A stretch of 64,000 nt of DNA from Sphingobium sp. (GTDB lineage: Bacteria > Pseudomonadota > Alphaproteobacteria > Sphingomonadales > Sphingomonadaceae), in the NCBI GenBank assembly GCA_035196065.1, contig CP136575.1, positions 2,830,769 to 2,894,768 on the forward strand, written 5' to 3'. The notes under the pieces were generated by a model. It worked only from the letters and a program-made list of their open reading frames with translations. It had not been told where the DNA came from and made no database searches. Of the stretch, positions 1 through 64,000 are shown in pieces (positions within the stretch are counted from its first letter, which is position 1; each line of letters opens with the position of its first letter). The translations under genes were made by a program, and so were the position numbers.

Positions 1-1
1 T

Positions 2-505
2 CAGGGCTGGATAGGTGCCCGCGACTGGGCGGTCCTACTGTTGCTTTATGGCTGCGGGCTGCGTGTCAGCGAGGCGACCGGCCTGACTGGCGACGTGCTG
101 CCTCTAGGCCAGACACTGCGCGTAACTGGAAAGCGGAACAAGACGCGCATCGTTCCCTTGCTTGATAATGTCCGCGCCGCCATCGAGGGCTATCTGGCCG
201 TCTGCCCCTATCCAACGGCGAAGGGCGAACCGCTGTTTCGCGGTGCGCGCGGCGGACCGCTTTCCCCTGCGCTCATCCGCCGCACGGTACAAGGCGCGCG
301 CCACCGGTTGGGCCTTTCGGAGCGAACGACACCGCATGCGCTGCGCCACAGTTTTGCAACGCACTTGCTGGCCGGCGGTGCCGACCTGCGATCGTTGCAG
401 GAACTGCTGGGTCATGCCAGCCTATCGTCCACGCAGGTCTATACGGCAGTCGATACGGCTATGCTTCTGGATGAGTATCTGAATTCGCATCCGCGGGCGC
501 AATAG
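2..505 (+). CDS. xerC: Tyrosine recombinase XerC-like, 3' part (start lies before the window)
   Basis: The reading frame is open from base 2, so only the C-terminal catalytic domain (about 168 residues) is visible. Family signatures seen in order are the first catalytic Arg in GLRVSEAT, the beta-hairpin Lys in TGKRNKTR, the HALRHSFATHLL box, the LGHASLSSTQVYT box with its His, and the nucleophilic Tyr. XerC/XerD recombinases resolve chromosome dimers at dif, and XerC is the nucleophile for one strand pair. The missing N-terminal core-binding domain prevents a firm choice between XerC and another tyrosine recombinase. The gene is convergent with the dedA-like gene and its last 47 bases overlap that gene's 3' end. 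Confidence 0.85.
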   Translation, partial: QGWIGARDWAVLLLLYGCGLRVSEATGLTGDVLPLGQTLRVTGKRNKTRIVPLLDNVRAAIEGYLAVCPYPTAKGEPLFRGARGGPLSPALIRRTVQGARHRLGLSERTTPHALRHSFATHLLAGGADLRSLQELLGHASLSSTQVYTAVDTAMLLDEYLNSHPRAQ

Positions 506-1106
506 CGCCCCGTTTCGGCTTCCAGCTTAGCAATCGCCAGATGTAAGTGCCGATAATCGCGACTATCACCAGCGTCGACAATGGCCCCAGCCATTTTTCG
601 ACATCTGCAAACTGGCTGCCAAGGAAATAACCCGCGCCGGCCAGCGCCGCACTCCAGCCCGCCGTCCCTATAGTAGAAAATATCAGGAAACGGCGCAGTG
701 ACATTTGAAACAGCCCGGCAGGGATTGAGATCAACGAGCGAAGCGTGGGGATCATGCGGGCGACAAGCACGATGATCGATCCATGTTTGCGGAACAGCGC
801 ATGGCCGCGCTCAACCTCTTCCCAGTCAAGCGTCAGCCAACGACTGTACCGGTCGATGAAGATATTCATCCGCTTTTCGCCGAACTTGATCGCCAACCAA
901 TACCAGAACCAGTTGCCAAGCATGGCACCTGCAGTTCCCGCCGCAATTGTCCCTGCCAAGGTCATATGGCCACGCGATGCCGAAACGCCTGCCACCGTCA
1001 TGATCACTTCAGACGGCACCGGAGGAAACACGGTTTCGATGAGCATCAGCATTGCGACGCCCCAGTAACCGGCCCATTCGACCAGCCGGATAATCCAGTC
1101 TTCCAT
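459..1106 (-). CDS. DedA family membrane protein
   Basis: A 215-residue integral membrane protein of the DedA/SNARE-associated family. The VFPPVPSEV motif near residues 26-35 and the ARMIPTLRSLISIPAG segment near residues 116-131 are typical of the family, which is now linked to lipid flipping and envelope homeostasis. Several hydrophobic segments are visible, near residues 10-25, 45-70, 140-165 and 175-190. It is the last gene of a minus-strand run rsmI-yraN-gshB-dedA, starting 5 bases after the gshB stop, with a GAAGAG-like ribosome site. The 3' end overlaps the recombinase gene in a convergent arrangement. The transported lipid cannot be told from sequence. Confidence 0.88.
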   Translation of the reverse strand: MEDWIIRLVEWAGYWGVAMLMLIETVFPPVPSEVIMTVAGVSASRGHMTLAGTIAAGTAGAMLGNWFWYWLAIKFGEKRMNIFIDRYSRWLTLDWEEVERGHALFRKHGSIIVLVARMIPTLRSLISIPAGLFQMSLRRFLIFSTIGTAGWSAALAGAGYFLGSQFADVEKWLGPLSTLVIVAIIGTYIWRLLSWKPKRGAIAPADANSDTHPEA

Positions 1107-1111
1107 CTATC

Positions 1112-2068
1112 TTATCTCTTCAGTCTGCGCTCGATCGCGTCCCAGATCTGCGACGGCGTATCGGTGCCGTTGAAACGGTCGATAGCAACGATCCCAGTGG
1201 GCGAGGTCACGTTGATTTCTGTGAGCCATTCGCCCCCGATCACGTCGATACCCACGAATATCAGGCCCAGTTCCTTTAGGCGCGGGCCCATTGCGGCACA
1301 GATTTCCTGTTCGCGCGGCGTAAGCTCGGTCGCCTCGGCGCTGCCGCCTACGGCAAGATTGCTGCGAAATTCACCCTCGCCCGGGCGGCGGTTAATCGCA
1401 CCTGCGACCTCGCCATCAATCAGCACAATGCGCTTATCGCCTTTTGCTACATCGGGAAGGAAAGGCTGCACCATATGCGGTTCGGGCCAGGTGGTGTTGA
1501 ACACTTCAAACAGCGCGCCCAGATTGTCACCCTCTGCCGGCACACGGAAAATCGCCTTGCCGCCATTGCCGTGCAGCGGTTTGACCACGACGGCTCCATG
1601 CATTTTCTGGAATTCGCGCACCTCGTCGGCCGAACGGGTGATCAGCGTCGGCGGCATGAAGCGGCGATAATCGAGCACCATCACCTTTTCAGGCGCGTTG
1701 CGAACACTGACCGGATTGTTGACGACCAGCGTTTCATGCTCGATCCGTTCGAGAAGGTGCGTCGCAGTGATATAACCGACATGGAATGGCGGATCCTGCC
1801 GCATCAGCACCACATCGACATCGCGGCCCAGATCGATCTTTTGCGCCTCACCAAAGCGATAATGCGCGCCGGCAACGCGTTGCAGATCATGCACCGGATG
1901 CGCGACGGCGCTCAATCGGTCATCGGCATCAAGGCTCAACGTTCCTACATCATAATGCCAGATGGAATAACCGCGCGACTGGGCAGAAAGCATCAATGCA
2001 AAGCTGCTGTCACCATGGATATTGATACCGTCCATCGGGTCCATCTGGACGGCGACGCGCAATGTCAT
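1112..2068 (-). CDS. gshB: Glutathione synthetase
   Basis: A 318-residue enzyme of normal length for proteobacterial GshB, which joins gamma-glutamylcysteine and glycine using ATP in the cytosol. The N-terminal MTLRVAVQMDPMDGINIHGDSS matches the family, with the substrate-domain motif RQDPPFHVGYI near residue 90 and an ATP-grasp region from about residue 125 (VVVKPLHGNGGKAIF, then EWLTEINVTSPTG near the C-terminus). A purine-rich AGAAGAGGG ribosome site precedes the ATG. It sits between yraN and dedA in one transcription unit. The GFA-family gene further along (12955) is sometimes tied to glutathione chemistry, but no direct link is implied. Confidence 0.95.
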   Translation of the reverse strand: MTLRVAVQMDPMDGINIHGDSSFALMLSAQSRGYSIWHYDVGTLSLDADDRLSAVAHPVHDLQRVAGAHYRFGEAQKIDLGRDVDVVLMRQDPPFHVGYITATHLLERIEHETLVVNNPVSVRNAPEKVMVLDYRRFMPPTLITRSADEVREFQKMHGAVVVKPLHGNGGKAIFRVPAEGDNLGALFEVFNTTWPEPHMVQPFLPDVAKGDKRIVLIDGEVAGAINRRPGEGEFRSNLAVGGSAEATELTPREQEICAAMGPRLKELGLIFVGIDVIGGEWLTEINVTSPTGIVAIDRFNGTDTPSQIWDAIERRLKR

Positions 2069-2086
2069 GTTGGGCCCTCTTCTCTC

Positions 2087-2443
2087 TTATCCATGCCAGA
2101 CGTTGACCAGATGGTGCGGCAAACGCCAAGGTGCAACCAATATCACGTCAATCCGCATATTTTCCGCACCCTTTGCATAGCGCGGAAGCAATTGTTCGGC
2201 CGCCGCCGCAACCCGCCGCAGCCGCCATCCGTCGATCGCCGTGGCAAGATCCGCATCACTCACCCGGGTTTTCACCTCGATAAAGGCAATAGTGCTTCCG
2301 CGTCGCGCGACCAGATCAACCTCGCCCCATGGGGTTTTCAGCCTTTGCCCGACAATCCGCCAGCCCTGCAAGCGCAGCCACCACGCCGCAACCATTTCTC
2401 CGTGGCGTCCGCGCTTCTCGGCTAGCTCGCGCCGGTTGCTCAA
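2087..2443 (-). CDS. yraN: YraN / UPF0102 family protein (putative endonuclease fold)
   Basis: A 118-residue protein with the YraN pattern: RGRHGEMVAAWWLRLQGW near the N-terminus, then GEVDLVARRG and IAFIEVKTR, the E-D-ExK constellation of restriction-endonuclease-like folds. The cellular role is not established for the family. The start overlaps the rsmI stop by four bases (ATGA), so the two are probably translationally coupled. In Escherichia coli yraN also lies beside rsmI and lpoA, so this neighbourhood is an old one. Confidence 0.9.
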   Translation of the reverse strand: MSNRRELAEKRGRHGEMVAAWWLRLQGWRIVGQRLKTPWGEVDLVARRGSTIAFIEVKTRVSDADLATAIDGWRLRRVAAAAEQLLPRYAKGAENMRIDVILVAPWRLPHHLVNVWHG

Positions 2444-3279
2444 TTTTTGGCCTTGATTGCCATGGCCCGGTCATACACCTCCGCCCGGTCCAGCCCGAAC
2501 CGTTTGGCAACCTCCTTCGCGGCCTTGGCAGGCGGCAGCGTTTCAAGCGCGAGAGCGAGGGCGGCGTCAAAATCGCCCTCTTCGGTTTGTGCCTCTTGCG
2601 GTGGGCCAACGATCACGACAATTTCGCCCTTGGGTTCAGCTTCGACATAGCGCGCGGCAAGCTCGTCGAGCGGGCCGGTCACGACTTCCTCAAACTTCTT
2701 GGTCAGTTCGCGGGCGACGGCTGCGTCGCGATTGCCCAGCCCATCATGCAGTGCCGCCAACGTCACGGCGAGGCGCGGGCCGCTTTCGTAGAAGAGCAGC
2801 GTAGATTTTACAGCTGCCAATTCGGCAATCGCATCGCTGCGCGCCTTTGCCTTGTTCGGCAAAAATCCCGCAAACAAGAAACGGTCGGTCGGCAGCCCGC
2901 TGATCGACAGCGCTGCGATGGCGGCGCTTGGCCCGGGGGCGGTGGAAACCGGAATGCCAGCCTCGCGTGCGGCGCGCACCAGCTTGTATCCGGGGTCGGA
3001 AATCAGCGGCGTTCCGGCGTCGGACACCAGCACAACTATCCCGTTGCGCGCAGCAGCCAACAGGTCTTCGCGATCATTCTCGCTGCTATGATCATGATAG
3101 GGCCGCATGCGTTTCTTGAGGCCCAGATGGTGCAGCAATTTGCCGGTGACGCGGCTATCTTCAACCGCGACCAGATCTGCCGCGCGCAGCAGATTGATGG
3201 CCCTTTGTGATATATCTGCCAGATTGCCGATAGGGGTAGCGACGATATAAAGCCCCGAATCGAATGATTTTGTGGCCAT
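2440..3279 (-). CDS. rsmI: 16S rRNA (cytidine-1402 2'-O)-methyltransferase RsmI
   Basis: The 279-residue product shows the tetrapyrrole-methylase fold: GLYIVATPIGNLADIS at residues 9-24 and SDAGTPLISDPG at residues 86-97. RsmI uses S-adenosylmethionine to methylate the ribose of C1402 in the ribosomal P site. The frame is open well upstream of 3279, but that part looks like the antisense of the divergent lipoprotein gene. I chose the ATG at 3279 because family similarity begins there and a GGA lies just upstream. An alternative ATG at 3321 would overlap the divergent start. It heads the rsmI-yraN-gshB-dedA run. Confidence 0.92.
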   Translation of the reverse strand: MATKSFDSGLYIVATPIGNLADISQRAINLLRAADLVAVEDSRVTGKLLHHLGLKKRMRPYHDHSSENDREDLLAAARNGIVVLVSDAGTPLISDPGYKLVRAAREAGIPVSTAPGPSAAIAALSISGLPTDRFLFAGFLPNKAKARSDAIAELAAVKSTLLFYESGPRLAVTLAALHDGLGNRDAAVARELTKKFEEVVTGPLDELAARYVEAEPKGEIVVIVGPPQEAQTEEGDFDAALALALETLPPAKAAKEVAKRFGLDRAEVYDRAMAIKAKN

Positions 3280-3319
3280 TTCTGGTCCGGCATCTGGATA
3301 ATCATGGGGGCGGGAAGAC

Positions 3320-4540
3320 ATGAGCATGACCATTGCAGCAATGAGCGCTCGGCCGCAAGCGCGCGCGAAGGATTGGCGGAACATCACACGGCAAACCGCA
3401 GCATTGATGGCACTGCTGTTTCTTGCGGCATGCCAGTCAGTCGTGCCCAAAGGCGGACAGAAACCGGTGGGCCCGCCGCCGGTAGTCAGCCCCGATCCCG
3501 CCAATGTCGTCGCTTCCGATGGTGATCGCCACCGTGTCGCGCTGCTTTTGCCGGTCACCGGCAGCGACGGCGATATGGGCCAATCGATCGCCAATGCGAC
3601 AACGCTGGCGCTGCTCGATACGCGCAACACCAATATCCGTATGACAACCTATGACACGGCATTGGGCGTCGATGCTGCTGTTCGCAAGGCAGTTGCCGAC
3701 GGCAACAGGCTAATCCTTGGTCCGTTGCGCAGTGACGATGTGATCACCGTAGCCAATGTCGCAAAGCCAGCGGGCGTGCCCATGATCAGCTTTTCAAATG
3801 ATGTGGGTGCCGCGGGGCCAAATGTCTTTCTGCTGGGCCATCTGCCCAACCAGTCGATCGACCGCGTGATCCGCTATGCAAAGGCGCAAGGGCTAACGCG
3901 ATTTGGCGGGATCGTGCCAAAGTCGGTCTATGGCCAACGCGCGCTATCCAACCTGACCAATTCGGTCCGCGCAGCCGGTGGTACGCTGGTCTCGATCCAG
4001 GAAATTGATGGTTCCACCGTATCGATCGATGCCGCAGCGCGCAGACTGGCTGCAGCCGGTCCAGTCGATGCCGTTCTGATTGCCGACAACGGGCGGGTTG
4101 CAATTGCGACTGTGCCCGCATTACGCAAGGCAGGACTTGCCAGTGCCAAGATCTTGGGCACCGACCTGTGGAATATCGACAATAGTATCACTGCCAATCC
4201 GATGATGCGCGGCGCTTGGTTCGCCACTGTTTCCGATACGATGTACCGCCAATATTCGGAAAAATTTCGCACACGTTTCGGAAAGTCACCCTCGCGCTTG
4301 TCGAGCCTGGGCTATGACTCGGTCCTGCTGGTCGCCCGCGTCGCGCAGGATTGGAAAGTCGGCACCCGTTTCCCGGTCAGCCGCCTTACCGATCCCGACG
4401 GCTTTATTGGCATTGACGGCGCGTTCCGCTTTACGGCCAATGGCATGTCCGAACGTACGCTGGAAGTTCGCGAGGTACAGGCCGGCAAATATGGGGTGCT
4501 GGACCCGGCCCCGCGCGGCTTCACTCCCACCGCCAAATAG
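3320..4540 (+). CDS. Penicillin-binding protein activator, LpoA-like lipoprotein
   Basis: A 406-residue protein with a lipoprotein signal: hydrophobic ALMALLFLAAC with a lipobox ending at Cys38. The rest is a type-1 periplasmic binding fold (RVALLLPVTGSDGDMGQSI near residues 72-91, then the SFSNDVG and VYGQRAL regions), as in LpoA/LppC family activators of class A penicillin-binding proteins. It probably works at the outer membrane on peptidoglycan synthesis. It lacks the N-terminal TPR domain of E. coli LpoA, which is usual outside Gammaproteobacteria. A start at 3326 is equally possible and is better spaced from the GGGCGGGAAG sequence. The divergent rsmI neighbour mirrors E. coli and supports the call. 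Confidence 0.82.
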   Translation: MSMTIAAMSARPQARAKDWRNITRQTAALMALLFLAACQSVVPKGGQKPVGPPPVVSPDPANVVASDGDRHRVALLLPVTGSDGDMGQSIANATTLALLDTRNTNIRMTTYDTALGVDAAVRKAVADGNRLILGPLRSDDVITVANVAKPAGVPMISFSNDVGAAGPNVFLLGHLPNQSIDRVIRYAKAQGLTRFGGIVPKSVYGQRALSNLTNSVRAAGGTLVSIQEIDGSTVSIDAAARRLAAAGPVDAVLIADNGRVAIATVPALRKAGLASAKILGTDLWNIDNSITANPMMRGAWFATVSDTMYRQYSEKFRTRFGKSPSRLSSLGYDSVLLVARVAQDWKVGTRFPVSRLTDPDGFIGIDGAFRFTANGMSERTLEVREVQAGKYGVLDPAPRGFTPTAK

Positions 4541-4551
4541 GCCCTGCAGAT

Positions 4552-5007
4552 ATGCCCCTCGCCCAAGCCCGGCAAATGATGGAGGCTGCGCTTGATCTTG
4601 CACGCCTTGCGGCCGATGCCGGCGAGGTGCCCGTAGGTGCGGTCGTTGTGAAGGACGGGCAGATCATCGGCCGCGGCGGTAACCGCCCGATCGCAGGGCA
4701 TGATCCCACCGCCCATGCCGAGATTGTCGCGCTACGCGAAGCTGCAGCGGCACTAGGGACCGACAGGCTGACTGGTTGCGATCTGTGGGTGACGCTTGAA
4801 CCCTGCGCCATGTGCGCTGGCGCCATCGCCCATTCCCGCATCGCGCGCCTTTATTATGGCGCAAGCGATCCCAAGGGCGGCGCCGTCGAACATGGCCCCC
4901 GGCTTTTCGAGCAGCAGACGGTGCACCACAAACCCGAAATATATGGCGGTATCAGCGAAACCGAATGCGCGGATTTGCTCCGCACATTTTTCCGGGATCG
5001 CCGCTAG
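4552..5007 (+). CDS. tadA: tRNA-specific adenosine-34 deaminase
   Basis: A 151-residue zinc-dependent deaminase that converts wobble adenosine to inosine in tRNA-Arg(ACG). The zinc motif HAE is at residues 55-57 and PCAMC at residues 84-88, with Glu57 as the proton shuttle. The AGAIAHSRIARLYYGASDPKGGA stretch after it is typical of TadA rather than other cytidine deaminases. It starts 12 bases after the lipoprotein gene and is probably co-transcribed. Its stop shares a palindromic CTAG with the stop of the convergent hydrolase gene. Confidence 0.93.
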   Translation: MPLAQARQMMEAALDLARLAADAGEVPVGAVVVKDGQIIGRGGNRPIAGHDPTAHAEIVALREAAAALGTDRLTGCDLWVTLEPCAMCAGAIAHSRIARLYYGASDPKGGAVEHGPRLFEQQTVHHKPEIYGGISETECADLLRTFFRDRR

Positions 5008-5894
5008 CGCAGATACTCCTCAAAAAAGGCGAGCGTGCGTTGCCATGACAGTTCGGCCGCCGCCTTTTCATATCGCGGCGTTGAATCATTATGGAAACCG
5101 TGCTGCGTGCCCGGGTAGAAATATTGCTGGTGGCGTTTGCGATTAGCGATCAGCGCCGCCTGATACAGACCTGCACCCGCGTTGATACGTTCGTCATTCT
5201 CGGCATATTGGATCAGCAGCGGGGCCTTGATCGCTGGCACTTCTTCGGGCCGGGGTTGGCGGCCATAATAGGGCACGCTGGCCGCAAGGTCCGGGCAGGC
5301 AACGGCCAGCGCGTTGCAAATGCCGCCGCCATAGCAGAAACCGACCGCCCCCACCTTCCCGCTCGACCGGCTGTGCGTTTTCAGAAAGTCAAACGACGCC
5401 AACCAATCTTCGAAAAGCTTTTTGGGATCGAGTTTCGCCTGCAGCTCACGTCCTTTTTCGTCATTCCCGGGATAGCCACCGACAGAGGTTAGCCCGTCTG
5501 GCGCAAAGGCCAAATAACCGGCCTTCGCCAATCGCCGCGCTACATCCTCTATATAAGGATTGAGACCGCGATTTTCGTGGATGACAAGCACTGCGCCCAG
5601 CTTGCCGCGCGCCTTTGCGGGCATCGCGAGCAGGCCCGCAATCCTGCCATGTCCCTTGGGGCTAACAACTGATGGCCGCTCGGTAAGAATCGCCGGATCG
5701 TCCGGCTTCACCTGTTGCGCCAGCGCATAATCGGGTGCCAGTTGATCGAGGATCATCGCCCCGGTCACGCCCGCGGCGGCAAACTTCGCTGCACGCTCAA
5801 TGAATTCGCGCTTGCTCAGCTTGCCATGCACATAGCCGTCGAAGATTTCGAGGATGGCTGGATGGAAATCCGCTGCGGATTTACGCTCGGTCAT
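5004..5894 (-). CDS. Dienelactone hydrolase family protein
   Basis: A 296-residue alpha/beta hydrolase. The catalytic Cys is in GFCYGG (Cys187 from this start), with the family Glu in VLVIHENRGLNPYIEDVA, and the acid Asp and His are likely in YAENDERI and TQHGFHND. The N-terminal 60 residues are an extension with KREFIERAAKFAAAGVTGAMI, a degenerate twin-Arg-like or helical leader seen in this subgroup, so the protein may be exported. The ATG at 5894 was preferred over a TTG at 5900. It follows the LytTR regulator gene by two bases and may belong to that operon. The substrate is unknown. Confidence 0.85.
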   Translation of the reverse strand: MTERKSAADFHPAILEIFDGYVHGKLSKREFIERAAKFAAAGVTGAMILDQLAPDYALAQQVKPDDPAILTERPSVVSPKGHGRIAGLLAMPAKARGKLGAVLVIHENRGLNPYIEDVARRLAKAGYLAFAPDGLTSVGGYPGNDEKGRELQAKLDPKKLFEDWLASFDFLKTHSRSSGKVGAVGFCYGGGICNALAVACPDLAASVPYYGRQPRPEEVPAIKAPLLIQYAENDERINAGAGLYQAALIANRKRHQQYFYPGTQHGFHNDSTPRYEKAAAELSWQRTLAFFEEYLR

Positions 5895-5896
5895 CG

Positions 5897-6697
5897 TCAA
5901 TGAACGAAGCGTGCCACAACATCGCGATAGCTGCGGCTGACCTTCACTTGCGCGCCAGATTCAAGAATCAGGAAACATTCACCATTGGTGTGCGGCTTCA
6001 CCTGCCGGACAAGATCGAGATTGACGATCTTGGAGCGATGCACCCGCTGGAATGTCCTCGGGTCGAGGCGTTTTTCCAGATCCTTCATCGTTTCGCGCAG
6101 GATCAGCGAGGTATCGGCGGTGATGATGCACATATAATCACCCGCTGCCTCGATCCGTTCGATGGTATCGACATCGACGCGGAAAATCTGTCCGCGATCT
6201 TTCACGTTGATCAGCTTTTCAAAGCGGCCTGTGGAAACCTCTTCCTCACCTGCGGGCATATTCTCAGCAGCTTCGGGCGCGACTTCGTTGATTACAGTGC
6301 GCAGCCGTTCCAGTTCATCTGCGTTGCGCCGCGTGGCGAGCCTATTGCGCACACGCTCCATCGTGTCGGCCAGACGGTCGGGCTCAACCGGCTTCATCAA
6401 ATAATCGACTGCCTGCGCCTCGAATGCGCGAATTGCATGTTCGCTATAGGCGGTGACGAAAACGAAAAGCGGCGGATCAATGTCCATCACGCCCTGCACG
6501 ACCGAAAAGCCGTCAAATCCTGGCATCTGGATATCGAGGAAAACCAGGTCAGGTTTCAAAGTCTTGATTTTGCGGATCGCCTCGCGGCCATTCTGGCACG
6601 TTGCCACAATCTCTACATCTTCGAACGGCTCCAACCGTATCTGCAACCCTTGGATTGCGAGTTTCTCATCATCGACCAATATGGTGCGGATAGTCAT
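5897..6697 (-). CDS. LytTR family response regulator
   Basis: A 266-residue two-component regulator. The receiver domain covers about residues 3-120, with acidic residues VDDE at 8-11, the phospho-acceptor Asp55 in FLDIQMPG, and the Lys in DYLMKPVEP near 105. The LytTR DNA-binding domain covers about residues 160-265 (RIEAAGDYMCI, RTFQRVHRSKIVNL). Its start overlaps the stop of the upstream kinase by four bases (ATGA), so the pair is translationally coupled. Target genes are not evident; the hydrolase that follows in the same direction is a candidate. Confidence 0.92.
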   Translation of the reverse strand: MTIRTILVDDEKLAIQGLQIRLEPFEDVEIVATCQNGREAIRKIKTLKPDLVFLDIQMPGFDGFSVVQGVMDIDPPLFVFVTAYSEHAIRAFEAQAVDYLMKPVEPDRLADTMERVRNRLATRRNADELERLRTVINEVAPEAAENMPAGEEEVSTGRFEKLINVKDRGQIFRVDVDTIERIEAAGDYMCIITADTSLILRETMKDLEKRLDPRTFQRVHRSKIVNLDLVRQVKPHTNGECFLILESGAQVKVSRSYRDVVARFVH

Positions 6698-7848
6698 GCG
6701 GTCACTGCTCCTTGCAGTGCAGCTGGCGTCTTGCCCGCTGCCTCGATAGCTTGCGTTTCGCCCCCACTGTTTTTCGTCTGATAGGGGAATTCTATCACAA
6801 CCTCAAATCCCCCCCCGCTTCTGGTGTAACTGTCGAAGCGCTGGTCGTCCCCATAAGCCTGCAACAATCGTTCACGCGTATTCGCCATTCCAACCCCGGT
6901 TGACAATTTGGGGTCTGGCAGGCTGGCCTGCAACCCCGGCCCGGTATCTGACACGATTATCCGCACCCGATCGCCGACACGGCGCGCATCAATTGAAATA
7001 TCTGCCCCCTCCTCTTGCGGGGTGACGGCATATTTAATCGCATTCTCGACCAGCGGCTGCAACATAAGCGAGGGCACCAACGCTTCGCTGACATTTTCGT
7101 CGAAGTTGAAATGCGTGCGCAGCCTTTCTTCAAACCGCATCTTTTCAATGTCGAGATAGAGTTTGAGTGTCTCAATCTCTTGCGCCAGCGATACCTTCGC
7201 CGCGGCCTCGTTGATCAGCGTAAAGCGCAGGAAAGAGGAAAGGCGGGAGAGCATGGCATTGGCCTGCTCAGTCTGTTTCAAGAGCACGAGGGTCGAAATG
7301 CTGTTGAGCGTGTTGAAAAGAAAATGCGGATTGAGCTGGTAACGCAGCATCGTGAGCTGCGCGCTTGTCGCGGCAGCCTCCAGCCGCAAAAGCTGGTCAG
7401 CCTGTTCCTCGGCACGGACGAAATAGTTGATCGCATAGTATAGCGCCGACCAGGCAACGAGCAGCACCCCGTTCAAGAAGATCGCGCCCACCAATAGCTG
7501 CGCAAAAGGCGTTTCATCCGCACCTTCACGGATCGTTTGCAAGACCCATACATCGACATAGCCATAGATCAGCGTCGCCACTGTCACCGATATCCCGGTG
7601 ATCGACCAGGTGATAATCGGCCGGCGATCGATGATGTTGCGGAAAATGACCGAAAGGATCAGCGAGATCGAAAATCCGGTAACCGCGGAAATCAGCACCG
7701 GCACCAGCAGGCTGAACGGCTGGCCGTTGGCGATGGTCGAAGCACTGCGCAAAATCGCAGCCCCCCCCCACCCGATGCTATGCAGGTTCCAGAAAGCGCG
7801 GTTTTTGTCAGAGAAAAAGGGCTTGTCGCCAAGTTCGAGCACGGCCAT
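6694..7848 (-). CDS. LytS/YehU-type sensor histidine kinase
   Basis: A 384-residue membrane kinase. The N-terminal part holds about four hydrophobic segments (near residues 45-70, 82-105, 115-140) and no recognisable sensor domain. The His_kinase motif LRYQLNPHFLFNTLNS places the phospho-acceptor at His175. The ATPase domain follows with the N-box PLVENAIKYAV near 275 and glycine boxes DTGPGL and GVGMANTRERL. This is the partner of the LytTR regulator directly downstream. No strong ribosome site precedes the ATG. The signal it senses cannot be inferred. Confidence 0.92.
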   Translation of the reverse strand: MAVLELGDKPFFSDKNRAFWNLHSIGWGGAAILRSASTIANGQPFSLLVPVLISAVTGFSISLILSVIFRNIIDRRPIITWSITGISVTVATLIYGYVDVWVLQTIREGADETPFAQLLVGAIFLNGVLLVAWSALYYAINYFVRAEEQADQLLRLEAAATSAQLTMLRYQLNPHFLFNTLNSISTLVLLKQTEQANAMLSRLSSFLRFTLINEAAAKVSLAQEIETLKLYLDIEKMRFEERLRTHFNFDENVSEALVPSLMLQPLVENAIKYAVTPQEEGADISIDARRVGDRVRIIVSDTGPGLQASLPDPKLSTGVGMANTRERLLQAYGDDQRFDSYTRSGGGFEVVIEFPYQTKNSGGETQAIEAAGKTPAALQGAVTA

Positions 7849-7941
7849 TGCCAGTGTCTAGCGCGAAACTGCAACGGCATGAAGCCCTTGTTTGCGATTA
7901 CCGTTATGATACAGTTTTCGTCAGGATTTCAGGAGAGAGAA

Positions 7942-8538
7942 ATGGCTGAAGGACAAAGCCGCGCGACATTCAGCGATATGTCGCAAAGTACGCAGGAAGA
8001 CTGGCAGGCGATCATGGTCGAACATGTCCCCTTTGCGCGCGGCGGCGGGGCCCGGGTTCTTGACCATTTGCGGCTGCTGGCGGGCGATTATGGCGGCTTT
8101 CCGGTCGATCGGCTGACGCATTGCCTGCAGACCGCAACCCGCGCCTATCGCGACGGGCGCAGTGAAGATTATATCGTGATGGCGTTGCTCCACGATATTG
8201 GCGACACATTGGGCGCCTATAACCACCCCGAAATCGCAGCCGCGATCCTGAAGCCTTTTGTTTCCGAAGAATTGCATTGGATCGTCGAGCATCATGGCAT
8301 TTTTCAGGGTGTGAACTTTTTCCACCACATCGGCCTCAACCGCGACATGCGCGAGCAGTTTCGTGGGCATAAATATTTCGACGCCACAGCGGAATTCATC
8401 GACAAATATGACTGCCCGGCGTTCGACCCCGATTATGACACACTGCCACTCGAATTTTTCGAGCCGATGGTAATGCGGCTCTTCGAAAAGCCACTGAAGA
8501 GCATTTATAAAAAGACCGAGCAAGAGGTCGCCGCCTGA
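7942..8538 (+). CDS. HD-domain protein of the PhnZ/MIOX-like type
   Basis: A 198-residue protein. His60, the His84-Asp85 pair in ALLHDIGD, the histidines at 117-118 and the pair at 128-129 make an HD metal site resembling COG4341 proteins, a group that includes the mixed-valent di-iron oxygenase PhnZ. It could therefore be a phosphohydrolase or a di-iron oxygenase. The frame is open upstream, but the ATG at 7942 follows a strong AGGAGAGAG ribosome site. It is divergent from the kinase gene and convergent with the exported protein at 8694. No phosphonate genes are nearby, so the substrate is unknown. Confidence 0.82.
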   Translation: MAEGQSRATFSDMSQSTQEDWQAIMVEHVPFARGGGARVLDHLRLLAGDYGGFPVDRLTHCLQTATRAYRDGRSEDYIVMALLHDIGDTLGAYNHPEIAAAILKPFVSEELHWIVEHHGIFQGVNFFHHIGLNRDMREQFRGHKYFDATAEFIDKYDCPAFDPDYDTLPLEFFEPMVMRLFEKPLKSIYKKTEQEVAA

Positions 8539-8558
8539 AACGGCGGTTGCGTTCGCCC

Positions 8559-8674
8559 AAAGAAAGGGCCGCTCCGGAAGGAACGGCCCAGTATTGGCGT
8601 CTAGCCAGTTAGGGAGGAAAGCGTGCCCAAATGATGGCACGATCCCCCATTAACCCCGTTACGGTTAACAGGGG
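8559..8674 (-). ncRNA. Candidate structured small RNA or 3'UTR with C/U-rich anti-Shine-Dalgarno segment
   Basis: On the minus strand three hairpins follow each other: CCCC(bulge)GTTA/TAACGGGG at 8674-8654, CGTGCC/GGCACG at 8641-8622 with an 8-base loop, and GGGCCG/CGGCCC at 8589-8566 with a 12-base loop, followed by the U-rich tail TTTCTTT (8565-8559). Between hairpins two and three lies unpaired CTTTCCTCCCT, complementary to Shine-Dalgarno sequences, and the last loop has TTCCTTCC. This resembles the layout of anti-SD riboregulators of other alphaproteobacteria. It may equally be only the 3'UTR and terminator of the gene ending at 8694. No clear promoter of its own was identified. Confidence 0.4.
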
Positions 8675-8693
8675 CTTAAACGACCGCGATTTG

Positions 8694-9107
8694 TCAGCAA
8701 CTACCCTGTCGGCGCGCCTCGACCGAGAAGGAAAAAGGTGCATTGTTGCGGATGCCTTGTGACTGGATCTGGATCAGCCGATCGGTTTCGCGGCGAATAG
8801 TGGTGAGGCCCTGCCCGCTTCCCCGGCAGGAATAGCTGATCGTCACCGAATTTGGGCTCGATTTCACGACCAACTGTGAACAGGCACTGCTACCGTGTTG
8901 AATCTGGGCGAGTTGCTTTGGATCGGTGACGCACAACTGCGACGCTCCGGGCGCGCTGCTACTTCCAATCGGACGGAATTGCCACAGGCCCTTTTCCATT
9001 TGTTGCAGCAGATCTCCGCCGCCGGTTACAGGCGCCGCAAACACCGCGGGCAAGATTGCAAGTCCCGCGACTGCCGACGCCACTGCTATCCATAATGTTC
9101 GTGTCAT
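8694..9107 (-). CDS. Exported DUF3617-like protein
   Basis: A 137-residue secreted protein starting at the ATG 9107; the frame is open eight codons further. A Sec signal peptide is clear (TLWIAVASAVAGLAILPAVFA). The mature part has a QMEKGLWQFRP opening and four cysteines, including CVTDPKQ, SACSQ, YSCRG and a C-terminal Cys, which suits periplasmic disulfides. The G-x-W opening and CV(T) pattern are like DUF3617 proteins, whose function is unknown. It is monocistronic between the hslO operon (stop 9270) and the hairpin-rich 3' region. Confidence 0.65.
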   Translation of the reverse strand: MTRTLWIAVASAVAGLAILPAVFAAPVTGGGDLLQQMEKGLWQFRPIGSSSAPGASQLCVTDPKQLAQIQHGSSACSQLVVKSSPNSVTISYSCRGSGQGLTTIRRETDRLIQIQSQGIRNNAPFSFSVEARRQGSC

Positions 9108-9269
9108 GACTGCTTCGTTCCGCCGTTTCAATATCCAACCCAGCGACCCGACCCGTTATTGATTTCGGTACTTACGCCTTTTTGGCGCCGCTGCCAACGA
9201 TAAACCGTGGCTTATGAACGATGAATAGGTGAAGGCTGGTTAATTGGGGCTGAACGAAACCCACGCTTT

Positions 9270-10190
9270 TCAGTTGGAAAGGCTCACCAGGCTGATCGGG
9301 AAGCGACGCGAACAGAATTCACAATTGACGACAATGTCACCCTTTTCATCGACCATTTCAGCACGTTCGGTCGCTGGAAAACGGGCAATAACATCGCGAA
9401 TATGGTCAGGATCGCAGCGGCATCCCTTCGACATGCCATGCCCTGCCTCGATGCGGACTTCCTGTTCCTCATGAAACAGACGCCAGACGATTTCTTCCAG
9501 CGGCAAAGCAGGATCGGCAAGTTCTTCGGGCCGGATCGTGCTCGAAAGCATGCGCACATGTTCCCAATCGGGATGGTCAAGCCGGACATGCAAACGCTCG
9601 CGCCCAACCTCACCTTCTGCAAGGTGCTGCACCATCAGGCCGCCTGCAACGCAGCGCCCGTCAACATGATCAATCGCAATGCGGATGAAAGTCGGCAATT
9701 GTTCGGACTGGTCGAAATATTGCATCGCCGCTTCGCTCAGGCTGTCGCCCTCCAGCGGCACGATCCCCTGATAGCGCCCCCCGCCCTGCGCCTCTGGCAG
9801 CGGCCGGTCAAAGGTGACAGCCAGATAGCCCTTACCAAACAGCGCGAAAAGATTGGGATTGGCAGGCACCTCGGCCAGGCGGGCAAGATCAAACTGAACA
9901 TAGCCGCGCACTGCGCCATCGATATAATCGCAGACAAGCAGCGAAATCGGGCCGTTCTGGGTCTGCGCCTGAATGGTCAACTGGCCTTCGCGATCCTTGA
10001 GCGTCGTACCCAGCAACGCGGTAAGCACCAGCGCTTCGGCCAAGGTCTTTTCGATCACCGGCGGATAGGCGTGCGCCGACAGCACATCGTTCAGCACAGC
10101 GTCCAACCGCACCACACGGCCGCGCGCGTTGAGCGCCGGTATCGAAAAGCGCAACGGACGATCGGAAAAGGTTTCTGACTGTGCAGTCAT
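9270..10190 (-). CDS. hslO: Redox-regulated chaperone Hsp33
   Basis: A 306-residue cytosolic holdase activated by oxidation. The zinc-binding redox switch is present as GCRCDPDH (C-x-C) and NCEFCSRRF (C-x-x-C) near the C-terminus. The N-terminal HSP33 core contains LTIQAQTQNGPISLLVCDY near residues 77-95. The ATG at 10190 was chosen over an upstream start because it overlaps the argF stop by one base (TGATG), implying coupling. Linkage with arginine genes recurs in alphaproteobacteria but has no known functional basis. The ATP-independent chaperone protects proteins during peroxide and heat stress. Confidence 0.93.
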   Translation of the reverse strand: MTAQSETFSDRPLRFSIPALNARGRVVRLDAVLNDVLSAHAYPPVIEKTLAEALVLTALLGTTLKDREGQLTIQAQTQNGPISLLVCDYIDGAVRGYVQFDLARLAEVPANPNLFALFGKGYLAVTFDRPLPEAQGGGRYQGIVPLEGDSLSEAAMQYFDQSEQLPTFIRIAIDHVDGRCVAGGLMVQHLAEGEVGRERLHVRLDHPDWEHVRMLSSTIRPEELADPALPLEEIVWRLFHEEQEVRIEAGHGMSKGCRCDPDHIRDVIARFPATERAEMVDEKGDIVVNCEFCSRRFPISLVSLSN

Positions 10191-11116
10191 CACAGCTTGC
10201 CGAAGCACCAGAGCAGGATCGATTTCTGCGCGTGCAGCCGGTTTTCAGCCTCATCCCAAATCAGCGACTGCGGGCCATCGATCACCGCCCCGGTTACTTC
10301 CTCATCACGATGCGCGGGAAGGCAGTGCAGGAATTTGGCATCGGGTTTCGCAGCCGCCATCAGCCTTTCATCGACCTGGTAGGGCATCATTGCCGCAATC
10401 TTGTTATGGGCATGTTCCTGACCCATCGACACCCAGGTATCGGTGACGATCATATCAGCCCCGGCGGCCGCCTCCATGGCATCGCGGGTCACCATGATCT
10501 GCGCGCCTTGCGCCCGCGCCGCGTCGATAAAGCTGGCGTCACAATCATAGCCTTGCGGAACGCCGATGCGAACGTTGAACTTCATCAACCCCGCTGCCTC
10601 GATGATCGAATGCAGCACATTATTGCCGTCGCCCAGCCATGCGACCTCCAGCCCGGGCAGCGCCTTGCCATGTTCAACCAGCGTTAGCAGGTCGGCGACA
10701 ATCTGGCAGGGATGCGAAAGATCTGTCAGGCCATTGATCACCGGCACTGTCGCATGATGCGCCAGTTCTTCAATCTTGGCATGATCATCGGTGCGGATCA
10801 TGATCGCATCGACATAACGGGACAGCACCCGGGCCGTATCGGCGATGGTTTCGCCACGTCCCAACTGCATCTGGCCCGACGCCATGAACATGCTGTCACC
10901 GCCCAATTGCTTGATCGCCATTTCAAACGAGGCACGGGTGCGGGTGGAATTTTTCTCGAAAATCATGCCCAGCGTATGGCCCGCCAGCGGAGCATCGGCA
11001 TCCGCCTTACCCTTCGGCCAGCCCTGGCGCGCTGCTTTTCTATCAATCGCGTCACTGATCATTGCGGCGATCGCATCCCCGCCGGCATCCGACAGGTTCA
11101 GGAAATGGCGGTTCAT
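10190..11116 (-). CDS. argF: Ornithine carbamoyltransferase
   Basis: A 308-residue enzyme that carbamoylates ornithine to citrulline in arginine synthesis. The carbamoyl-phosphate loop [11 protein letters not shown] is near residues 57-67, the Gln/His region [11 protein letters not shown] near 128-138, and the ornithine/catalytic [11 protein letters not shown] near 264-274. Length and motifs are those of an anabolic OTCase. It starts within the argD stop (ATGA at 11113-11116) and ends in the hslO start, so argD-argF-hslO form one coupled operon. Confidence 0.96.
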
Positions 11117-12300
11117 GCCTCTGGCTTCACATAGTCGGCAGCTCCGGCCGACAGTTTTTCCATAAAGGTTGCGATTTCGGCATCCCCGATGTTGAGCGGC
11201 GGCAGCACGCGGAAGGTGTTGTCACCCGCAGCGACCGTCAACAGCCCGTGATTGTCGCGCAGATGGGCCACAAAGGCACGCGTTTCATGCGTCATCATCA
11301 CGCCCAGCATCAGCCCCATGCCGCGCACGCCGGTGAACAGATCTGGATAATTGCCTATGAACTGCTCGATAGCGGCGCGCAGTTTTTCACCGGTAGCGCG
11401 CACCTGCGCAAGAAATTCGTCATTGGCAACGACATCCCAGACCGCCTGGCCTGCCGCCATCGCCAGCGGATTGCCGCCATAGGTCGAACCATGTGTGCCG
11501 AAAACCATACCGCGTGCAGCCTTTTCGGTTGCAAGGCATGCGCCCATCGGGAAACCGCCGCCAATACCCTTGGCCGAGGCCATGATATCGGGCGTAATGC
11601 CATAATGTTCATATGCATAAAGCGCGCCGGTGCGCGCGACACCGCACTGCACTTCGTCAAAAATCAGGATCAGGTCATGCTCATCCGCCAGTGCACGCAA
11701 GCCTTTCAGGAAAGCCTCTGATGCGGGGCGGATGCCGCCTTCGCCTTGGATTGGTTCAACAAGGAAGCCGGCAGTGTTTGGACCGATTGCTGCCTTTGCG
11801 CCTTCCAGATCGTCAAAATCGACATATTTGAAACCGTCGAGAAGCGGCATAAAGCCCTTATGCATCTTCTCCTGATTGCTCGCCGAAATCGTCGCCATGG
11901 TGCGGCCATGAAAGGCATTTTTGAAGGTGATCAGTTCAAATTTATGTTCATTGCCTGCCGACTGATGATAGGCGCGCGCCGCCTTGATCGCGCATTCGCA
12001 AGCCTCTGCGCCCGAATTGGTGAAGAACACCGTGTCGGCAAAGGTCGTGTCTACAAGCCGCCGGGCAAAGGCCTCCCCCTGCGGGCTGCCATAGAGGTTT
12101 GACACATGCATCAACGTCGCGGCCTGATCCTGGATCGCCTTGGTCAGGTGCGGATGGCCGTGGCCCAAAAGGTTGACCGCGATTCCACTGGCAAAATCCA
12201 GCGCACGACGGCCGTCGTCGGAAATAAGCCACGCACCCTCGCCTCGAACCGGCCGGAACCCGCAACGGGGATAGACAGGCATCAGAGGCGTTATTGTCAT
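11113..12300 (-). CDS. argD: Acetylornithine aminotransferase
   Basis: A 395-residue PLP enzyme of fold type I, converting N-acetylglutamate semialdehyde to N-acetylornithine. Visible motifs are [15 protein letters not shown] (PLP phosphate region), [10 protein letters not shown] with the PLP-ring Asp, and [14 protein letters not shown] with the Schiff-base Lys near residue 243. It could also act as succinyl-diaminopimelate aminotransferase, as ArgD does elsewhere. It is the first gene of argD-argF-hslO. The 120 bases upstream hold a stem-loop that probably terminates the OsmC-side operon. Confidence 0.95.
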
Positions 12301-12334
12301 GGGATTTCCCTTTCCATTTGTCCCAAAAGCGAAA

Positions 12335-12356
12335 AGCGGCCCCCTCGGGAGCCGCC
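12335..12356 (-). terminator. Stem-loop, probable terminator after the OsmC gene
   Basis: GCGGC (12336-12340) and GCCGC (12351-12355) form a stem with a C/G-rich interior. Read on the minus strand it is followed by TTTTCGCTTTT. It lies after the OsmC stop and before argD, so it would separate the two minus-strand operons. Confidence 0.6.
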
Positions 12357-12420
12357 AATATCTAAGTCCGTGGTATAGGCCCCGGTCAAGGTCGAATCAA
12401 CCCCCGCGGCCTGCGGCGTT

Positions 12421-12840
12421 TCACCCCAGCAAGCTATTGATACTGATCTGATTGGTCAGCGTACGGTGCACCGGGCATTTCTCTGCAATTTCGAGCAGCT
12501 TCGCGCGCTGAGCGTCATCCAGCGCGCCTTCAAGGCGGATGATCCGGTCGATCATATCCACTGGTTTTCCGCCATTTTCACCCGCCCGTTCCTCCTTTGA
12601 ATGCTCCAGCGTGACATGAACCTTTTCAAGCGGCCAGCCCTTACGCGCAGCATATATTTCAAGCGTGATCGAGGTGCAGGCGCCAAGCGCTGAAAGCAGC
12701 AGTTCATAGGGTGTCGGACCATTGTCGATGCCGCCCACCTCCACAGGCTCCCCCGCTGTCCATTCATGGATGCGCGCTTTAATGCGTTGGGCATAAACGC
12801 CTTCGCTGCTTTCGACGGTGGTGCAGGGATTATCCTTCAT
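12421..12840 (-). CDS. OsmC family protein
   Basis: A 139-residue OsmC/Ohr-fold protein. The central LLLSALGACTSITLEIYAARKGWP carries the first catalytic-type Cys and EIAEKCPVHRTLTN the second, the pair used for thiol peroxidase activity in OsmC/Ohr. The pattern is closer to the YhfA/OsmC-like subgroup than to Ohr. The frame is open 18 codons upstream, but AAGGA lies eight bases before the ATG at 12840, and that start overlaps the 3' end of the 40-residue membrane protein by 11 bases. It is the last gene of the mipZ operon. Confidence 0.85.
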   Translation of the reverse strand: MKDNPCTTVESSEGVYAQRIKARIHEWTAGEPVEVGGIDNGPTPYELLLSALGACTSITLEIYAARKGWPLEKVHVTLEHSKEERAGENGGKPVDMIDRIIRLEGALDDAQRAKLLEIAEKCPVHRTLTNQISINSLLG

Positions 12841-12952
12841 CTGCATTATCCTTCGCGCGTTTAGCCGCAGCAATCTGACGGCGCAGATAGCCATATAGCA
12901 ACAGATGCGATCCGATCAGCAGCAGCAGGATGATTACAACCGTTTTCCACAT
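12830..12952 (-). CDS. Small membrane protein (40 residues)
   Basis: A short frame with an N-terminal membrane helix (VVIILLLLIGSHLLLYGYL, residues 5-23) followed by a basic, then acidic, tail. It starts three bases after the GFA-family stop and its stop overlaps the OsmC start, so spacing fits a real gene within the operon. No family is recognised. It may anchor or accompany a neighbour, or be a free-standing small membrane protein. Evidence is its position, length and composition only. Confidence 0.6.
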   Translation of the reverse strand: MWKTVVIILLLLIGSHLLLYGYLRRQIAAAKRAKDNADEG

Positions 12953-12954
12953 GG

Positions 12955-13341
12955 CTAGCCATCCCCCAATTGCGCGCGTGCCGTTTCCCAATTGCGGCCG
13001 TCAAAGGGCCTTATGTGGACATTGACCCCATGGCCTTCGTCAATGCAGCGCCAATTGACGCTCCACGCCTCCGGATGGGATCGCGGCTGGTAAAAGGATT
13101 TGACGCCGCAGGTCGCGCAGAAAAGATGCTCGGCCACGCCACTTCCAAAACGATATGCGGTCATTGCCGATACGGGTGTCAAAAGGCTGAAATCTTCATG
13201 CGGCACGATCAAGTGCAGATAGCCTGAACAACTGCACATCGAGCAATTGCAATCGAGCAGATCCACCTCGGCCGCTGGCAGCTTAAAGCCGAAACGCACC
13301 GCGCCGCAATGGCAGCCGCCGGTCAGGTCAATCCCGCTCAT
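12955..13341 (-). CDS. GFA / CENP-V domain protein
   Basis: A 128-residue zinc protein of the Gfa-like family. GGCHCGAVRF at residues 8-17, LDCNCSMCS near 33-41 and the later HLFCATCGVKSFY give the conserved cysteine sets that bind two zinc ions. Family members were named for glutathione-dependent formaldehyde activation, but most are of unknown activity. Its start overlaps the mipZ stop (ATGA at 13338-13341). Confidence 0.88.
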   Translation of the reverse strand: MSGIDLTGGCHCGAVRFGFKLPAAEVDLLDCNCSMCSCSGYLHLIVPHEDFSLLTPVSAMTAYRFGSGVAEHLFCATCGVKSFYQPRSHPEAWSVNWRCIDEGHGVNVHIRPFDGRNWETARAQLGDG

Positions 13342-14369
13342 TCGGCCTCTGCCGGTGGCGCAATCGCCTTGGCCAGCGCGTCGCTTGGCAGTTTGAGTGC
13401 GCGCAGCATCGCCCAGATTTCCTCTCTTGCAGCCGGCTGCAATTTGCCGAGGCCGGGGATCGCCTGCAGATCGAACAGTGTCAGCCCCATCGGAAACAAT
13501 TCCCTATAAGTCACGCGCTCCCGCAGCCCCGGAATGATCCGGAAACCCGCAACCGGTGCGATCTGCCCCAAAGCATCCAGCACCTTGCGTTCATTCTTGG
13601 TCGCGAAATTGCGCGAACGGTTCTGCATCACCACCCAGTCGAGCGGTTTCGGCCGTATCGCAAGGCCAGGTTCTTTCAGATGTTCGACCAACCGTGCAAA
13701 ATTGCCCAATGTCTGGAATTCACCGGTACGCGGGTTGATCCTGCCCAACATGTCGAGATCGATGAAGCTGTCATTGACCGGAGTCACGATCGTATCGGCC
13801 ATGAAGATCGCCCGCCGGGCAATGGGCGAATCATGGCCGCCTACGTCAATCACGATGAAATCATGATGGATGCGCGCCATGCGCAGCTTTTCCTCCAGTT
13901 CCGCCTCATTCTGCTGAACCAGCATGATCTGTTCGGGCCCTGGCAGACGGACACCATATTCCCGCTCGCTTTCTTGCCGCGCCCAAAGCGCGCGATGGAG
14001 CGTCAATTGGCGAAGATCGACGTCAAGTGCCGCGACCTTCTCTCCTGCGTTGCACAGCGCGATGCAGGTATGAAAGGCGCTGGTCGATTTGCCGACGCCG
14101 CCCTTTTCATTGGCAAAAACGATGATGTGCCCGCGTTGCCCCGACAACGGATATTTCATCCATGCCGGTTCTGGCTGTTGCGGCGACAATCCGCCCGGCG
14201 TGCCAAATTCCGTACCCTGATCAAATGTGGATACCGGAAAAGCAGGAACGGAACCTGGGGATAGCGTGGCGATCGGTGCAGGCGGCCATGCAGCGGGCGC
14301 GACATTGACCGGCGGCGGCAATGCCATCCGCTTTGGCTTTAGCCTGAACAAGCGCGAGAAAAACCCCAA
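13338..14369 (-). CDS. mipZ: Division-plane positioning ATPase MipZ
   Basis: A 343-residue ParA/MinD-superfamily ATPase. After a proline-rich, poorly conserved N-terminal extension of about 75 residues comes the deviant Walker A ANEKGGVGKST (residues 86-96), then DVDLRQLTLHRAL and FIVIDVGGHDSPIARRA. The combination and the C-terminal RVTYRELFPMGLTLFDL match MipZ, which in Caulobacter forms a bipolar gradient that inhibits FtsZ. The extension before the ATPase domain is longer than in Caulobacter MipZ. It heads the operon mipZ-GFA-small membrane protein-OsmC. Confidence 0.9.
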   Translation of the reverse strand: MGFFSRLFRLKPKRMALPPPVNVAPAAWPPAPIATLSPGSVPAFPVSTFDQGTEFGTPGGLSPQQPEPAWMKYPLSGQRGHIIVFANEKGGVGKSTSAFHTCIALCNAGEKVAALDVDLRQLTLHRALWARQESEREYGVRLPGPEQIMLVQQNEAELEEKLRMARIHHDFIVIDVGGHDSPIARRAIFMADTIVTPVNDSFIDLDMLGRINPRTGEFQTLGNFARLVEHLKEPGLAIRPKPLDWVVMQNRSRNFATKNERKVLDALGQIAPVAGFRIIPGLRERVTYRELFPMGLTLFDLQAIPGLGKLQPAAREEIWAMLRALKLPSDALAKAIAPPAEAE

Positions 14370-14443
14370 TTGCCGCGACCTCCGCTGTCCGGTTGATGGC
14401 GCAATGTGCCGCAGCGATCAAGGGGATCGCGGCGACTACCGGA

Positions 14444-16267
14444 TCATTCCACCGTGACGCTTTTCGCCAGATTGCGCGGTTGATCGACATCGGTGCCCTT
14501 GGCAACGGCAACATGATAGGCAAGCAGTTGCACCGGCACGGCATAGACCAAGGGCGCGATCAGCGGATGCACGCTCGGCATCTCGATCGTGGCAAGGCAG
14601 CCTTCGCCCGCCTCTGCAATCCCTTCGGCATCGGAAATCAGCACCACCTTGCCGCCGCGTGCGCGCACTTCCTGCATGTTGCTGACGGTCTTTTCGAACA
14701 GCGGGCCCGATGGTGCGAGCACGATCACCGGCACCGCTTCGTCAATGAGGGCGATCGGACCATGCTTCATCTCACCGCTGGCATAGCCCTCCGCATGAAT
14801 GTAGCTGATTTCCTTGAGCTTGAGCGCACCTTCAAGCGCCAGCGGATAATCCGGACCTCGACCGAGATACAGGACATCGCGCGCCGGCGCGATCAGATGC
14901 GCCATGTCGGCAATATCTTCGTCATGGGCAAGCGCAGCATTCAATGCCGCCGGCGCCTCGATCAGATGGCGGACAATCTCCCGCTCTTCTTCCGCCGACA
15001 GCTTGCCCTTCACCAGCGCAAGGTGCGCGGCCAGCGCGGCCAGCACAGCGAGTTGGCAGGTAAAGGCCTTGGTCGAGGCGACACCGATTTCCGGGCCGGC
15101 ATGGGTGGGCAGCAGCAGGTCCGCCTCACGCGCCATTGATGAGGTCGGTACATTGACGACGACCGCGATCGTCTGCCCCTGTTCCTTGCAATGGCGGAGC
15201 GCCGCCAGCGTGTCTGCCGTTTCACCCGATTGGCTGATGAACAGCGCCAAGCCGCCTTCCTCCAGCACCGGATCGCGATAACGGAATTCGCTCGCTACAT
15301 CGATATCGACTGGAACGCGCGCGAAGGTTTCAAACCAATATTTCGCGACCATCCCTGCATAAAAGCTGGTGCCGCAAGCGACGATGGTGATGCGCTTCAC
15401 GCCGACAAGGTCGAAATCCATCTGCGGCAGCGCCACGGTCTGTTCGAGCGACCGGATATAGCTTTGCAGAGTTTGGGCAACCACGGTCGGCTGTTCGAAA
15501 ATCTCTTTCTGCATATAATGGCGGTAATTGCCCTTTTCGATCTGGGCTGCGCTGACACCTGAAGTCGTAATCTCCCGCGAGACAGGATTATTTTCCTTAT
15601 CGAAAATCTGCGCGCCTTCACGATAGACGATCACCCAATCGCCTTCTTCAAGATAGGCGATCTTTTGCGTCAACGGCGCCAGCGCCAGCGCGTCAGACCC
15701 CAAATAGGTTTCACCATCGCCATAGCCGACCACCAAGGGCGACCCCAGACGCGCGCCGATCAGAAAATCCGGATTTTCGCGGAAAGCGATGGCGAGTGCG
15801 AATGCGCCGCGCAGTTGCGGCAGCACCGCCTTCACCGCCTCGGTCGGGGCTTGGCCTGCCTCAATCTGTTCGGAAACAAGATGCGCGACGACTTCGGTAT
15901 CGGTCTCGCTCTCAAAGGTCCGCCCGCGCGCAGTCAGCGCATCGCGCAGCTGCTTGAAATTCTCGATAATGCCATTGTGGACAAGCGCCACTTCACCCGT
16001 CGCATGCGGGTGCGCGTTATTCGTCGTCGGCGCACCATGCGTTGCCCAACGGGTATGGGCGATGCCGATATTGCCAGGCGCAGGGTTTCCAGCCAGCTCC
16101 TTGACGAGGTTGCCCAGCTTCCCTTCCGCACGGCGGCGGATCAACTGGCCGTCGAGTACAGTGCAAACACCCGCGCTGTCATAACCGCGATACTCCATCC
16201 GCTTCAGGCCATCGACCAAACGGTCTGCCACTGCTTCCTTGCCGACGATGCCAATAATGCCGCACAT
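14444..16267 (-). CDS. glmS: Glutamine-fructose-6-phosphate aminotransferase
   Basis: A 607-residue enzyme making glucosamine-6-phosphate for peptidoglycan and lipopolysaccharide. The start at 16267 puts the catalytic nucleophile at Cys2 (MCGIIGIVG), which the N-terminal glutaminase needs; the five codons upstream are not part of it. The sugar isomerase domain has two SIS parts (ACGTSFYAGMVAKYW near 300, YLGRGPDYPLALEGALKLKE near 470), and the protein ends with the PRNLAKSVTVE tail expected of GlmS. It lies only 15 bases after the toxin gene, so it may be read from the glmU/TA transcript. Confidence 0.96.
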   Translation of the reverse strand: MCGIIGIVGKEAVADRLVDGLKRMEYRGYDSAGVCTVLDGQLIRRRAEGKLGNLVKELAGNPAPGNIGIAHTRWATHGAPTTNNAHPHATGEVALVHNGIIENFKQLRDALTARGRTFESETDTEVVAHLVSEQIEAGQAPTEAVKAVLPQLRGAFALAIAFRENPDFLIGARLGSPLVVGYGDGETYLGSDALALAPLTQKIAYLEEGDWVIVYREGAQIFDKENNPVSREITTSGVSAAQIEKGNYRHYMQKEIFEQPTVVAQTLQSYIRSLEQTVALPQMDFDLVGVKRITIVACGTSFYAGMVAKYWFETFARVPVDIDVASEFRYRDPVLEEGGLALFISQSGETADTLAALRHCKEQGQTIAVVVNVPTSSMAREADLLLPTHAGPEIGVASTKAFTCQLAVLAALAAHLALVKGKLSAEEEREIVRHLIEAPAALNAALAHDEDIADMAHLIAPARDVLYLGRGPDYPLALEGALKLKEISYIHAEGYASGEMKHGPIALIDEAVPVIVLAPSGPLFEKTVSNMQEVRARGGKVVLISDAEGIAEAGEGCLATIEMPSVHPLIAPLVYAVPVQLLAYHVAVAKGTDVDQPRNLAKSVTVE

Positions 16268-16282
16268 GCGATTTGCTTTCAA

Positions 16283-16663
16283 TTAGAGTGTATAGGGTAC
16301 GCGGATGCCCGGCATTTCTGCCGGAAAATCTTTTGTATTTCGTGTAATCAATACGCGTCCGCGTGTCTGAGCCGTTGCAAGAATGATCGCATCCATCGCT
16401 TTCAGGCCACGGCGCTCACGACGCAAAGCTGCGGCGCGCTGACCAATCTCTGCGTCGATTTCATCGACACTAAAACCGGTAAGAAGGATTTCTGCCCGTC
16501 GCAACCCTTCACCTTCGCCTTTTGACATGACCTCGATCCAGACAGCCCGGCTGATCCAGGCGCGGGACCCAAAATCGGTCGCACGATCAATCTCCGCGCG
16601 CGCTTGGGGAAATCCAGACAGCGCGTCGATGATGATGTTGGAATCGAAAGTAAAACCTCTCAC
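16283..16663 (-). CDS. PIN-domain toxin (VapC-like)
   Basis: A 126-residue PIN nuclease. The acidic site is visible: FDSNIIIDAL near residues 6-15, a Glu in VWIEVMSKG, AMDAIILATA near 95-104, and TRNTKDF near 112-118. VapC toxins cleave tRNA or rRNA when freed from their antitoxin. The start overlaps the antitoxin stop by four bases (ATGA), typical of such modules. The RNA target cannot be predicted. Confidence 0.88.
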   Translation of the reverse strand: MRGFTFDSNIIIDALSGFPQARAEIDRATDFGSRAWISRAVWIEVMSKGEGEGLRRAEILLTGFSVDEIDAEIGQRAAALRRERRGLKAMDAIILATAQTRGRVLITRNTKDFPAEMPGIRVPYTL

Positions 16664-17037
16664 TTTGGCTGCGGTCTCTTCGGCTCGGGATATTTCCCCT
16701 TCAGCATATCGAGATAGATTTGCCGCTGCCGGTCATCTTCTTCATCAAACAGATCAGGATATTCAGCCTTCACATCCTCATAATCGTCATCCCAATAGCG
16801 GGTCCATGAAGCGCGCTCTCTACGTTGCCATTCCACAGAATCACCAATGTCAGTGCGATCTTTCCAGGCACCGAAACCTATATCCAACCAATCCTTATTA
16901 CCCGCCAACGGCGCTTCAGCACGATAAGCCGACACAGCCTCACGCAGAACAGCCGCGCGCGACTTGCCCTGCTCGGCGGCTAGCTGGTCGAGCCATTTGA
17001 TGTCTTCATCGGGTAGATCGGCGAGGATGCGAGTCAT
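16660..17037 (-). CDS. Ribbon-helix-helix antitoxin of the PIN module
   Basis: A 125-residue protein with an N-terminal CopG/RHH segment (MTRILADLPDEDIKWLDQLA, then GKSRAAVLREAVSAYR, residues 1-43) and an acidic C-terminal half that would wrap the toxin. It is longer than common VapB proteins (70-90 residues); the extra part is very charged (WDDDYEDVKAEYPDLFDEEDD). Two TGATATCA boxes sit eight bases before its start and are a probable autoregulatory operator. Confidence 0.82.
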   Translation of the reverse strand: MTRILADLPDEDIKWLDQLAAEQGKSRAAVLREAVSAYRAEAPLAGNKDWLDIGFGAWKDRTDIGDSVEWQRRERASWTRYWDDDYEDVKAEYPDLFDEEDDRQRQIYLDMLKGKYPEPKRPQPK

Positions 17038-17044
17038 GATATAT

Positions 17045-17065
17045 TGATATCATATCATGATATCA
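17045..17065 (-). promoter_or_regulatory. Probable antitoxin operator: two TGATATCA palindromes
   Basis: Palindromic TGATATCA occurs at 17045-17052 and again at 17058-17065, 13 bases apart. A 12-base perfect palindrome ATATCATGATAT (17052-17063) bridges them. The boxes lie in the 37 bases between the hydrolase stop and the antitoxin start. Paired short palindromes are typical of RHH antitoxin operators; binding is inferred. Confidence 0.65.
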
Positions 17066-17074
17066 TGTCAAGCT

Positions 17075-17998
17075 TCACTCGCATTTGACCGCGAAGCCGT
17101 CGTCCAGCAGACCTTCGACCGAATCATTTTTGATTGCCTTAGCGATCTTCTCGCTGGCGGGACGCAAAATCGAAAAATGCGTGCAGCCTGGAGCCAGCGC
17201 AATATGCACCATTGGATTGCGATTGGTCAGTCGAAACTGGTCAATTGCTCCGACGTTACCTTGCCGGTCGCCTTCAGCAATGAGTGTCGGCATTCTGATT
17301 GACGATAGCCAGTGCAGCGGGGCACGTAACTTCGTTGCATGTTGATTGCTTGAATCGAACGGAAGTGCGCCCCACAAAAATGGTCCATAGCCACGAGGAT
17401 CGGCAACCGGTCCGAACGCAAAAACACTCTTCCACTCATCGGCATATTCCGCAGCGAGCAGGACCATAGTGCCACCGCTGCTGTGACCGCCAAGATATAC
17501 CTTGTCGGGGTCAACCCACGACTGTTGTTTCAACCATTGCGTGGCCGCGATCAGATCGTCCAGTTCGCCATAAAAACCTTCAATCTGACCCGGATTGCCA
17601 TTCAAACCACGAACTGCAGGATAGAACACCGCGACTCCAGCTTCGCGAAACGCAGCTGCCGATTGATCGGTTTCTATCGGTTGCTTGCTCCAAAAATCAC
17701 CGATTGCCGTATCGCCGCCGCTCACCCAAACAATGGCCGGATGCCGATTGCCGTCACCAGGGTCGGAGGTGAGATAACCTGCCATATTCCCCAGCGGCCC
17801 AGGCCAAGATACGAGCGTAAGGCCAGATTTTGCCGGTGGCTTTCTCGGCTTAGCCGATTGGCGGAGGTTGTTAATTACCTCAGGTCCTTGACCAGCACGT
17901 GCTTCACGCAACGTCTTCTCGGACTGAGCCGCTGCTGTGCTGGATAGTGCTAGTGCGACAAGAATCGCTGCCACGAAAGACGAAACGCAACGCTTCAT
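17075..17998 (-). CDS. Exported alpha/beta hydrolase (dienelactone hydrolase-like)
   Basis: A 307-residue protein with a Sec signal peptide (VSSFVAAILVALALSSTAAAQ). The nucleophile elbow GGHSSGGTMVLL is near residue 170, with a likely acid in LIAEGDRQGN and His in GCTHFS. It belongs with prolyl-oligopeptidase or dienelactone-hydrolase-like esterases, acting in the periplasm. The ATG at 17998 is used, since it overlaps the glmU stop as TGATG. It ends 37 bases before the antitoxin start. No substrate can be named, and its position after glmU looks like an insertion into a glmU-glmS neighbourhood. Confidence 0.8.
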   Translation of the reverse strand: MKRCVSSFVAAILVALALSSTAAAQSEKTLREARAGQGPEVINNLRQSAKPRKPPAKSGLTLVSWPGPLGNMAGYLTSDPGDGNRHPAIVWVSGGDTAIGDFWSKQPIETDQSAAAFREAGVAVFYPAVRGLNGNPGQIEGFYGELDDLIAATQWLKQQSWVDPDKVYLGGHSSGGTMVLLAAEYADEWKSVFAFGPVADPRGYGPFLWGALPFDSSNQHATKLRAPLHWLSSIRMPTLIAEGDRQGNVGAIDQFRLTNRNPMVHIALAPGCTHFSILRPASEKIAKAIKNDSVEGLLDDGFAVKCE

Positions 17999-19344
17999 CA
18001 CTTCTTCTCGGCCTTCTTCTTTCGCATCGCATCATGGAAGCGATCTGCCCAGCCGGGTTTCACCATTTGCTCGGCGCGCACCATGCGAAGTTCGCCATCG
18101 GCTACATCCCGGCTCACTGCGCTGCCCGCCGCGACAATCGCATCACGGCCAATCTTCACCGGGGCAATCAAGGCGCTGTTCGATCCGATGAACGCCCCCT
18201 CGCCGATCACCGTCTTATATTTGAAATAGCCATCATAATTGCAGGTGATCGTGCCAGCCCCGATATTCGCGCCCGCGCCGATTTCAGCGTCGCCCAGATA
18301 GGTCAGATGGTTGGCCTTTGCGCCTTTTTTCAGATGCGCTTTCTTGGTTTCGACGAAATTGCCGATCTTCGTCTTTTCTTCCAGCACAGTCCCAGGACGG
18401 AGGCGAGCAAAGGGGCCGACTTCGGCTCCGCTGGCAATGCTGGTGCCTTCAATATGGCAATTGGCGCAGATCTTCACATTGTCAGCCACCGACACACCGG
18501 GGCCAAAAAAGACATTGGGTTCGATCAGCACATCGCGGCCAATCGCCGTGTCATAGGAAAACCAGACTGTGTCTGGCGCAGTTAAAGTCGCGCCATCGTC
18601 CATAGCCTGCGCCCGGCGACGAGCCTGCCATTCGCCTTCCATCTCTGCCAATTGCGCGCGACTGTTGATGCCGGCAACATCGAAAGGATCGGTGGCTACC
18701 GCCACACAGGTCCTTCCATCGGCATTGGCGATGTTGACGATATCGGTGAGGTAATATTCCTTTTGCGCATTATCGTCGGTCACCCGGGCGAGCAGCGCGA
18801 ACAAGTCCGCAGCCTTCACCGCCATCAGGCCGGAGTTGGACAATTTGACAGCCTTTTCGAGGTCCGTCGCATCCTTCTGCTCGACCATCTTCACGATCTT
18901 GCCACCCTCAACGATCACACGACCATAGCCGGTGGGATCTTCAGGCTCGAACGCCAATACCACTACGGCGGGCGCGTCCACGCCGTTCAGCCGATCAATC
19001 ATTGCCTGCATCGTCGCTGACGGCACGAAAGGAACATCGCCATAAAGGATCAATACATCGCCATCGAAACCCGCCAGCGCACCCTCAGCCTGCTGCACCG
19101 CATGGCCCGTGCCAAGCTGCGGTTCCTGCACCACGGTTTCGGCACTGCTACCCAGCGCGTCCCGCAACTGGTCCGCCTTGTCGCCGACAACGACGACTTT
19201 TTTTGCGGGCGAAAGCGCATCAACGCTTGCCATCAAATGCATCAGCATCGGCCGGCCAGCTATCGGGTGCAGCACCTTGTGCAGATCTGATTTCATGCGG
19301 GTGCCCTTGCCCGCGGCGAGGATGACGGCAGCAATTTTGTTCAT
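17998..19344 (-). CDS. glmU: Bifunctional GlmU: GlcNAc-1-P uridylyltransferase / GlcN-1-P acetyltransferase
   Basis: A 448-residue enzyme that finishes UDP-GlcNAc synthesis. The N-terminal nucleotidyltransferase has AVILAAGKGTRMKSDLHKVL near residues 5-24. The left-handed beta-helix acetyltransferase lies from about 240 on (ANHLTYLGDAEIGAGANIGAGT, then CNYDG and KTVIGEGAFIGSNSALIAPV). The ATG at 19344 fits the family start; a further seven codons upstream do not. It is divergent from gph and followed in the same direction by the hydrolase, toxin-antitoxin genes and glmS. Confidence 0.96.
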   Translation of the reverse strand: MNKIAAVILAAGKGTRMKSDLHKVLHPIAGRPMLMHLMASVDALSPAKKVVVVGDKADQLRDALGSSAETVVQEPQLGTGHAVQQAEGALAGFDGDVLILYGDVPFVPSATMQAMIDRLNGVDAPAVVVLAFEPEDPTGYGRVIVEGGKIVKMVEQKDATDLEKAVKLSNSGLMAVKAADLFALLARVTDDNAQKEYYLTDIVNIANADGRTCVAVATDPFDVAGINSRAQLAEMEGEWQARRRAQAMDDGATLTAPDTVWFSYDTAIGRDVLIEPNVFFGPGVSVADNVKICANCHIEGTSIASGAEVGPFARLRPGTVLEEKTKIGNFVETKKAHLKKGAKANHLTYLGDAEIGAGANIGAGTITCNYDGYFKYKTVIGEGAFIGSNSALIAPVKIGRDAIVAAGSAVSRDVADGELRMVRAEQMVKPGWADRFHDAMRKKKAEKK

Positions 19345-19471
19345 GGACCACGGCTTTAGGAGCAAATGATTGCACTTTCCAGAATTTGCAGACGAATGTT
19401 TCGTAAATCATTTCCATTTTGCAAAAACGACGCATCTCGACTTTGCTGCATTGAAAGTTATGGCCCGAACC

Positions 19472-20143
19472 ATGACTGATTTTCCATTCGCTATCGTTGG
19501 GTTTGATCTCGACGGAACCTTGCTCGACAGCAGCTATGAACTGGCAGCATCGCTCAACCATGCGCTGGCCAGCATTGGCCGCCCTCCGATCGCAACCAAC
19601 GGCGTAAAGGCACTGGTCGGGATGGGCACGCGGCATATGCTGAAATTGGGGCTGGAACAGTCAGGCGGTGCAGACGATGAAACGGTCCACGCCCTGCACC
19701 CGGTACTGGTCGACCATTATCGCGCAAATCTGGGCAGCAATTGCCCGCCCTTTCCGGGCCTGGAAGCGGCGCTGGATCAACTGGCAGCGACGGGTGCGAA
19801 GCTGGCGGTGGTCACAAACAAGTTTGAAAACCTGGCGGTCGAACTGCTTGGCAATGTAGGGCTGGCCGACCGTTTCGCGACCATCATCGGTGGCGACACA
19901 ATGGGAAAGGGAAATGGCAAACCAAAGCCCGACCCGATCCACGAAATGATCCGGCGCTGCGGTGGTGGCCCAGCCGCCTTTGTCGGCGACACGATCCATG
20001 ACGTGCACGCCGCGCAAGCCGCGGGCATCAAAAGCATCGCCGTCAGTTTTGGCTTCCTTGATCAACCCGCCGAACAATTGGGCGCCGATGCGGTAATCGG
20101 CCATTATCAGGAATTGTTCGACACGCTTCAGCGGCTCGGCTGA
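19472..20143 (+). CDS. gph: Phosphoglycolate phosphatase-like HAD hydrolase
   Basis: A 223-residue HAD phosphatase. Motif I is FDLDGTLLDS near residues 10-19, motif II VVTNKFEN near 109-116, and motif IV FVGDTIHDVHAA near 170-181. It probably removes 2-phosphoglycolate arising from DNA repair; other small phosphates are possible. An ATG at 19460 is an alternative start four codons earlier, with neither having a strong ribosome site. Its end overlaps the convergent nucleotidyltransferase gene by 16 bases. Confidence 0.87.
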   Translation: MTDFPFAIVGFDLDGTLLDSSYELAASLNHALASIGRPPIATNGVKALVGMGTRHMLKLGLEQSGGADDETVHALHPVLVDHYRANLGSNCPPFPGLEAALDQLAATGAKLAVVTNKFENLAVELLGNVGLADRFATIIGGDTMGKGNGKPKPDPIHEMIRRCGGGPAAFVGDTIHDVHAAQAAGIKSIAVSFGFLDQPAEQLGADAVIGHYQELFDTLQRLG

Positions 20144-21234
20144 CCTTTACGCCATTTCACCCATAAATGCCGCGCCAACATCAGCGGCGGCATGCGCAGC
20201 AGGTGCGAGCGGATGTAGAATATGAGCCGAAGCCATTTGCGCGTCGGCCGCCCCCAGCCGTCACGTGCGGTGAGGCGGTGGATGAAGAGATAGTCGGTGA
20301 ATGCAAGCCGTTCCTGTTTTGGATAAACATGGGTTCCATAAAGATGGTGCGAAAGACGTGCAGCACGCATCACCGATGCATATAGATGACGGCACCCGGG
20401 CGCAGCGTAGATATCATGCCAGTATTTTCCGCTGGTGCGGTTCTGCATTTCGTTGGCAATACAATGGAAATCCCACAAGTTTCGGAGACCGCCGGTAAGG
20501 TCGCCGTCTGCGATCAAATGCGCGGCGCAATGACAAAGAATGTCGTGTGGCGACAAAATATAGGTCTTGCCTGGTTGGAAGGGCGTGGGCAGCGGATAGC
20601 GATAATCAAGATCATCGTCAGGATGTTCAAATTGCTCAGGAAGCGGCAGCGCAACCGCGCAATCCAACATCCCTGCAGCATCCGGCGTCGGCCCCGCTGT
20701 CAGCGGCAGGATGGTGTGATGCACGTCGATCATCCGGTCGCGCTCCTTATGGATCATCGGGGGGAGTTCGTGCATATGGTCGCGGTAATAGGCGTCGTCA
20801 TAGGCGTCTTCCTTCACCCATTCCCAGCCGCCTCTGTCCAGCAACAGCGCCTCCACCTGCGGCAGATCTTCGCGCGCCACCATGATGTCGAGGTCGCCAA
20901 TCGATCTGCCGTCACCGGCAAGCAGCCCAGCGGCGGCATAAGCAGTGCCCTTAAGCAGCACGACCTTGCCGTGATAGTCCGCCAAAGCGCGCCGGGCGCA
21001 ATCGGCCTCCCAAAGCGCGGACCGCCGCTGATATTCTGCGTTGATCTGCGCTTCGGCTAGGATTTCTGCGACGTTCGAAGGCACTGACTCAAATTTGAGT
21101 CGCGCTGCCAAGGTACCGATAAGCTGCTCGGCACGCGCCATGGTGAGCAGATCGGTCCAGCCACGCGCATCAAGACTGGCCGTCGATGCGGGGTGGCGGA
21201 GCGCATCGACAAGGAGCATGGCATCGCGCTTCAC
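20128..21234 (-). CDS. Nucleotidyltransferase of the HPr-rel-A type cluster
   Basis: A 368-residue protein of the NTP_transf_5 type. The core motif VVLLKGTAYAAAGLLAGDG followed by RSIGDLDIMV gives LKG at 94-96 and the paired acids at Asp114 and Asp116 of a polymerase-beta-like fold. A GTG start at 21234 overlaps the kinase stop as GTGA, a better start than the TTG further up. The C-terminal 200 residues are helical and unassigned. It is the last gene of the four-gene operon. Related nucleotidyltransferases accompany HPr-kinase-like tailoring enzymes in some lasso peptide clusters, so adding a nucleotide group to a peptide or protein is an idea only. Confidence 0.8.
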   Translation of the reverse strand: MKRDAMLLVDALRHPASTASLDARGWTDLLTMARAEQLIGTLAARLKFESVPSNVAEILAEAQINAEYQRRSALWEADCARRALADYHGKVVLLKGTAYAAAGLLAGDGRSIGDLDIMVAREDLPQVEALLLDRGGWEWVKEDAYDDAYYRDHMHELPPMIHKERDRMIDVHHTILPLTAGPTPDAAGMLDCAVALPLPEQFEHPDDDLDYRYPLPTPFQPGKTYILSPHDILCHCAAHLIADGDLTGGLRNLWDFHCIANEMQNRTSGKYWHDIYAAPGCRHLYASVMRAARLSHHLYGTHVYPKQERLAFTDYLFIHRLTARDGWGRPTRKWLRLIFYIRSHLLRMPPLMLARHLWVKWRKGQPSR

Positions 21235-22085
21235 GGCCGGTCGCCCCAAAGCTGCTCGACCAGCGCAATGGCCTCTTCACCGCTTTCATAATCGATCGCC
21301 AGCGACGGCACCGACTTCACAAAACGGGTCAGCGCCGTAAATCCTGCCTCGCCCAGGGCGACATAGTTGGTCGACGCCTGCGTCAGCCGCATGAAGGTTT
21401 CCCCGGCCGCCACGCTGCGCACCGCCCTTGGTTCGCCAAAGCGCGGAAAGAGCAGCAGCGCCGGTCGGCCGCCCTCGCCCATGCGTGCAATGGCATCAGC
21501 AGGCGGCACCATGTGGCGGATATCGCCTTTAGGCGTATCCCGCATCAACGGGCCAAAGAGCGCGTCTGGCCGGGCCGCCTCCATCGCTGCAATCGCGCTA
21601 TTCTTTAGGCTGATCAGCCGCGGAAAGGGCATGATGTCGCCGCTCAACGGATCAAGCAGCACAAATTCGTCGCCCAGAAAGCGCCAGCCCCGGCAGGACA
21701 GCAAAGCCGCAAGCGTCGACTTGCCCGACCCGGATGCGCCGGTCATCACCAGAACACGCCCGTCGCGCTCAACCGCGCTGGCATGAAGGAGCAGGTGGCG
21801 CCGCCAGCCAAGCGCAACTTGCAGGTTCATCGCCATTTCAGCGGCGAGCAGCCCCTGCGAAAGCGGCAAGGGCGCAGCATCGGGCAGCATATAGTCGCCC
21901 TTGATCGCTACCGATGGCCGCAGCCAGCGCCGCAGCCGGCTAGCAGCTTCCAACCGCACTGTGAAATCGACATATTCCGGTCGCGGATAACCGGCATATA
22001 GCGCGGCCATCCGCTCGATCGGCGCACGCCATACCGAACCGATGCGAAATGCGGCGGGGCCGATGCGGACGTGGAATTCATGCAC
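21231..22085 (-). CDS. HprK-related kinase A
   Basis: A 284-residue P-loop kinase with a Walker A GASGSGKST at residues 116-124 and WRFLGDEFVLLDP near 134-146, where HPr kinase/phosphorylase carries its catalytic Asp. A poorly conserved N-terminal half of about 100 residues precedes it. No HPr or PTS gene is in the window, so its phosphorylation target is unlikely to be known HPr. The GTG start at 22085 lies eight bases inside the PqqD-like gene. The set matches the family named HPr-rel-A; biochemical function has not, to my knowledge, been shown. Confidence 0.85.
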   Translation of the reverse strand: MHEFHVRIGPAAFRIGSVWRAPIERMAALYAGYPRPEYVDFTVRLEAASRLRRWLRPSVAIKGDYMLPDAAPLPLSQGLLAAEMAMNLQVALGWRRHLLLHASAVERDGRVLVMTGASGSGKSTLAALLSCRGWRFLGDEFVLLDPLSGDIMPFPRLISLKNSAIAAMEAARPDALFGPLMRDTPKGDIRHMVPPADAIARMGEGGRPALLLFPRFGEPRAVRSVAAGETFMRLTQASTNYVALGEAGFTALTRFVKSVPSLAIDYESGEEAIALVEQLWGDRP

Positions 22086-22380
22086 CGGACACGCGCTCCA
22101 CTAAGCCCAGATCGGCCAGTTCTTCCAAACGGATGGCAATCAGTGCAACGGCCTCGGCACGCTTGCCAAGGTCGAACTGAGTTGCCAGCCGAGCCGCGAG
22201 CGTTGCCGCGTCGACCGCATCGTTGCGCATGGCGGCAAGCATCTGCGGCACCGGCTCTGTCACCATATGGGTGACCCCGGAACGGCGCTGATAGATAAGC
22301 GTCAGCATATCGAGCGGGTCGACAATAAGGCTGTCGGCGGGTTCTGCTTGGTAAAGTTTATCGGTCGCGGCCACGGCCAA
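22078..22380 (-). CDS. PqqD-like protein of the HPr-rel-A system
   Basis: A 100-residue winged-helix protein resembling PqqD, the peptide-recognition (RRE) fold that carries precursor peptides to modifying enzymes. The LIVDPLDMLTLIYQRRSG and LAARLATQFDL segments suit this fold. The start is uncertain: TTG at 22380 or GTG at 22374, neither with a clear ribosome site. It overlaps the kinase start by eight bases and lies 37 bases after the Tat-exported protein gene. Presence of an RRE-type protein suggests that a peptide or protein substrate is modified, though no short precursor was found. Confidence 0.78.
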   Translation of the reverse strand: MAVAATDKLYQAEPADSLIVDPLDMLTLIYQRRSGVTHMVTEPVPQMLAAMRNDAVDAATLAARLATQFDLGKRAEAVALIAIRLEELADLGLVERVSGA

Positions 22381-22417
22381 GGCGTAACGCGTTGCCGTTA
22401 AAATTCAATCCGCTCAA

Positions 22418-22819
22418 TCAGCGGGGCATTTGCAACGAGGCAAAACAAGTGAAACCGCTCTGCCCAGCCTGCAGCCGGCGGATATAATTCACATAGGCCT
22501 GGCTTTGTTCATAGCTCGTACCCGGCAGGGTCCTGCCTGATAAAGCCCGCTTCACTTCTTCGCCGGTAAATTTCTGGCCGGTGGCAACGAATGATCCCGG
22601 CGTATCAGGCGGCACCAGCTTGCCCGCAGCATCAATATTCATGCCTGTGCCATGCGGCCCGGGAACAGGGATCTGACAGTTAAGGACTGAGCCAGCCGTC
22701 TGCGCCAGCGCCGGACGGACCGAGACGATTGCGGCGACACCGGCCACGCCAAGCATCAGAGCCCGGCGGCTGGATCCACTCGCTTTGTTCGCGTCGCTAT
22801 TACCCTCGTCACCAGTCAT
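22418..22819 (-). CDS. Tat-exported two-cysteine protein heading the HPr-rel-A operon
   Basis: A 133-residue protein. The N-terminal leader has the twin arginines SSRRALMLG (Arg18-Arg19), a hydrophobic stretch, and ALA at residues 37-39 as a likely cleavage site. The mature part, about 94 residues, contains two cysteines, Cys48 and Cys125, at its two ends, suited to one disulfide, and a GTSYEQSQAYVNYIRRLQAG helix. AAGGAA sits six bases before the ATG. No family is recognised. Being first in the operon with RRE and kinase genes behind it, it may be a substrate or partner, but this is inference. Confidence 0.7.
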   Translation of the reverse strand: MTGDEGNSDANKASGSSRRALMLGVAGVAAIVSVRPALAQTAGSVLNCQIPVPGPHGTGMNIDAAGKLVPPDTPGSFVATGQKFTGEEVKRALSGRTLPGTSYEQSQAYVNYIRRLQAGQSGFTCFASLQMPR

Positions 22820-22925
22820 GCATTTTCCTTAGCAAGATCGCCGCGTAAATCCATGGCCTGAATTGTAAACATCGGGCCGCGTCTTGGAACGGGACATCCC
22901 CGCACTGACGGGTTAACGGCACGAA

Positions 22926-22956
22926 AAAAGGGGCAGCCATACAGGCCGCCCCTTTT
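22926..22956 (-). terminator. Strong hairpin terminator after the SnoaL-like gene
   Basis: AAAAGGGGC (22926-22934) pairs with GCCCCTTTT (22948-22956), with inner GCC/GGC pairs and an ATACA loop. Runs of A and T on the two flanks make it work in both directions; on the minus strand it ends in TTTTTT. Confidence 0.85.
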
Positions 22957-22982
22957 CTTTATTCAATGTGATCGAAAATCGA

Positions 22983-23477
22983 TCAGCTGGTCTTTTCCGG
23001 CATCATCGAAGAGTGTAGATGGTCGATCTTCCACGCACCATCTTCGAGCCGGTAGATGAAGGAATAGCGCGCCTTCACGTCGGTTTTTACACCGGTCGCA
23101 GCGTCGGTCAGGGTCACTGTCCAGGTGCCAAGTCGCGCTGCCTGGTTGCAGCCCATCTTGAAAGTGCTGCTATTGATCGTGCCGACCGGGCTGCCCTTGA
23201 GGAAGCCAACGAAATAGTCCTGGATTTCGCTATGGTTGGTGCGCGGCTTGTTCGAAACCGTTGCCAACAGAACGGCGTCCTTGGTGAAAAGCTTGGTCAC
23301 CGTCGCAGGGTCCTTCGTGGCCCATGCCGCGTTGAATTGGCCAAACAGCCCATCGACCTGCTGCTGCGTCACCGCAGCGCATTTCATCCTCGACGTTTTC
23401 GATTTGGCTTCCGCCATAGGCGCGAATGCGACGAGTGCAGCTGCACCGCCTAGGGCCAGGATAGCGTTACGAACCAT
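22983..23477 (-). CDS. Exported SnoaL-like (SgcJ/EcaC family) protein
   Basis: A 164-residue protein with a Sec signal peptide (AILALGGAAALVAFAPMAEA). The mature part has an NTF2-like fold: QVDGLFGQFNAAWATKDPATVTKLF and RYSFIYRLEDGAWKIDHLHSSMMP are typical of the SgcJ/EcaC association domain. These proteins are small-molecule binding or oligomerising domains of mostly unknown role. The ATG at 23477 has GGAGAG seven bases ahead; upstream frame is not used. It stands alone, with a strong terminator behind it. Confidence 0.78.
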   Translation of the reverse strand: MVRNAILALGGAAALVAFAPMAEAKSKTSRMKCAAVTQQQVDGLFGQFNAAWATKDPATVTKLFTKDAVLLATVSNKPRTNHSEIQDYFVGFLKGSPVGTINSSTFKMGCNQAARLGTWTVTLTDAATGVKTDVKARYSFIYRLEDGAWKIDHLHSSMMPEKTS

Positions 23478-23592
23478 ATTAACTCTCCGATATGCGTAGC
23501 GTTTCCCCGCTGCGCATATCGGAACTAATTTATGGCGATTCAACCAGGCGTTACGTCACAGCATGTAACTTGTTACGCCCATCGAACATCAA

Positions 23593-25152
23593 CTAAAATT
23601 CGATCTGCATCCGCGCTTGAAACAGATCCGTGCCATAGGACTGGCGATCGACTGGCACAGTGGACAGCGGATCGACCAAAGAGGCAACGGGCCCGCCATT
23701 GACCTGGATGCGTCCATAGTTGACCATGAAACGGATATAGTCGATCGGATACCAGTTCAGACCGAGCAGATAGCTTGTCTGCGAACCGCCGCGCCCCAGC
23801 CGTCCCGGCAAGGCCGCAAGGCTGCCGATGCCGGTTGTGAAATTGTTGGTGAGGCCGTTTTTCAGCGCGGCATCGTCAAGATCGATATGATCGACGCGCG
23901 CCGCAATCTGGAATGCGCCCGATCCACCCTTGTTCAGCGGGTTCAGCACCTTGGTCCGCGTCCAGATACCTTCGCCACGACGATATCCGCGCGTTTCACC
24001 GGTCAGGAAGAAACCTATTTCGCCATAAGCGCCGAAGTAAGAAGGATCACCTGTCGGCGTTACGGCCAGATTGCCACCGCTGAATGCATCCAGCCCGGTT
24101 GCACGATCGCCGGCACGATAGGCATCAGCCTTCAGCCATTGACCCTCACCCACAAAATAGAGCCCCTTGAACACACCCGCAATCTCGGCCCCGATGATCC
24201 GGTCGCTCTTTGCCGCAAAATTGCCGGTATCGACGAAACGTACGTCCGTCAGCTGCGTGTTGGGACGTGCGCGATACCGGGCGACCTGTCCGGTCGATGG
24301 TGTATTGACGCCAGCAATGCCGCCATTGGATGCAAATTCACGATGCTGGTAACCGAGGCCGAAATGCAACTGCCCACCCAGAGCCTTGGGCGCGTAAACT
24401 AGGCGCGCGGCACCAATATAACCATCATTGTCGAATGTGCTGTCAATGCTGTGCGCAGCAAACATGCCAGCCTCGGCGCGCCAATCGTCATTTCCGCTAT
24501 GCCAGGCCAAGGCAGCGCCAAGACGGCGGCTGTTCAGGAAGGCATCGTTGAATGCCGCGCGTTCAAGGAAGGAGTTGTTGTTCGAGCTCGAAATCTGCTC
24601 CATCCCGTTGAGCGTTTCGAAATTGCCAATGCGCACAACAAGCGGGGCATTGGCCGGGCTGTAGCTTAAAAAGACATCACCGAAGTTAACCGTCGAATTG
24701 GCAAAATCTGCCTCGACCTTATAGCCAAATCCACCCGGCATCGTTCCTTCTGCACCCAGGCGGACGCGGCGGACGCGGCTGTTGAAGCCGAGGTTACGGT
24801 TGGCGGCATAATCGCCGGGCAGACCAACATATCCGGTATCATAATGCAGGCGGCCACGCGGCTTGAATGTCCATCCACCGTCACCCTTGATTTCAGCCGC
24901 CCCTTTGAAGGCGATTTCGGGTGCAGGCTTCGAATCGGGCTTTTTCTCAGGCGCTGGGGCAGGTTGCGGCGCAGGCGCGGCTGCGACCTTTTCGACCTTC
25001 GCCGAAAGTTCCGCGAGTTGCGCCTTCAGCGCAGAAACCTCTGCACGCAATGCCTCGACCTCGGCATCGTTCGACTGCGCCGCAGCTGGATCGGCCATTG
25101 CCAGGGCGATAACCGCCGTACCTGCGAGATAGATCGATTTTGCCAACGTCAT
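23593..25152 (-). CDS. OprO/OprP-type phosphate-selective porin
   Basis: A 519-residue outer-membrane protein. It has a signal peptide (MTLAKSIYLAGTAVIALAMA), then a short coiled coil near residues 30-60 (EVEALRAEVSALKAQLAELS) as in trimeric porins, a Pro/Ala-rich linker, and a beta-barrel with alternating residues ending in a terminal Phe (ARMQIEF). The barrel matches the phosphate-selective porin O/P family. The ATG at 25152 follows AGGAG by eight bases. Substrate may be phosphate or polyphosphate, but in sphingomonads the family has many uncharacterised members. Confidence 0.85.
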   Translation of the reverse strand: MTLAKSIYLAGTAVIALAMADPAAAQSNDAEVEALRAEVSALKAQLAELSAKVEKVAAAPAPQPAPAPEKKPDSKPAPEIAFKGAAEIKGDGGWTFKPRGRLHYDTGYVGLPGDYAANRNLGFNSRVRRVRLGAEGTMPGGFGYKVEADFANSTVNFGDVFLSYSPANAPLVVRIGNFETLNGMEQISSSNNNSFLERAAFNDAFLNSRRLGAALAWHSGNDDWRAEAGMFAAHSIDSTFDNDGYIGAARLVYAPKALGGQLHFGLGYQHREFASNGGIAGVNTPSTGQVARYRARPNTQLTDVRFVDTGNFAAKSDRIIGAEIAGVFKGLYFVGEGQWLKADAYRAGDRATGLDAFSGGNLAVTPTGDPSYFGAYGEIGFFLTGETRGYRRGEGIWTRTKVLNPLNKGGSGAFQIAARVDHIDLDDAALKNGLTNNFTTGIGSLAALPGRLGRGGSQTSYLLGLNWYPIDYIRFMVNYGRIQVNGGPVASLVDPLSTVPVDRQSYGTDLFQARMQIEF

Positions 25153-25206
25153 AAAAATTGCTCCTGCATCATGCGAACAAGCATGTTGGTCCGCATGATG
25201 CAAGGC

Positions 25207-25230
25207 CTGCCCGTCGTCGGTGACGGGCAG
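25207..25230. terminator. Perfect 9-bp stem-loop between porin and TonB receptor genes
   Basis: CTGCCCGTC (25207-25215) and GACGGGCAG (25222-25230) form an exact stem with a GTCGGT loop. It lies after the TonB receptor stop on the minus strand. There is no T-run, so termination is only probable. Confidence 0.5.
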
Positions 25231-25287
25231 TATGACGCTTTTGTTGCAGCTATGTTACAATTTAAAAATGCTGCTGTTAGATGATCG

Positions 25288-27684
25288 TCAGAATGCCACG
25301 GTCACTTCCATCCCGACAGTGCGTGGCGCATTGAAATTGGCATAATCACCCAGCACCAGCCTGTTGGCGTTCGAACGGCGGTAGATGATAGAATTGTTGA
25401 GAAGGTTCCGCGCCCAGAGCGCGACTGTCATATTCTGGCCGTTATCCGACATCGGAATTTCAGCGAGCGACAGTCGGGCATTGACGATAAAGCTCTTGTC
25501 GGTTTTCACATTCTCACTGGCAAAGGTAAAGGCAGGTGACGAATAATTTCCGTCGACATGCAGCTTCAACATTGCGCCATTGGCACTGACCGGAATGTCA
25601 TAATCGATCGAACCCGACAGTGCGTGCTTGGGCGTGTAAAGGATATACACGTCCTGGAACACCGGCGTTGTCACCGGCGGCGTCAATGATGCGTTAAGCT
25701 GTTCCTGAACTGTATTCCGCGCGGGCGGAACCTTGGTGTGGGTATAGGCATAGGACATTCCAAGCGACAGGCCATCTGCCGGCCGCACCGTCAGATCGGC
25801 TTCGATGCCGCGAATTTTCGTCGTCCCGGCGGCGTTCACGGTTTCCAGCGTGTTCCGCACGGTGCCATTGGTTTGCGGGATGAAGAAGTTGAAATCGACC
25901 TGTGTGTCGGTGCGATCCATGATGTAGCCGGCTAGGTTCAGGCGGACGAGGCGATCGAAAAATTCGGTCTTCGCGCCAACTTCGTAAGACTTCACGGCCT
26001 CCGGACCGAACGACCGGTAGTTGAGCGAGCGTGAACTGGCCCCGCCGGCGCGATAACCGGTCGCATATTTCGCATAGAGATTGATGCTGTCGCTTGCCTG
26101 CCAGGCAATCGTCGCAAGCGGATCGAAGCGGCGGTCATTTTCGCGGAAGGTGAAACTTGTCGCCGCTCCATTGACGGTGAAAAGGCGACCATTTTTCTCG
26201 TCACGGGTCATGCGGCCACCCAGCGTGAGCGCAAGCGTTTTGAGATTATAGGTCGCCTGGCCATAGACGGCATAGCTTTTTGCAAAGGCGACGCTCGCAC
26301 GCGCAACCGGCGATAGCGGATAGGTAGCCGGATCGATGATCGAATAGGCGGTTCCGTCGGCGTTCCAGCGGTTAGTGTTGGGCGTGCGCGCAGAATCTTC
26401 GGCGCGTTCGTTGAAATAATAACCGCCAAAGACATAATCAAGATCGCCGGCTTTGCCGACCACTTGCAATTCCTGGCTGAACTGGCGCTGATCGAGCGTG
26501 GCGATGCTGTAGCGGCTGAAGCTGCCATTGGGTGCGAAAACCGGGGTGCGATTGGCAAGACCCGAATTGTCGAACTGCCGGTCGCTTACGGTGCGCCAAG
26601 CGGTGATTGAACGGATCTCGGCATCGTCGGTGATGTCCCAAGCCAGTTTTGACGTCACGCCAAAGGTTTTGCCAATGCTGGGCTGTTGCAGCACGCCGAC
26701 AGAGGCGGTTTTAGCGCGCTCGGGCTGGACGGTTACAAGGGCGGGAAGCGGTGCCACAAAGCCAGACGGCAGGCGCCCGCCATTGGCCTGGATCTGGGCA
26801 ACGGTTGCAACAGGGCGACCGGTGGGGTTGAAATTGATCAACTGGCTAAGGAAAGCCGTGCTTTCATCATGGCCCGAATCGATCGAGAAATCGGCGGTGA
26901 AATCTTCGCTGGGCTTCCAGCGAACGGCGGCGCGGCCACCATAACGGTGAAAATAATTCCAACCCTTTTGCCCGGCGAGCGGGTTTTGGGTGGTGGCATT
27001 CTGATGCTGTAGCGACGCGTCCAATTTGATCGAGAAGCCCGCAACTTCAGGCAGATCAAGCCGCAGCGTGCCATTGTAACGCCCGTAATTGCCAAGCCCT
27101 GCCGTCACGCGGCCGCCAAATTCGCCGCTCGGTGCGCGCAGCACCATATTCACGGCACCGCCTTCGGTGTTCCGGCCGAACAATGTGCCTTGTGGCCCTT
27201 TCAGCACCTCAATCCGTTCGACATCAAGGAAGCCGGCATTCAGACCATGCTGGCGGCCGAGATAAACGCCATCAACATAAACGCCGACACCCTGTTCGCG
27301 CGCCGGCTGATTGGCATCATCAGGAACGATACCACGCATGCCGATGGTCAGCGCGGTCTGGCGCGATTCAAAGGTCGAAATGCGCAGCGAGGGGATACCG
27401 CCATCACCCAGATCCAAAAGGCTTGATGCCTGACGCTTTTGCAGATCCTCATCGCTCATCACCGCAATTGCGATCGGCGTTTCCTGCAAATTGGTTTCAC
27501 GCTTGGTCGCGGTCACGACAATGTCGACCAGCCCGCTGCTATCCTGCGCCTCGCCAAAGGCTTCACCGCCAGCTTCAACGGCGCCTGCGTCAGCATCAAC
27601 AGCCATGGCATCGTTGGCAAATGCCGGCACCGTTGCAAAAGCTGCAAGCGCGGTGCCTGCGAGAAAAGCGGATCTTGGAAACAT
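25288..27684 (-). CDS. TonB-dependent outer-membrane receptor
   Basis: A 798-residue receptor with a signal peptide (RSAFLAGTALAAFATVPAFA), a TonB-box-like DIVVTATKRE near residues 54-63, and a plug (YVDGVYLGRQHGLNAGFLDV, KGPQGTLFGRNTEGGAVN). A 22-strand barrel follows and ends in VTVAF, with a C-terminal Phe. The plug is the kind common in sphingomonads, which use many such receptors for siderophores, vitamins or oligosaccharides. GGGGTG lies eight bases before the ATG. It is divergent from an SDR gene, and a 20-base palindrome lies in the shared upstream region. Substrate is not evident. Confidence 0.92.
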   Translation of the reverse strand: MFPRSAFLAGTALAAFATVPAFANDAMAVDADAGAVEAGGEAFGEAQDSSGLVDIVVTATKRETNLQETPIAIAVMSDEDLQKRQASSLLDLGDGGIPSLRISTFESRQTALTIGMRGIVPDDANQPAREQGVGVYVDGVYLGRQHGLNAGFLDVERIEVLKGPQGTLFGRNTEGGAVNMVLRAPSGEFGGRVTAGLGNYGRYNGTLRLDLPEVAGFSIKLDASLQHQNATTQNPLAGQKGWNYFHRYGGRAAVRWKPSEDFTADFSIDSGHDESTAFLSQLINFNPTGRPVATVAQIQANGGRLPSGFVAPLPALVTVQPERAKTASVGVLQQPSIGKTFGVTSKLAWDITDDAEIRSITAWRTVSDRQFDNSGLANRTPVFAPNGSFSRYSIATLDQRQFSQELQVVGKAGDLDYVFGGYYFNERAEDSARTPNTNRWNADGTAYSIIDPATYPLSPVARASVAFAKSYAVYGQATYNLKTLALTLGGRMTRDEKNGRLFTVNGAATSFTFRENDRRFDPLATIAWQASDSINLYAKYATGYRAGGASSRSLNYRSFGPEAVKSYEVGAKTEFFDRLVRLNLAGYIMDRTDTQVDFNFFIPQTNGTVRNTLETVNAAGTTKIRGIEADLTVRPADGLSLGMSYAYTHTKVPPARNTVQEQLNASLTPPVTTPVFQDVYILYTPKHALSGSIDYDIPVSANGAMLKLHVDGNYSSPAFTFASENVKTDKSFIVNARLSLAEIPMSDNGQNMTVALWARNLLNNSIIYRRSNANRLVLGDYANFNAPRTVGMEVTVAF

Positions 27685-27809
27685 AATGGTCACCCCGTGT
27701 GATTCGTTGCTGTTGGGGCGGCACTAGGGCGGCGACGTTACAGGCGAGCGACGCTTTGGTGACGGATCAGCGTCAGATTATTGACCGATTTATGACAGTG
27801 GGACGCCCT

Positions 27810-27829
27810 GCTTTACGCTTGCGTAAAGC
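27810..27829. promoter_or_regulatory. 20-base palindrome, candidate operator
   Basis: GCTTTACGCTTGCGTAAAGC has perfect nine-base arms around a TT centre. It lies 90 bases before the SDR start and 126 bases before the TonB receptor start, within their divergent control region. The TTTACG/CGTAAA arms look like a TetR-type operator. The regulator is unknown. Confidence 0.55.
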
Positions 27830-27918
27830 TAAGGGTCGTGCCAAGTCGCGCCGCATCCATTATCTGTGCGGGGTTCGGAAAAGACGCCGCGCGTCAATCT
27901 AGCGTCAGGAGAAAAACC

Positions 27919-28824
27919 ATGACCATCAATTTCAAGGATAAAGTCGCAATTGTGACCGGCGCTGGCGGCGGTCTGGGTCGGGCCTATGCGCTCGAACTCG
28001 CAAAGCGCGGCGCAAAGGTTGTTGTCAACGACCTTGGCGGTTCGCGCGACGGCACCGGCCATTCGGACGCCGCGCTGCAGGTGGTTGAAGAAATCAAGGC
28101 TGCCGGCGGTGAAGCCATGTCGAACGGCGGCAGCGTTACTGAATATGAACAGATGGTGGAAATGGTCGCCAAGGCAAAAGAAGCCTGGGGCGGGGTACAT
28201 ATCCTTATCAACAATGCCGGCATCCTGCGCGACAAGAGCTTTGCGAAGATGGAAATTGCCGACTGGAAATTGGTCATTGACGTCCACCTGAACGGTTCGG
28301 CCAATTGCACCAAGGCGGTGTGGGATATGATGCGCGAACAAAATTACGGCCGCATCCTGATGACCGCTTCATCGACCGGCCTGTACGGCAATTTCGGCCA
28401 GGCCAATTATGGTGCGGCAAAGCTGGGGCTCGCAGGCTTCACCAAGACGCTGTATCTCGAAGGCGCGAAATATAATGTGAAGTGCAACACAATCGCCCCG
28501 ATCGCTGCCACCCGCATGACCGAAGACATCCTGCCGCCTGCGGCCTTTGCGATGTTCGATCCGGTCAATGTCGTGCCTGCTGCATTGTTCCTGGTATCCG
28601 AAGATGCGCCGTCCAATGTCATCATGGGTGCGGGCGCAGGCTTCTTCCACACAGCCAATGTCACCATGACGCAAGGCAAGTTGCTGTCGGGTGATGATCT
28701 AACGCCGGAGGGCGTTGCTGCCAATTTCGCCGAGATCAGCGATCGCGCCGGTGAGATGGTTCCCCAGTCGGGCGGCGAACAGTCGATGCAGGCGATGAAG
28801 CTGCTGCAGGCCAAAGCGGGCTAA
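27919..28824 (+). CDS. SDR dehydrogenase, (3R)-hydroxyacyl-CoA dehydrogenase-like
   Basis: A 301-residue short-chain dehydrogenase. The cofactor motif TGAGGGLGRAYALELA is at about residues 13-28, NNAGI near 96-100, catalytic Ser in LMTASSTGLYG, and Tyr-x3-Lys in ANYGAAKLGL. The C-terminal part and VNDLGGSRDGTG resemble the dehydrogenase half of peroxisomal multifunctional enzyme type 2, acting on (3R)-hydroxyacyl-CoA. AGGAGA lies eight bases before the ATG. It is monocistronic, with a good terminator after it. Confidence 0.86.
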   Translation: MTINFKDKVAIVTGAGGGLGRAYALELAKRGAKVVVNDLGGSRDGTGHSDAALQVVEEIKAAGGEAMSNGGSVTEYEQMVEMVAKAKEAWGGVHILINNAGILRDKSFAKMEIADWKLVIDVHLNGSANCTKAVWDMMREQNYGRILMTASSTGLYGNFGQANYGAAKLGLAGFTKTLYLEGAKYNVKCNTIAPIAATRMTEDILPPAAFAMFDPVNVVPAALFLVSEDAPSNVIMGAGAGFFHTANVTMTQGKLLSGDDLTPEGVAANFAEISDRAGEMVPQSGGEQSMQAMKLLQAKAG

Positions 28825-28849
28825 GCTGCCTTCTGAAAGTTCAAGAAAC

Positions 28850-28880
28850 GCCCTCCTGCCACGCGGCCGGGGGGCTTTTT
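28850..28880 (+). terminator. Rho-independent terminator after the SDR gene
   Basis: GCCCTCC (28850-28856) pairs with GGGGGGC (28869-28875), one G-U pair, followed by TTTTT (28876-28880). It ends exactly where the convergent DUF2794 gene stops. Confidence 0.8.
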
Positions 28881-29228
28881 CTATGGCTCGACCAGTTTCA
28901 AAAGTTTGCGTTCGACCGGCGCGAGAACGGGGGCCAGTTCATGCCCACGTTTCAACACCGCGCCGCCCTCACCGATCAACGCCCACATCCCCTGCTTGTT
29001 TCGCAATGCAGGGTTTTTGACGATGCGATATTCGGGCCGCTCGGCAGTGCGGCGAAAGGCGGAAAAGACGGCCATGTCGCGACCAAGGTCAATCGCGTAA
29101 TCGCGCCAATTTCCGGCAGCGACCATGCGGCCATACAGGTCGAGAATGCGGGTCAGTTCGTCACGGTCAAAACCCACTTGGCTGGGCAAGCGGGCGCTGA
29201 CCGGAAAGGGTGTGATAACCGCGCTCAA
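28881..29228 (-). CDS. DUF2794 protein
   Basis: A 115-residue cytosolic protein. FDRDELTRILDLYGRMVAAGNWRDYAIDLGRDMAVFSAFRR and the later RPEYRIVKNPALRNKQG are the DUF2794 pattern, a family restricted largely to alphaproteobacteria. Function unknown. The start overlaps the serine acetyltransferase stop by four bases (ATGA), so the two are coupled. Confidence 0.88.
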   Translation of the reverse strand: MSAVITPFPVSARLPSQVGFDRDELTRILDLYGRMVAAGNWRDYAIDLGRDMAVFSAFRRTAERPEYRIVKNPALRNKQGMWALIGEGGAVLKRGHELAPVLAPVERKLLKLVEP

Positions 29229-29983
29229 GCCGAGGTCCGACCGCCCTTCTTGCCGCTATTGCCCTTTGCCGCTGCCGCAGCATCACGTTCTTCAAGCAAC
29301 AGGGCCAACCGCTTTTGCAGGGTTTCCATTTCGCACTGCAGGATTTCCAGCTTTTGCGTCGCCGGATCGAATCTTTCGGTGCAGGGGGTACCATAGGGCA
29401 CAAAATTCTGGGTTTCAGGCTTGACCTCAACCAGCGTCGGCTTGGCAGGAATGCCCACCATTGTCGCGCCTTCGGGAACATCCTTGGTAACCACGGCATT
29501 GGCCCCGATACGGCTGTTCGCGCCAACATATATCGGCCCCAATATGGCGGCGCCGAGACTGATGATCACATTATCGCCGATCGTGGGATGGCGCTTTCCG
29601 CCCTGCCCTCCGGTCGGGTTAGTGCCGCCGAGCGTCGCACCCTGATAGATGGTAACATTATCCCCGATTTCAGCAGTTTCGCCGATCACGACAAAGCCAT
29701 GGTCGACAAAGAAAAACCGCCCGATCTGCGCCCCCGGATGAATATCGATCGCGGTCAGAAAGCGGGAAAAATGATTCACAAAACGCGCAAGGAAATACAT
29801 CTCTCCGCGAAACAGCCAATGCGCAACGCGATGAAGGGCGAGTGCCCACACGCCCGGATAGAGCAAAATCTCCCAGCGGCTGCGCGGTGCAGGATCGCGC
29901 GCCTTGATGGAATCAAGATAGTCGACGATGTTTGAAAGCATCGCTGTTACGTCTCCCGCCGCATTTTTTCCGGCCTTTTCCAT
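29225..29983 (-). CDS. cysE: Serine O-acetyltransferase, EpsC type
   Basis: A 252-residue enzyme making O-acetylserine for cysteine. The hexapeptide left-handed helix includes IDIHPGAQIGRFFFVDHGFVVIGETAEIGDNVTI and GGKRHPTIGDNV. An additional coiled C-terminal tail (about 60 residues) with charged and Ala repeats is seen, longer than in CysE. The ATG at 29983 was chosen because AGGAGA lies six bases before it; the frame is open 30 codons upstream. It is divergent from oxyR, so cysteine supply and peroxide response are adjacent. Confidence 0.87.
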   Translation of the reverse strand: MEKAGKNAAGDVTAMLSNIVDYLDSIKARDPAPRSRWEILLYPGVWALALHRVAHWLFRGEMYFLARFVNHFSRFLTAIDIHPGAQIGRFFFVDHGFVVIGETAEIGDNVTIYQGATLGGTNPTGGQGGKRHPTIGDNVIISLGAAILGPIYVGANSRIGANAVVTKDVPEGATMVGIPAKPTLVEVKPETQNFVPYGTPCTERFDPATQKLEILQCEMETLQKRLALLLEERDAAAAAKGNSGKKGGRTSA

Positions 29984-30098
29984 GGACATTCTCCTGGTCT
30001 GGCTCGGGTCGCAATAAGGAACATAGTCATCCCTTGCCGCTTTTGCCATTGTTTCCGTCACAGCAGATGACAATTACACATGGCTTAAATCGGTAAAA

Positions 30099-30125
30099 TC
30101 GATTAATGAAGCGTCTATTAATCGA
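30099..30125 (+). promoter_or_regulatory. LysR-type operator ahead of oxyR
   Basis: TCGATTAAT (30099-30107) and ATTAATCGA (30117-30125) form a perfect inverted repeat with a nine-base spacer, ending 14 bases before the oxyR start. This is the layout of a LysR-family recognition site and probably serves autoregulation and perhaps the divergent cysE gene. Confidence 0.65.
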
Positions 30126-30139
30126 CAGGACAGCCATAA

Positions 30140-31045
30140 ATGAGCACCTATCTCCCAACGCTCAAACAGCTTCAATATCTGGTCGCACTCGAACAGCATG
30201 GCCATTTTGGCAAGGCTGCGGACGCCTGTTACGTCACCCAGTCGACACTGTCGGCCGGGATTCGCGAACTCGAATCACTGCTCGGCCTGGTGCTGGTGGA
30301 ACGGACACGGCGGGTGGTACGATTCACCCCGCTTGGCCAGAAAATGGTGCTGAAGGCGCATCGCATCCTGCGCGAAGCCGAAGAACTGGCCGACATGGCG
30401 CGTGCCAGTGGAAAGCCGCTCGCAGACGAACTGCGGATCAGCGTCATACCCACCATCGCGCCCTTCCTCCTCCCGCGCCTGCTACCCGAACTGCGCAGTC
30501 GTTATCCCGACCTGAAACTTTACCTGCGTGAGGAAACCAGTGCCGCAGCCTGCGATGCGCTACATCGGGGTCAGGTTGATTGTGTGTTGCTGGCACTCCC
30601 CTTTGCCTGCGGAGATATCGAGCATGCGACGCTCTTCCGCGACCGGTTCTTCGTCGCTTTTCCTAAAGGTGAACCGGACAATCCACCGAATACGATCCTT
30701 CCCGAAATGATCGACGAATCACGGCTATTGCTGCTTGTCGACGGCCATTGCCTGAAAGATCATGCGCTGGCGGCCTGCAACCGCCCCGAACTGCGCGCGT
30801 CGGCGATGATGCTGGGCACATCACTGCACACGCTGATCCAGATGGTCGATGGCGGGCTGGGCCAAACACTGATCCCCGAAATGGCAGTGAAATACGGGCT
30901 GTTGAATGGAACGCAGGTGCAGGCGCGGCCATTGGAGGCACCCTACGCCAATCGCGAAATTGCCCTCGTCTGGCGCACGAACAGCCCACGCCAGCCCGAG
31001 TTTGAGCTTCTTGCAAACATCATCCGCGAGGTCGTTTCTGTCTGA
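30140..31045 (+). CDS. oxyR: Hydrogen peroxide sensor OxyR
   Basis: A 301-residue LysR-family regulator. The winged helix-turn-helix is at residues 6-62 (FGKAADACYVTQSTLSAGIRELE). In the sensor domain Cys204 (DGHCLKD) and Cys213 lie nine residues apart, as do the redox pair Cys199 and Cys208 of E. coli OxyR. Peroxide forms a disulfide between them and changes binding to promoters. No catalase or alkyl hydroperoxide reductase gene is adjacent. It faces moaE at its 3' end, with a 35-base gap. Confidence 0.9.
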   Translation: MSTYLPTLKQLQYLVALEQHGHFGKAADACYVTQSTLSAGIRELESLLGLVLVERTRRVVRFTPLGQKMVLKAHRILREAEELADMARASGKPLADELRISVIPTIAPFLLPRLLPELRSRYPDLKLYLREETSAAACDALHRGQVDCVLLALPFACGDIEHATLFRDRFFVAFPKGEPDNPPNTILPEMIDESRLLLLVDGHCLKDHALAACNRPELRASAMMLGTSLHTLIQMVDGGLGQTLIPEMAVKYGLLNGTQVQARPLEAPYANREIALVWRTNSPRQPEFELLANIIREVVSV

Positions 31046-31080
31046 CGGCAGCGAGGGTCAACCGGGAACGTCATCCGCGG

Positions 31081-31521
31081 TCATTGATCCCACCGTTCGG
31101 CCCGCGCCATATCGCTATCCTTGGCCTCGACCCAGATGGCCGCACCGTCGCGAAATTCCTTTTTCCAAAAGGGCGCGTCGGTTTTCAGCCGATCGATCAG
31201 ATAGGCACAGGCTTCCAGCGCATTCGCCCGGTGCGACGATGCCGTCACGACCAGCACAATCGCTTCGCCGACCGTCATCCGCCCGACACGGTGGATGATG
31301 GTGCAGCCCGCAAGCTGCCAGCGGCGCATGGCGTCCTCGCAAACTTGCGCCAGACTAGCTTCAGTCATCCCAGGATAATGTTCAAGCTCGATGGCATCGA
31401 CCCCGCCATCACGCCGGACTATTCCGGTAAAGGTCGCAACCGCGCCGATAGCTTCTCCGTCCAAGGCGGCAATTTCTGCCGCTGTATCAAATGCCGCGCG
31501 CTGGATACGGACGGTTATCAT
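31081..31521 (-). CDS. moaE: Molybdopterin synthase catalytic subunit
   Basis: A 146-residue subunit that, with MoaD, inserts sulfur into cyclic pyranopterin monophosphate. The family core is clear: GAVATFTGIVR near residues 26-36, the HRVGRM and ASSHRANALEACAYLIDRLKTDAPFWKKE stretches with catalytic lysines near 118-121. It starts inside the moaD stop (ATGA at 31518-31521), the last gene of the recF run. Confidence 0.94.
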   Translation of the reverse strand: MITVRIQRAAFDTAAEIAALDGEAIGAVATFTGIVRRDGGVDAIELEHYPGMTEASLAQVCEDAMRRWQLAGCTIIHRVGRMTVGEAIVLVVTASSHRANALEACAYLIDRLKTDAPFWKKEFRDGAAIWVEAKDSDMARAERWDQ

Positions 31522-31772
31522 CCGCCAGTAACCGGCGGAAAAATCGCAAATTCGCGCGCGCCATCAAGCGGCGCATCAGCCTTCACCATGATCTGGTCCA
31601 AAGCGAAACGAAGCCGATCACGCCGTGCAAAAGCAGATGCATGGGCAGGTGACTTGCCGCACAGCCACTCAACCGCATCGGCAACCGTCACGATGCTCTG
31701 GGGGAATTCGACCTCTTCACTGTCGGTGGCAATTGCCTCGCGCACCGCCGCAAAATAAACAACCCGCATCAT
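31518..31772 (-). CDS. moaD: Molybdopterin synthase sulfur carrier MoaD
   Basis: An 84-residue ubiquitin-like protein ending in Gly-Gly (PVTGG), the residues that carry the thiocarboxylate. MMRVVYFAAVREAI is the usual opening. The frame is open upstream, but the start at 31772 overlaps the pgsA stop (TGATG). It is translated just before moaE, its partner subunit. Confidence 0.93.
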   Translation of the reverse strand: MMRVVYFAAVREAIATDSEEVEFPQSIVTVADAVEWLCGKSPAHASAFARRDRLRFALDQIMVKADAPLDGAREFAIFPPVTGG

Positions 31773-32350
31773 CAATCCATATGCTTGACGCCGGCGCGCA
31801 GATAATCCCAGCCGGTGATCAGCGTCAAAATGGCTGCAACCCAGAGCAAACCGAGCGCGGTGATTTTCAGCCAATCCCATAGCGGCAACGCACCTGCAAG
31901 GATCAGCCCACCAAAAGCAACAAGCTGCGCCGTCGTCTTCCATTTCGCCATTTTGGAAACCGGAACGGAGACCTGAAGCCCCGCCAGAAATTCGCGCAGG
32001 CCGGAAACCGTGATTTCGCGCAGCAATATGACCAGCGCGGCGATGACATGCCAGCCATCGATATCGCGGGTGAAGACGAGCAACAGGATGACCGCACCGA
32101 CCATGATCTTGTCGGCGATCGGATCAAGAAAGACCCCCAGTTTGGAGACGGTCCCTTGCGTGCGGGCAACATAGCCGTCGAAATAGTCGGTAATCCCCAT
32201 CAAGCAGTAAAGCGCAAAGGCCAGCCAATAATCGACCGGCAGCGGCTGAATGCTCTCAGGCTTCACCCCCGGCCACAGCAGGAAGACCAGCATAGGCACC
32301 GCCAGAATGCGCGACAATGTCAGGATATTGGGGAGGCTCAACATTGTCAT
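31772..32350 (-). CDS. pgsA: Phosphatidylglycerophosphate synthase
   Basis: A 192-residue membrane enzyme making phosphatidylglycerophosphate from CDP-diacylglycerol and glycerol-3-phosphate. The CDP-alcohol phosphotransferase motif reads TDYFDGYVARTQGTVSKLGVFLDPIADK, with the DG-AR-G-D-D pattern near residues 61-88. Four or so membrane helices flank it. The start may instead be the ATG at 32344. It ends in the moaD start and begins seven bases after the sulfotransferase gene. Confidence 0.93.
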   Translation of the reverse strand: MTMLSLPNILTLSRILAVPMLVFLLWPGVKPESIQPLPVDYWLAFALYCLMGITDYFDGYVARTQGTVSKLGVFLDPIADKIMVGAVILLLVFTRDIDGWHVIAALVILLREITVSGLREFLAGLQVSVPVSKMAKWKTTAQLVAFGGLILAGALPLWDWLKITALGLLWVAAILTLITGWDYLRAGVKHMD

Positions 32351-32356
32351 TCCATC

Positions 32357-34033
32357 CTATCTCTGCGATTTGGCAACAACAGCCGCGTTTTGGGTTCGGT
32401 CCTCAACTTCAGGGTAGCTGAGCCACAAACTGCCTAATGCCGACTTTAACGGGTCGAGCCATTTTTCATAGGCGCGCCATTGATCGACACCGTCGCGATT
32501 GATCGGACGGCGCACCTGTTCACTCGATGCTGTGCGGACTGCGCGGCGGTTTTCATGGAAGTTGAGGCAGGCCTCTTCAAACGGCACGCCAACATAGTCG
32601 AGCATTGCCCGCACATGCACCTCGGGTTCCTCGATCAGCTGTTCATGGATCACACGATGCACCCGACCGGGAAGCACGCGATCAAAATGTGCCATCAACC
32701 GCACATAATCGGCATAATAGCGCCCCATGTCGGATAGGCTGTAACTGAATGCCTGTCCCTTGGCGAAATGCTGGCGGAAATTGGAAAAGCAGCAGTCAAG
32801 CGGATGGCGCCGCGCATCAATGATCTTCGCGTTGGGCAAGATCAGGTGAATAAGGCCGGTGTAGATCCAGTTGTTCGGAAGCTTGTCGATAAAGAATGGA
32901 CGATCCGTCTTGCGCTGAACGCGGGTGCGGTTCAGAAAATCGTCTCCCAGTTCAGCCAAACGGTCTGCCGACATCTGGACAACGGCATCAACCCAACCGC
33001 TGGCCACGCCCTTGCCCTCGCGAAGTGCGATTGCCGGCATGTCGGGCAACTCCATCGTGCCTTCGATCAGGCTATGGCTCGCCAATATCTGTTCAAGCAG
33101 CGTTGAACCTGCCCGCGGCATTCCCAGGATGAAAATCGGATCGGCAGCGCCCTCTTCCAGATTGGAACGGTTGGACAGGAATTCTGGGGTGAAGCGCGCG
33201 ATAATCGCATCGACATGCGCGGTAATGATGTCGGGATCATATTGCAGCTGGCCGTGCCTTATCCGGTTCGCCTGGTCATAATGGCCAAATGATGCCTCCG
33301 CCTCGCGCCGGTCGTCATAAGCCTTGCCCAGCGCAAAATGCAAATGCAGCCGATCATCGTCGGAGAGGCTATCGCCGCTGTTCAGCGCATCTTCCATGGC
33401 GGCGATATCGGCGGCGTCAAATTGCACCGTTTTCAGATTGGCAAGGCTCCACCAGACTTCGCCCAACGTCGGCTCTTCGGCAAGCGCGCGCCGGTAGGCA
33501 GCAATGCCTTCGTTCTGCTTGCCAACGGTTTTCAGCACATGGCCATAGCTCATCCAAAGCTTTGCATGCTGCGGGAACCGCTCAGTCAGCGCGCCATAAA
33601 GTGTCAATGCCTCGTCATATTCGCCAATACGGCCTAGCGCGGCAGCCATCAGGCTCTGCCCGCCGGCATCATCACCTTCGGCGGCGAGAACGTCGTTCAA
33701 CAGCTCGACCGTCTCTTCAAACCGGTTCTGCCGATACAATATGCCGGCAAGATTGCTCCGCGCGACAATGAAATCCGGCGCGAGTTCGAGCGCACGCCGG
33801 AGCAGTGCCTCACTATCCTTATATCGCCCGAGCCGCGCCGCCAGTTGCGCCATCAGTCGGATCGCCGCGACATCCAGCGGATCTTGCCGCAAATGGGCGC
33901 GCAATAACGGTTCGGCATCCGCCAGACGGTCTTCGTTGATCGCCGACGCCGCTTCGATCAGGTCGGGATTGCGGATGCCACGGTTGACATAGCGACTGAC
34001 CGGATCGGTGGATTGCGGGATCATGGACGCCAT
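32357..34033 (-). CDS. TPR-repeat sulfotransferase
   Basis: A 558-residue protein with tetratricopeptide repeats (about residues 35-250) followed by a sulfotransferase domain. The 5'-phosphosulfate loop ILGMPRAGSTLLEQIL is near residue 300, and FIDKLPNNW and DARRHPLDCCFSNF follow. It transfers sulfate from PAPS, with an acceptor, probably a protein or carbohydrate, chosen through the TPR part. It starts two bases after recF and is in the same run with pgsA and moaDE. Similar two-domain proteins are common and unassigned in sphingomonads. Confidence 0.87.
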   Translation of the reverse strand: MASMIPQSTDPVSRYVNRGIRNPDLIEAASAINEDRLADAEPLLRAHLRQDPLDVAAIRLMAQLAARLGRYKDSEALLRRALELAPDFIVARSNLAGILYRQNRFEETVELLNDVLAAEGDDAGGQSLMAAALGRIGEYDEALTLYGALTERFPQHAKLWMSYGHVLKTVGKQNEGIAAYRRALAEEPTLGEVWWSLANLKTVQFDAADIAAMEDALNSGDSLSDDDRLHLHFALGKAYDDRREAEASFGHYDQANRIRHGQLQYDPDIITAHVDAIIARFTPEFLSNRSNLEEGAADPIFILGMPRAGSTLLEQILASHSLIEGTMELPDMPAIALREGKGVASGWVDAVVQMSADRLAELGDDFLNRTRVQRKTDRPFFIDKLPNNWIYTGLIHLILPNAKIIDARRHPLDCCFSNFRQHFAKGQAFSYSLSDMGRYYADYVRLMAHFDRVLPGRVHRVIHEQLIEEPEVHVRAMLDYVGVPFEEACLNFHENRRAVRTASSEQVRRPINRDGVDQWRAYEKWLDPLKSALGSLWLSYPEVEDRTQNAAVVAKSQR

Positions 34034-34035
34034 AT

Positions 34036-35118
34036 CTAGCGCAGGCCGTGCGCCGCGCCAAGCGCCACGTCGGAAACATAGATACGCGTTGCGTCATCCC
34101 CGGCGCTGTCAAACAAGGCCGCCTCTGTACCAGTCATCCAGACCTGGCTGCCCGTCGCCGCAAGCCGTGCAAAAAGCGCAGTGCGCCGTTCAGGATCAAG
34201 ATGTGCGGCAACTTCATCGAGCAACAATATGGGCGGTGCGCCGCGTATGTCGGCAACAAGGCCCGCATGGGCGAGGATCAGCGACAAGAGCAGCGCCTTT
34301 TGTTCCCCAGTTGAACAGGATGCCGCTGCTTGGCCATGGCCTTCATGCCGGACGATCAGATCATTGCGGTGCGGACCTGAAAGGGTCCGGCCGGCCGCAC
34401 GATCGCGCGGACGGCCCTGACGCCACATCGCGATATAGGCATCGCGATCAGGTGTGGCAGCATCTTCCAGTTCGATCAGCGGCCGCGCAAAGATGGACGG
34501 CGGCATGCCCGCCAACCTTGCCGACAATTGCGCCACCGTGCGCGCCCGGCTTTCGGCTATGGCGACAGCCGGATCGGCCATCGATGCCTCGATCGCATCG
34601 AACCAGGCTGCGTCACGCTGCCCTTCGGAGAGCATGCGGTTGCGTTGCCGCATTGCATTTTCATACCGGCTGCTGTTGCGCGCATGGGCGGGTTCGAGCG
34701 CGAGTACCAAGCGGTCGAGAAACCGCCGCCGGGCCCCAGAACCATCGACGAACAATCGGTCCATCGCCGGCGTCAGCCACAATATCGCGAGCCATTCCGA
34801 AAGATCGTTGATCGCGGCATTGGCGCCATTGATATGAACGATCCGGCGCCCCGGCTGCTGCCCCAGCACGCCTGTTCCCAATGCCGTTGCCCCCATATGC
34901 GCGGCCACGGTAAAGCCGCCCGCACCTGCTTGACGCGCCATTTCGTGCAAATTGGCCCGGCGCAGCCCGCGTCCGGGCACCAGCAAGGATAGCGCTTCGA
35001 GGATATTGGTTTTGCCTGCCCCGTTCGCGCCATGCAAAATGACAAATCGGCCGGCGGGTTGCACGCTTATCGCCGCATGATTGCGAAAATCGGTAAGGTC
35101 CAACCGGTCAATAACCAT
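34036..35118 (-). CDS. recF: DNA replication and repair protein RecF
   Basis: A 360-residue SMC-like ATPase that loads RecA at single-strand gaps. Walker A is LHGANGAGKTNILEALS (residues 28-44), the signature motif STGEQKALLLSLILAH near 280-295 and Walker B PILLLDEVAAHLDPERR near 306-322. It starts the run recF-sulfotransferase-pgsA-moaD-moaE. The upstream region is shared with the sigma-54-like promoter of the small peptides. Confidence 0.94.
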   Translation of the reverse strand: MVIDRLDLTDFRNHAAISVQPAGRFVILHGANGAGKTNILEALSLLVPGRGLRRANLHEMARQAGAGGFTVAAHMGATALGTGVLGQQPGRRIVHINGANAAINDLSEWLAILWLTPAMDRLFVDGSGARRRFLDRLVLALEPAHARNSSRYENAMRQRNRMLSEGQRDAAWFDAIEASMADPAVAIAESRARTVAQLSARLAGMPPSIFARPLIELEDAATPDRDAYIAMWRQGRPRDRAAGRTLSGPHRNDLIVRHEGHGQAAASCSTGEQKALLLSLILAHAGLVADIRGAPPILLLDEVAAHLDPERRTALFARLAATGSQVWMTGTEAALFDSAGDDATRIYVSDVALGAAHGLR

Positions 35119-35208
35119 GACAAGGCCCTAGCGCAGCACAGGCCGCGGTCAACGCCCAAATAAAAAGGCCCCCACGGCCGCGATCGCACGCAACATAGAT
35201 GCGAATGG

Positions 35209-35225
35209 TTGGGATATTTTCCCAA
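35209..35225 (+). promoter_or_regulatory. Dyad TTGGGA/TCCCAA, candidate enhancer site
   Basis: TTGGGA (35209-35214) and TCCCAA (35220-35225) form a perfect inverted repeat with a five-base spacer. It lies roughly 110 bases before the start point predicted from the sigma-54 box, where enhancer-binding proteins such as PspF would bind. Binding is not shown. Confidence 0.4.
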
Positions 35226-35299
35226 TGTTCAGCTTTGCGATATGCCACGATAAATATGTAAACTCTCTTATATATTTGTTTTTATTATAATTCCTATTG

Positions 35300-35317
35300 T
35301 TGGCACGGCTCATGCAA
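35300..35317 (+). promoter_or_regulatory. Sigma-54-like -24/-12 promoter
   Basis: TTGGCACGGCTCATGCAA matches the sigma-54 consensus closely: GG at 35302-35303 and GC at 35314-35315 are separated by exactly ten bases, and the TGGCACG block is complete. Transcription would start near 35327, giving a leader of about 43 bases before the first peptide gene. The surrounding region is AT-rich. Psp genes of enterobacteria are under sigma-54 and PspF, which fits the PspC gene here. Confidence 0.65.
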
Positions 35318-35369
35318 TCTCATCGATATCACCGGAACATCCCGGAAAGCCAATATAAGGAACTTTAAA

Positions 35370-35489
35370 ATGACCATTTCGACCCGCAATCAATTCGCTT
35401 CGCTATTCGCCGCGATCGCATGCGCCTTCATCACCATCGGCACCAGCATCGCTCCTGCCATCACCTCGGTATCAACCCAACTTGCCTGA
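35370..35489 (+). CDS. Small hydrophobic peptide A (39 residues)
   Basis: A short frame with AAGGAACTTTAAA before the ATG. The product begins MTISTRNQF, then a hydrophobic stretch (FASLFAAIACAFITIGTSIA, residues 9-28) and ends in SVSTQLA. It could be a membrane peptide or signal peptide. It shares RNQ, ACAF or CAF, and IGTSIAPA with the next peptide gene. No family is recognised; the ribosome site, spacing and paralogy support translation. Confidence 0.65.
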   Translation: MTISTRNQFASLFAAIACAFITIGTSIAPAITSVSTQLA

Positions 35490-35522
35490 TCGGCAGGTCT
35501 GACTTTCAAAAAGGAATTTGAG

Positions 35523-35633
35523 ATGAACACCCAACACCGCAACCAGCTTTTCGCATTCACAGCCGCCATGTTCTGCGCCTTTGTCATGATCGGAACCAGC
35601 ATTGCACCAGCGCTGAACGGCGGGATCGTCTGA
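35523..35633 (+). CDS. Small hydrophobic peptide B (36 residues), paralogue of peptide A
   Basis: A 36-residue frame with AAAAAGGAATTTGAG before its ATG. It reads MNTQHRNQLFAFTAAMFCAF and ends with VMIGTSIAPALNGGIV. RNQ, AA(I/M)xCAF and IGTSIAPA line up with peptide A, so the two arose by tandem duplication. A single central hydrophobic segment suggests membrane insertion. It lies 33 bases after peptide A, and its stop TGA overlaps an ATG in the PspC frame. Confidence 0.65.
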   Translation: MNTQHRNQLFAFTAAMFCAFVMIGTSIAPALNGGIV

Positions 35634-35689
35634 TGAGCCTGAAATTTGAAAACAAACCCGCAATCCAACCCCTCAAAGGAAATAGTAAA

Positions 35690-35866
35690 ATGACAAAACT
35701 CATGCTTGATCGCACCAACAAGAAAATCTGGGGCGTATGCAGCGGCGTTGCCAAATGGACCGGCATGGATGTGACTGTTATCCGGGTCATTTTCGTACTC
35801 GCGACTTTGTTCGGCTTCGGCTCTGCCTTGCTAATCTATGCAGCGCTTGGCCTGATCCTCGATTGA
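35690..35866 (+). CDS. PspC domain protein
   Basis: A 58-residue membrane protein, the core of the PspC domain: LMLDRTNKKIWGVCSGVAKW then a helix pair WTGMDVTVIRVIFVLATLFGFGSALLIYAALGLIL. PspC proteins sense envelope stress in the phage-shock response. An upstream ATG at 35633 would add 19 residues and overlap peptide B; I prefer 35690, since AAAGGAAATAGTAAA precedes it with the same spacing as in both peptide genes. No pspA, pspB or pspF is present here. Confidence 0.8.
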   Translation: MTKLMLDRTNKKIWGVCSGVAKWTGMDVTVIRVIFVLATLFGFGSALLIYAALGLILD

Positions 35867-35955
35867 TCAGCCGGCGCTGCGCGCGAGTTGCATCCATTTT
35901 GGTGTTGGAAACTGGATTTTCACTTTTGGCATGATAAGGCCCATGGAAATCAAGC

Positions 35956-36318
35956 ATGTTTTCGAGGCGGCTTTGGATGCCATATAGCGCAAAAGGAAAA
36001 AGCGAGCCCGCCAAGGGCATCGAATTTCGTCGCTATTCGCGTGGCGACGTCAACATTACGATTGACCTGCGGGAATTTGGCGGCGGGCGCATGCAGGCGC
36101 AGATTGTCGACATCTCCCAATCGGGATGCCGCATCGCCACCGTCAGCCATCTGAACGACCATGGGCGGATATTCATCACGCTGCCCGGATTCGGCCCGCT
36201 CGAGGCAGAGGTCGTCTGGCGGATCGGCGAAAGCTATGGCTGCGCCTTTGTTGCCCCGCTACACCCTGCCGTTTTCGACCATATCCTCGCAAAATTCCCT
36301 TCGCTTGGCCCGGGCTGA
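35956..36318 (+). CDS. PilZ domain protein
   Basis: A 120-residue protein with a PilZ domain that binds cyclic-di-GMP: RRYSRGDV (near residues 25-32) is the arginine-rich segment, and VDISQSGCRI (D-x-S-x-x-G) follows near residues 52-61. Start may be 35956 (GGAAAT ahead) or 35977 (GAGGCGG ahead). It stands alone after the PspC gene. The output partner is not evident. Confidence 0.78.
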   Translation: MFSRRLWMPYSAKGKSEPAKGIEFRRYSRGDVNITIDLREFGGGRMQAQIVDISQSGCRIATVSHLNDHGRIFITLPGFGPLEAEVVWRIGESYGCAFVAPLHPAVFDHILAKFPSLGPG

Positions 36319-36392
36319 TCTACGGACGGCTTTGGCGCAGCCTTCAATATGGTCGCTGGCAGCCCGATAGCATAACCTTATGCTTTGCGGGA

Positions 36393-37523
36393 TCAGGCCA
36401 CTTTGCGCACGAACACACTGCCCGCCGAATAGCCTGCCCCAAACGAGCAAATCAGGCCGATATCGCCCGCCGCCAGATCATCGCTATGCTTGTGGAAGGC
36501 GATGATCGAACCCGCGCTTGAGGTGTTGGCATAAGTATCAAGTACGGTGGGGCTTTCATCCTCATTGGCTTCATGGCCCAGCACGCGCTGTGCAATCAGG
36601 CGGTTCATTCCCTGATTTGCCTGATGCAACCAGAGACGGCGCAGCTTGTTGCTATCCAGTCCCAACTGCGCAGCATGGTCGACGATCATATGCGCGACCA
36701 TCGGCACCACTTCCTTGAAGACCTTACGCCCTTCCTGCACGAACAATTTGTCCGTCTTGGGGCCACTCTGGTCGACAGGTCCCTTGCCTTCGGCGCGATT
36801 CAAAAAGCCGAAATTGTTGCGGATGTTATTGCTATACTGGGTCTTCAAACGGGTGCCGAGGATTTCCCAATGCTTGGCCGGGGCAAGATCCTTCGCCTCG
36901 ACAAGGATTGCGGTCGCCACATCGCCAAAGATGAAATGGCTGTCGCGATCACGCCAGTTCAAATGCCCCGAGGTAATTTCCGGATTTACGACCAGCACCG
37001 AACGCGCATTGCCAGCGCGAATATAGTCTGCGGCGGTCTGTATGCCGAAGGTAGCGGACGAGCAGGCGACATTCATGTCAAAGCCAAAGCCGCGTTCCAT
37101 CCCCAGTTCATGCTGGATTTCAACAGCCATCGCCGGATAGGCGCGCTGCAGGTTTGACGCTGCGCACAAAACCGCATCGACATCGGCGATATCGCGCCCT
37201 GCCTTGGCAAGCGCGTCGCGGCAGGCGGCAACGCCGATTTCCGCCATCAGCGAAATCTGATCATTGGGGCGTTCGGCGTAACGCGGTTCCATAAGCGCCG
37301 GATCGGTGATCGCGCTTTTGTCGATTACATGCCGGGCCTTGATCCCGCTTGCCTTTTCGACAAACTCGACCGAGCTGTGCATCAGCGGCTCCGCGTCGGG
37401 ATTTTCCGTGTTATAGCGATCCACATAAGCGTTGAAGCTCGCGACCAGCTCTTCATTGGTGATGATGTCGCTCGGCGTGTAAAGGCCGGTCGCTGAAATG
37501 ACCGGGGTATGGGCGTCTGTCAT
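36393..37523 (-). CDS. Beta-ketoacyl-ACP synthase III-like enzyme
   Basis: A 376-residue thiolase-fold condensing enzyme. The catalytic triad is complete: Cys154 in NVACSSATFG, His in RLWLHQANQ near 298, and Asn in TYANTSSAG near 332. It is about 50 residues longer than housekeeping FabH and has a long insertion after the N-terminus (FNAYVDRYNTENPDA), so it may condense a special acyl chain or work in another lipid or secondary pathway. It is divergent from the acyltransferase gene. Confidence 0.8.
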   Translation of the reverse strand: MTDAHTPVISATGLYTPSDIITNEELVASFNAYVDRYNTENPDAEPLMHSSVEFVEKASGIKARHVIDKSAITDPALMEPRYAERPNDQISLMAEIGVAACRDALAKAGRDIADVDAVLCAASNLQRAYPAMAVEIQHELGMERGFGFDMNVACSSATFGIQTAADYIRAGNARSVLVVNPEITSGHLNWRDRDSHFIFGDVATAILVEAKDLAPAKHWEILGTRLKTQYSNNIRNNFGFLNRAEGKGPVDQSGPKTDKLFVQEGRKVFKEVVPMVAHMIVDHAAQLGLDSNKLRRLWLHQANQGMNRLIAQRVLGHEANEDESPTVLDTYANTSSAGSIIAFHKHSDDLAAGDIGLICSFGAGYSAGSVFVRKVA

Positions 37524-37652
37524 GGCAATCCCGCTTTATTTTTCATTCTGCAATTTGTCGCCTAGCGCCGTGCGATAAGGGAAACAAGCCAATTGCATTT
37601 GAATGTAACGGAGGGCATTGTCCTTCGTCAGGGGTAGGAGGGTCGCACCAGA

Positions 37653-38258
37653 ATGGCGTTGCAAACGCGCACACCGAGCTTGATCTCGCGCGCCGTAAAG
37701 GCGTTGCTGATGTGGTTTTTCCGGCGTCAGGGCTGGACCGTACAGGGCGTGGTTCCCGAACCGCGCCGCTTTGTCATTATAGCGGCGCCGCATACGTCCA
37801 ACTGGGATTTTCTCTATTATCTCGGCCTGACACAAACTCTGGGTATCCAGCCGCATTTCATGGCGAAAAAATCGCTGTTCCGCTGGCCGATCACCAACTT
37901 TCTGCTCGATATCGGCGGCGTACCGGTCGACCGTTCCAAGGGTGGCAATTATGTGCAGGCGATGATCGATGAATTTGATCGTCGGAAAGAGTTCATGCTG
38001 ACAATCGCGCCAGAAGGTACGCGCGGGTCGGTCAAGCAATGGAAAACGGGGTTTTACCATATTGCAATGGCTGCCAAGGTGCCCATGGTAGTGGGCATGA
38101 TGGATTATGGCACCAAAACCGGCGGGCTGGGCCCATTGATCTGGCCGACCGGCGATTATGATGCCGACATGGCGAAGGTCGCCGCAATCTATTCGAGCGT
38201 GACGCCGAAGCATCCGGAAAAGCAGATGGCGAGCATAACGGGAGTGAAAGACGCATGA
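37653..38258 (+). CDS. Lysophospholipid acyltransferase family protein
   Basis: A 201-residue acyltransferase of the PlsC superfamily. The His-x4-Asp motif is AAPHTSNWDFLYYL (His47, Asp52), and the glycerol-phosphate binding motif is IAPEGTRG near 119. Short members like this are common in sphingomonads. Its stop overlaps the start of the DUF1295 gene (ATGA). Acceptor and acyl donor are unknown. Confidence 0.85.
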   Translation: MALQTRTPSLISRAVKALLMWFFRRQGWTVQGVVPEPRRFVIIAAPHTSNWDFLYYLGLTQTLGIQPHFMAKKSLFRWPITNFLLDIGGVPVDRSKGGNYVQAMIDEFDRRKEFMLTIAPEGTRGSVKQWKTGFYHIAMAAKVPMVVGMMDYGTKTGGLGPLIWPTGDYDADMAKVAAIYSSVTPKHPEKQMASITGVKDA

Positions 38259-39061
38259 CCGATATTTTGAGCCTTTTGGCGCTGAACCTTATGATCCTGT
38301 TCGCAGCGATCCTTCTGCTTTGGGCTTATGCGGTACGCATCCGCGATGTGTCTTTCATCGATGCCTTTTGGGCATTCGGGATGGTCATCCTAGCCTGGTC
38401 TAGCTGGTTTCAGATCGACGGCGACGGCCGCCGCGCAGATGTACTGCTGGGGCTCACCACCCTTTGGGGCATGCGCCTCGCCATACATTTGGTCACCCGC
38501 TGGCGGCACGAAGGCGAAGACCCGCGATATAAAAAGATCATGGGCCATGCGATGGAAACCAAAGGCTGGAGCTGGGCAAAAACCGCGCTGCTGATGGTTT
38601 TTCTGACGCAGGCTCCCTTGCTGTTCATCACCGCGCTACCTGCCCAAATGGGCATCTGGGCAAGTGAGGGCGGCCGCACGGTCATGGGTCCGATAGCTTG
38701 GCTGGGCATCGCCATCGCATTGATCGGCATTCTTTTTGAAACCGTCGGCGATGCGCAGCTTAAGGCCTTCCGCAGCAATCCGGCCAATAAGGGCAAGGTG
38801 CTCGACACCGGGCTATGGCGCTTTACGCGCCACCCCAATTATTTCGGCGACGCTTGCACATGGTGGGGTATCTGGCTGGTTGCGGCCGAAACCGGGCCGG
38901 TCGGCTGGGTGAGCGTCATCGGCCCGATCTTCCTGACCTTCACTTTGACCAAATGGTCGGGCAAGCCCTTGCTCGAACGCAGCCTTAAGAAAAACCGGCC
39001 CGATTATGCCGCCTATATCGAGCGGACTTCCGGCTTTTTCCCATTGCCGCCTAAAAAATAA
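38255..39061 (+). CDS. DUF1295 membrane protein (steroid-reductase-like)
   Basis: A 268-residue membrane protein with about six hydrophobic segments and the C-terminal motif GLWRFTRHPNYFGDACTWWGIWL that marks DUF1295 and steroid 5-alpha-reductase relatives. FRSNPANKGKVLDTG precedes it. Such proteins may reduce lipid double bonds using NADPH. It is translated together with the acyltransferase. An intergenic repeat follows. Confidence 0.84.
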   Translation: MTDILSLLALNLMILFAAILLLWAYAVRIRDVSFIDAFWAFGMVILAWSSWFQIDGDGRRADVLLGLTTLWGMRLAIHLVTRWRHEGEDPRYKKIMGHAMETKGWSWAKTALLMVFLTQAPLLFITALPAQMGIWASEGGRTVMGPIAWLGIAIALIGILFETVGDAQLKAFRSNPANKGKVLDTGLWRFTRHPNYFGDACTWWGIWLVAAETGPVGWVSVIGPIFLTFTLTKWSGKPLLERSLKKNRPDYAAYIERTSGFFPLPPKK

Positions 39062-39073
39062 ATGTTGGGGATT

Positions 39074-39168
39074 TGTCATTCCTGCGAAAGCGGGAATCCA
39101 TGGTCTGTCGGGTCAAAGTAAACCGACACTTCCTATCATGGATTCCCCATCAAGTCGGGGATGACAAT
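39074..39168. repeat. Palindromic intergenic repeat of the GTCATTCC...GGGAATCCA type
   Basis: TGTCAT (39074-39079) pairs with ATGACA (39161-39166), and GGAATCCATG (39093-39102) with CATGGATTCC (39137-39146). Each arm holds its own hairpin (ATTCC-GGAAT, TCCCC-GGGGA). This is the REP/NEMIS-like pattern scattered in many alphaproteobacteria. It sits between two convergent genes. Confidence 0.8.
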
Positions 39169-39185
39169 TTTTCACAGCGGCCGGC

Positions 39186-40406
39186 TCACTTCACCAGCCA
39201 GACCTCACCATAGCCGTTAAATGCCGGCGCGACCTTGTGCTTCACCTCCCGGCCCGGCGCGAAGGCAAGATCGGGGAAGCGTTCGAACAGCAAGGGCAAT
39301 GCGATTTTCGCCTGCGCCTTGCCGAGCCCTGCACCCAGGCAATAATGCGCGCCGCCGCCAAAAGCGAAATGCTGCACATTTTTCCGTTCAATATCAAATT
39401 TATGCGGGTCAGGGTTCATTTCGGGATCCAAATGCACGCCGAAGAGCGACATGTGGATCGTATCACCCTTGGAAATCTGCTTGTCGGCGACCTGCATATC
39501 TTGGTGCGCGCTGCGTAGCACCTGCGTCACCGGCGGCTCGACCCGCAGGATTTCATCCATCGCATTGTCATGCAAATCGGGGCGCGCCTTGAACTTGGCA
39601 AGCTGATCCGGATTTTTCAACAATTGGACGACGCCCGCCCCGAGCATGTCGGTGGTGGTCGAATTGCCTGCAATCAGCAGCAAGCGGATAAGCAGCACGA
39701 TATCCTGTGTGGTAAGGCTGTCGCCCTCCTCCTCAGCCTGCGCAAGGCGGGTGATCAGGTCGTCGCTCGGCTGGGTCCGGCGAATATCGACTTCGCGCGC
39801 CAGATAATCGGCAAGCACGGTCGTCGATTCCTCATATAGCGCGGTCTGCTCGGGCGTGCGGAAAGGGTTCAGCGCCTGCATGCAGCCCAGCGACCAGCGG
39901 CGGAAATCCTTGCGGTCTGCGGCATTGATGCCAAGCAATTCGGCCATGACAGTCGTGGGCAAGGGCGAACCGAACAGCGCGACAAAATCAAACTCGCCTT
40001 CTGCCGCTTCAATATCGTCGGCAAGGCCGCGGGCAATTTCTTCGATCCGCGGCAATAACGCATCGACAGAGCGTTTGTTGAACGCTTTTAGCACCAAGGT
40101 TCGCTGCCGTTTATGCTCGGGATCGTCGAGCATCAGGATCGACAATTCCTTGCTGTTATTGCCGTAGAGCGTCTTGGAGAAACTGCCTTCATTCGCCTTG
40201 CGCGGGTCGGCATTCAGGTCGCGATTCTTGATCAGTTCCGACACCTCCTTGCCGCGCGTCAGGAAATAACGGCCCAATGCCTGATCATGGTGCACCGGAT
40301 CGGCGGCGCGCAGACGATCAAGCGGCACCCAAGGCGTTTCGCGATAGGTCGGATCAAGCGCAGAAAGCTGGTAGCCGGTGGGAAGCGGCTGATCTTCATC
40401 GGACAT
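39186..40406 (-). CDS. Cytochrome P450
   Basis: A 406-residue soluble P450. The heme-ligand motif FAFGGGAHYCLGAGLGKAQ carries the Cys near residue 358; the I-helix is RLLLIAGNSTTTDMLGAG near 240-257, with a Thr in the oxygen-activation site; ExxR is in the MDEILRVEPP region. The N-terminus has no membrane anchor, as in the bacterial CYP families. Electron partners are not adjacent. Substrate is unknown; lipid or terpene hydroxylation is possible. Confidence 0.93.
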   Translation of the reverse strand: MSDEDQPLPTGYQLSALDPTYRETPWVPLDRLRAADPVHHDQALGRYFLTRGKEVSELIKNRDLNADPRKANEGSFSKTLYGNNSKELSILMLDDPEHKRQRTLVLKAFNKRSVDALLPRIEEIARGLADDIEAAEGEFDFVALFGSPLPTTVMAELLGINAADRKDFRRWSLGCMQALNPFRTPEQTALYEESTTVLADYLAREVDIRRTQPSDDLITRLAQAEEEGDSLTTQDIVLLIRLLLIAGNSTTTDMLGAGVVQLLKNPDQLAKFKARPDLHDNAMDEILRVEPPVTQVLRSAHQDMQVADKQISKGDTIHMSLFGVHLDPEMNPDPHKFDIERKNVQHFAFGGGAHYCLGAGLGKAQAKIALPLLFERFPDLAFAPGREVKHKVAPAFNGYGEVWLVK

Positions 40407-40500
40407 TTTATATCGACCCCCTCATGTATACCACCTATCCAAAGGATAAGCAGACTGAGCAGCAATTCAAGGCATAGCGCGCATCAATCAGCGAAGGATT

Positions 40501-41343
40501 TCAGCGCACCGGCATTTCGCGCGTTAGCATCGCCGCAGCCCTGTACAGCGCGATCAGTTCGGCAAAATCAAATTCGGCGCGGATCGGCAGGTCGCCCGAC
40601 AGTCGCGTCTCGATCACGACAGGCACCGGACCTTCCTGCTTCAACAGGGCATCGCTATAATCCGGGCCTTCGAACACCGCCGTCCAGGCTGCGGCATCAT
40701 CCGGATCGCCGAGTGACTGGTTCAGCCATTCCGCCATCACCGGTGGACGTGCGCCCGCCGTCAAGGTCACCGGTGCGAGCGGGCGTCCGGTGCCATCAGG
40801 CCAGTCATAGGCGCTGATCGACAGGCCAAGGCGGTAATCTTCATTCTGGTTCTGCAAGACGAGCAGGCTCGCCCCCTTGGCGCCAAAGCCGGTCGTGCAC
40901 TGCATCACCGCCGCTGCGCCGCCGCGATAGCAGCGATATTCTCCCTTGCGGGTCGGATAGGTAGCCGCCGGGGTTTCGCCGCTCAGCGAAAAGACGATGC
41001 TGTCGCCTTGATACAAGGCGCGCAATTTTGTGCCGTCGCGGATAAAATCCTCAACAAGGGCAATACCGATAGTGCGGGTCTTGCCGTCAAGCGTTTGGGC
41101 ACAGCGCAACCGGCCACCAAATTGGGCGCGCGTGACCGTACTGGGCATCAATTGCGGGGTGCGAGCAAACCCGATCTGGTCAGCGCGCGCAGACAGCGCC
41201 GGGGACAGTTGGTCGGTTATGCTGCAACTTGGCACCGTCCCGCGGTCGGCAAGGTCAACCTCGGGATTGGCCAGCACAGAAGTTGCTGAAGCGAAGGCGA
41301 ATAAGCCGGCGACAAGGAATGATAATGCGCGCTTGCGATCCAT
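40501..41343 (-). CDS. Uncharacterised exported protein
   Basis: A 280-residue protein with a signal peptide (ALSFLVAGLFAFASATSVLA). The mature part is mainly beta with scattered cysteines (SCSIT, RCAQTLD, YRCYRGG, MQCTTG), compatible with disulfides in the periplasm. I do not recognise a family. It lies alone between the P450 gene and a small plus-strand membrane gene, divergent from the latter. Confidence 0.7.
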   Translation of the reverse strand: MDRKRALSFLVAGLFAFASATSVLANPEVDLADRGTVPSCSITDQLSPALSARADQIGFARTPQLMPSTVTRAQFGGRLRCAQTLDGKTRTIGIALVEDFIRDGTKLRALYQGDSIVFSLSGETPAATYPTRKGEYRCYRGGAAAVMQCTTGFGAKGASLLVLQNQNEDYRLGLSISAYDWPDGTGRPLAPVTLTAGARPPVMAEWLNQSLGDPDDAAAWTAVFEGPDYSDALLKQEGPVPVVIETRLSGDLPIRAEFDFAELIALYRAAAMLTREMPVR

Positions 41344-41421
41344 GTTGATGCCCTAGCTGCCCCGATAGCGACCGACAAGCACCGCTTGCGCTGTGCCGCG
41401 ACACCGCACATATGTTCGGCC

Positions 41422-41796
41422 ATGAATATCTTGCGCTCGATCAGCTTCGGTTTTGCCCTATTGCTTGCCGCAAGCGAACTGGCCCGCTGGGCGGGGGACA
41501 TCCGCCTGATCCCTCTGGCTTTTGACGAGCTTGCCGTGGCAGCCGCCCTTTTCGCCGCAGCCTGGATGCTTCCACGCACCGGACCTGCCCCATTGGCGGC
41601 GGCATGGGGGCTGTTCAGCGGGCTGATGCTCGGCCTTTTCGTCCCGACGCTGGACCATCTGCTGTTCGGGCCACCCAAACAGGGCGCACTGTTTTACAGC
41701 ATCGTTCTGGGCGTGATGATGGCCGGAGGATTATGGGCGACATGGGTCGCGGCGCGGGCATCCTCTAATCGGGCCGCATTACCTGCGTCAGACTAA
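41422..41796 (+). CDS. Small integral membrane protein, unknown
   Basis: A 124-residue protein with three or four hydrophobic segments (ISFGFALLLAASELA, LAVAAALFAAAWML, LAAAWGLFSGLMLGLF, IVLGVMMAGGLWATWVAA). The ATG at 41422 was chosen because the twelve codons before it are not membrane-like. Its 3' end overlaps the VOC gene by 32 bases, convergently. No family is recognised. Confidence 0.6.
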   Translation: MNILRSISFGFALLLAASELARWAGDIRLIPLAFDELAVAAALFAAAWMLPRTGPAPLAAAWGLFSGLMLGLFVPTLDHLLFGPPKQGALFYSIVLGVMMAGGLWATWVAARASSNRAALPASD

Positions 41797-42154
41797 GCCC
41801 GTTTCCGTCGGGATCAGAAAAAAACGCAACCTTTGCCGAACCATCAGGCGCGGTCCAGATCCCGGATGCGTCCTGCCCCAGCCCCTCATAGATCGTGAAA
41901 ACAATCCCCCGATCGGTCAGCGCCCGCACTTGCGCCTCGATATCATCAACCTTCCAGCCGAGCACGGGATGGGGCCCGGGCTGGTAATCGGGAATTTCGG
42001 TAATCCGCAAAGATGCACCATCAAGGTCGAAAACGGCGGCAAACCCGTCATCAGCCACAAAGTTTAGCCCTAATTTCTCTCGGTAAAAATCCTCTGCAGT
42101 CTTGCGATGGCGGGTCAGTATGAAGGCAATCGGGGTATAATGGGCCAAGCTCAT
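41765..42154 (-). CDS. VOC / glyoxalase-fold protein
   Basis: A 129-residue protein with paired beta-alpha-beta modules of the vicinal oxygen chelate fold: RKTAEDFYREKLGL, AAVFDLDGASLRI and FFSDPDGNGLSLTQV. A metal ligand set is partly visible. The start at 42154 follows GGAGG by seven bases. Fosfomycin-resistance and glyoxalase-like relatives exist, but no substrate can be named. Confidence 0.84.
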   Translation of the reverse strand: MSLAHYTPIAFILTRHRKTAEDFYREKLGLNFVADDGFAAVFDLDGASLRITEIPDYQPGPHPVLGWKVDDIEAQVRALTDRGIVFTIYEGLGQDASGIWTAPDGSAKVAFFSDPDGNGLSLTQVMRPD

Positions 42155-42377
42155 GGCGCGTTCCTCCGCATAAGGAGCAGGTGAGAAAGCATAGCCGAGC
42201 AAACGCCTTGGCCTAAAGAAGCGCGATGCGGTGTGCATCTTGTCGCTCCATATCGCGTCGACCTGCTCATGCCTCGCCTGTCCGGACGAGACGACCCGTG
42301 GGCTAAAGAGTATAACGCAGCGAGCCCAAATGCAATCGGCCCGCGGCATGACCATCCGCGCAGCAACTGTCGCCGGT

Positions 42378-43247
42378 TCAAAGCGTCTTGATAATCGCCG
42401 AGAAGTCCAAACCGCCCTGCCCGGCCTTGTCGAACGCCTCATAAAGCGCAGCGGCCTTTTCGCCCATCGGCACATCGGCCTCGACCAAAGCTGCGGCTTC
42501 CATCGCCAGTTTCAAATCCTTCAGCATCAGTGCGGTCGCAAAGCCGCCTTGATAGTCGTTGTCCGCAGGCGATTGCGGGCCGACGCCAGGAACGGGGCAA
42601 TAGCTGGTCATCGACCAGTTCTGGCCCGAAGCCTTTGACGAAATGTCGTAAAATGTCTGGAGGTCTAGGCCGAGTTTATCTGCAAGCTTGAACGCCTCGC
42701 AGGTCGCGATCATCGATGCGCCCAGCAACATATTGTTGCAGATTTTCGCCGCCTGCCCTGCGCCGCTGGCACCTGCATGGATCACCGCCTTGCCCATCGC
42801 GGCAAGGATGGGCTCGGCCCGGGCAAAAGCGCTGCCGCTGCCGCCGACCATGAAGGTCAAAGTGCCACCATTGGCTGCAGCAATGCCGCCCGATACCGGC
42901 GCATCAACCATTTCATAGCCGGCTGCGGTCGCATCCGCCGTCACCTTGCGAGCTGTATCGACATCGATTGTGGAGCAATCGAGAAGGATAGCACCTTTGG
43001 GCGCTTGGTCGATGACATCGCCTGCATAGACGTTGGCGACGATCTTGCCGTTGGGCAGCATCGATACAACCGCTTCGACATCGGCCACCGCATCGCGCAC
43101 GTTGGTGAAGGTCGCGCAGCCATTGTCCTTCGCGCGCGCCAGTGCCTCTGCCGACAGATCAAATGCGTTGACGCTATGTCCAGCCTTCACAAGGTTCGCG
43201 GCCATCCCGCCGCCCATATTGCCGAGACCGATAAAGCCTATTTTCAT
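42378..43247 (-). CDS. mmsB: 3-hydroxyisobutyrate dehydrogenase
   Basis: A 289-residue NAD enzyme oxidising 3-hydroxyisobutyrate to methylmalonate semialdehyde in valine breakdown. The nucleotide-binding MKIGFIGLGNMGGGMAANL is at the N-terminus, DAPVSGGIAAANGGTLTFMVGG near 116-137 and the catalytic Lys in GAGQAAKICNNMLLG near 170. It starts in the stop of the acyl-CoA dehydrogenase gene (ATGA). It is the last gene of mmsA-acyl-CoA dehydrogenase-mmsB. Confidence 0.94.
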   Translation of the reverse strand: MKIGFIGLGNMGGGMAANLVKAGHSVNAFDLSAEALARAKDNGCATFTNVRDAVADVEAVVSMLPNGKIVANVYAGDVIDQAPKGAILLDCSTIDVDTARKVTADATAAGYEMVDAPVSGGIAAANGGTLTFMVGGSGSAFARAEPILAAMGKAVIHAGASGAGQAAKICNNMLLGASMIATCEAFKLADKLGLDLQTFYDISSKASGQNWSMTSYCPVPGVGPQSPADNDYQGGFATALMLKDLKLAMEAAALVEADVPMGEKAAALYEAFDKAGQGGLDFSAIIKTL

Positions 43248-44389
43248 TGGCGTAACAAATCCCTTCCGACGATCATCCGCATCACCTGATTGGTGCCTTC
43301 AAGGATCGAGTGAACGCGCAGGTCGCGCCAGAAACGCTCGATCGGATAGTCGCGCAAATAGCCATAGCCTCCGAACAGTTGCAGCGCCTTGTTGACCACC
43401 TCGCTGCCATTATCGGTTGCAAGCCGTTTCGCCATTGCCGAGAAACGGCTCTTGTCGGGCGCGTTGGCGTTCACCTTGCACGCGGCCATATAGAGCAGCG
43501 CGCGCGCAGCTTCGAGGTCGGTTGCCATATCGGCGAGCATGAACTGGGTGTTCTGGAAATCAGCAACCGGCTGACCAAATTGCTGCCGTTCCTTGGTATA
43601 TTTCACCGCCTCGTCGAGGCAACGTTGCGCCCCGCCGAGCGAACAGGCCCCGATGTTGAGGCGCCCGCCATCAAGCCCCGCCATCGCAAAGCGGAAGCCA
43701 TCGCCCTCCGCGCCCACACGGTTGGCAACCGGCACGCGGCAATCTTCAAAGATCACCTGCGCGGTGGGCGATGCATTCCAGCCGAGCTTCTTCTCAGGCG
43801 CGCCAAAGCTGAGGCCGGGCGTATCCTTTTCGACGACGATGCAACTGATACCCTTCGCCTTTTCATCGCCGGTGCGGACCATGCAGACGTAAAGATCATT
43901 GACGCCTGCACCCGAAATGAATTGCTTGGTGCCGTTCAAGACATAATGGTCGCCATCCAGCCGCGCGCTGGCTTTCAACGCCGCTGCGTCCGACCCCGAG
44001 CCCGGCTCGGTCAGGCAATAGCTGGCGATTTTCTCCATGCTGACGAGGTCGGGCAGATAGCGCGCCTTCAATTCTGCCGATCCAAAACAGTCGATCATCC
44101 AGGCGGCCATATTATGGATCGAGATATAGGCGCTGGTCGCAGGGCAGCCATAGGCCATCGCCTCCATGATCAACGCCGCTTCCAGCCGACCAAGCCCGAT
44201 CCCGCCATTCTCTTCCGAGATATAGATAGCGCCAAAGCCAAGCTCGCCTGCCGCCTTCCACACATCAACCGGATAATGGCTCTTCTCGTCCCATTCGCCC
44301 GCAAAGGGCGTAATCCGATCAGCGGTAAACTTTTTCGCCATATCCTGAATGGCGAGTTGGTCTTCGGTGAGGTCGAACTGGTTCGTCAT
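43244..44389 (-). CDS. Acyl-CoA dehydrogenase, likely isobutyryl-CoA dehydrogenase
   Basis: A 381-residue flavoenzyme. CLTEPGSGSDAAALKA (near 126-141) and FISGAGVNDLYVCMVRTG bind FAD and acyl-CoA; the C-terminus has QLFGGYGYLRDYPIERFWRDLRVHSILEGTNQV, with catalytic Glu in EGTNQVMR. Its place between mmsA and mmsB fits isobutyryl-CoA oxidation in valine catabolism; the chain specificity is inferred from context only. It begins three bases after mmsA. Confidence 0.9.
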   Translation of the reverse strand: MTNQFDLTEDQLAIQDMAKKFTADRITPFAGEWDEKSHYPVDVWKAAGELGFGAIYISEENGGIGLGRLEAALIMEAMAYGCPATSAYISIHNMAAWMIDCFGSAELKARYLPDLVSMEKIASYCLTEPGSGSDAAALKASARLDGDHYVLNGTKQFISGAGVNDLYVCMVRTGDEKAKGISCIVVEKDTPGLSFGAPEKKLGWNASPTAQVIFEDCRVPVANRVGAEGDGFRFAMAGLDGGRLNIGACSLGGAQRCLDEAVKYTKERQQFGQPVADFQNTQFMLADMATDLEAARALLYMAACKVNANAPDKSRFSAMAKRLATDNGSEVVNKALQLFGGYGYLRDYPIERFWRDLRVHSILEGTNQVMRMIVGRDLLRQ

Positions 44390-44392
44390 TGA

Positions 44393-45886
44393 TCACCCCA
44401 TGGTCGGAATGATGAACGCGTTTGTGCCATCGGGTGAACCATCGGGCCAACGTGCAGTGACCTTTTTCACCTTCGTCCAGAATTTGATGCCTTCCATACC
44501 ATATTGGTCGGTGTCACCAAAGCCGGAGCGCTTCCATCCGCCAAAGCTGTGATAGGCAACCGGCACCGGGATCGGCACGTTGATGCCGACCATGCCGACA
44601 TTGACGCGTGCGGCAAATTCGCGCGCAGCATGGCCGTTGCGCGTAAAGATCGCAACGCCATTGCCATATTGATGCTTGCTGGGAAGGCTCAGCGCCTCCT
44701 CAAAATCCATTGCGCGGACGATCTGCAGCACGGGGCCGAAAATCTCTTCCTTATAGCTTTCCATGTCGGTGGTCACATGATCGAACAGGGTCGGGCCGAC
44801 AAAATAGCCGTCCTCATGCCCCTGCAGTTTGAAGCCGCGCCCGTCGATGACGAGTTCGCCGCCTTCATCCGCGCATTTCTGGATCCAGCCTTCGACCTTG
44901 GCCTTGTGCTGCGCCGTAACAACCGGGCCATAATGCGCGTCGGGATCGGTCGAGATGCCCAGCTTCAACGCATGGATCGCAGGGATCAGCTTTTCCTTCA
45001 GGCGCTCGGCGGTGTCATTGCCGACGGGAACAACGACGGGCAGCGCCATGCAGCGCTCGCCAGCCGAGCCAAATGCCGCGCCGGTCAGGTCGTTCACCAC
45101 CTGATCAAGATCAGCGTCGGGCATGACGATGCCATGGTTCTTCGCACCACCCATCGCCTGCACGCGCTTTCCGGCAGCAACGCCGCGATTATACACATAA
45201 TGCGCGATGTCGGAGGAACCGACAAAGCTGACCGCACTGATCGCCGGATGGTCAAGGATCGCATCGACCATTTCCTTGTCACCGTGCACGACCTGGAAAA
45301 TGCCCTCGGGCATTCCTGCCTCAAGGAACAGTTCGGCCAAACGGTTGGGCACGCTCGGGTCACGCTCCGAAGGCTTTAGGATGAAGGCATTGCCGACGCT
45401 GGTTGCTACCGCGCCCATCCACAGGGGGATCATCGCCGGAAAGTTGAACGGCGTAATACCAGCGCCAATGCCCAGCGGCTGGCGCATCGAATAGACATCG
45501 ATGCCAGGGCCGGCGCCTTGCGTATATTCACCCTTCAACACATGTGGCAGGCCGCAGCAAAATTCGACAACCTCCAACCCGCGCTGGATATCGCCCTTTG
45601 AATCGGCGATCACCTTGCCATGCTCGGCGCTGAGCATATGGGCGAGTTCATCCATATTCTTTTCAACAAGCGCCTTGAAATCAAACATCACCCGTGCGCG
45701 GCGCTGCGGATTCATCGCGGCCCATGCCGGTTGCGCCGCTTGTGCAGCCGCGACAGCCTGATCGAGAACCGTCTTGTCGCCCAGCACAACTCGACCCTGT
45801 ACCCCGCCATTATTAGGATCCATAATGTCGCTGAACCGCGATGCTGCAGGCGCGCCGCCCACAAGGAAATGATCAATTTGTCGCAC
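44393..45886 (-). CDS. mmsA: CoA-acylating methylmalonate-semialdehyde dehydrogenase
   Basis: A 497-residue aldehyde dehydrogenase producing propionyl-CoA (or acetyl-CoA) from the semialdehyde. Signatures are PFNFPAMIPLWM (near 145), SFVGSSDIAHYVYNRG, ALKMNG-like AMGGAKNHGIVMPDADLD, and GSAGERCMALPVVV with the catalytic Cys. A C-terminal KVNV-type region VGINVPIPVPVAYHSFGGWKRS is typical of MmsA. It heads the valine operon, divergent from the acyl-CoA dehydrogenase pair. Confidence 0.95.
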   Translation of the reverse strand: MRQIDHFLVGGAPAASRFSDIMDPNNGGVQGRVVLGDKTVLDQAVAAAQAAQPAWAAMNPQRRARVMFDFKALVEKNMDELAHMLSAEHGKVIADSKGDIQRGLEVVEFCCGLPHVLKGEYTQGAGPGIDVYSMRQPLGIGAGITPFNFPAMIPLWMGAVATSVGNAFILKPSERDPSVPNRLAELFLEAGMPEGIFQVVHGDKEMVDAILDHPAISAVSFVGSSDIAHYVYNRGVAAGKRVQAMGGAKNHGIVMPDADLDQVVNDLTGAAFGSAGERCMALPVVVPVGNDTAERLKEKLIPAIHALKLGISTDPDAHYGPVVTAQHKAKVEGWIQKCADEGGELVIDGRGFKLQGHEDGYFVGPTLFDHVTTDMESYKEEIFGPVLQIVRAMDFEEALSLPSKHQYGNGVAIFTRNGHAAREFAARVNVGMVGINVPIPVPVAYHSFGGWKRSGFGDTDQYGMEGIKFWTKVKKVTARWPDGSPDGTNAFIIPTMG

Positions 45887-46007
45887 TATGCTGCTCCCGC
45901 CCGAATTCGAATTTTTGCGGCCATAGCGATTTGACGCGCAAAGCGAAATGCTGAGTTTGCATAGGGGGGCTCGTATCGTGAAGAAAATGCGATCCGGCCT
46001 TGAAAGA

Positions 46008-46025
46008 TTTAATTGCGCGATTAAA
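46008..46025. promoter_or_regulatory. Inverted repeat TTTAAT-N6-ATTAAA in divergent control region
   Basis: TTTAAT (46008-46013) and ATTAAA (46020-46025) are perfect six-base arms around TGCGCG. It lies 44 bases before the plus-strand acyl-CoA dehydrogenase start and 122 bases from mmsA, so it could control either operon. The regulator is unknown. Confidence 0.4.
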
Positions 46026-46069
46026 CCGCTGTTGCACGATCGGCTTTGCCGAACAGGAGAGGATGATCA

Positions 46070-47158
46070 ATGTCGTTGCTTTATGACGAAGGCCAGCAGG
46101 CTATCGCGACCGAATCGCGGCGCGTACTTGAAGCAAAGGTGGCCAGCGAAACCTTGCTACCGCTGCTTGAGAAAAAAGGCGAGTTTCACGCCGCCTATTG
46201 GGACACGGCGCGCGAACAGGGATGGACGGCGCTGGCGCTACCCGAAGCCTATGGCGGCATAGGATTGGGTCTGGTGGATCTTGGCCTTCTGGCCCATCAG
46301 ATCGGCCGCAGCCTTGCCGGTGCGCCCTTCCTGACCGGATCTTTCGGCGCAGCGCGCGCCATTCTCGATCATGGTGATGAAGCGCTGAAGCAAGCATGGC
46401 TGCCGAAATTGGCCAGCGGCGAAGCAATCGGTGCCGTTGGCTTTGCCGAAGGCCAAGCCGTGCTGGGTACGACCCTCAAGCTCGAAGGCGGTGCGCTCAC
46501 TGGCACCAAGCCCTCAGTCGTCGGTGCGCTGAAGGCCGACGTTGCAGTCGTGCTCGCCAATGATGGCGGAGAAGCTGTTCTTGCCGTCGCCGCATTGGAC
46601 GGGGTGGAGCGCCATCTGGTCGACAGCTTCGACAACAGCCGCTGCTATGCCGACCTTGTATTTGCCGGCACAGCTGCCACGGTGATCGCGCGCGGACAGG
46701 CGGCGATGGATGCGGCACTTAACAATCTTGCGCTGCAATCGGTCGTCACTGCACATGAACAAACAGGCGGCGCAGAGGCATTGATGGAACGGGCGCGCGA
46801 CTATGCCTGCACCCGCAAGGCCTTTGGGCAGCCGATCGGCGCATTTCAGGCGGTGAAGCACCGCATCGCCGAAATGTATGGCCTTGTCGAACTTGCCCGG
46901 GCGAGCGCAATCCACGCCGCCGGGATGGAAGGAACACCGCAATTCCTGACCGCGGCCGCCGCCGCGCGCATTCAGGGAACCGAAACCTATGATACCGCAT
47001 CGCGCGATTGTATCCAGCTGCATGGAGGCATCGGCGCGACATGGGAGGCGGGGATCCACCTTCATATGCGTCGGGCCCGCAGCCTCGCAATTGAACAGGG
47101 CAACCTCTATTTCTGGGAAGATATACTGACTGCACAGCTGGCAGGAGAAGGCAAATGA
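46070..47158 (+). CDS. Acyl-CoA dehydrogenase subunit, first of a pair
   Basis: A 362-residue flavoprotein of the acyl-CoA dehydrogenase family. DCIQLHGGIGATWEAGIHLHMRRA at the C-terminus has the Trp-Glu motif seen in one subunit of heteromeric steroid or branched-chain dehydrogenases. The FAD-region typical of the middle domain is shortened and irregular (GAVGFAEGQAVLGTT). It overlaps the next dehydrogenase by four bases (ATGA), suggesting an alpha2beta2 complex. CoA-thioester substrate is not known. GGAGAGG lies six bases before the ATG. Confidence 0.85.
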   Translation: MSLLYDEGQQAIATESRRVLEAKVASETLLPLLEKKGEFHAAYWDTAREQGWTALALPEAYGGIGLGLVDLGLLAHQIGRSLAGAPFLTGSFGAARAILDHGDEALKQAWLPKLASGEAIGAVGFAEGQAVLGTTLKLEGGALTGTKPSVVGALKADVAVVLANDGGEAVLAVAALDGVERHLVDSFDNSRCYADLVFAGTAATVIARGQAAMDAALNNLALQSVVTAHEQTGGAEALMERARDYACTRKAFGQPIGAFQAVKHRIAEMYGLVELARASAIHAAGMEGTPQFLTAAAAARIQGTETYDTASRDCIQLHGGIGATWEAGIHLHMRRARSLAIEQGNLYFWEDILTAQLAGEGK

Positions 47159-48360
47159 GCGATCTTGAAACCTACCGCCAGAAAGCACGCACCTGGCTTG
47201 AATCGGTTGCTGGCGAATTTGGCCGTGAGGCACGCCGTGGCAACAATGTCGAGGAAGACCTTGCTGCCGGCCGCCGCTACATGGCCGCGCGCCATGATGC
47301 GGGCTATGCCGGGATCAACTGGCCCACGGAAATGGGCGGTCAGGGTCTTGGCCATCTCGAAAAAATCACCTTCGAAGCCGAAGAAATGCAGTTCGGTATG
47401 CCGAGCGGCTATTTCGGCATCTCGCTGGGCATGCCCATCCCGATCATGATGCGCTATTGCGAAGACAAGGCCTTTGTGAAGGAGCGCGTAATCAAGGCGC
47501 TGCGCGGTGAGGAAATCTGGTGCCAGCTTTTCTCCGAACCCTCCGCCGGATCGGACCTTGCGGCACTGCGGCTGCGCGCCGAACAGGAAGGCAATGGCTG
47601 GAAACTGAACGGCCAGAAATTGTGGACCAGCTGGGCGCAATATTGCGACTATGGCGTGATCGTTGCCCGGTCTGACCCGACCGTTGCCAAGCATAAGGGC
47701 CTGACCTATTTCTGGGTTGATATGCGCGCGCCGGGTGTCACGGTACGCCCGGTCAAGCTCGCTGGCGGCGACAGCCATGTGAACGAAGTGTTTTTCGACG
47801 ATGTGAAGCTCGACGACAGCCACCGTCTCTCACCCATTGGCGGCGGCTTTGGCGTAGCGATGACGACGCTGATGATCGAACGCTATATCGCCACCGACAG
47901 CGCGGGTTTCGGTCCGCATCTCGACCTGTTCGTGAACCTTGCCAAGGACATTGAAGTCAATGGCAAGCCTGCGATCGAGGATGGCCGCGTACGTTCGGCA
48001 ATTGCGCGCAACTATGCCATGCGCAATGCCCTTGACGCGATTACGGCACGGGCAATGAAGATGATGCAGGCCGGCATGGAGCCGGGGCCGGAAGGTAGCC
48101 TGCAAAAACTGGTCGCGGTGCGTTCACGACAGAAACTGTCTGAACTGGCACTCGATCTGATGGGCACCGACGCCTTCCATTTCGACGAACATGCCTATGT
48201 GAAGGAAAATTGGCAGACGAGCTGGATCAACGCGCCCACTGGCCGGATCGCCGGCGGTTCGGACGAAACGCTGCTCAACAATATCGCCGAACGCATCCTC
48301 GGCCTGCCGCAGGATCATCGCCCTGACAAGGGCATCCCGTTCAACCAAATTCCTGCCTGA
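47155..48360 (+). CDS. Acyl-CoA dehydrogenase subunit, second of a pair
   Basis: A 401-residue acyl-CoA dehydrogenase. It has the full FAD-binding region (CQLFSEPSAGSDLAALRLRA near 122-141, GQKLWTSWAQYCDYGVIVAR near 154) and a C-terminal APTGRIAGGSDETLLNNIAERILGLP, where the usual catalytic Glu motif differs from the first subunit. In known heteromers one partner provides FAD contacts and the other the base, which would suit this pair. It is followed by an SDR and a thiolase gene. Confidence 0.87.
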   Translation: MSDLETYRQKARTWLESVAGEFGREARRGNNVEEDLAAGRRYMAARHDAGYAGINWPTEMGGQGLGHLEKITFEAEEMQFGMPSGYFGISLGMPIPIMMRYCEDKAFVKERVIKALRGEEIWCQLFSEPSAGSDLAALRLRAEQEGNGWKLNGQKLWTSWAQYCDYGVIVARSDPTVAKHKGLTYFWVDMRAPGVTVRPVKLAGGDSHVNEVFFDDVKLDDSHRLSPIGGGFGVAMTTLMIERYIATDSAGFGPHLDLFVNLAKDIEVNGKPAIEDGRVRSAIARNYAMRNALDAITARAMKMMQAGMEPGPEGSLQKLVAVRSRQKLSELALDLMGTDAFHFDEHAYVKENWQTSWINAPTGRIAGGSDETLLNNIAERILGLPQDHRPDKGIPFNQIPA

Positions 48361-48370
48361 GGAAACGCAT

Positions 48371-49153
48371 ATGAAACTCGACAATAGCATATCAGCCGTC
48401 GTCACCGGCGGGGCCTCTGGGCTGGGCCGGGCAAGTGCAGAGGCGCTGGCGGCACAGGGTGTCAAAGTTGCCATTTTCGACGTCAACGAAGCCATGGGCG
48501 AAGAAGTTGCGGCCAAGATTGGCGGGCTGTTCTGCAAGGTCGACATCACCAGCGAAGATTCGGTGGTCGCAGGCTTTGAAAAGGCCCGCACTGCGCATGG
48601 CCAGGAACGCATTCTCGTCCATTGTGCGATGACCTCGAAGCGTGGCAAGACGTTGTCCTTCGACAAGACGGCCGGCAAGTATAAGCGCACCTCGACCGAG
48701 GATTATGAATATGGCGTGCAGGGCATCCTCGTCGCCTCCTATCGCCTCGCCTCGCTTTCAGCGCTCGGCATGAGCGAGTTGGAACCGATGGAAGATGGCG
48801 AACGCGGCTGCATCACGCTTACTGCATCGGTGGCCGCGCAGGACGCGCAAATCGGCCAGGTCATTTACGGTTCGGCCAAAGCTGGCGTGAATGGGCTCGT
48901 CCTGCCGCTGGCGCGCGACCTGATGGACCTCGGCATTCGCTGCAATTCGATCATGCCCGGCATTTTCGCAACGCCGCTGATGCTGGGCGCGGCCCAAAAT
49001 GTGCTCGACAGCCTTGCCGCATCAGTGCCCTTCCCCAAGCGCCTCGGCAAGCCGGAGGAGTTTGGTAGTCTGGTGCTTGAACTCAACCGCAATACCTATT
49101 TCAACGGCCAATGCCTGCGCCTCGATGGCGCAATCCGCATGGCCCCTCGCTAA
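48371..49153 (+). CDS. SDR dehydrogenase, 3-hydroxyacyl-CoA dehydrogenase-like
   Basis: A 260-residue short-chain dehydrogenase. Motifs: TGGASGLGRASAEALA near 12-27, DVNEA for NAD preference, catalytic Ser in TLTASVAAQDAQIGQ, and Tyr-x3-Lys in IYGSAKAGVNG. Related to type-II 3-hydroxyacyl-CoA dehydrogenase (HSD10-like), matching its place between dehydrogenase pair and thiolase. GAGGAAA is just before the ATG, ten bases after the preceding stop. Confidence 0.88.
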   Translation: MKLDNSISAVVTGGASGLGRASAEALAAQGVKVAIFDVNEAMGEEVAAKIGGLFCKVDITSEDSVVAGFEKARTAHGQERILVHCAMTSKRGKTLSFDKTAGKYKRTSTEDYEYGVQGILVASYRLASLSALGMSELEPMEDGERGCITLTASVAAQDAQIGQVIYGSAKAGVNGLVLPLARDLMDLGIRCNSIMPGIFATPLMLGAAQNVLDSLAASVPFPKRLGKPEEFGSLVLELNRNTYFNGQCLRLDGAIRMAPR

Positions 49154-49173
49154 TTCAACCGAAAGGATTTCCC

Positions 49174-50424
49174 ATGGGCGAAGCTTATATCATCGACGCA
49201 GTCCGCACCCCGCGCGGCGTCGGCAAACCCGGCAAGGGCGCATTGTCACACCTCCACCCGCAGCATCTGGCCGCGACGGTGCTCAAGGCAATCCGCGACC
49301 GCAACAATCTCGACACCTCGACCGTCGATGACATCATCTGGTCGACTTCCAGCCAGAATGGCAAGCAGGGCGGCGACCTTGGCCGCATGGCTGCGTTGGC
49401 CGCTGGCTATGACATTTCGGCTTCGGGAACCACGCTGGACCGTTTCTGCGGCGGCGGCATCACTTCGGTGAACCTCGCCGCTGCAACGGTGATGTCGGGT
49501 ATGGAAGATTGCGTCATCGCCGGCGGCACCGAGATGATGAGCTTTACCGGGGCTTATGGCGCAGAACTTGCCAATGCAGGGGTAAAGCCGCTCGGCATGG
49601 GTTCGGGCAATGCTGCGCTCGACGCGATCCACCCGCAAAGCCATCAGGGCATTTGCGGCGATGCCATTGCCAGCATGGAAGGCGTCAAGCGCGAGGAACT
49701 CGATGCACTTGCACTTTCGAGCCAGGAAAAGGCCGCCCGCGCGATCCGCGAAGGCCGTTTCGACCGTTCGCTGGTTACCGTCTATAATGAAGACGGAACC
49801 GTCGCTCTCGACCATGAAGAATTTCCGCGCCCCGAAACGACCGCCGAAGGCCTGGCCGCGCTGAAGCCCAGCTTTGCCGGAATGGCCGATTTCGATCTTG
49901 GCAATGGCACGACCTTCCGCAAGCAGATCAACCGTCGCTATCCCGATCTGAAGATCGAACATTTCCACCATGCCGGCAACAGCTCCGGCGTGGTTGATGG
50001 CGCAGCTGCATTGCTGATCACGTCAAAGGATTATGCCGAAAAGCATGGGCTGAAACCACGCGGCCGCATCGTTGCTTATGCCAATATCGGCGACTGCCCG
50101 ACTTTGATGCTCAACGCACCCGTACCTGCGGCGAAGAAGGTGCTCGAAAAGGCCGGCCTCAAGGTCGAGGATATCGACGTGTGGGAAATCAACGAAGCAT
50201 TTGCGATCGTTGCCGAAAAATTCATCCGCGACCTCAATCTTGATCGCGACAAAGTGAACATCAATGGCGGCGCCTGCGCGCTGGGCCACCCCATTGGCGC
50301 CACCGGATCGATCCTGATCGGCACTGCGCTCGACGAACTGGAACGTTCGGGCGGACGTTATGGCCTGATTACCATGTGCGCTGCTGGCGGCATGGCACCG
50401 GCCGTAATTATCGAACGCATCTGA
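49174..50424 (+). CDS. Acetyl-CoA C-acyltransferase (thiolase)
   Basis: A 416-residue thiolase. The nucleophilic Cys92 is in TLDRFCGGGITSVNLAA, the GHPIGATGSILIG motif near 372 supplies the His, and MCAAGGMAPAV near 404 the second Cys. It would cleave the 3-ketoacyl-CoA made by the SDR upstream. The ATG at 49174 follows AAAGGA; the upstream frame is not thiolase-like. It is the last gene of the four-gene beta-oxidation operon and is followed by a terminator. Confidence 0.93.
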   Translation: MGEAYIIDAVRTPRGVGKPGKGALSHLHPQHLAATVLKAIRDRNNLDTSTVDDIIWSTSSQNGKQGGDLGRMAALAAGYDISASGTTLDRFCGGGITSVNLAAATVMSGMEDCVIAGGTEMMSFTGAYGAELANAGVKPLGMGSGNAALDAIHPQSHQGICGDAIASMEGVKREELDALALSSQEKAARAIREGRFDRSLVTVYNEDGTVALDHEEFPRPETTAEGLAALKPSFAGMADFDLGNGTTFRKQINRRYPDLKIEHFHHAGNSSGVVDGAAALLITSKDYAEKHGLKPRGRIVAYANIGDCPTLMLNAPVPAAKKVLEKAGLKVEDIDVWEINEAFAIVAEKFIRDLNLDRDKVNINGGACALGHPIGATGSILIGTALDELERSGGRYGLITMCAAGGMAPAVIIERI

Positions 50425-50431
50425 TGTGCAT

Positions 50432-50463
50432 TTGGGGGCAGTCCTTTGCGGGACCGCCCCCAA
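50432..50463. terminator. Bidirectional hairpin between thiolase and amaB genes
   Basis: TTGGGGGC (50432-50439) pairs with GCCCCCAA (50456-50463), with inner GTCC/GGAC pairs. It sits between two convergent stops, 7 and 2 bases from them, so it can serve both. Confidence 0.75.
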
Positions 50464-50465
50464 TC

Positions 50466-51956
50466 TCAAATGTCGAACCGCACACCCTGCGCCAAGGGTA
50501 GCGCGCTGCTGTAGTTGATGGTGTTGGTGGCGCGGCGCATATAGGCCTTCCAAGCATCAGACCCGGACTCGCGCCCACCGCCGGTTTCCTTTTCCCCGCC
50601 AAAGGCTCCGCCAATCTCCGCGCCTGATGTGCCGATATTGACATTGGCAATCCCGCAATCGCTGCCCGATGCCGACAAGAACAGTTCACATTCGCGCATG
50701 TCGAGCGAGAAGATCGACGATGACAGGCCTGCGCCGACACTATTCTGCAAAGCGATGGCCGCATCCAGTTCCGAATAGCGAAAGACATAAAGGATCGGCG
50801 CAAAGGTCTCACGCAAGGCCGGGCCGGCATGATTGCCCATTTCCACAATGGCGGGGCGCACATAGACACCCGGTTGGTCGAGCCGTTCGCCGCCGCTGAT
50901 GATCGCGCCCAACCCCTCCGCCTCATCCAGCGCTGATATCATACGCGCAAAAGCATCTTCATCGATCAACGGCCCGGCAAGATGCACCGTATCGAGCGGG
51001 TCGCCCACAGGAATGCTCGCCGCTGCGGCCTTCAGTTTTGCGACAAAGCCATCATAGACACCGTCATGCACGAACAGCCGGCGCAGGCTGGTGCAGCGCT
51101 GCCCGCTGGTACCCACAGCCGAAAACAACACCCCGCGCAGCGCAAGGTCTAGGTCAGCCTTGTCACTAACAATCGCGGCATTGTTGCCGCCCAGTTCCAG
51201 GATCGCCTTGGCAAAACGCGCCGCTGCCGCCTGACCGACTGCGCGTCCCATTTCGGTGCTGCCCGTTGCGGAAACCAGCGCGATGCGGCGGTCAGCGACC
51301 AGCGCCGCCCCGGTATCGCGGGCACCCACAATAACCTGCGACAAACCACCGGGCGCATCGTCAAATTCCGCCAATACGCCATCCAGCAGCGCCTGTGTTG
51401 CCAGCGCGGTTAGCGGTGTTTTTTCCGAAGGTTTCCAGACAATGCTGTTGCCGCACACCAGCGCAAGCGCAGCATTCCATGCCCAGACCGCGACGGGAAA
51501 GTTGAACGCACTGATGATCAATGTCGGCCCCAGCGGATGCCATTGTTCCATCATCCGGTGGCCGGGCCGTTCGCTGGCGATCGTCAAACCGTGCAACTGG
51601 CGCGAAAGACCGACTGCGAAATCGCAAATGTCGATCATCTCCTGCACCTCGCCCTCACCTTCGCTGATCGGCTTACCGCATTCGATGGTGACGAGGCGGG
51701 CGAGGTCGGCCTTATGGTCACGAAGGGCATTTCCGAAACGGCGGACAAGCTCTCCCCTGCGCGGCGCAGGTACGCTGCGCCATTTGAGGAAAGCCGACTG
51801 CGCACGATTGAGCGCGGCATCGATTTCGGCCGCTGTTGCAAGCGGGATCGAGGCTATCTTGCTGCCATCGATAGGGGTGTGAACGGGGAAGTTGCCCGAG
51901 GGAATTGAAGAACCAAATCGCCCGAGCAATAGTTCGACTTCATTCTGAAATAGCAC
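50466..51956 (-). CDS. amaB: ALDH7-type L-piperidine-6-carboxylate dehydrogenase
   Basis: A 496-residue aldehyde dehydrogenase resembling ALDH7A1 (antiquitin). The SAFNFPVAVWAWNAALALVCGN and KAILELGGNNAAIVSD segments are family-typical, the nucleophile is in SGQRCTSLRRLFVHDG (near 288), and the end reads NIGTSGAEIGGAFGGEKETGGGRESGSDAWKAYMRR, the diagnostic ALDH7 region. It oxidises alpha-aminoadipate semialdehyde in lysine degradation. It is divergent from gcdH, another lysine-route gene, which supports this assignment. Confidence 0.86.
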   Translation of the reverse strand: MLFQNEVELLLGRFGSSIPSGNFPVHTPIDGSKIASIPLATAAEIDAALNRAQSAFLKWRSVPAPRRGELVRRFGNALRDHKADLARLVTIECGKPISEGEGEVQEMIDICDFAVGLSRQLHGLTIASERPGHRMMEQWHPLGPTLIISAFNFPVAVWAWNAALALVCGNSIVWKPSEKTPLTALATQALLDGVLAEFDDAPGGLSQVIVGARDTGAALVADRRIALVSATGSTEMGRAVGQAAAARFAKAILELGGNNAAIVSDKADLDLALRGVLFSAVGTSGQRCTSLRRLFVHDGVYDGFVAKLKAAAASIPVGDPLDTVHLAGPLIDEDAFARMISALDEAEGLGAIISGGERLDQPGVYVRPAIVEMGNHAGPALRETFAPILYVFRYSELDAAIALQNSVGAGLSSSIFSLDMRECELFLSASGSDCGIANVNIGTSGAEIGGAFGGEKETGGGRESGSDAWKAYMRRATNTINYSSALPLAQGVRFDI

Positions 51957-51973
51957 TTCCGCCTCCTGGATGC

Positions 51974-52061
51974 GTCATCCTGAACTTGTTTCAAGATCCA
52001 TTCCGCCTCCCACCTTACATCCTTAGCTGCACGATAGACCCTGAAACAAGTTCAGGCTGAC
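51974..52061. repeat. Palindromic repeat with 15-bp arms in the amaB-gcdH interval
   Basis: CCTGAACTTGTTTCA (51979-51993) and TGAAACAAGTTCAGG (52042-52056) pair exactly over 15 bases, flanked by GTCAT and CTGAC. It is the widespread sphingomonad intergenic type (CCTGAACTTGTTTCAgg). It lies between divergent genes, so it could affect their promoters. Confidence 0.78.
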
Positions 52062-52130
52062 ATTGGGTGAAGCAACTTGTTTCATTTCAGCGAAAAGTCT
52101 AGCGAGCCGGAAACGCATATGGAGATTCCC

Positions 52131-53315
52131 ATGGCCGAAATGGCAGCCTTTGACTGGTCCGATCCTTTCTTCCTCGACGATCAATTGACCGAAGAGGAAC
52201 GCATGATCCGCGACGCTGCGCATGGCTTTGCGCAAGACGAATTGCAGCCGCGCGTGATCAAGGCATTTCGTGAGGAAGTCGACGCGCCCGAGCTTTTCCC
52301 GCTCATGGGTCAGGCCGGGTTGCTAGGTGCAACCATCGATCCCGCCTATGGCGGCGCAGGTGCCAGCTATGTGGCTTATGGCCTCATTGCCCGCGAAATC
52401 GAACGCGTCGATTCCGGCTATCGTTCGATGGCGTCGGTACAATCGAGCCTTGTGATGCACCCGATCAACGCCTTCGGAACGGAAGAGCAGCGCCGCAAAT
52501 ATCTGCCGGGGCTTGCTGCAGGCACATTGATCGGCTGTTTCGGTCTTACCGAGCCCGATGCGGGCAGCGACCCTGCCGGAATGCGCACCGTCGCGAAAAA
52601 GGTTGATGGCGGCTATGTTATCCACGGCAGCAAGACCTGGATTTCAAACGCGCCCTTTGCCGATGTCTTTGTCGTCTGGGCAAAAAGCGAAGCGCATGGC
52701 GGCGGCATTCGCGGTTTCATCCTTGAAAAGGGCATGAAAGGCCTGTCCGCGCCGAAAATCCAAGGCAAGCTGAGCTTGCGCGCGTCGACCACCGGCATGA
52801 TCATGATGGACAATGTCGAGGTGGGCGAAGATGCCCTGTTACCCGAAGTGCAGGGCTTGAAGGGTCCGTTTGGCTGCCTCAACCGGGCGCGTTACGGGAT
52901 CAGCTGGGGCGCATTGGGTGCGGCGGAATTCTGCTTTCATGCCGCGCGCCAATATGGCCTTGATCGGCACCAGTTCGGCAAACCGCTTGCCGCAAACCAG
53001 CTTTACCAGAAGAAACTGGCCGACATGATGAGCGACATTGCACTTGGCCTGCAGGCCAGCTTGCGCGTCGGCCGTCTGATCGACCAAGGTCGCTTTGCCC
53101 CCGACATGATCTCGATCGTCAAGCGCAACAATGTTGGCAAGGCGCTCGATATTGCCCGGATGGCGCGCGACATGCACGGCGGCAACGGCATCAGCGAGGA
53201 ATATCAGGTGATCCGCCACATGGTGAACCTGGAAACGGTGAACACCTATGAAGGCGCGCATGATGTTCATGCGCTGATCCTGGGCCGCGCAATTACCGGC
53301 ATCGCGGCGTTTTGA
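52131..53315 (+). CDS. gcdH: Glutaryl-CoA dehydrogenase
   Basis: A 394-residue flavoenzyme that oxidises and decarboxylates glutaryl-CoA to crotonyl-CoA in lysine and tryptophan degradation. The ATG at 52131 has GGAG six bases ahead. [25 protein letters not shown] (near 73) is distinctive for GcdH, with [16 protein letters not shown] near 137 and the catalytic Glu in [16 protein letters not shown] near 377. It fits the lysine pair with amaB, and the tryptophan dioxygenase at 59567 gives a second plausible feed. Confidence 0.93.
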
Positions 53316-53322
53316 TCTAACT

Positions 53323-53344
53323 CCCCTCCCGCTTGCGGGAGGGG
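53323..53344. terminator. 10-bp perfect hairpin between gcdH and gdh2
   Basis: CCCCTCCCGC (53323-53332) and GCGGGAGGGG (53335-53344) with a TT centre lie between the convergent stops at 53315 and 53351. Similar G-rich palindromes are scattered in sphingomonads. No clear T-run is present. Confidence 0.6.
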
Positions 53345-53350
53345 AATATG

Positions 53351-56300
53351 TTACCGCCCGAGCAACGTCCGCGCCTGCCCCGCAATCTGCGCGAGCATCG
53401 CCGGTGTCGGCAAGCCGCCCCGGCGCGCACGATCGATCATCGTCCGGAACATGGCCACACGATCCTGATGCTTGGTCAGCCATGTGCCAACGGCATCCGC
53501 ATCCATCGCCTTTTGTCGGCGCAAGAAATCGAGCCGCATCGCCTGGAAATCACGCGCCAGCCCAGCCACCAGCAAGCGTTCCCAAGGGTCCTTGGGGTCC
53601 ATCTGCATCGCACTATTCTGCGCCCAGCCAAGACCGAGCGCGTCGCCCAGTCGAACGAAACCTTTGGTCAATTCCTTCGCATCCGCATGTCGCTCAATCG
53701 CAAGCGCGGCAAGGCCGATGGCGCCGTCAAGCTGCGCCATGCGCACCAGCTTCGCCACCAATTTGGCGGGTGCACCGGCATTGGTGAGCTTGTCGCCATA
53801 GGCTTCGGTCTGGGCGGCGACATCAGGAGTGAGCAATTCCTTGCGGGCCGCTGACAATTGGTCAATCACCGCGCCATAATCCGCGACGGCGCCCCCGACA
53901 CTGCGACCTTCCTTGCCGTTACGGATCATGTCCGCCATGTGCGCGCGGGTTTCGACCGCCACCTGATTGTACAGCATGATCCGGGCCGATTCAGGAATTT
54001 TGGCAGCGTCGATTTCGGCCCAAAGTGCGGGCAGGTCGAACAGTTGTTCGGCAATGGCAAAGGCTTCCGCGACGATGGCGAGCGAGCAGCCCTCTTCCTC
54101 TGCCAGTTCGAACGGGTGCAGCATCCCCATGCGATTGATCATGCGGTTTGCAAGCTTGGTCGCGATGATCTGGGGGCGCAGCCGGTGCGACAGGATCGCT
54201 TGCGCATGCCCCTCTGCCATAGGCCGGGGAAAGGCGGCGAGCAGTTCTGCATCCATTGCCGGATCGGCGGCCAGCGGGCCTTCCTCTGCCGCATCCTGCG
54301 CGACCAACTTCGCAGTGGATAGCAGCACGGCAAGTTCGGGCCGTGTCAGGCCATGGCCATCGGCTTCGCGGCGCAGATATTCGTCATTGCCCTCCAGCCC
54401 CTCGACAGCGCGGTCAAGACGCCCCTGCCCTTCAAAGGTTTCCATCAACCGAACATAGGCTGGCAGATCGCCTGCTCCCCCGCTTTCGGCAATCGACAGC
54501 GCCAGCGTCTGCATCCGGTTGTCTTCGAGCACCAGCGCGGCGACATCGTCGGTCATGCTGGCCAGCAGCTTGTTGCGCACATCAATCTGCAGCCGCCCTG
54601 CGGCCATTTCGGCATTGAGCGCAATCTTGATGTTCACCTCATTATCCGAACAATCGACGCCCGCGCTGTTATCGATAAAGTCGGTGTTGATGCGTCCGCC
54701 CGCAAGGCCAAAGGCAATGCGCGCGGCCTGGGTGATACCCAGATTGGCGCCCTCACCAATCACCTTCGCGCGCAGATCCTGCGCGTTGATCCGGATGGCG
54801 TCATTGGCTGGATCGCCCACCTCGACATTGGCCTCACTTGCATCCTTCAAATAGGTGCCGATGCCGCCGAACCAGAGGAGCCCGACCTGCGCCTTCAATA
54901 TGGCCTTCATCAGCGCGGCCGGCTCCATCACAGCCGCGTCAACGCCCAGCAGGGCGCGCACTTCAGGCGATAATTTGATCTCCTTCTCGCTGCGCGCAAA
55001 GACGCCGCCGCCCTTGGAGATCAGCTTTGCATCATAGTCTGCCCAGCTTGATCGTGGCAGGTTGAACAATCGCTGCCTTTCCTTCCAACTCGCCGCAGGA
55101 TCGGGATCGGGATCAAGGAAGATGTGGCGATGATCGAACGCTGCCACCAACTTGATCGCCTTTGACAACAACATGCCGTTGCCGAAAACATCACCTGACA
55201 TGTCGCCGACACCGGCGACGGTCACAGGCGCGTTCTGCACGTCGACACCCATTTCGGCGAAATGGCGCTGCACCGAAACCCAGCCGCCGCGCGCGGTAAT
55301 CCCCATCGCTTTATGGTCGTAACCGACCGACCCGCCGCTGGCAAAGGCATCGCCCAGCCAAAAACCCCGTTCGAGCGCGATGGCATTGGCAACGTCAGAG
55401 AAAGTCGCCGTGCCCTTGTCCGCCGCGACAACGAAATAAGGGTCATCACCGTCGCGGATCACGACGCTGTCGGGATGGACGACCTTGTTTTCGACCAGAT
55501 TGTCGGTGACCGACAAAAGGCTGCGGATGAAGATGCGATAGCTTTCGGTGCCCTCTGCCAACCAAGCATCGCGATCGGTTCGCGGATCGGGCAAGCGCTT
55601 CGGATAAAAACCGCCCTTCGCACCCGTCGGCACGATCACCGCATTTTTGACCCGCTGGGCCTTCATCAGGCCAAGGATTTCGGTGCGGAAATCATCGCGC
55701 CGGTCAGACCAGCGCAGCCCGCCACGGGCAACCGGCCCGGCCCGCAGATGGATACCTTCGACACGTGGCGAATAGACGAAAATCTCACGCCAGGGCAGCG
55801 GCGCAGGCAGGCCCGGCACTTGCGCGCTGTCCAGCTTGAACGCCAGTGCCTCATGCGCTGCGGGCGCAAAGGCGTTGGTCCGCAGACAGGCCTTCACCAC
55901 CGCCTGCATCAGCCGCAGGATGCGATCCTCGTCAGCTGCGGCGACTTTCGACAGGCCGTGCTTGATCTCATGATCGATCTTGGCACTGGCGGCGATACGG
56001 TCTCCGGCAAAGGCCGGATCATGCAAGGCTTCAAACTGCGCAATGATCGACCGCACGATGCCCGCATGCGCGCTCAACGCAGTCACCACCGTGGGGATGC
56101 CATAGGATATCCCCGTCTGGCGCAGATAGCGGTACCAGGCACGCAACCAGACCACCGAACGCGGTTCAAGCCCGGCAAGCGTGATCAACTGGTTGAACGG
56201 ATCATTTTCCGCCTTGCCATCAAGTACCTGTGTCAACGCTGCCTCGACCACAGCCTTGCGATCAAACAGCGGGGTCGTGTCCGCGCCGCTGCGCAGACCA

Positions 56301-58009
56301 AGGTGGAAATCATGGATATAGGCAATGTGGCCATCACCAACCTCGGTCGGCATTTGCTCGATCACGGTGAAGCCGAAATTTTCCAGCACCGGAACCGCAT
56401 CAGACAGCGGCATCGCCCCGCCCTGATTATAGACTTTCAGGCTGAGTGTATTGTCGTCGCTGTCATCATCGGCAATCAGTCGCGCGACCCGGCTATGGTC
56501 GCGCTCCATCGCCAGCAGGCCCAGCATATCCTGCGCAGCCTCTGCCACGGGATAGGCCATGCGATGCGATTGCGGGAATGCCGCGGCGTAACGCTCCATC
56601 ATCGCGGCGGCGCGCTTTTCATCGGCAAGCCGCGCCAGTTCGCTTTCCACCGCCGGTTCCCAGCCGCGCACCATCAACTGCACACGCCGGTCAAGCGCGG
56701 CCTCGTCTATGGTGACATTGCGATCCTCGAAATCGAGAAGGTAGCGCAGCAGACCCATGCCTCCATCTTCAAGCCCAATCGACCAGCCAAGCACCTTCGC
56801 GCCGCGGGTCTCTGTCAGCATCGCCTCGATCGAACGGCGCAGCCCTGTTGAGATATCGTCGCGCGGCAACCAGACGAAGACGAACAGATGCCGCCCTAGC
56901 GCCGACCGCACAGCCAGCAATTTGGGCCTCGGCCGGTCAGTCAGCGACATGGCGGTCAGCGTGACGCGTTCAAGATCGGCGGGCTTGAACGATACCAGCA
57001 GGTCGTGAGGCAGCGCGGTCAGCGCATGCGCCATCGCCTTGCCAGCATGGCCCGATGGGTCGAAACCATGGCGCGTCATTAGGTTCGACAGATGCATGCG
57101 CAGCAATGGGATTCGTTCGGGCGGGGTCGCCAGCGCCGCGCTGGTCCACAATCCACCGGTGACCGAAAGCGCCGCCAATGTGCCATTTTCGCGCAACGGT
57201 GCGACTATGATGTCAAGCTGAACCGCGCGGTGCACCGTCGAATTGCGGCTGGATTTCAAAAGCAGGGGCGCATCGCCGCCCCCGGCAAAATAGGCGAAGG
57301 CGCGCTGCACACTCTCTTCAGACAACAGCACCGCGTCACTCGCCCGGGAAAGACCCAGCCGGCCACTGCGACTGCCATCAAGTGCAATCTGTTCATGGGC
57401 AAGCACCGTCATGCTGCCATCCATGAACCAACGCAGCAGCGCCGCACCCTCACCTTCGGGAAGGCTGTCGGCATCGGCGGCCATCGCGGCCTGCATCTTG
57501 CGCCAGTCGGTTACCGCGCAGCGCACATCATGCAGCACCGACGCGAGCGCATCGGCCAACGCATGGCGGGCCTTTGCATCGACGCGCGCAGTTTCCAGAT
57601 AGATATGGCTTTCGCGCTTTCCGATCGATCCGCGCTGGCTGCTGAGTGCGACCAGCCGTCCCTGATCATCGCGTTCGACATCGAGCACGGGGTGGAGCAG
57701 CCGTTCGATGGTGACATTTGCCGAAGCCAGCGCGGCCGCGACCGAGTCGACAAGGAAGGGCATGTCGTCATTGACGATCGCGATGCGCATCGCCAGCCGG
57801 CCCGCAGCCGTCGAAAAAGTCTCGATACCGATATTGGGCGATCCCGGGGGCCGGTCGAGGCCGACCGCGAGCAGATAGGCCGCCGCCGCCCGGCTTATAT
57901 CTCCGTCGAAACCTTCATTATCGCCGGGCAGCATGCGTGCGGTCATCGCCGTGAGCAATGGTTCGAGCAGGGGAGAGTTAAGGGCAAGGTCGGTTTTGGC
58001 GCTGGTCAT
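53351..58009 (-). CDS. gdh2: NAD-specific glutamate dehydrogenase, GDH180 class
   Basis: A very large 1552-residue enzyme of the 180-kDa class converting glutamate to 2-oxoglutarate with NAD. The N-terminal half holds poorly characterised ACT-like regulatory regions. The catalytic part includes PVARGGLRWSDRRDDFRTEILGLMKAQ, then IVPTGAKGGF with the catalytic Lys, and TFSDVANAIALERGFW; the NAD region follows with GVGDMSGDVFGNGML. The length fits the class. It is divergent from a glutamate-type symporter, so uptake and oxidation of glutamate look linked. Confidence 0.96.
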   Translation of the reverse strand: MTSAKTDLALNSPLLEPLLTAMTARMLPGDNEGFDGDISRAAAAYLLAVGLDRPPGSPNIGIETFSTAAGRLAMRIAIVNDDMPFLVDSVAAALASANVTIERLLHPVLDVERDDQGRLVALSSQRGSIGKRESHIYLETARVDAKARHALADALASVLHDVRCAVTDWRKMQAAMAADADSLPEGEGAALLRWFMDGSMTVLAHEQIALDGSRSGRLGLSRASDAVLLSEESVQRAFAYFAGGGDAPLLLKSSRNSTVHRAVQLDIIVAPLRENGTLAALSVTGGLWTSAALATPPERIPLLRMHLSNLMTRHGFDPSGHAGKAMAHALTALPHDLLVSFKPADLERVTLTAMSLTDRPRPKLLAVRSALGRHLFVFVWLPRDDISTGLRRSIEAMLTETRGAKVLGWSIGLEDGGMGLLRYLLDFEDRNVTIDEAALDRRVQLMVRGWEPAVESELARLADEKRAAAMMERYAAAFPQSHRMAYPVAEAAQDMLGLLAMERDHSRVARLIADDDSDDNTLSLKVYNQGGAMPLSDAVPVLENFGFTVIEQMPTEVGDGHIAYIHDFHLGLRSGADTTPLFDRKAVVEAALTQVLDGKAENDPFNQLITLAGLEPRSVVWLRAWYRYLRQTGISYGIPTVVTALSAHAGIVRSIIAQFEALHDPAFAGDRIAASAKIDHEIKHGLSKVAAADEDRILRLMQAVVKACLRTNAFAPAAHEALAFKLDSAQVPGLPAPLPWREIFVYSPRVEGIHLRAGPVARGGLRWSDRRDDFRTEILGLMKAQRVKNAVIVPTGAKGGFYPKRLPDPRTDRDAWLAEGTESYRIFIRSLLSVTDNLVENKVVHPDSVVIRDGDDPYFVVAADKGTATFSDVANAIALERGFWLGDAFASGGSVGYDHKAMGITARGGWVSVQRHFAEMGVDVQNAPVTVAGVGDMSGDVFGNGMLLSKAIKLVAAFDHRHIFLDPDPDPAASWKERQRLFNLPRSSWADYDAKLISKGGGVFARSEKEIKLSPEVRALLGVDAAVMEPAALMKAILKAQVGLLWFGGIGTYLKDASEANVEVGDPANDAIRINAQDLRAKVIGEGANLGITQAARIAFGLAGGRINTDFIDNSAGVDCSDNEVNIKIALNAEMAAGRLQIDVRNKLLASMTDDVAALVLEDNRMQTLALSIAESGGAGDLPAYVRLMETFEGQGRLDRAVEGLEGNDEYLRREADGHGLTRPELAVLLSTAKLVAQDAAEEGPLAADPAMDAELLAAFPRPMAEGHAQAILSHRLRPQIIATKLANRMINRMGMLHPFELAEEEGCSLAIVAEAFAIAEQLFDLPALWAEIDAAKIPESARIMLYNQVAVETRAHMADMIRNGKEGRSVGGAVADYGAVIDQLSAARKELLTPDVAAQTEAYGDKLTNAGAPAKLVAKLVRMAQLDGAIGLAALAIERHADAKELTKGFVRLGDALGLGWAQNSAMQMDPKDPWERLLVAGLARDFQAMRLDFLRRQKAMDADAVGTWLTKHQDRVAMFRTMIDRARRGGLPTPAMLAQIAGQARTLLGR

Positions 58010-58186
58010 CGTTTTTTCCGGACTCCGCGATCGGTTTTTCTGTGTCTATGCTCCCCTTGCTACGGCCAAACAACAAGATAGTTGCGTTTGTAACGATATT
58101 TTGCATCTCTTGGGGTGGGCCTTGCCCATCGCGCAACGCTCGTTTACGAGCCTTGCCAACCAGAAAAAATCGAGGGGAAAACGATA

Positions 58187-59518
58187 ATGGACCGCCGCCT
58201 TACCTTGTGGATTCTGCTTGGCATGCTGCTGGGCGTGATCGTCGGAGCCGCTTTATATTATTCGGTCGATGCAACGGTCATCAAGGAACAAATCTCCCCT
58301 TGGTTCAAGCTGTTGTCCGACATTTTCCTGCACCTCATCAAGCTTTTGGTCGCGCCGCTGATCCTCTCTACTATCGTCGTGGGCATTGCCCATATGGGCG
58401 ACAGTTCGGCGCTGGGCCGCATCGGTTTCCGCGCAATCAGCTGGTTCATTATCGCCAGTTTCATTTCGATCGGGCTTGGCCTGTTGATGGTCAACATCTT
58501 CCAGCCCGGCGTCGGCGCGCCCATTCCGGAAACAGCCGCCGCCGCAATTGGCGAAGTGAAGGAATTGAAGGCGACCGAGTTCATCCTTTCGGTCTTCCCC
58601 AAAAATGCCTTTGAGGCGATGGCGACCAACAACATCCTGCAGATATTGGTATTCTCGCTGTTTGCGGGCGTGGCTCTCTCTGCCATTGGCGAAAAAGGTG
58701 CGCCGCTGGTACGCGGTGCCGATGCGCTTGCCGAAATGATGCTGCAAATCACCGGCTATGTGATGCGCTATGCGCCGATTGCGGTGTTCGGGGCGCTTGC
58801 CAATGTCGTTGCAGTCAGCGGGCTTGGCATTTTGGGAACCTATCTCGAACTGCTGGTCGAATTTTACGCTTCGCTGGTGATCCTGTGGGTTATCCTCTTG
58901 TCGGTTGGTTTCCTGTTCCTGCGCGGGCGTATCTGGACACTGATCCGCTATATCCGCGAACCGATGCTGATCGCCTTTTCAACCGCATCGTCCGAAGCGG
59001 CATTGCCCAAGCTGTTCGAACAGCTTGACCGTTTCGGCGTGCCCCGCCGTATTTCAGGCTTCATGCTGCCGCTGGGCTACAGCTTCAACCTTGACGGTTC
59101 GATGATGTACATGTCCTTCGCGACCATCTTCATCGCACAGGCCTATGGCATCGACCTGTCGATCAGCACGCAAATCTTGATCCTGCTGACGCTGATGATC
59201 TCGTCCAAGGGTGTCGCCGCCGTTCCGCGCGCCAGCCTTGTGGTCATCACCGGCACGCTTGCGATGTTTGGCCTGCCGGTTGAGGGCGTGGCAATCATCC
59301 TTGCGATTGACCAATTCCTCGACATGGGCCGCACTGCAACGAACGTCGTTGGCAATGCAGTTGCAACGTCGGTGATCACCAAATGGGAAGGCATGTTGGA
59401 GGTCGAGGAGCCCGATTTCGTGGCGCATCCTCACGCCCCGGCGCACACCGTGGCAGGTGGCAAGGCCGGACTTGAGCTGGCTGAAGACATGGTCGAAGAC
59501 CAGCGGACCAAGCGTTAA
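58187..59518 (+). CDS. Dicarboxylate/amino acid:cation symporter
   Basis: A 443-residue DAACS/SLC1-type transporter with about eight helices and two re-entrant loops. The HP1 loop STASSEAALPKLFEQL near 270 and the TM7 region SFNLDGSMMYMSFATIFIAQ near 308 are clear; DQFLDMGRTATNVVGNAVAT near 380 provides the substrate and cation site. It takes up glutamate, aspartate or C4-dicarboxylates with protons or sodium. GAGGGG precedes the ATG at 58187; the upstream frame is not used. It probably works with the adjacent glutamate dehydrogenase. Confidence 0.94.
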   Translation: MDRRLTLWILLGMLLGVIVGAALYYSVDATVIKEQISPWFKLLSDIFLHLIKLLVAPLILSTIVVGIAHMGDSSALGRIGFRAISWFIIASFISIGLGLLMVNIFQPGVGAPIPETAAAAIGEVKELKATEFILSVFPKNAFEAMATNNILQILVFSLFAGVALSAIGEKGAPLVRGADALAEMMLQITGYVMRYAPIAVFGALANVVAVSGLGILGTYLELLVEFYASLVILWVILLSVGFLFLRGRIWTLIRYIREPMLIAFSTASSEAALPKLFEQLDRFGVPRRISGFMLPLGYSFNLDGSMMYMSFATIFIAQAYGIDLSISTQILILLTLMISSKGVAAVPRASLVVITGTLAMFGLPVEGVAIILAIDQFLDMGRTATNVVGNAVATSVITKWEGMLEVEEPDFVAHPHAPAHTVAGGKAGLELAEDMVEDQRTKR

Positions 59519-59529
59519 GCAATGGCGTC

Positions 59530-59549
59530 GCCCCGGCTAGTGCCGGGGC
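59530..59549. terminator. GC-rich hairpin between the symporter and kynA
   Basis: GCCCCGGC (59530-59537) and GCCGGGGC (59542-59549) pair perfectly around TAGT. It lies between convergent stops at 59518 and 59567. Flanks carry no T-run, so it could also be a repeat unit. Confidence 0.6.
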
Positions 59550-59566
59550 TGACGGCCGGCATCAGA

Positions 59567-60367
59567 TTACAACATCGTCCGCAACGACCAGAGTTCCGGG
59601 AAGGCCCGCTTGGCCAATGTGGATTGCAAATAGCTGACCCCGGCGGTGCCGCCGGTACCGCGCTTGCCGCCGATCACCCGTTCGACCGTCACCACATGCT
59701 TGTGCCGCCATGTCGCCATGGCATCATCCAGATCAACCAGCTTTTCAGCAAGCTGGTATAGCTCCCAATAGCGTTCGGGCTGGCGATAGACCGCAAGAAA
59801 CGCCGCCTCCACCCCCGCATGTGCCGCATAGGGCTGGCTGAGATCCCGGCCAAGCACCTCTGCCGGGATAGGCAGGCCGGCACGGGCGGCAGCGGCAATG
59901 GCATCATCCCAGATACTTGGCGCATGCAGCGCGGCCTGCATCGCAACCAAGGCATCAGGGCGATCATCCTGATATTTCAGAAAGCCGCTATCTTTCAGGC
60001 CCAGCATATATTCGACCGTGCGGAACTGGTCTGACTGGAAACCCGAGCTCGGCCCCAGCACATGGCGGAACCGGCTGTAATCCGACGGCGTCATGGTAGA
60101 GAGCACGTCCCAGCTTAATGTCATCACCGCCTGAATCCGGCTGACCCGCGCCAGCGCCTTATAGGCCGGCACCAGTGCATCCGCCTGCACCTGTTCCTTC
60201 GCAAGGTGCAATTCGCGAATAATCTGTTTCAGCCACAATTCCTTGGTCTGATGAATGATGATGAACAGCATCTCGTCATCCAGTTCAGACTTTGGATGCT
60301 GGCAGGCCAGCAGTTCATCGAGCGCCAGATAGCGAGCATAGGTCATCGGTGGGGTAGTTTCAGTCAT
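59567..60367 (-). CDS. kynA: Tryptophan 2,3-dioxygenase
   Basis: A 266-residue heme dioxygenase that opens the indole ring to N-formylkynurenine. TYARYLALDELLACQHP near 8-25, FIIIHQTKELWLKQIIRELHLA near 35-56 and a C-terminal RHKHVVTVERVIGGKRGTGGTAG with the axial His are the family signatures. The ATG at 60367 is preferred because MTETTPPMTY is the common opening; a start 7 codons upstream is unlikely. Other kynurenine genes are not in the window. Confidence 0.93.
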   Translation of the reverse strand: MTETTPPMTYARYLALDELLACQHPKSELDDEMLFIIIHQTKELWLKQIIRELHLAKEQVQADALVPAYKALARVSRIQAVMTLSWDVLSTMTPSDYSRFRHVLGPSSGFQSDQFRTVEYMLGLKDSGFLKYQDDRPDALVAMQAALHAPSIWDDAIAAAARAGLPIPAEVLGRDLSQPYAAHAGVEAAFLAVYRQPERYWELYQLAEKLVDLDDAMATWRHKHVVTVERVIGGKRGTGGTAGVSYLQSTLAKRAFPELWSLRTML

Positions 60368-60454
60368 AACCGACCGATACAGTTGCAAATGAAACTATGC
60401 CAGCCTGTTGCACGGGGTGCCATGCGGCGATAATGTTCAGGGCAGGAGAAAATG

Positions 60455-60793
60455 ATGAGCAAAATGGCGTCAAGCTTTACCGAATTCTGGCCCATCTATC
60501 TGCGTGCGCACAGCGTGCCGCTGTGCCGGGCGCTGCATTATTGCGCCTCCATCTGCGGGCTGGCGGCGCTTGCGCTGGTGTTTGCGACGGGCAATTTGTG
60601 GTGAATCGCCTTTGGCCTTGTCGGATCCTACGCTTTTGCCTGGGCTGGCCATTTCAAGGTCGAACATAATGTACCGCTGACCTTTCAGCACCCATTCTGG
60701 TCGCTGATCGCAGATTACCGGATGTTCTTCCTTTGGGTGGACGGCAGGTTGGGCGCGCATCTGGCGGCAGCAGGCGTCGTGGCCAAGGGCTAA
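60455..60793 (+). pseudogene. Mpo1-like (DUF962) gene broken by an in-frame TGA
   Basis: One frame encodes 112 residues with a single TGA at codon 50 (60602-60604). It gives FTEFWPIYLRAHSVPLCRALHY before the stop and YAFAWAGHFKVEHNVPLTFQ plus DYRMFFLWVDGRLG after it, the DUF962/YGL010w pattern with conserved histidines. The codon follows TGG, so a TGG-to-TGA change is the simplest cause. Mpo1 acts on 2-hydroxy fatty acids, which are common in sphingomonad sphingolipids. AGGAG precedes the ATG. It may be a recent loss, a sequencing error, or readthrough. Confidence 0.72.
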
Positions 60794-61398
60794 ACCAATA
60801 GCGCATCCAGCCATTTTTCAACGAGCGCGCCTGCCTCGTCTCGGCTGAAAGGGGCATCGCCCAAGCTGAGTTCGAGCCACAGGCCATCAACCAACGCTGT
60901 CAGCGCCACCGCAGTCAACCGATGCTCCCCCGGCTGGCATCGGGCGAGCAGCGCCTCCAGATCGGCGCGATAATTGCGATAAATCTCGCCATGCAGCCTT
61001 GCGATCTGAGCATCGGTCTTGGTCAACGCCCAAAAGGCAAGCCAGGTCGCCAGCAATTCCGGATTGGCAATAGGTGGAACAAAGCTTGCCGTCAGATAGG
61101 CAAGCAGCCGGTCGCGCGGGGTATCGGGCGCGGCAGAAACGGCGTCGGCAAGGGCCTTCTGCACCCGGTCGCCGGTCGCGCGGTAGGTCGCTGCAATTAG
61201 GGCGTCGATCCCGTCATAATAATGCCGCAGCAGCCCAGGTGACACGCCCGCCTCGGTGCAAATCACGCGCACCGAAGTGCCCGGCACGCCATTGCGCGCC
61301 AGTGAGCGCGCGCAGGCCTCGATCAACGCTTCTCGGCGGGAATCGGCACTTTCGCGGGTAAAGCTCTGGCGCGAATTTTGGGTTGGGCGTGCTTGCAT
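60790..61398 (-). CDS. TetR-family regulator, BetI-like
   Basis: A 202-residue repressor. The helix-turn-helix reads SRREALIEACARSLARNGVPGTSVRVICTEAGVSPGLLRHYYDG (residues 18-62), and the C-terminal ligand domain has PELLATWLAFWALTKTDAQIARLHGEIYRNYR as in BetI-type repressors. It is divergent from the Rieske oxygenase, 30 bases apart, with a TTATAC/GTATAA operator between. A control gene for that oxygenase is very likely. Its last bases overlap the pseudogene stop by four bases. Confidence 0.88.
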   Translation of the reverse strand: MQARPTQNSRQSFTRESADSRREALIEACARSLARNGVPGTSVRVICTEAGVSPGLLRHYYDGIDALIAATYRATGDRVQKALADAVSAAPDTPRDRLLAYLTASFVPPIANPELLATWLAFWALTKTDAQIARLHGEIYRNYRADLEALLARCQPGEHRLTAVALTALVDGLWLELSLGDAPFSRDEAGALVEKWLDALLV

Positions 61399-61402
61399 AT
61401 TG

Positions 61403-61418
61403 TTATACGACTGTATAA
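61403..61418. promoter_or_regulatory. TetR operator TTATAC-GACT-GTATAA
   Basis: TTATAC (61403-61408) and GTATAA (61413-61418) are perfect arms around GACT. It lies five bases before the regulator start and 10 bases before the Rieske gene start, so binding would block both divergent promoters. A TATAATA-like -10 overlaps it. Confidence 0.7.
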
Positions 61419-61428
61419 TAAGCCATCC

Positions 61429-62595
61429 ATGATCGCAAGCATCCATAAGCTCGACATAGGTAAGGACCCTCTGGATGGCTGGAGCCTTCCGGCATGGACC
61501 TATCATGATCCCGAATTTGCAAAGCTCGAAATAGAGCGGATTTTCCGTCCCGGTTGGCAGGTCGTTTGCCATGTCTCCGATGTACCGGACGCCGGCGATT
61601 GGCACAGCCTCGACTATGTCGGCGAAAGCGTGATTGTGGTGCGCGGCACCGACGATATTGTCCGTGCCTTCACCAATGTCTGCCGCCACCGTGGCAGCCG
61701 CCTTGTCGATGGTGCAAGCGGCTGTGCAAAGAAACTGGTCTGCCCCTATCATGCCTGGACCTATGATCTCGACGGCCGACTGACCGGTGTTCCCGACAGC
61801 GCCTCCTACCCCACGCTGGACAGGAGCAAGGCGGGCTTGGTGCCGGTCGAACTCGAAATCTGGCGCGGCTTCATCTTCGTCCGCCTCGAAAGCGGCGGCC
61901 CATCTGTGGCAGAGATGATGGCACCTTATGAAGAACAGGTCGCCCCCTATCGTTTTGAGGAATTAAGGGCGCTTGGCCGCGTCACCTTACGCCCGCGCGA
62001 TGTGAACTGGAAAAATGTCGGCGACAATTATTCCGACGGCCTTCACATCCCCGTCGCACATCCCGGCCTGACTCGTCTGTTCGGCAAAAGCTATGGCGTA
62101 GAGGCCGAACCACATGTTGATCGCATGTGGGGCGATCTGGTTGATCGACCGTCGAACAACTGGTCTGAACGTGCCTATCAAAATCTGCTGCCATCGGTTC
62201 CCCATCTTCCCGATGCCAACCAGAAACGCTGGCTCTATTTCAAGCTCTGGCCATCGGTTGCGTTTGATATCTATCCAGATCAGGTCGATTTCATGCAGTG
62301 GCTGCCGACTGGTCCCACCAGCTGCCTGATCCGCGAGATCAGCTACGTCTTCGATGATGACAGGCGGGAAATGCGCGCCGCGCGCTATCTCAACTGGCGA
62401 ATAAACCGGCAGGTCAATGCCGAAGACACGGTGCTGATCACAAGAGTTCAGGAAGGGATGGCAGGCCGCAGCTTTTCAATGGGGCCGCTGTCCGACAAAG
62501 AAGTCTGTCTTAAAAATTTCTGCCGCAAGGTGCGCGGCCTCATCCCTGAGGCCAGCTTCGAACATCAACCCGCACCCGGCTGGAGCCATAAATGA
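61429..62595 (+). CDS. Rieske non-heme iron oxygenase, alpha subunit
   Basis: A 388-residue ring-hydroxylating type oxygenase. The [2Fe-2S] Rieske motif is CRHRGSRL (Cys85, His87) and CPYHAWTY (Cys105, His108). The mononuclear iron ligands are in NVGDNYSDGLHIPVAHPGL (His206, His211), with an Asp further on. The subgroup, with a BetI-like regulator, includes oxygenases for quaternary amines (glycine betaine, carnitine, stachydrine) as well as aromatics. An electron-transfer partner is not in view. Its stop overlaps the next gene start (ATGA). Confidence 0.88.
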   Translation: MIASIHKLDIGKDPLDGWSLPAWTYHDPEFAKLEIERIFRPGWQVVCHVSDVPDAGDWHSLDYVGESVIVVRGTDDIVRAFTNVCRHRGSRLVDGASGCAKKLVCPYHAWTYDLDGRLTGVPDSASYPTLDRSKAGLVPVELEIWRGFIFVRLESGGPSVAEMMAPYEEQVAPYRFEELRALGRVTLRPRDVNWKNVGDNYSDGLHIPVAHPGLTRLFGKSYGVEAEPHVDRMWGDLVDRPSNNWSERAYQNLLPSVPHLPDANQKRWLYFKLWPSVAFDIYPDQVDFMQWLPTGPTSCLIREISYVFDDDRREMRAARYLNWRINRQVNAEDTVLITRVQEGMAGRSFSMGPLSDKEVCLKNFCRKVRGLIPEASFEHQPAPGWSHK

Positions 62596-64000
62596 CCCAA
62601 AAATATGATGCTGTAATCATTGGCGCTGGTCACAACGGACTTGTCTGCGCCTTTTATCTTGCCCGCGCCGGAATGAAGGTACGCATCGTCGAGCGACGCG
62701 ATGTCGTAGGCGGCGCGGCGGTGACCGAGGAATTCCACCCCGGTTTCCGCAATTCCGTCGCGAGCTACACCGTCAGCCTGCTGCAGCCCAAGGTGATCGA
62801 GGATATGCGCCTGGCAGACCATGGCTATCGCGTCATCGAGCGGCCGATCAGCAACTTCCTGCCGCAGGAAGATGGCGGTTATCTGAAACTCGGCGGGGGA
62901 CTGGAACGAACACAAGCCGAATTTGCGCGCTTTTCGAAGCATGATGCAGACATCCTTCCCGAATATTATGACAGCCTTGAAGTCGTCGCAGACGTACTGC
63001 GCGACCTAGCGATGAAATCGCCGCCCAATATAGGTGATGGCGTCAAGACCTTGATCGACGGAGCCCTTCAGGGTCGCAAGCTGGCAGGCCTTCCGATCGA
63101 GCGGCAGCGTGACGTGCTTGACCTGTTTACCAAGTCGGCACGCACGCTGCTTGACGGTTGGTTCGAAAGCGAAGCTGTAAAGGCCGCCTTCGGTTTTGAT
63201 GCTGTTGTCGGCAATTATGCCAGCCCAGACACCCCGGGCAGCGCCTATGTCCTGCTTCACCATGTTTTCGGTGAGGTAAATGGCAAGAAAGGCGCTTGGG
63301 GGCACAGCGTCGGCGGCATGGGCGCAATCACGCAGATAATGGCCAAGGTTTGCCGCGATCTGGGCGTCGAAATCAGTCTGGAAAGCCCGGTCGACCGCGT
63401 ATTGGTCGACGGCGGCAAGGTCGCTGGCGTTCGCCTTGAAAGCGGCGAGGAAGTGATCGCCAGCCGGGTCGTTTCCAATGTCGGCCCCAAACTTCTTTAC
63501 GGAAAGATGTTCGACGACTCCGACCTGAGCGCCGAATACAAGCGCCGCATTAAGGGCTTCAAGGTAGGCAGCGGTACCTTCCGGATGAATGTGGCACTTT
63601 CCGAACTGCCGCGCTTTACCTGCCTCCCCGAAGCCGGGGAGCATCACCAGTCCGGGATCATCATCGCGCCAACCCTCGATTACATGGACGAGGCTTTCTT
63701 GGACGCAAAACGTTATGGTTGGTCCAAACGCCCGATCGTCGAAATGCTGATCCCCTCGACCGTCGATGACAGCCTTGCCCCGCCGGGCCAGCATGTCGCC
63801 AGCCTTTTCTGCCAGCAATTCGCACCCGAACTGCCCGATGGCCGCGACTGGGATGCCGAAGAAGGAAAGGCGGCAGATACGATCATCGATACCGTTGAGG
63901 CCTATGCGCCAGGTTTCCGCGCGTCGATCCTGGGCCAGCAGATCCTCAGCCCCAAGGGGTTGGAGCGCAAGTTTGGGCTGGCCGGCGGTGACATCATGCA
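62592..64000 (+). CDS. FAD-dependent oxidoreductase (phytoene-desaturase/PYROXD2-like), runs off the window
   Basis: An open frame of at least 469 codons with no stop before the window end. The FAD dinucleotide-binding motif is DAVIIGAGHNGLVCAFYLA (residues 6-24), followed by IVERRDVVGGAAVTEEFHPGF and the COG1233-like ASYTVSLLQPKVI. VNGKKGAWGHSVGGMGAITQIMAK is typical of PYROXD2-like proteins. Translation is coupled to the Rieske gene by an ATGA overlap, so the two probably serve one pathway. The substrate is unknown. Confidence 0.86.
   Translation, partial: MTQKYDAVIIGAGHNGLVCAFYLARAGMKVRIVERRDVVGGAAVTEEFHPGFRNSVASYTVSLLQPKVIEDMRLADHGYRVIERPISNFLPQEDGGYLKLGGGLERTQAEFARFSKHDADILPEYYDSLEVVADVLRDLAMKSPPNIGDGVKTLIDGALQGRKLAGLPIERQRDVLDLFTKSARTLLDGWFESEAVKAAFGFDAVVGNYASPDTPGSAYVLLHHVFGEVNGKKGAWGHSVGGMGAITQIMAKVCRDLGVEISLESPVDRVLVDGGKVAGVRLESGEEVIASRVVSNVGPKLLYGKMFDDSDLSAEYKRRIKGFKVGSGTFRMNVALSELPRFTCLPEAGEHHQSGIIIAPTLDYMDEAFLDAKRYGWSKRPIVEMLIPSTVDDSLAPPGQHVASLFCQQFAPELPDGRDWDAEEGKAADTIIDTVEAYAPGFRASILGQQILSPKGLERKFGLAGGDIM

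Follow-up and report, generated by a model that had tools for sequence, protein, structure and literature searches.

A four-gene HPr-rel-A cassette in Sphingobium that probably modifies an exported protein addressed by its leader

The cassette

A four-gene cassette lies within the 64,000-nucleotide stretch of Sphingobium sp. DNA analysed here (the window). Its products probably carry out an RRE-guided modification of the exported protein encoded by the first gene (gene1) before Tat export, perhaps by phosphorylation and then a nucleotidyltransferase step. The firmest part of this proposal is that a modification guided by the leader acts on gene1, which we regard as highly likely. The features are:

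22418–22819, minus strand: gene1, exported two-Cys protein of 133 aa, the proposed substrate (ORF and alignments)
22703–22819, minus strand: leader and Tat-like signal of gene1, residues 1–39 (R18R19, AIVSVRPALA, predicted cut after A39; alignments)
22436–22450, minus strand: C-terminal T124-C125-F126-A127-S128 motif of gene1, candidate modification site (alignments)
22078–22380, minus strand: PqqD-like RRE (TIGR04353, 55 bits, cut-off 35)
21231–22085, minus strand: HprK-related kinase A (TIGR04352, 235 bits, cut-off 200)
20128–21234, minus strand: NTP_transf_5 nucleotidyltransferase, GTG start (PF14907, 141 bits, cut-off 31)

An earlier note on this DNA had described this minus-strand order, from 22819 down to 20128, and two gene overlaps. 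All four open reading frames were confirmed at those positions, as were the overlaps, which comprise 8 bases between the PqqD and kinase genes (22078–22085) and the sequence GTGA between the kinase and nucleotidyltransferase genes (21231–21234). The cassette is a member of the HPr-rel-A system: the kinase and the PqqD-like protein score above their curated cut-offs and are encoded side by side, with the PF14907 nucleotidyltransferase adjoining. The same note had remarked that no HPr gene is present, and indeed none was found among the seven proteins scanned at the cassette; the sole HPr of the genome is encoded about 1 Mb away, next to a short HprK-like match. No fifth partner turned up, and the cassette proper has four genes. 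A candidate terminator between gene1 and PqqD (22424–22410) scored within shuffle expectation and was rejected, and no common hairpin was obvious at this position in the relatives inspected.

A leader common to unrelated proteins

The gene1 protein carries an RR and AxA signal together with two cysteines, Cys48 and Cys125. Its Tat features (R18-R19, a hydrophobic stretch, and ALA at 37–39) were recognised as a sequence pattern, no signal-peptide predictor having been run, and the mature protein would have about 95 residues. Across Proteobacteria, the proteins encoded before the RRE have unrelated mature domains behind a common Tat-like leader, RRxLLxGxx…VVTLRPxxAxA. Profile-profile comparison shows that the gene1 leader is common to these unrelated substrates (41 columns, P 2e-7), giving the pattern of a precursor, with a conserved leader and a variable core.

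A model of the leader only, 29 positions long, recovers gene1 in 44 of the 45 kinase-positive genomes in a set of 150 Sphingomonadaceae genomes. At E ≤1e-4 it has no match in any of the 105 genomes that lack the kinase, nor elsewhere in all 150. Ordinary Tat proteins are to be expected in every kinase-negative genome. The proposal of the earlier note that the genes form one modification system is supported, and the presence of this leader on unrelated domains and its absence from kinase-negative genomes support gene1 as the target.

It could be argued that the leader serves ordinary Tat export, that its similarity between proteins reflects this alone, and that the RRE, kinase and nucleotidyltransferase act on some other, unannotated peptide. 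RR and AxA are after all Tat and signal-peptidase features, and small ORFs can escape annotation. However, the selectivity of the leader model, and the fact that no further ORF was seen to recur in the cassette, make this very improbable.

Co-occurrence of the genes

Gene1 and the kinase are present in an identical 45 of the 150 Sphingomonadaceae genomes (45/45 against 0/105). The match holds within the window's own genus, in presence as in absence, and it also holds when the genes are unlinked, as in three genomes where gene1 is elsewhere. The earlier note had named a failure of the four genes to co-occur in other genomes as a possible refutation. The search was run and co-occurrence was found: among 88 genomes with the kinase, PqqD is present in 75, and the nucleotidyltransferase and a leader-bearing substrate in 76 each, while a named second set of kinase loci has PqqD in 79/82 and the nucleotidyltransferase in 81/82. 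Because the gene order is repeated in most of the 88 genomes, and because gene1 and the kinase co-occur perfectly, the cassette is far beyond chance. Counting against the proposal, no recognisable leader protein is found upstream in 12 of the 88 genomes, and Sphingopyxis loci are likewise without one nearby. A few kinase loci have no nucleotidyltransferase in the available DNA, part of these being contig or locus ends.

The cassette is often flanked by phoR-pst on one side and gph-glmU-glmS on the other. Many relatives have gene1 and phoR in divergent orientation, and where the enzymes are encoded elsewhere, gene1 remains next to phoR. A functional link to the phosphate regulon or to UDP-GlcNAc was considered and rejected, because the same synteny exists without the cassette: in cassette-free genomes, one of them in the window's genus, phoR directly adjoins gph-glmU-glmS. 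We therefore read the arrangement as ancestral synteny and draw no functional conclusion from it.

The attachment of gene1 to phoR would also suit a periplasmic partner or sensor, with the enzymes modifying another protein or a small molecule. We consider this improbable, since the phoR/pst/glm linkage also occurs without the cassette, the leader and the kinase co-occur without exception, and the unrelated mature domains have just the leader in common, which is what precursors recognised by an RRE should show.

The gene1 protein and its C-terminal motif

Gene1 has no match to any Pfam or NCBIfam family. When known domains were sought for it and for nine diverse substrates there was again no real match, the two weak NCBIfam matches being far under their cut-offs. 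The AlphaFold2 model of gene1 has low overall confidence (pLDDT 62) and no fold match in the PDB. It contains a mini-domain at approximately residues 60–118, while the leader and the C-terminal tail have very low confidence, and the model suggests that the tail is probably flexible.

It is this low-confidence tail that contains the C-terminal motif. T124, C125 and S128 are invariant in gene1 homologues in two alignments, of 31 and 34 homologues. In more general form the motif is [ST]C-Φ-x-S-Φ ([ST]C-hydrophobic-x-S), found at the C-terminus of 95 of 135 distinct substrates and in none of approximately 850 non-substrate genes. It is missing from one large substrate group, of 26 proteins and mostly of Betaproteobacterial type, and the modified residue therefore cannot be the C-terminal motif everywhere.

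The modifying proteins

The PqqD-like protein is confidently modelled by AlphaFold2 (pLDDT 91.8) as a winged-helix RRE fold. The best Foldseek matches are the lasso B1-leader complexes 6jx3 and 5v1v (probability 1.00, E 1.6e-3, TM 0.63–0.76). By Foldseek, PqqD of PQQ biosynthesis and other RREs (ThcOx, PbtF) also have the same fold; these partner a radical SAM enzyme or a cyclodehydratase, whereas the cassette RRE partners a kinase and a nucleotidyltransferase.

In the kinase, H101, G119xGKST124 and D139-E140 are conserved, and it has P-loop ancestry in common with HPr kinase/phosphorylase (HprK), seen in the conserved His, Walker A and Asp. It was rejected as an HPr kinase, with TIGR00679 giving just 17.6 bits against a cut-off of 240, and HPr being elsewhere in the genome. 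In the nucleotidyltransferase, GR-x3-DxD (GRSIGDLD) and a downstream Asp/His are conserved. The catalytic residues of both enzymes are invariant in the relatives aligned.

The closest parallels are the clusters for phosphorylated lasso peptides (PadeK, ThcoK, SyanK and BsfK with a B1 RRE; PsmK/PsmN), which like the cassette have a separate RRE, an HprK-like kinase and sometimes a nucleotidyltransferase. One HprK-like kinase phosphorylates a Ser of the precursor; its RRE greatly accelerates the reaction, and a core without its leader stays unphosphorylated (PMC10368454). PadeK, ThcoK and SyanK phosphorylate a C-terminal Ser, and PsmN is associated with hexose addition (PMC8498205, PMC9266682). 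The lasso kinase motif is His-Lys-Asp-Asp (PMC9266682), whereas the cassette kinase has His-Lys-Asp-Glu and so ends in Asp-Glu, the Glu being invariant in 88 kinases. Unlike a lasso peptide, the substrate here is a Tat-type exported protein with about 95 mature residues. A lasso peptide cluster was rejected by a Pfam scan, with no B2 protease or lasso cyclase C among 16 neighbouring window proteins (approximately 13.3–32.4 kb).

Proposed mechanism

On the basis of its fold, the PqqD-like protein would bind the gene1 precursor at its N-terminal leader and present it to the HprK-related kinase. By analogy with the lasso kinases, the kinase would phosphorylate the hydroxyl of a side chain within mature gene1, for which the best candidate is the probably flexible C-terminal motif, T124-C125-F126-A127-S128. 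The nucleotidyltransferase would then probably add a nucleotidyl or sugar group to this phosphate, as indicated genetically for PsmN in pseudomycoidin. Because the leader doubles as a Tat-type signal, modification would take place in the cytoplasm, to be followed by export and leader removal. Conservation of the catalytic residues and the lasso peptide precedent point to phosphorylation or nucleotidylation as the modification. The more specific course, in which the C-terminal motif is phosphorylated and the nucleotidyltransferase then acts, is put forward only tentatively.

Alternatively, gene1 may undergo plain phosphorylation, with the nucleotidyltransferase acting otherwise, for example by adenylylating or uridylylating gene1 at another hydroxyl, independently of the kinase. 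The two are separate enzymes with their own conserved active sites, and the nucleotidyltransferase is occasionally missing beside the kinase, partly at contig ends. Nevertheless its presence in 81/82 named loci, together with the 4-base overlap with the kinase in the window, suggests one pathway, and in lasso clusters that bear the RRE-kinase-nucleotidyltransferase trio the nucleotidyltransferase acts on the phosphate (PMC9266682). Independent action thus seems rather unlikely.

The HPr-rel-A system is known by name from NCBIfam, and its proposed target, leader and C-terminal motif are newly described here. No target or function for it was found in the databases or open literature searched; the open-access papers covered included none that deals with HprK-related kinase A or TIGR04352/3, and two RRE surveys do not mention the system. 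A system that was named but had no target thus gains a specific proposed one, with a candidate site in the [ST]C-Φ-x-S motif. Small lasso peptides were the known setting of RRE-guided kinases; in the cassette, a common leader links the trio to entire secreted proteins. If the nucleotidyltransferase step is confirmed, exported proteins would carry a modification of a new kind. More speculatively, Proteobacteria may have a general leader-addressed marking pathway, in which a common trio would act on interchangeable, unrelated secreted domains joined to one shared leader and add a phosphodiester-linked sugar or nucleotide, a bacterial modification as yet undescribed. About 30% of the sampled Sphingomonadaceae genomes have the cassette, as do many Beta- and Gammaproteobacteria.

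Organisation and recurrence of the cassette

The cassette consists of four close-packed genes on the minus strand, running from 22819 to 20128.

22418-22819, minus strand: gene1, first in the cassette, an exported two-Cys protein and the proposed substrate, 133 aa, no family match
Second, minus strand: PqqD-like protein, 100 aa, TIGR04353 'HPr-rel-A system PqqD family peptide chaperone', 55 bits (cut-off 35)
Third, minus strand: P-loop kinase, 284 aa, TIGR04352 HprK-related kinase A, 235 bits (cut-off 200)
Last, minus strand: nucleotidyltransferase (NT), 368 aa, PF14907

The overlaps described in the earlier note, 8 bases between PqqD and kinase and GTGA between kinase and NT, were confirmed exactly. 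An HPr gene is located about 1 Mb from the cassette, at most about 2 kb from a short HprK-like match, and the cassette kinase is therefore very unlikely to be the HPr kinase of the cell.

Taking a score over the TIGR04352 cut-off as presence, the kinase occurs in 45 of 150 Sphingomonadaceae genomes, 8 of 289 class-level genomes and 61 of 398 phylum-level genomes. Sixty kinase neighbourhoods were retrieved, and their genes were called with a simple script. The earlier note had made the idea of a single modification system depend on co-occurrence in other genomes, and this was found: among 88 kinase genomes, 75 have the PqqD-like gene upstream of the kinase, 76 have NT downstream of it and 76 have a leader-bearing protein upstream. 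Several of the absences are contig or locus ends. A second, named set comprised 82 loci on genome contigs and plasmids (Sphingobium, Sphingomonas, Sphingopyxis, Duganella, Massilia, Thiobacillus, Rubrivivax, Thioalkalivibrio, Vibrio and others). Here PqqD was present in 79/82, NT in 81/82 and a leader protein within 1 kb in 61/82, with five more at 1.2 to 2 kb upstream. Because the PqqD, NT and leader models were built from the first set, the named set tests them fairly, some species possibly being in both.

The distribution of gene1 is identical to that of the kinase. The gene1 profile (E ≤1e-4) and the kinase identify the same 45 of 150 genomes, with none discordant (hypergeometric 2e-39, a figure that ignores relatedness). 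The agreement holds where gene1 is 160-280 kb from the enzymes on the same contig (G043, G123) or on a separate contig (G041). It also holds in at least four within-genus differences, namely the genera of G021/G108, G036/G119 and G051/G128, and the genus of the window, in which G000 and G069 have both genes and G138 has neither.

In the kinase-negative genomes G138, G003, G020, G047 and G054 (neighbourhoods L240-L244), phoR directly adjoins gph-glmU-glmS with nothing between. The cassette is therefore a discrete block, gained or lost at a recurrent site, and the phoR-pst/glmUS linkage is ancestral. That linkage was rejected as functional evidence, since the same adjacency is found in cassette-free genomes. 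In the window, the place beside gene1 where phoR-pst stands in most relatives is occupied by genes (22983-27693) for a SnoaL-like protein, a Porin_O_P protein (phosphate-selective porin family) and a TonB receptor; pstB is about 1.4 Mb away.

A leader common to unrelated candidate substrates

The position preceding the PqqD-like gene is taken in other taxa by genes for different proteins, yet their N-termini are of the same kind: a polar stretch of 10-45 residues, then RR[RK]xLLK/MxG, a hydrophobic run, and [VI][VIM][TS][LVI][RQ]x[SPG]xxAxA. When 31 sphingomonad gene1 proteins were compared, profile against profile, with 22 substrates from XrtA loci, hardly anything but the leader aligned (41 columns, P 2e-7, probability 93.6); the alignment ended just beyond the first mature Cys and left the rest of the mature parts unaligned. 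Compared by blastp over their mature parts, the 135 distinct substrates sort into 21 groups, three of them large. In Betaproteobacterial-type substrates (L067, L069, L070, L115, L199-L229), the leader is followed by a C..PSG...C.G.SPGYWK...WP...AAYLNA domain.

A 29-position leader-only model run against the 150 whole genomes gave 44 matches at E ≤6e-5, all of them gene1 leaders of kinase-positive genomes; the positives are partly circular, several leaders having been in the model, but this does not apply to the empty negative side. The strongest of the remaining matches in these genomes stood at 1e-3. The one kinase-positive genome missed was G050, whose gene1 leader is probably missing, because the match begins only at profile position 44. 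Judged by sequence, the leader is more specific than would be expected of a generic Tat signal.

C-terminal motif

Every aligned gene1 homologue ends in [ST]C-Φ-x-S. In the window the motif is T124-C125-F126-A127-S128, of which T124, C125 and S128 are invariant in two alignments (31 and 34 sequences). XrtA-type substrates end in SCWxSF, with C, W and S invariant in 22. The motif lies within the last 40 residues of 95/135 distinct substrates, spread over seven groups unjoined by blastp, and in 2/853 other genes, both unlinked or truncated gene1 proteins. It is not universal, because a third group (26 proteins, mostly of the Betaproteobacterial type) does not have it and instead has a C..PSG..S...C.G.SPGYWK...AAYLNA domain.

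For gene1, AF2 modelling (mean pLDDT 62) gave very low confidence to the leader and the TCFAS tail, as is typical for flexible segments. It also placed a mini-domain at about residues 60-118, with pLDDT about 85. A PDB structure search with this model found no resembling fold.

Enzymes and proposed mechanism

Both enzymes look active from their conserved residues. In 88 kinase sequences a His, the GxGKST loop, Asp-Glu and downstream Lys/Gly/Asn are invariant or nearly so, as are GR-x3-DxD and later Asp/His residues in 75 nucleotidyltransferases. The PqqD-like protein was modelled by AF2 with pLDDT 91.8. Closest to it in the PDB are lasso B1 proteins with leader peptides bound (6jx3, 5v1v; probability 1.00, TM up to 0.76, E-values only 1.6e-3 to 3.6e-3), followed by ThcOx and PqqD. 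The predicted fold supports its assignment as a leader-binding recognition element (RRE).

The trio comprises the same three kinds of protein as lasso kinase clusters. In a Bradymonas lasso cluster, phosphorylation of a precursor serine by an HprK-like kinase is greatly accelerated by its RRE, and the core peptide by itself is not phosphorylated (PMC10368454). A C-terminal Ser is the phosphorylation target of PadeK, ThcoK and SyanK, and hexose addition to the phosphate requires the nucleotidyltransferase homologue PsmN (PMC8498205, PMC9266682). Unlike in those clusters, none of the HPr-rel-A neighbours scanned is a lasso protease or cyclase.

What these proteins have in common as an address is the leader, and beyond that point we infer each step. 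The RRE would bind the leader of the gene1 precursor, the kinase would phosphorylate a hydroxyl, most likely within the C-terminal motif, and the nucleotidyltransferase would extend the phosphorylated site. The modified protein would then be exported via Tat and its leader removed.

NCBIfam already has names for the kinase and PqqD-like families, and the term 'peptide chaperone' shows that a peptide target had been suspected. No paper on the system, target, leader or motif was found in the open literature (subscription journals lay outside the search). In our reading, what is new is the shift of RRE-guided kinase modification from small peptides to exported proteins.

Variant loci

A Vibrio alfacsensis plasmid bears the cassette with an 84-aa ORF (L158:4607-4861) between substrate and kinase. 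This ORF, absent from the record's gene table, stands where PqqD does in other loci and is possibly a diverged RRE. In the Sphingobium loci L162, L164, L166 and L167, gene1 is displaced upstream from the PqqD-like gene by about 1.3 kb or more, and the intervening DNA is of unassigned content. At L150 (G007:C1:1125679-1126504), in a low-quality genome, the kinase is split into two frames and the gene1 match is limited to its leader, which is decay or sequencing error. Finally, some Betaproteobacterial-type loci (L108, L114) have, between or beside kinase and nucleotidyltransferase, a gene related to the window TPR protein at 32357-34033, whose C-terminal part we read as sulfotransferase-like; this gene hints at a further tailoring step.
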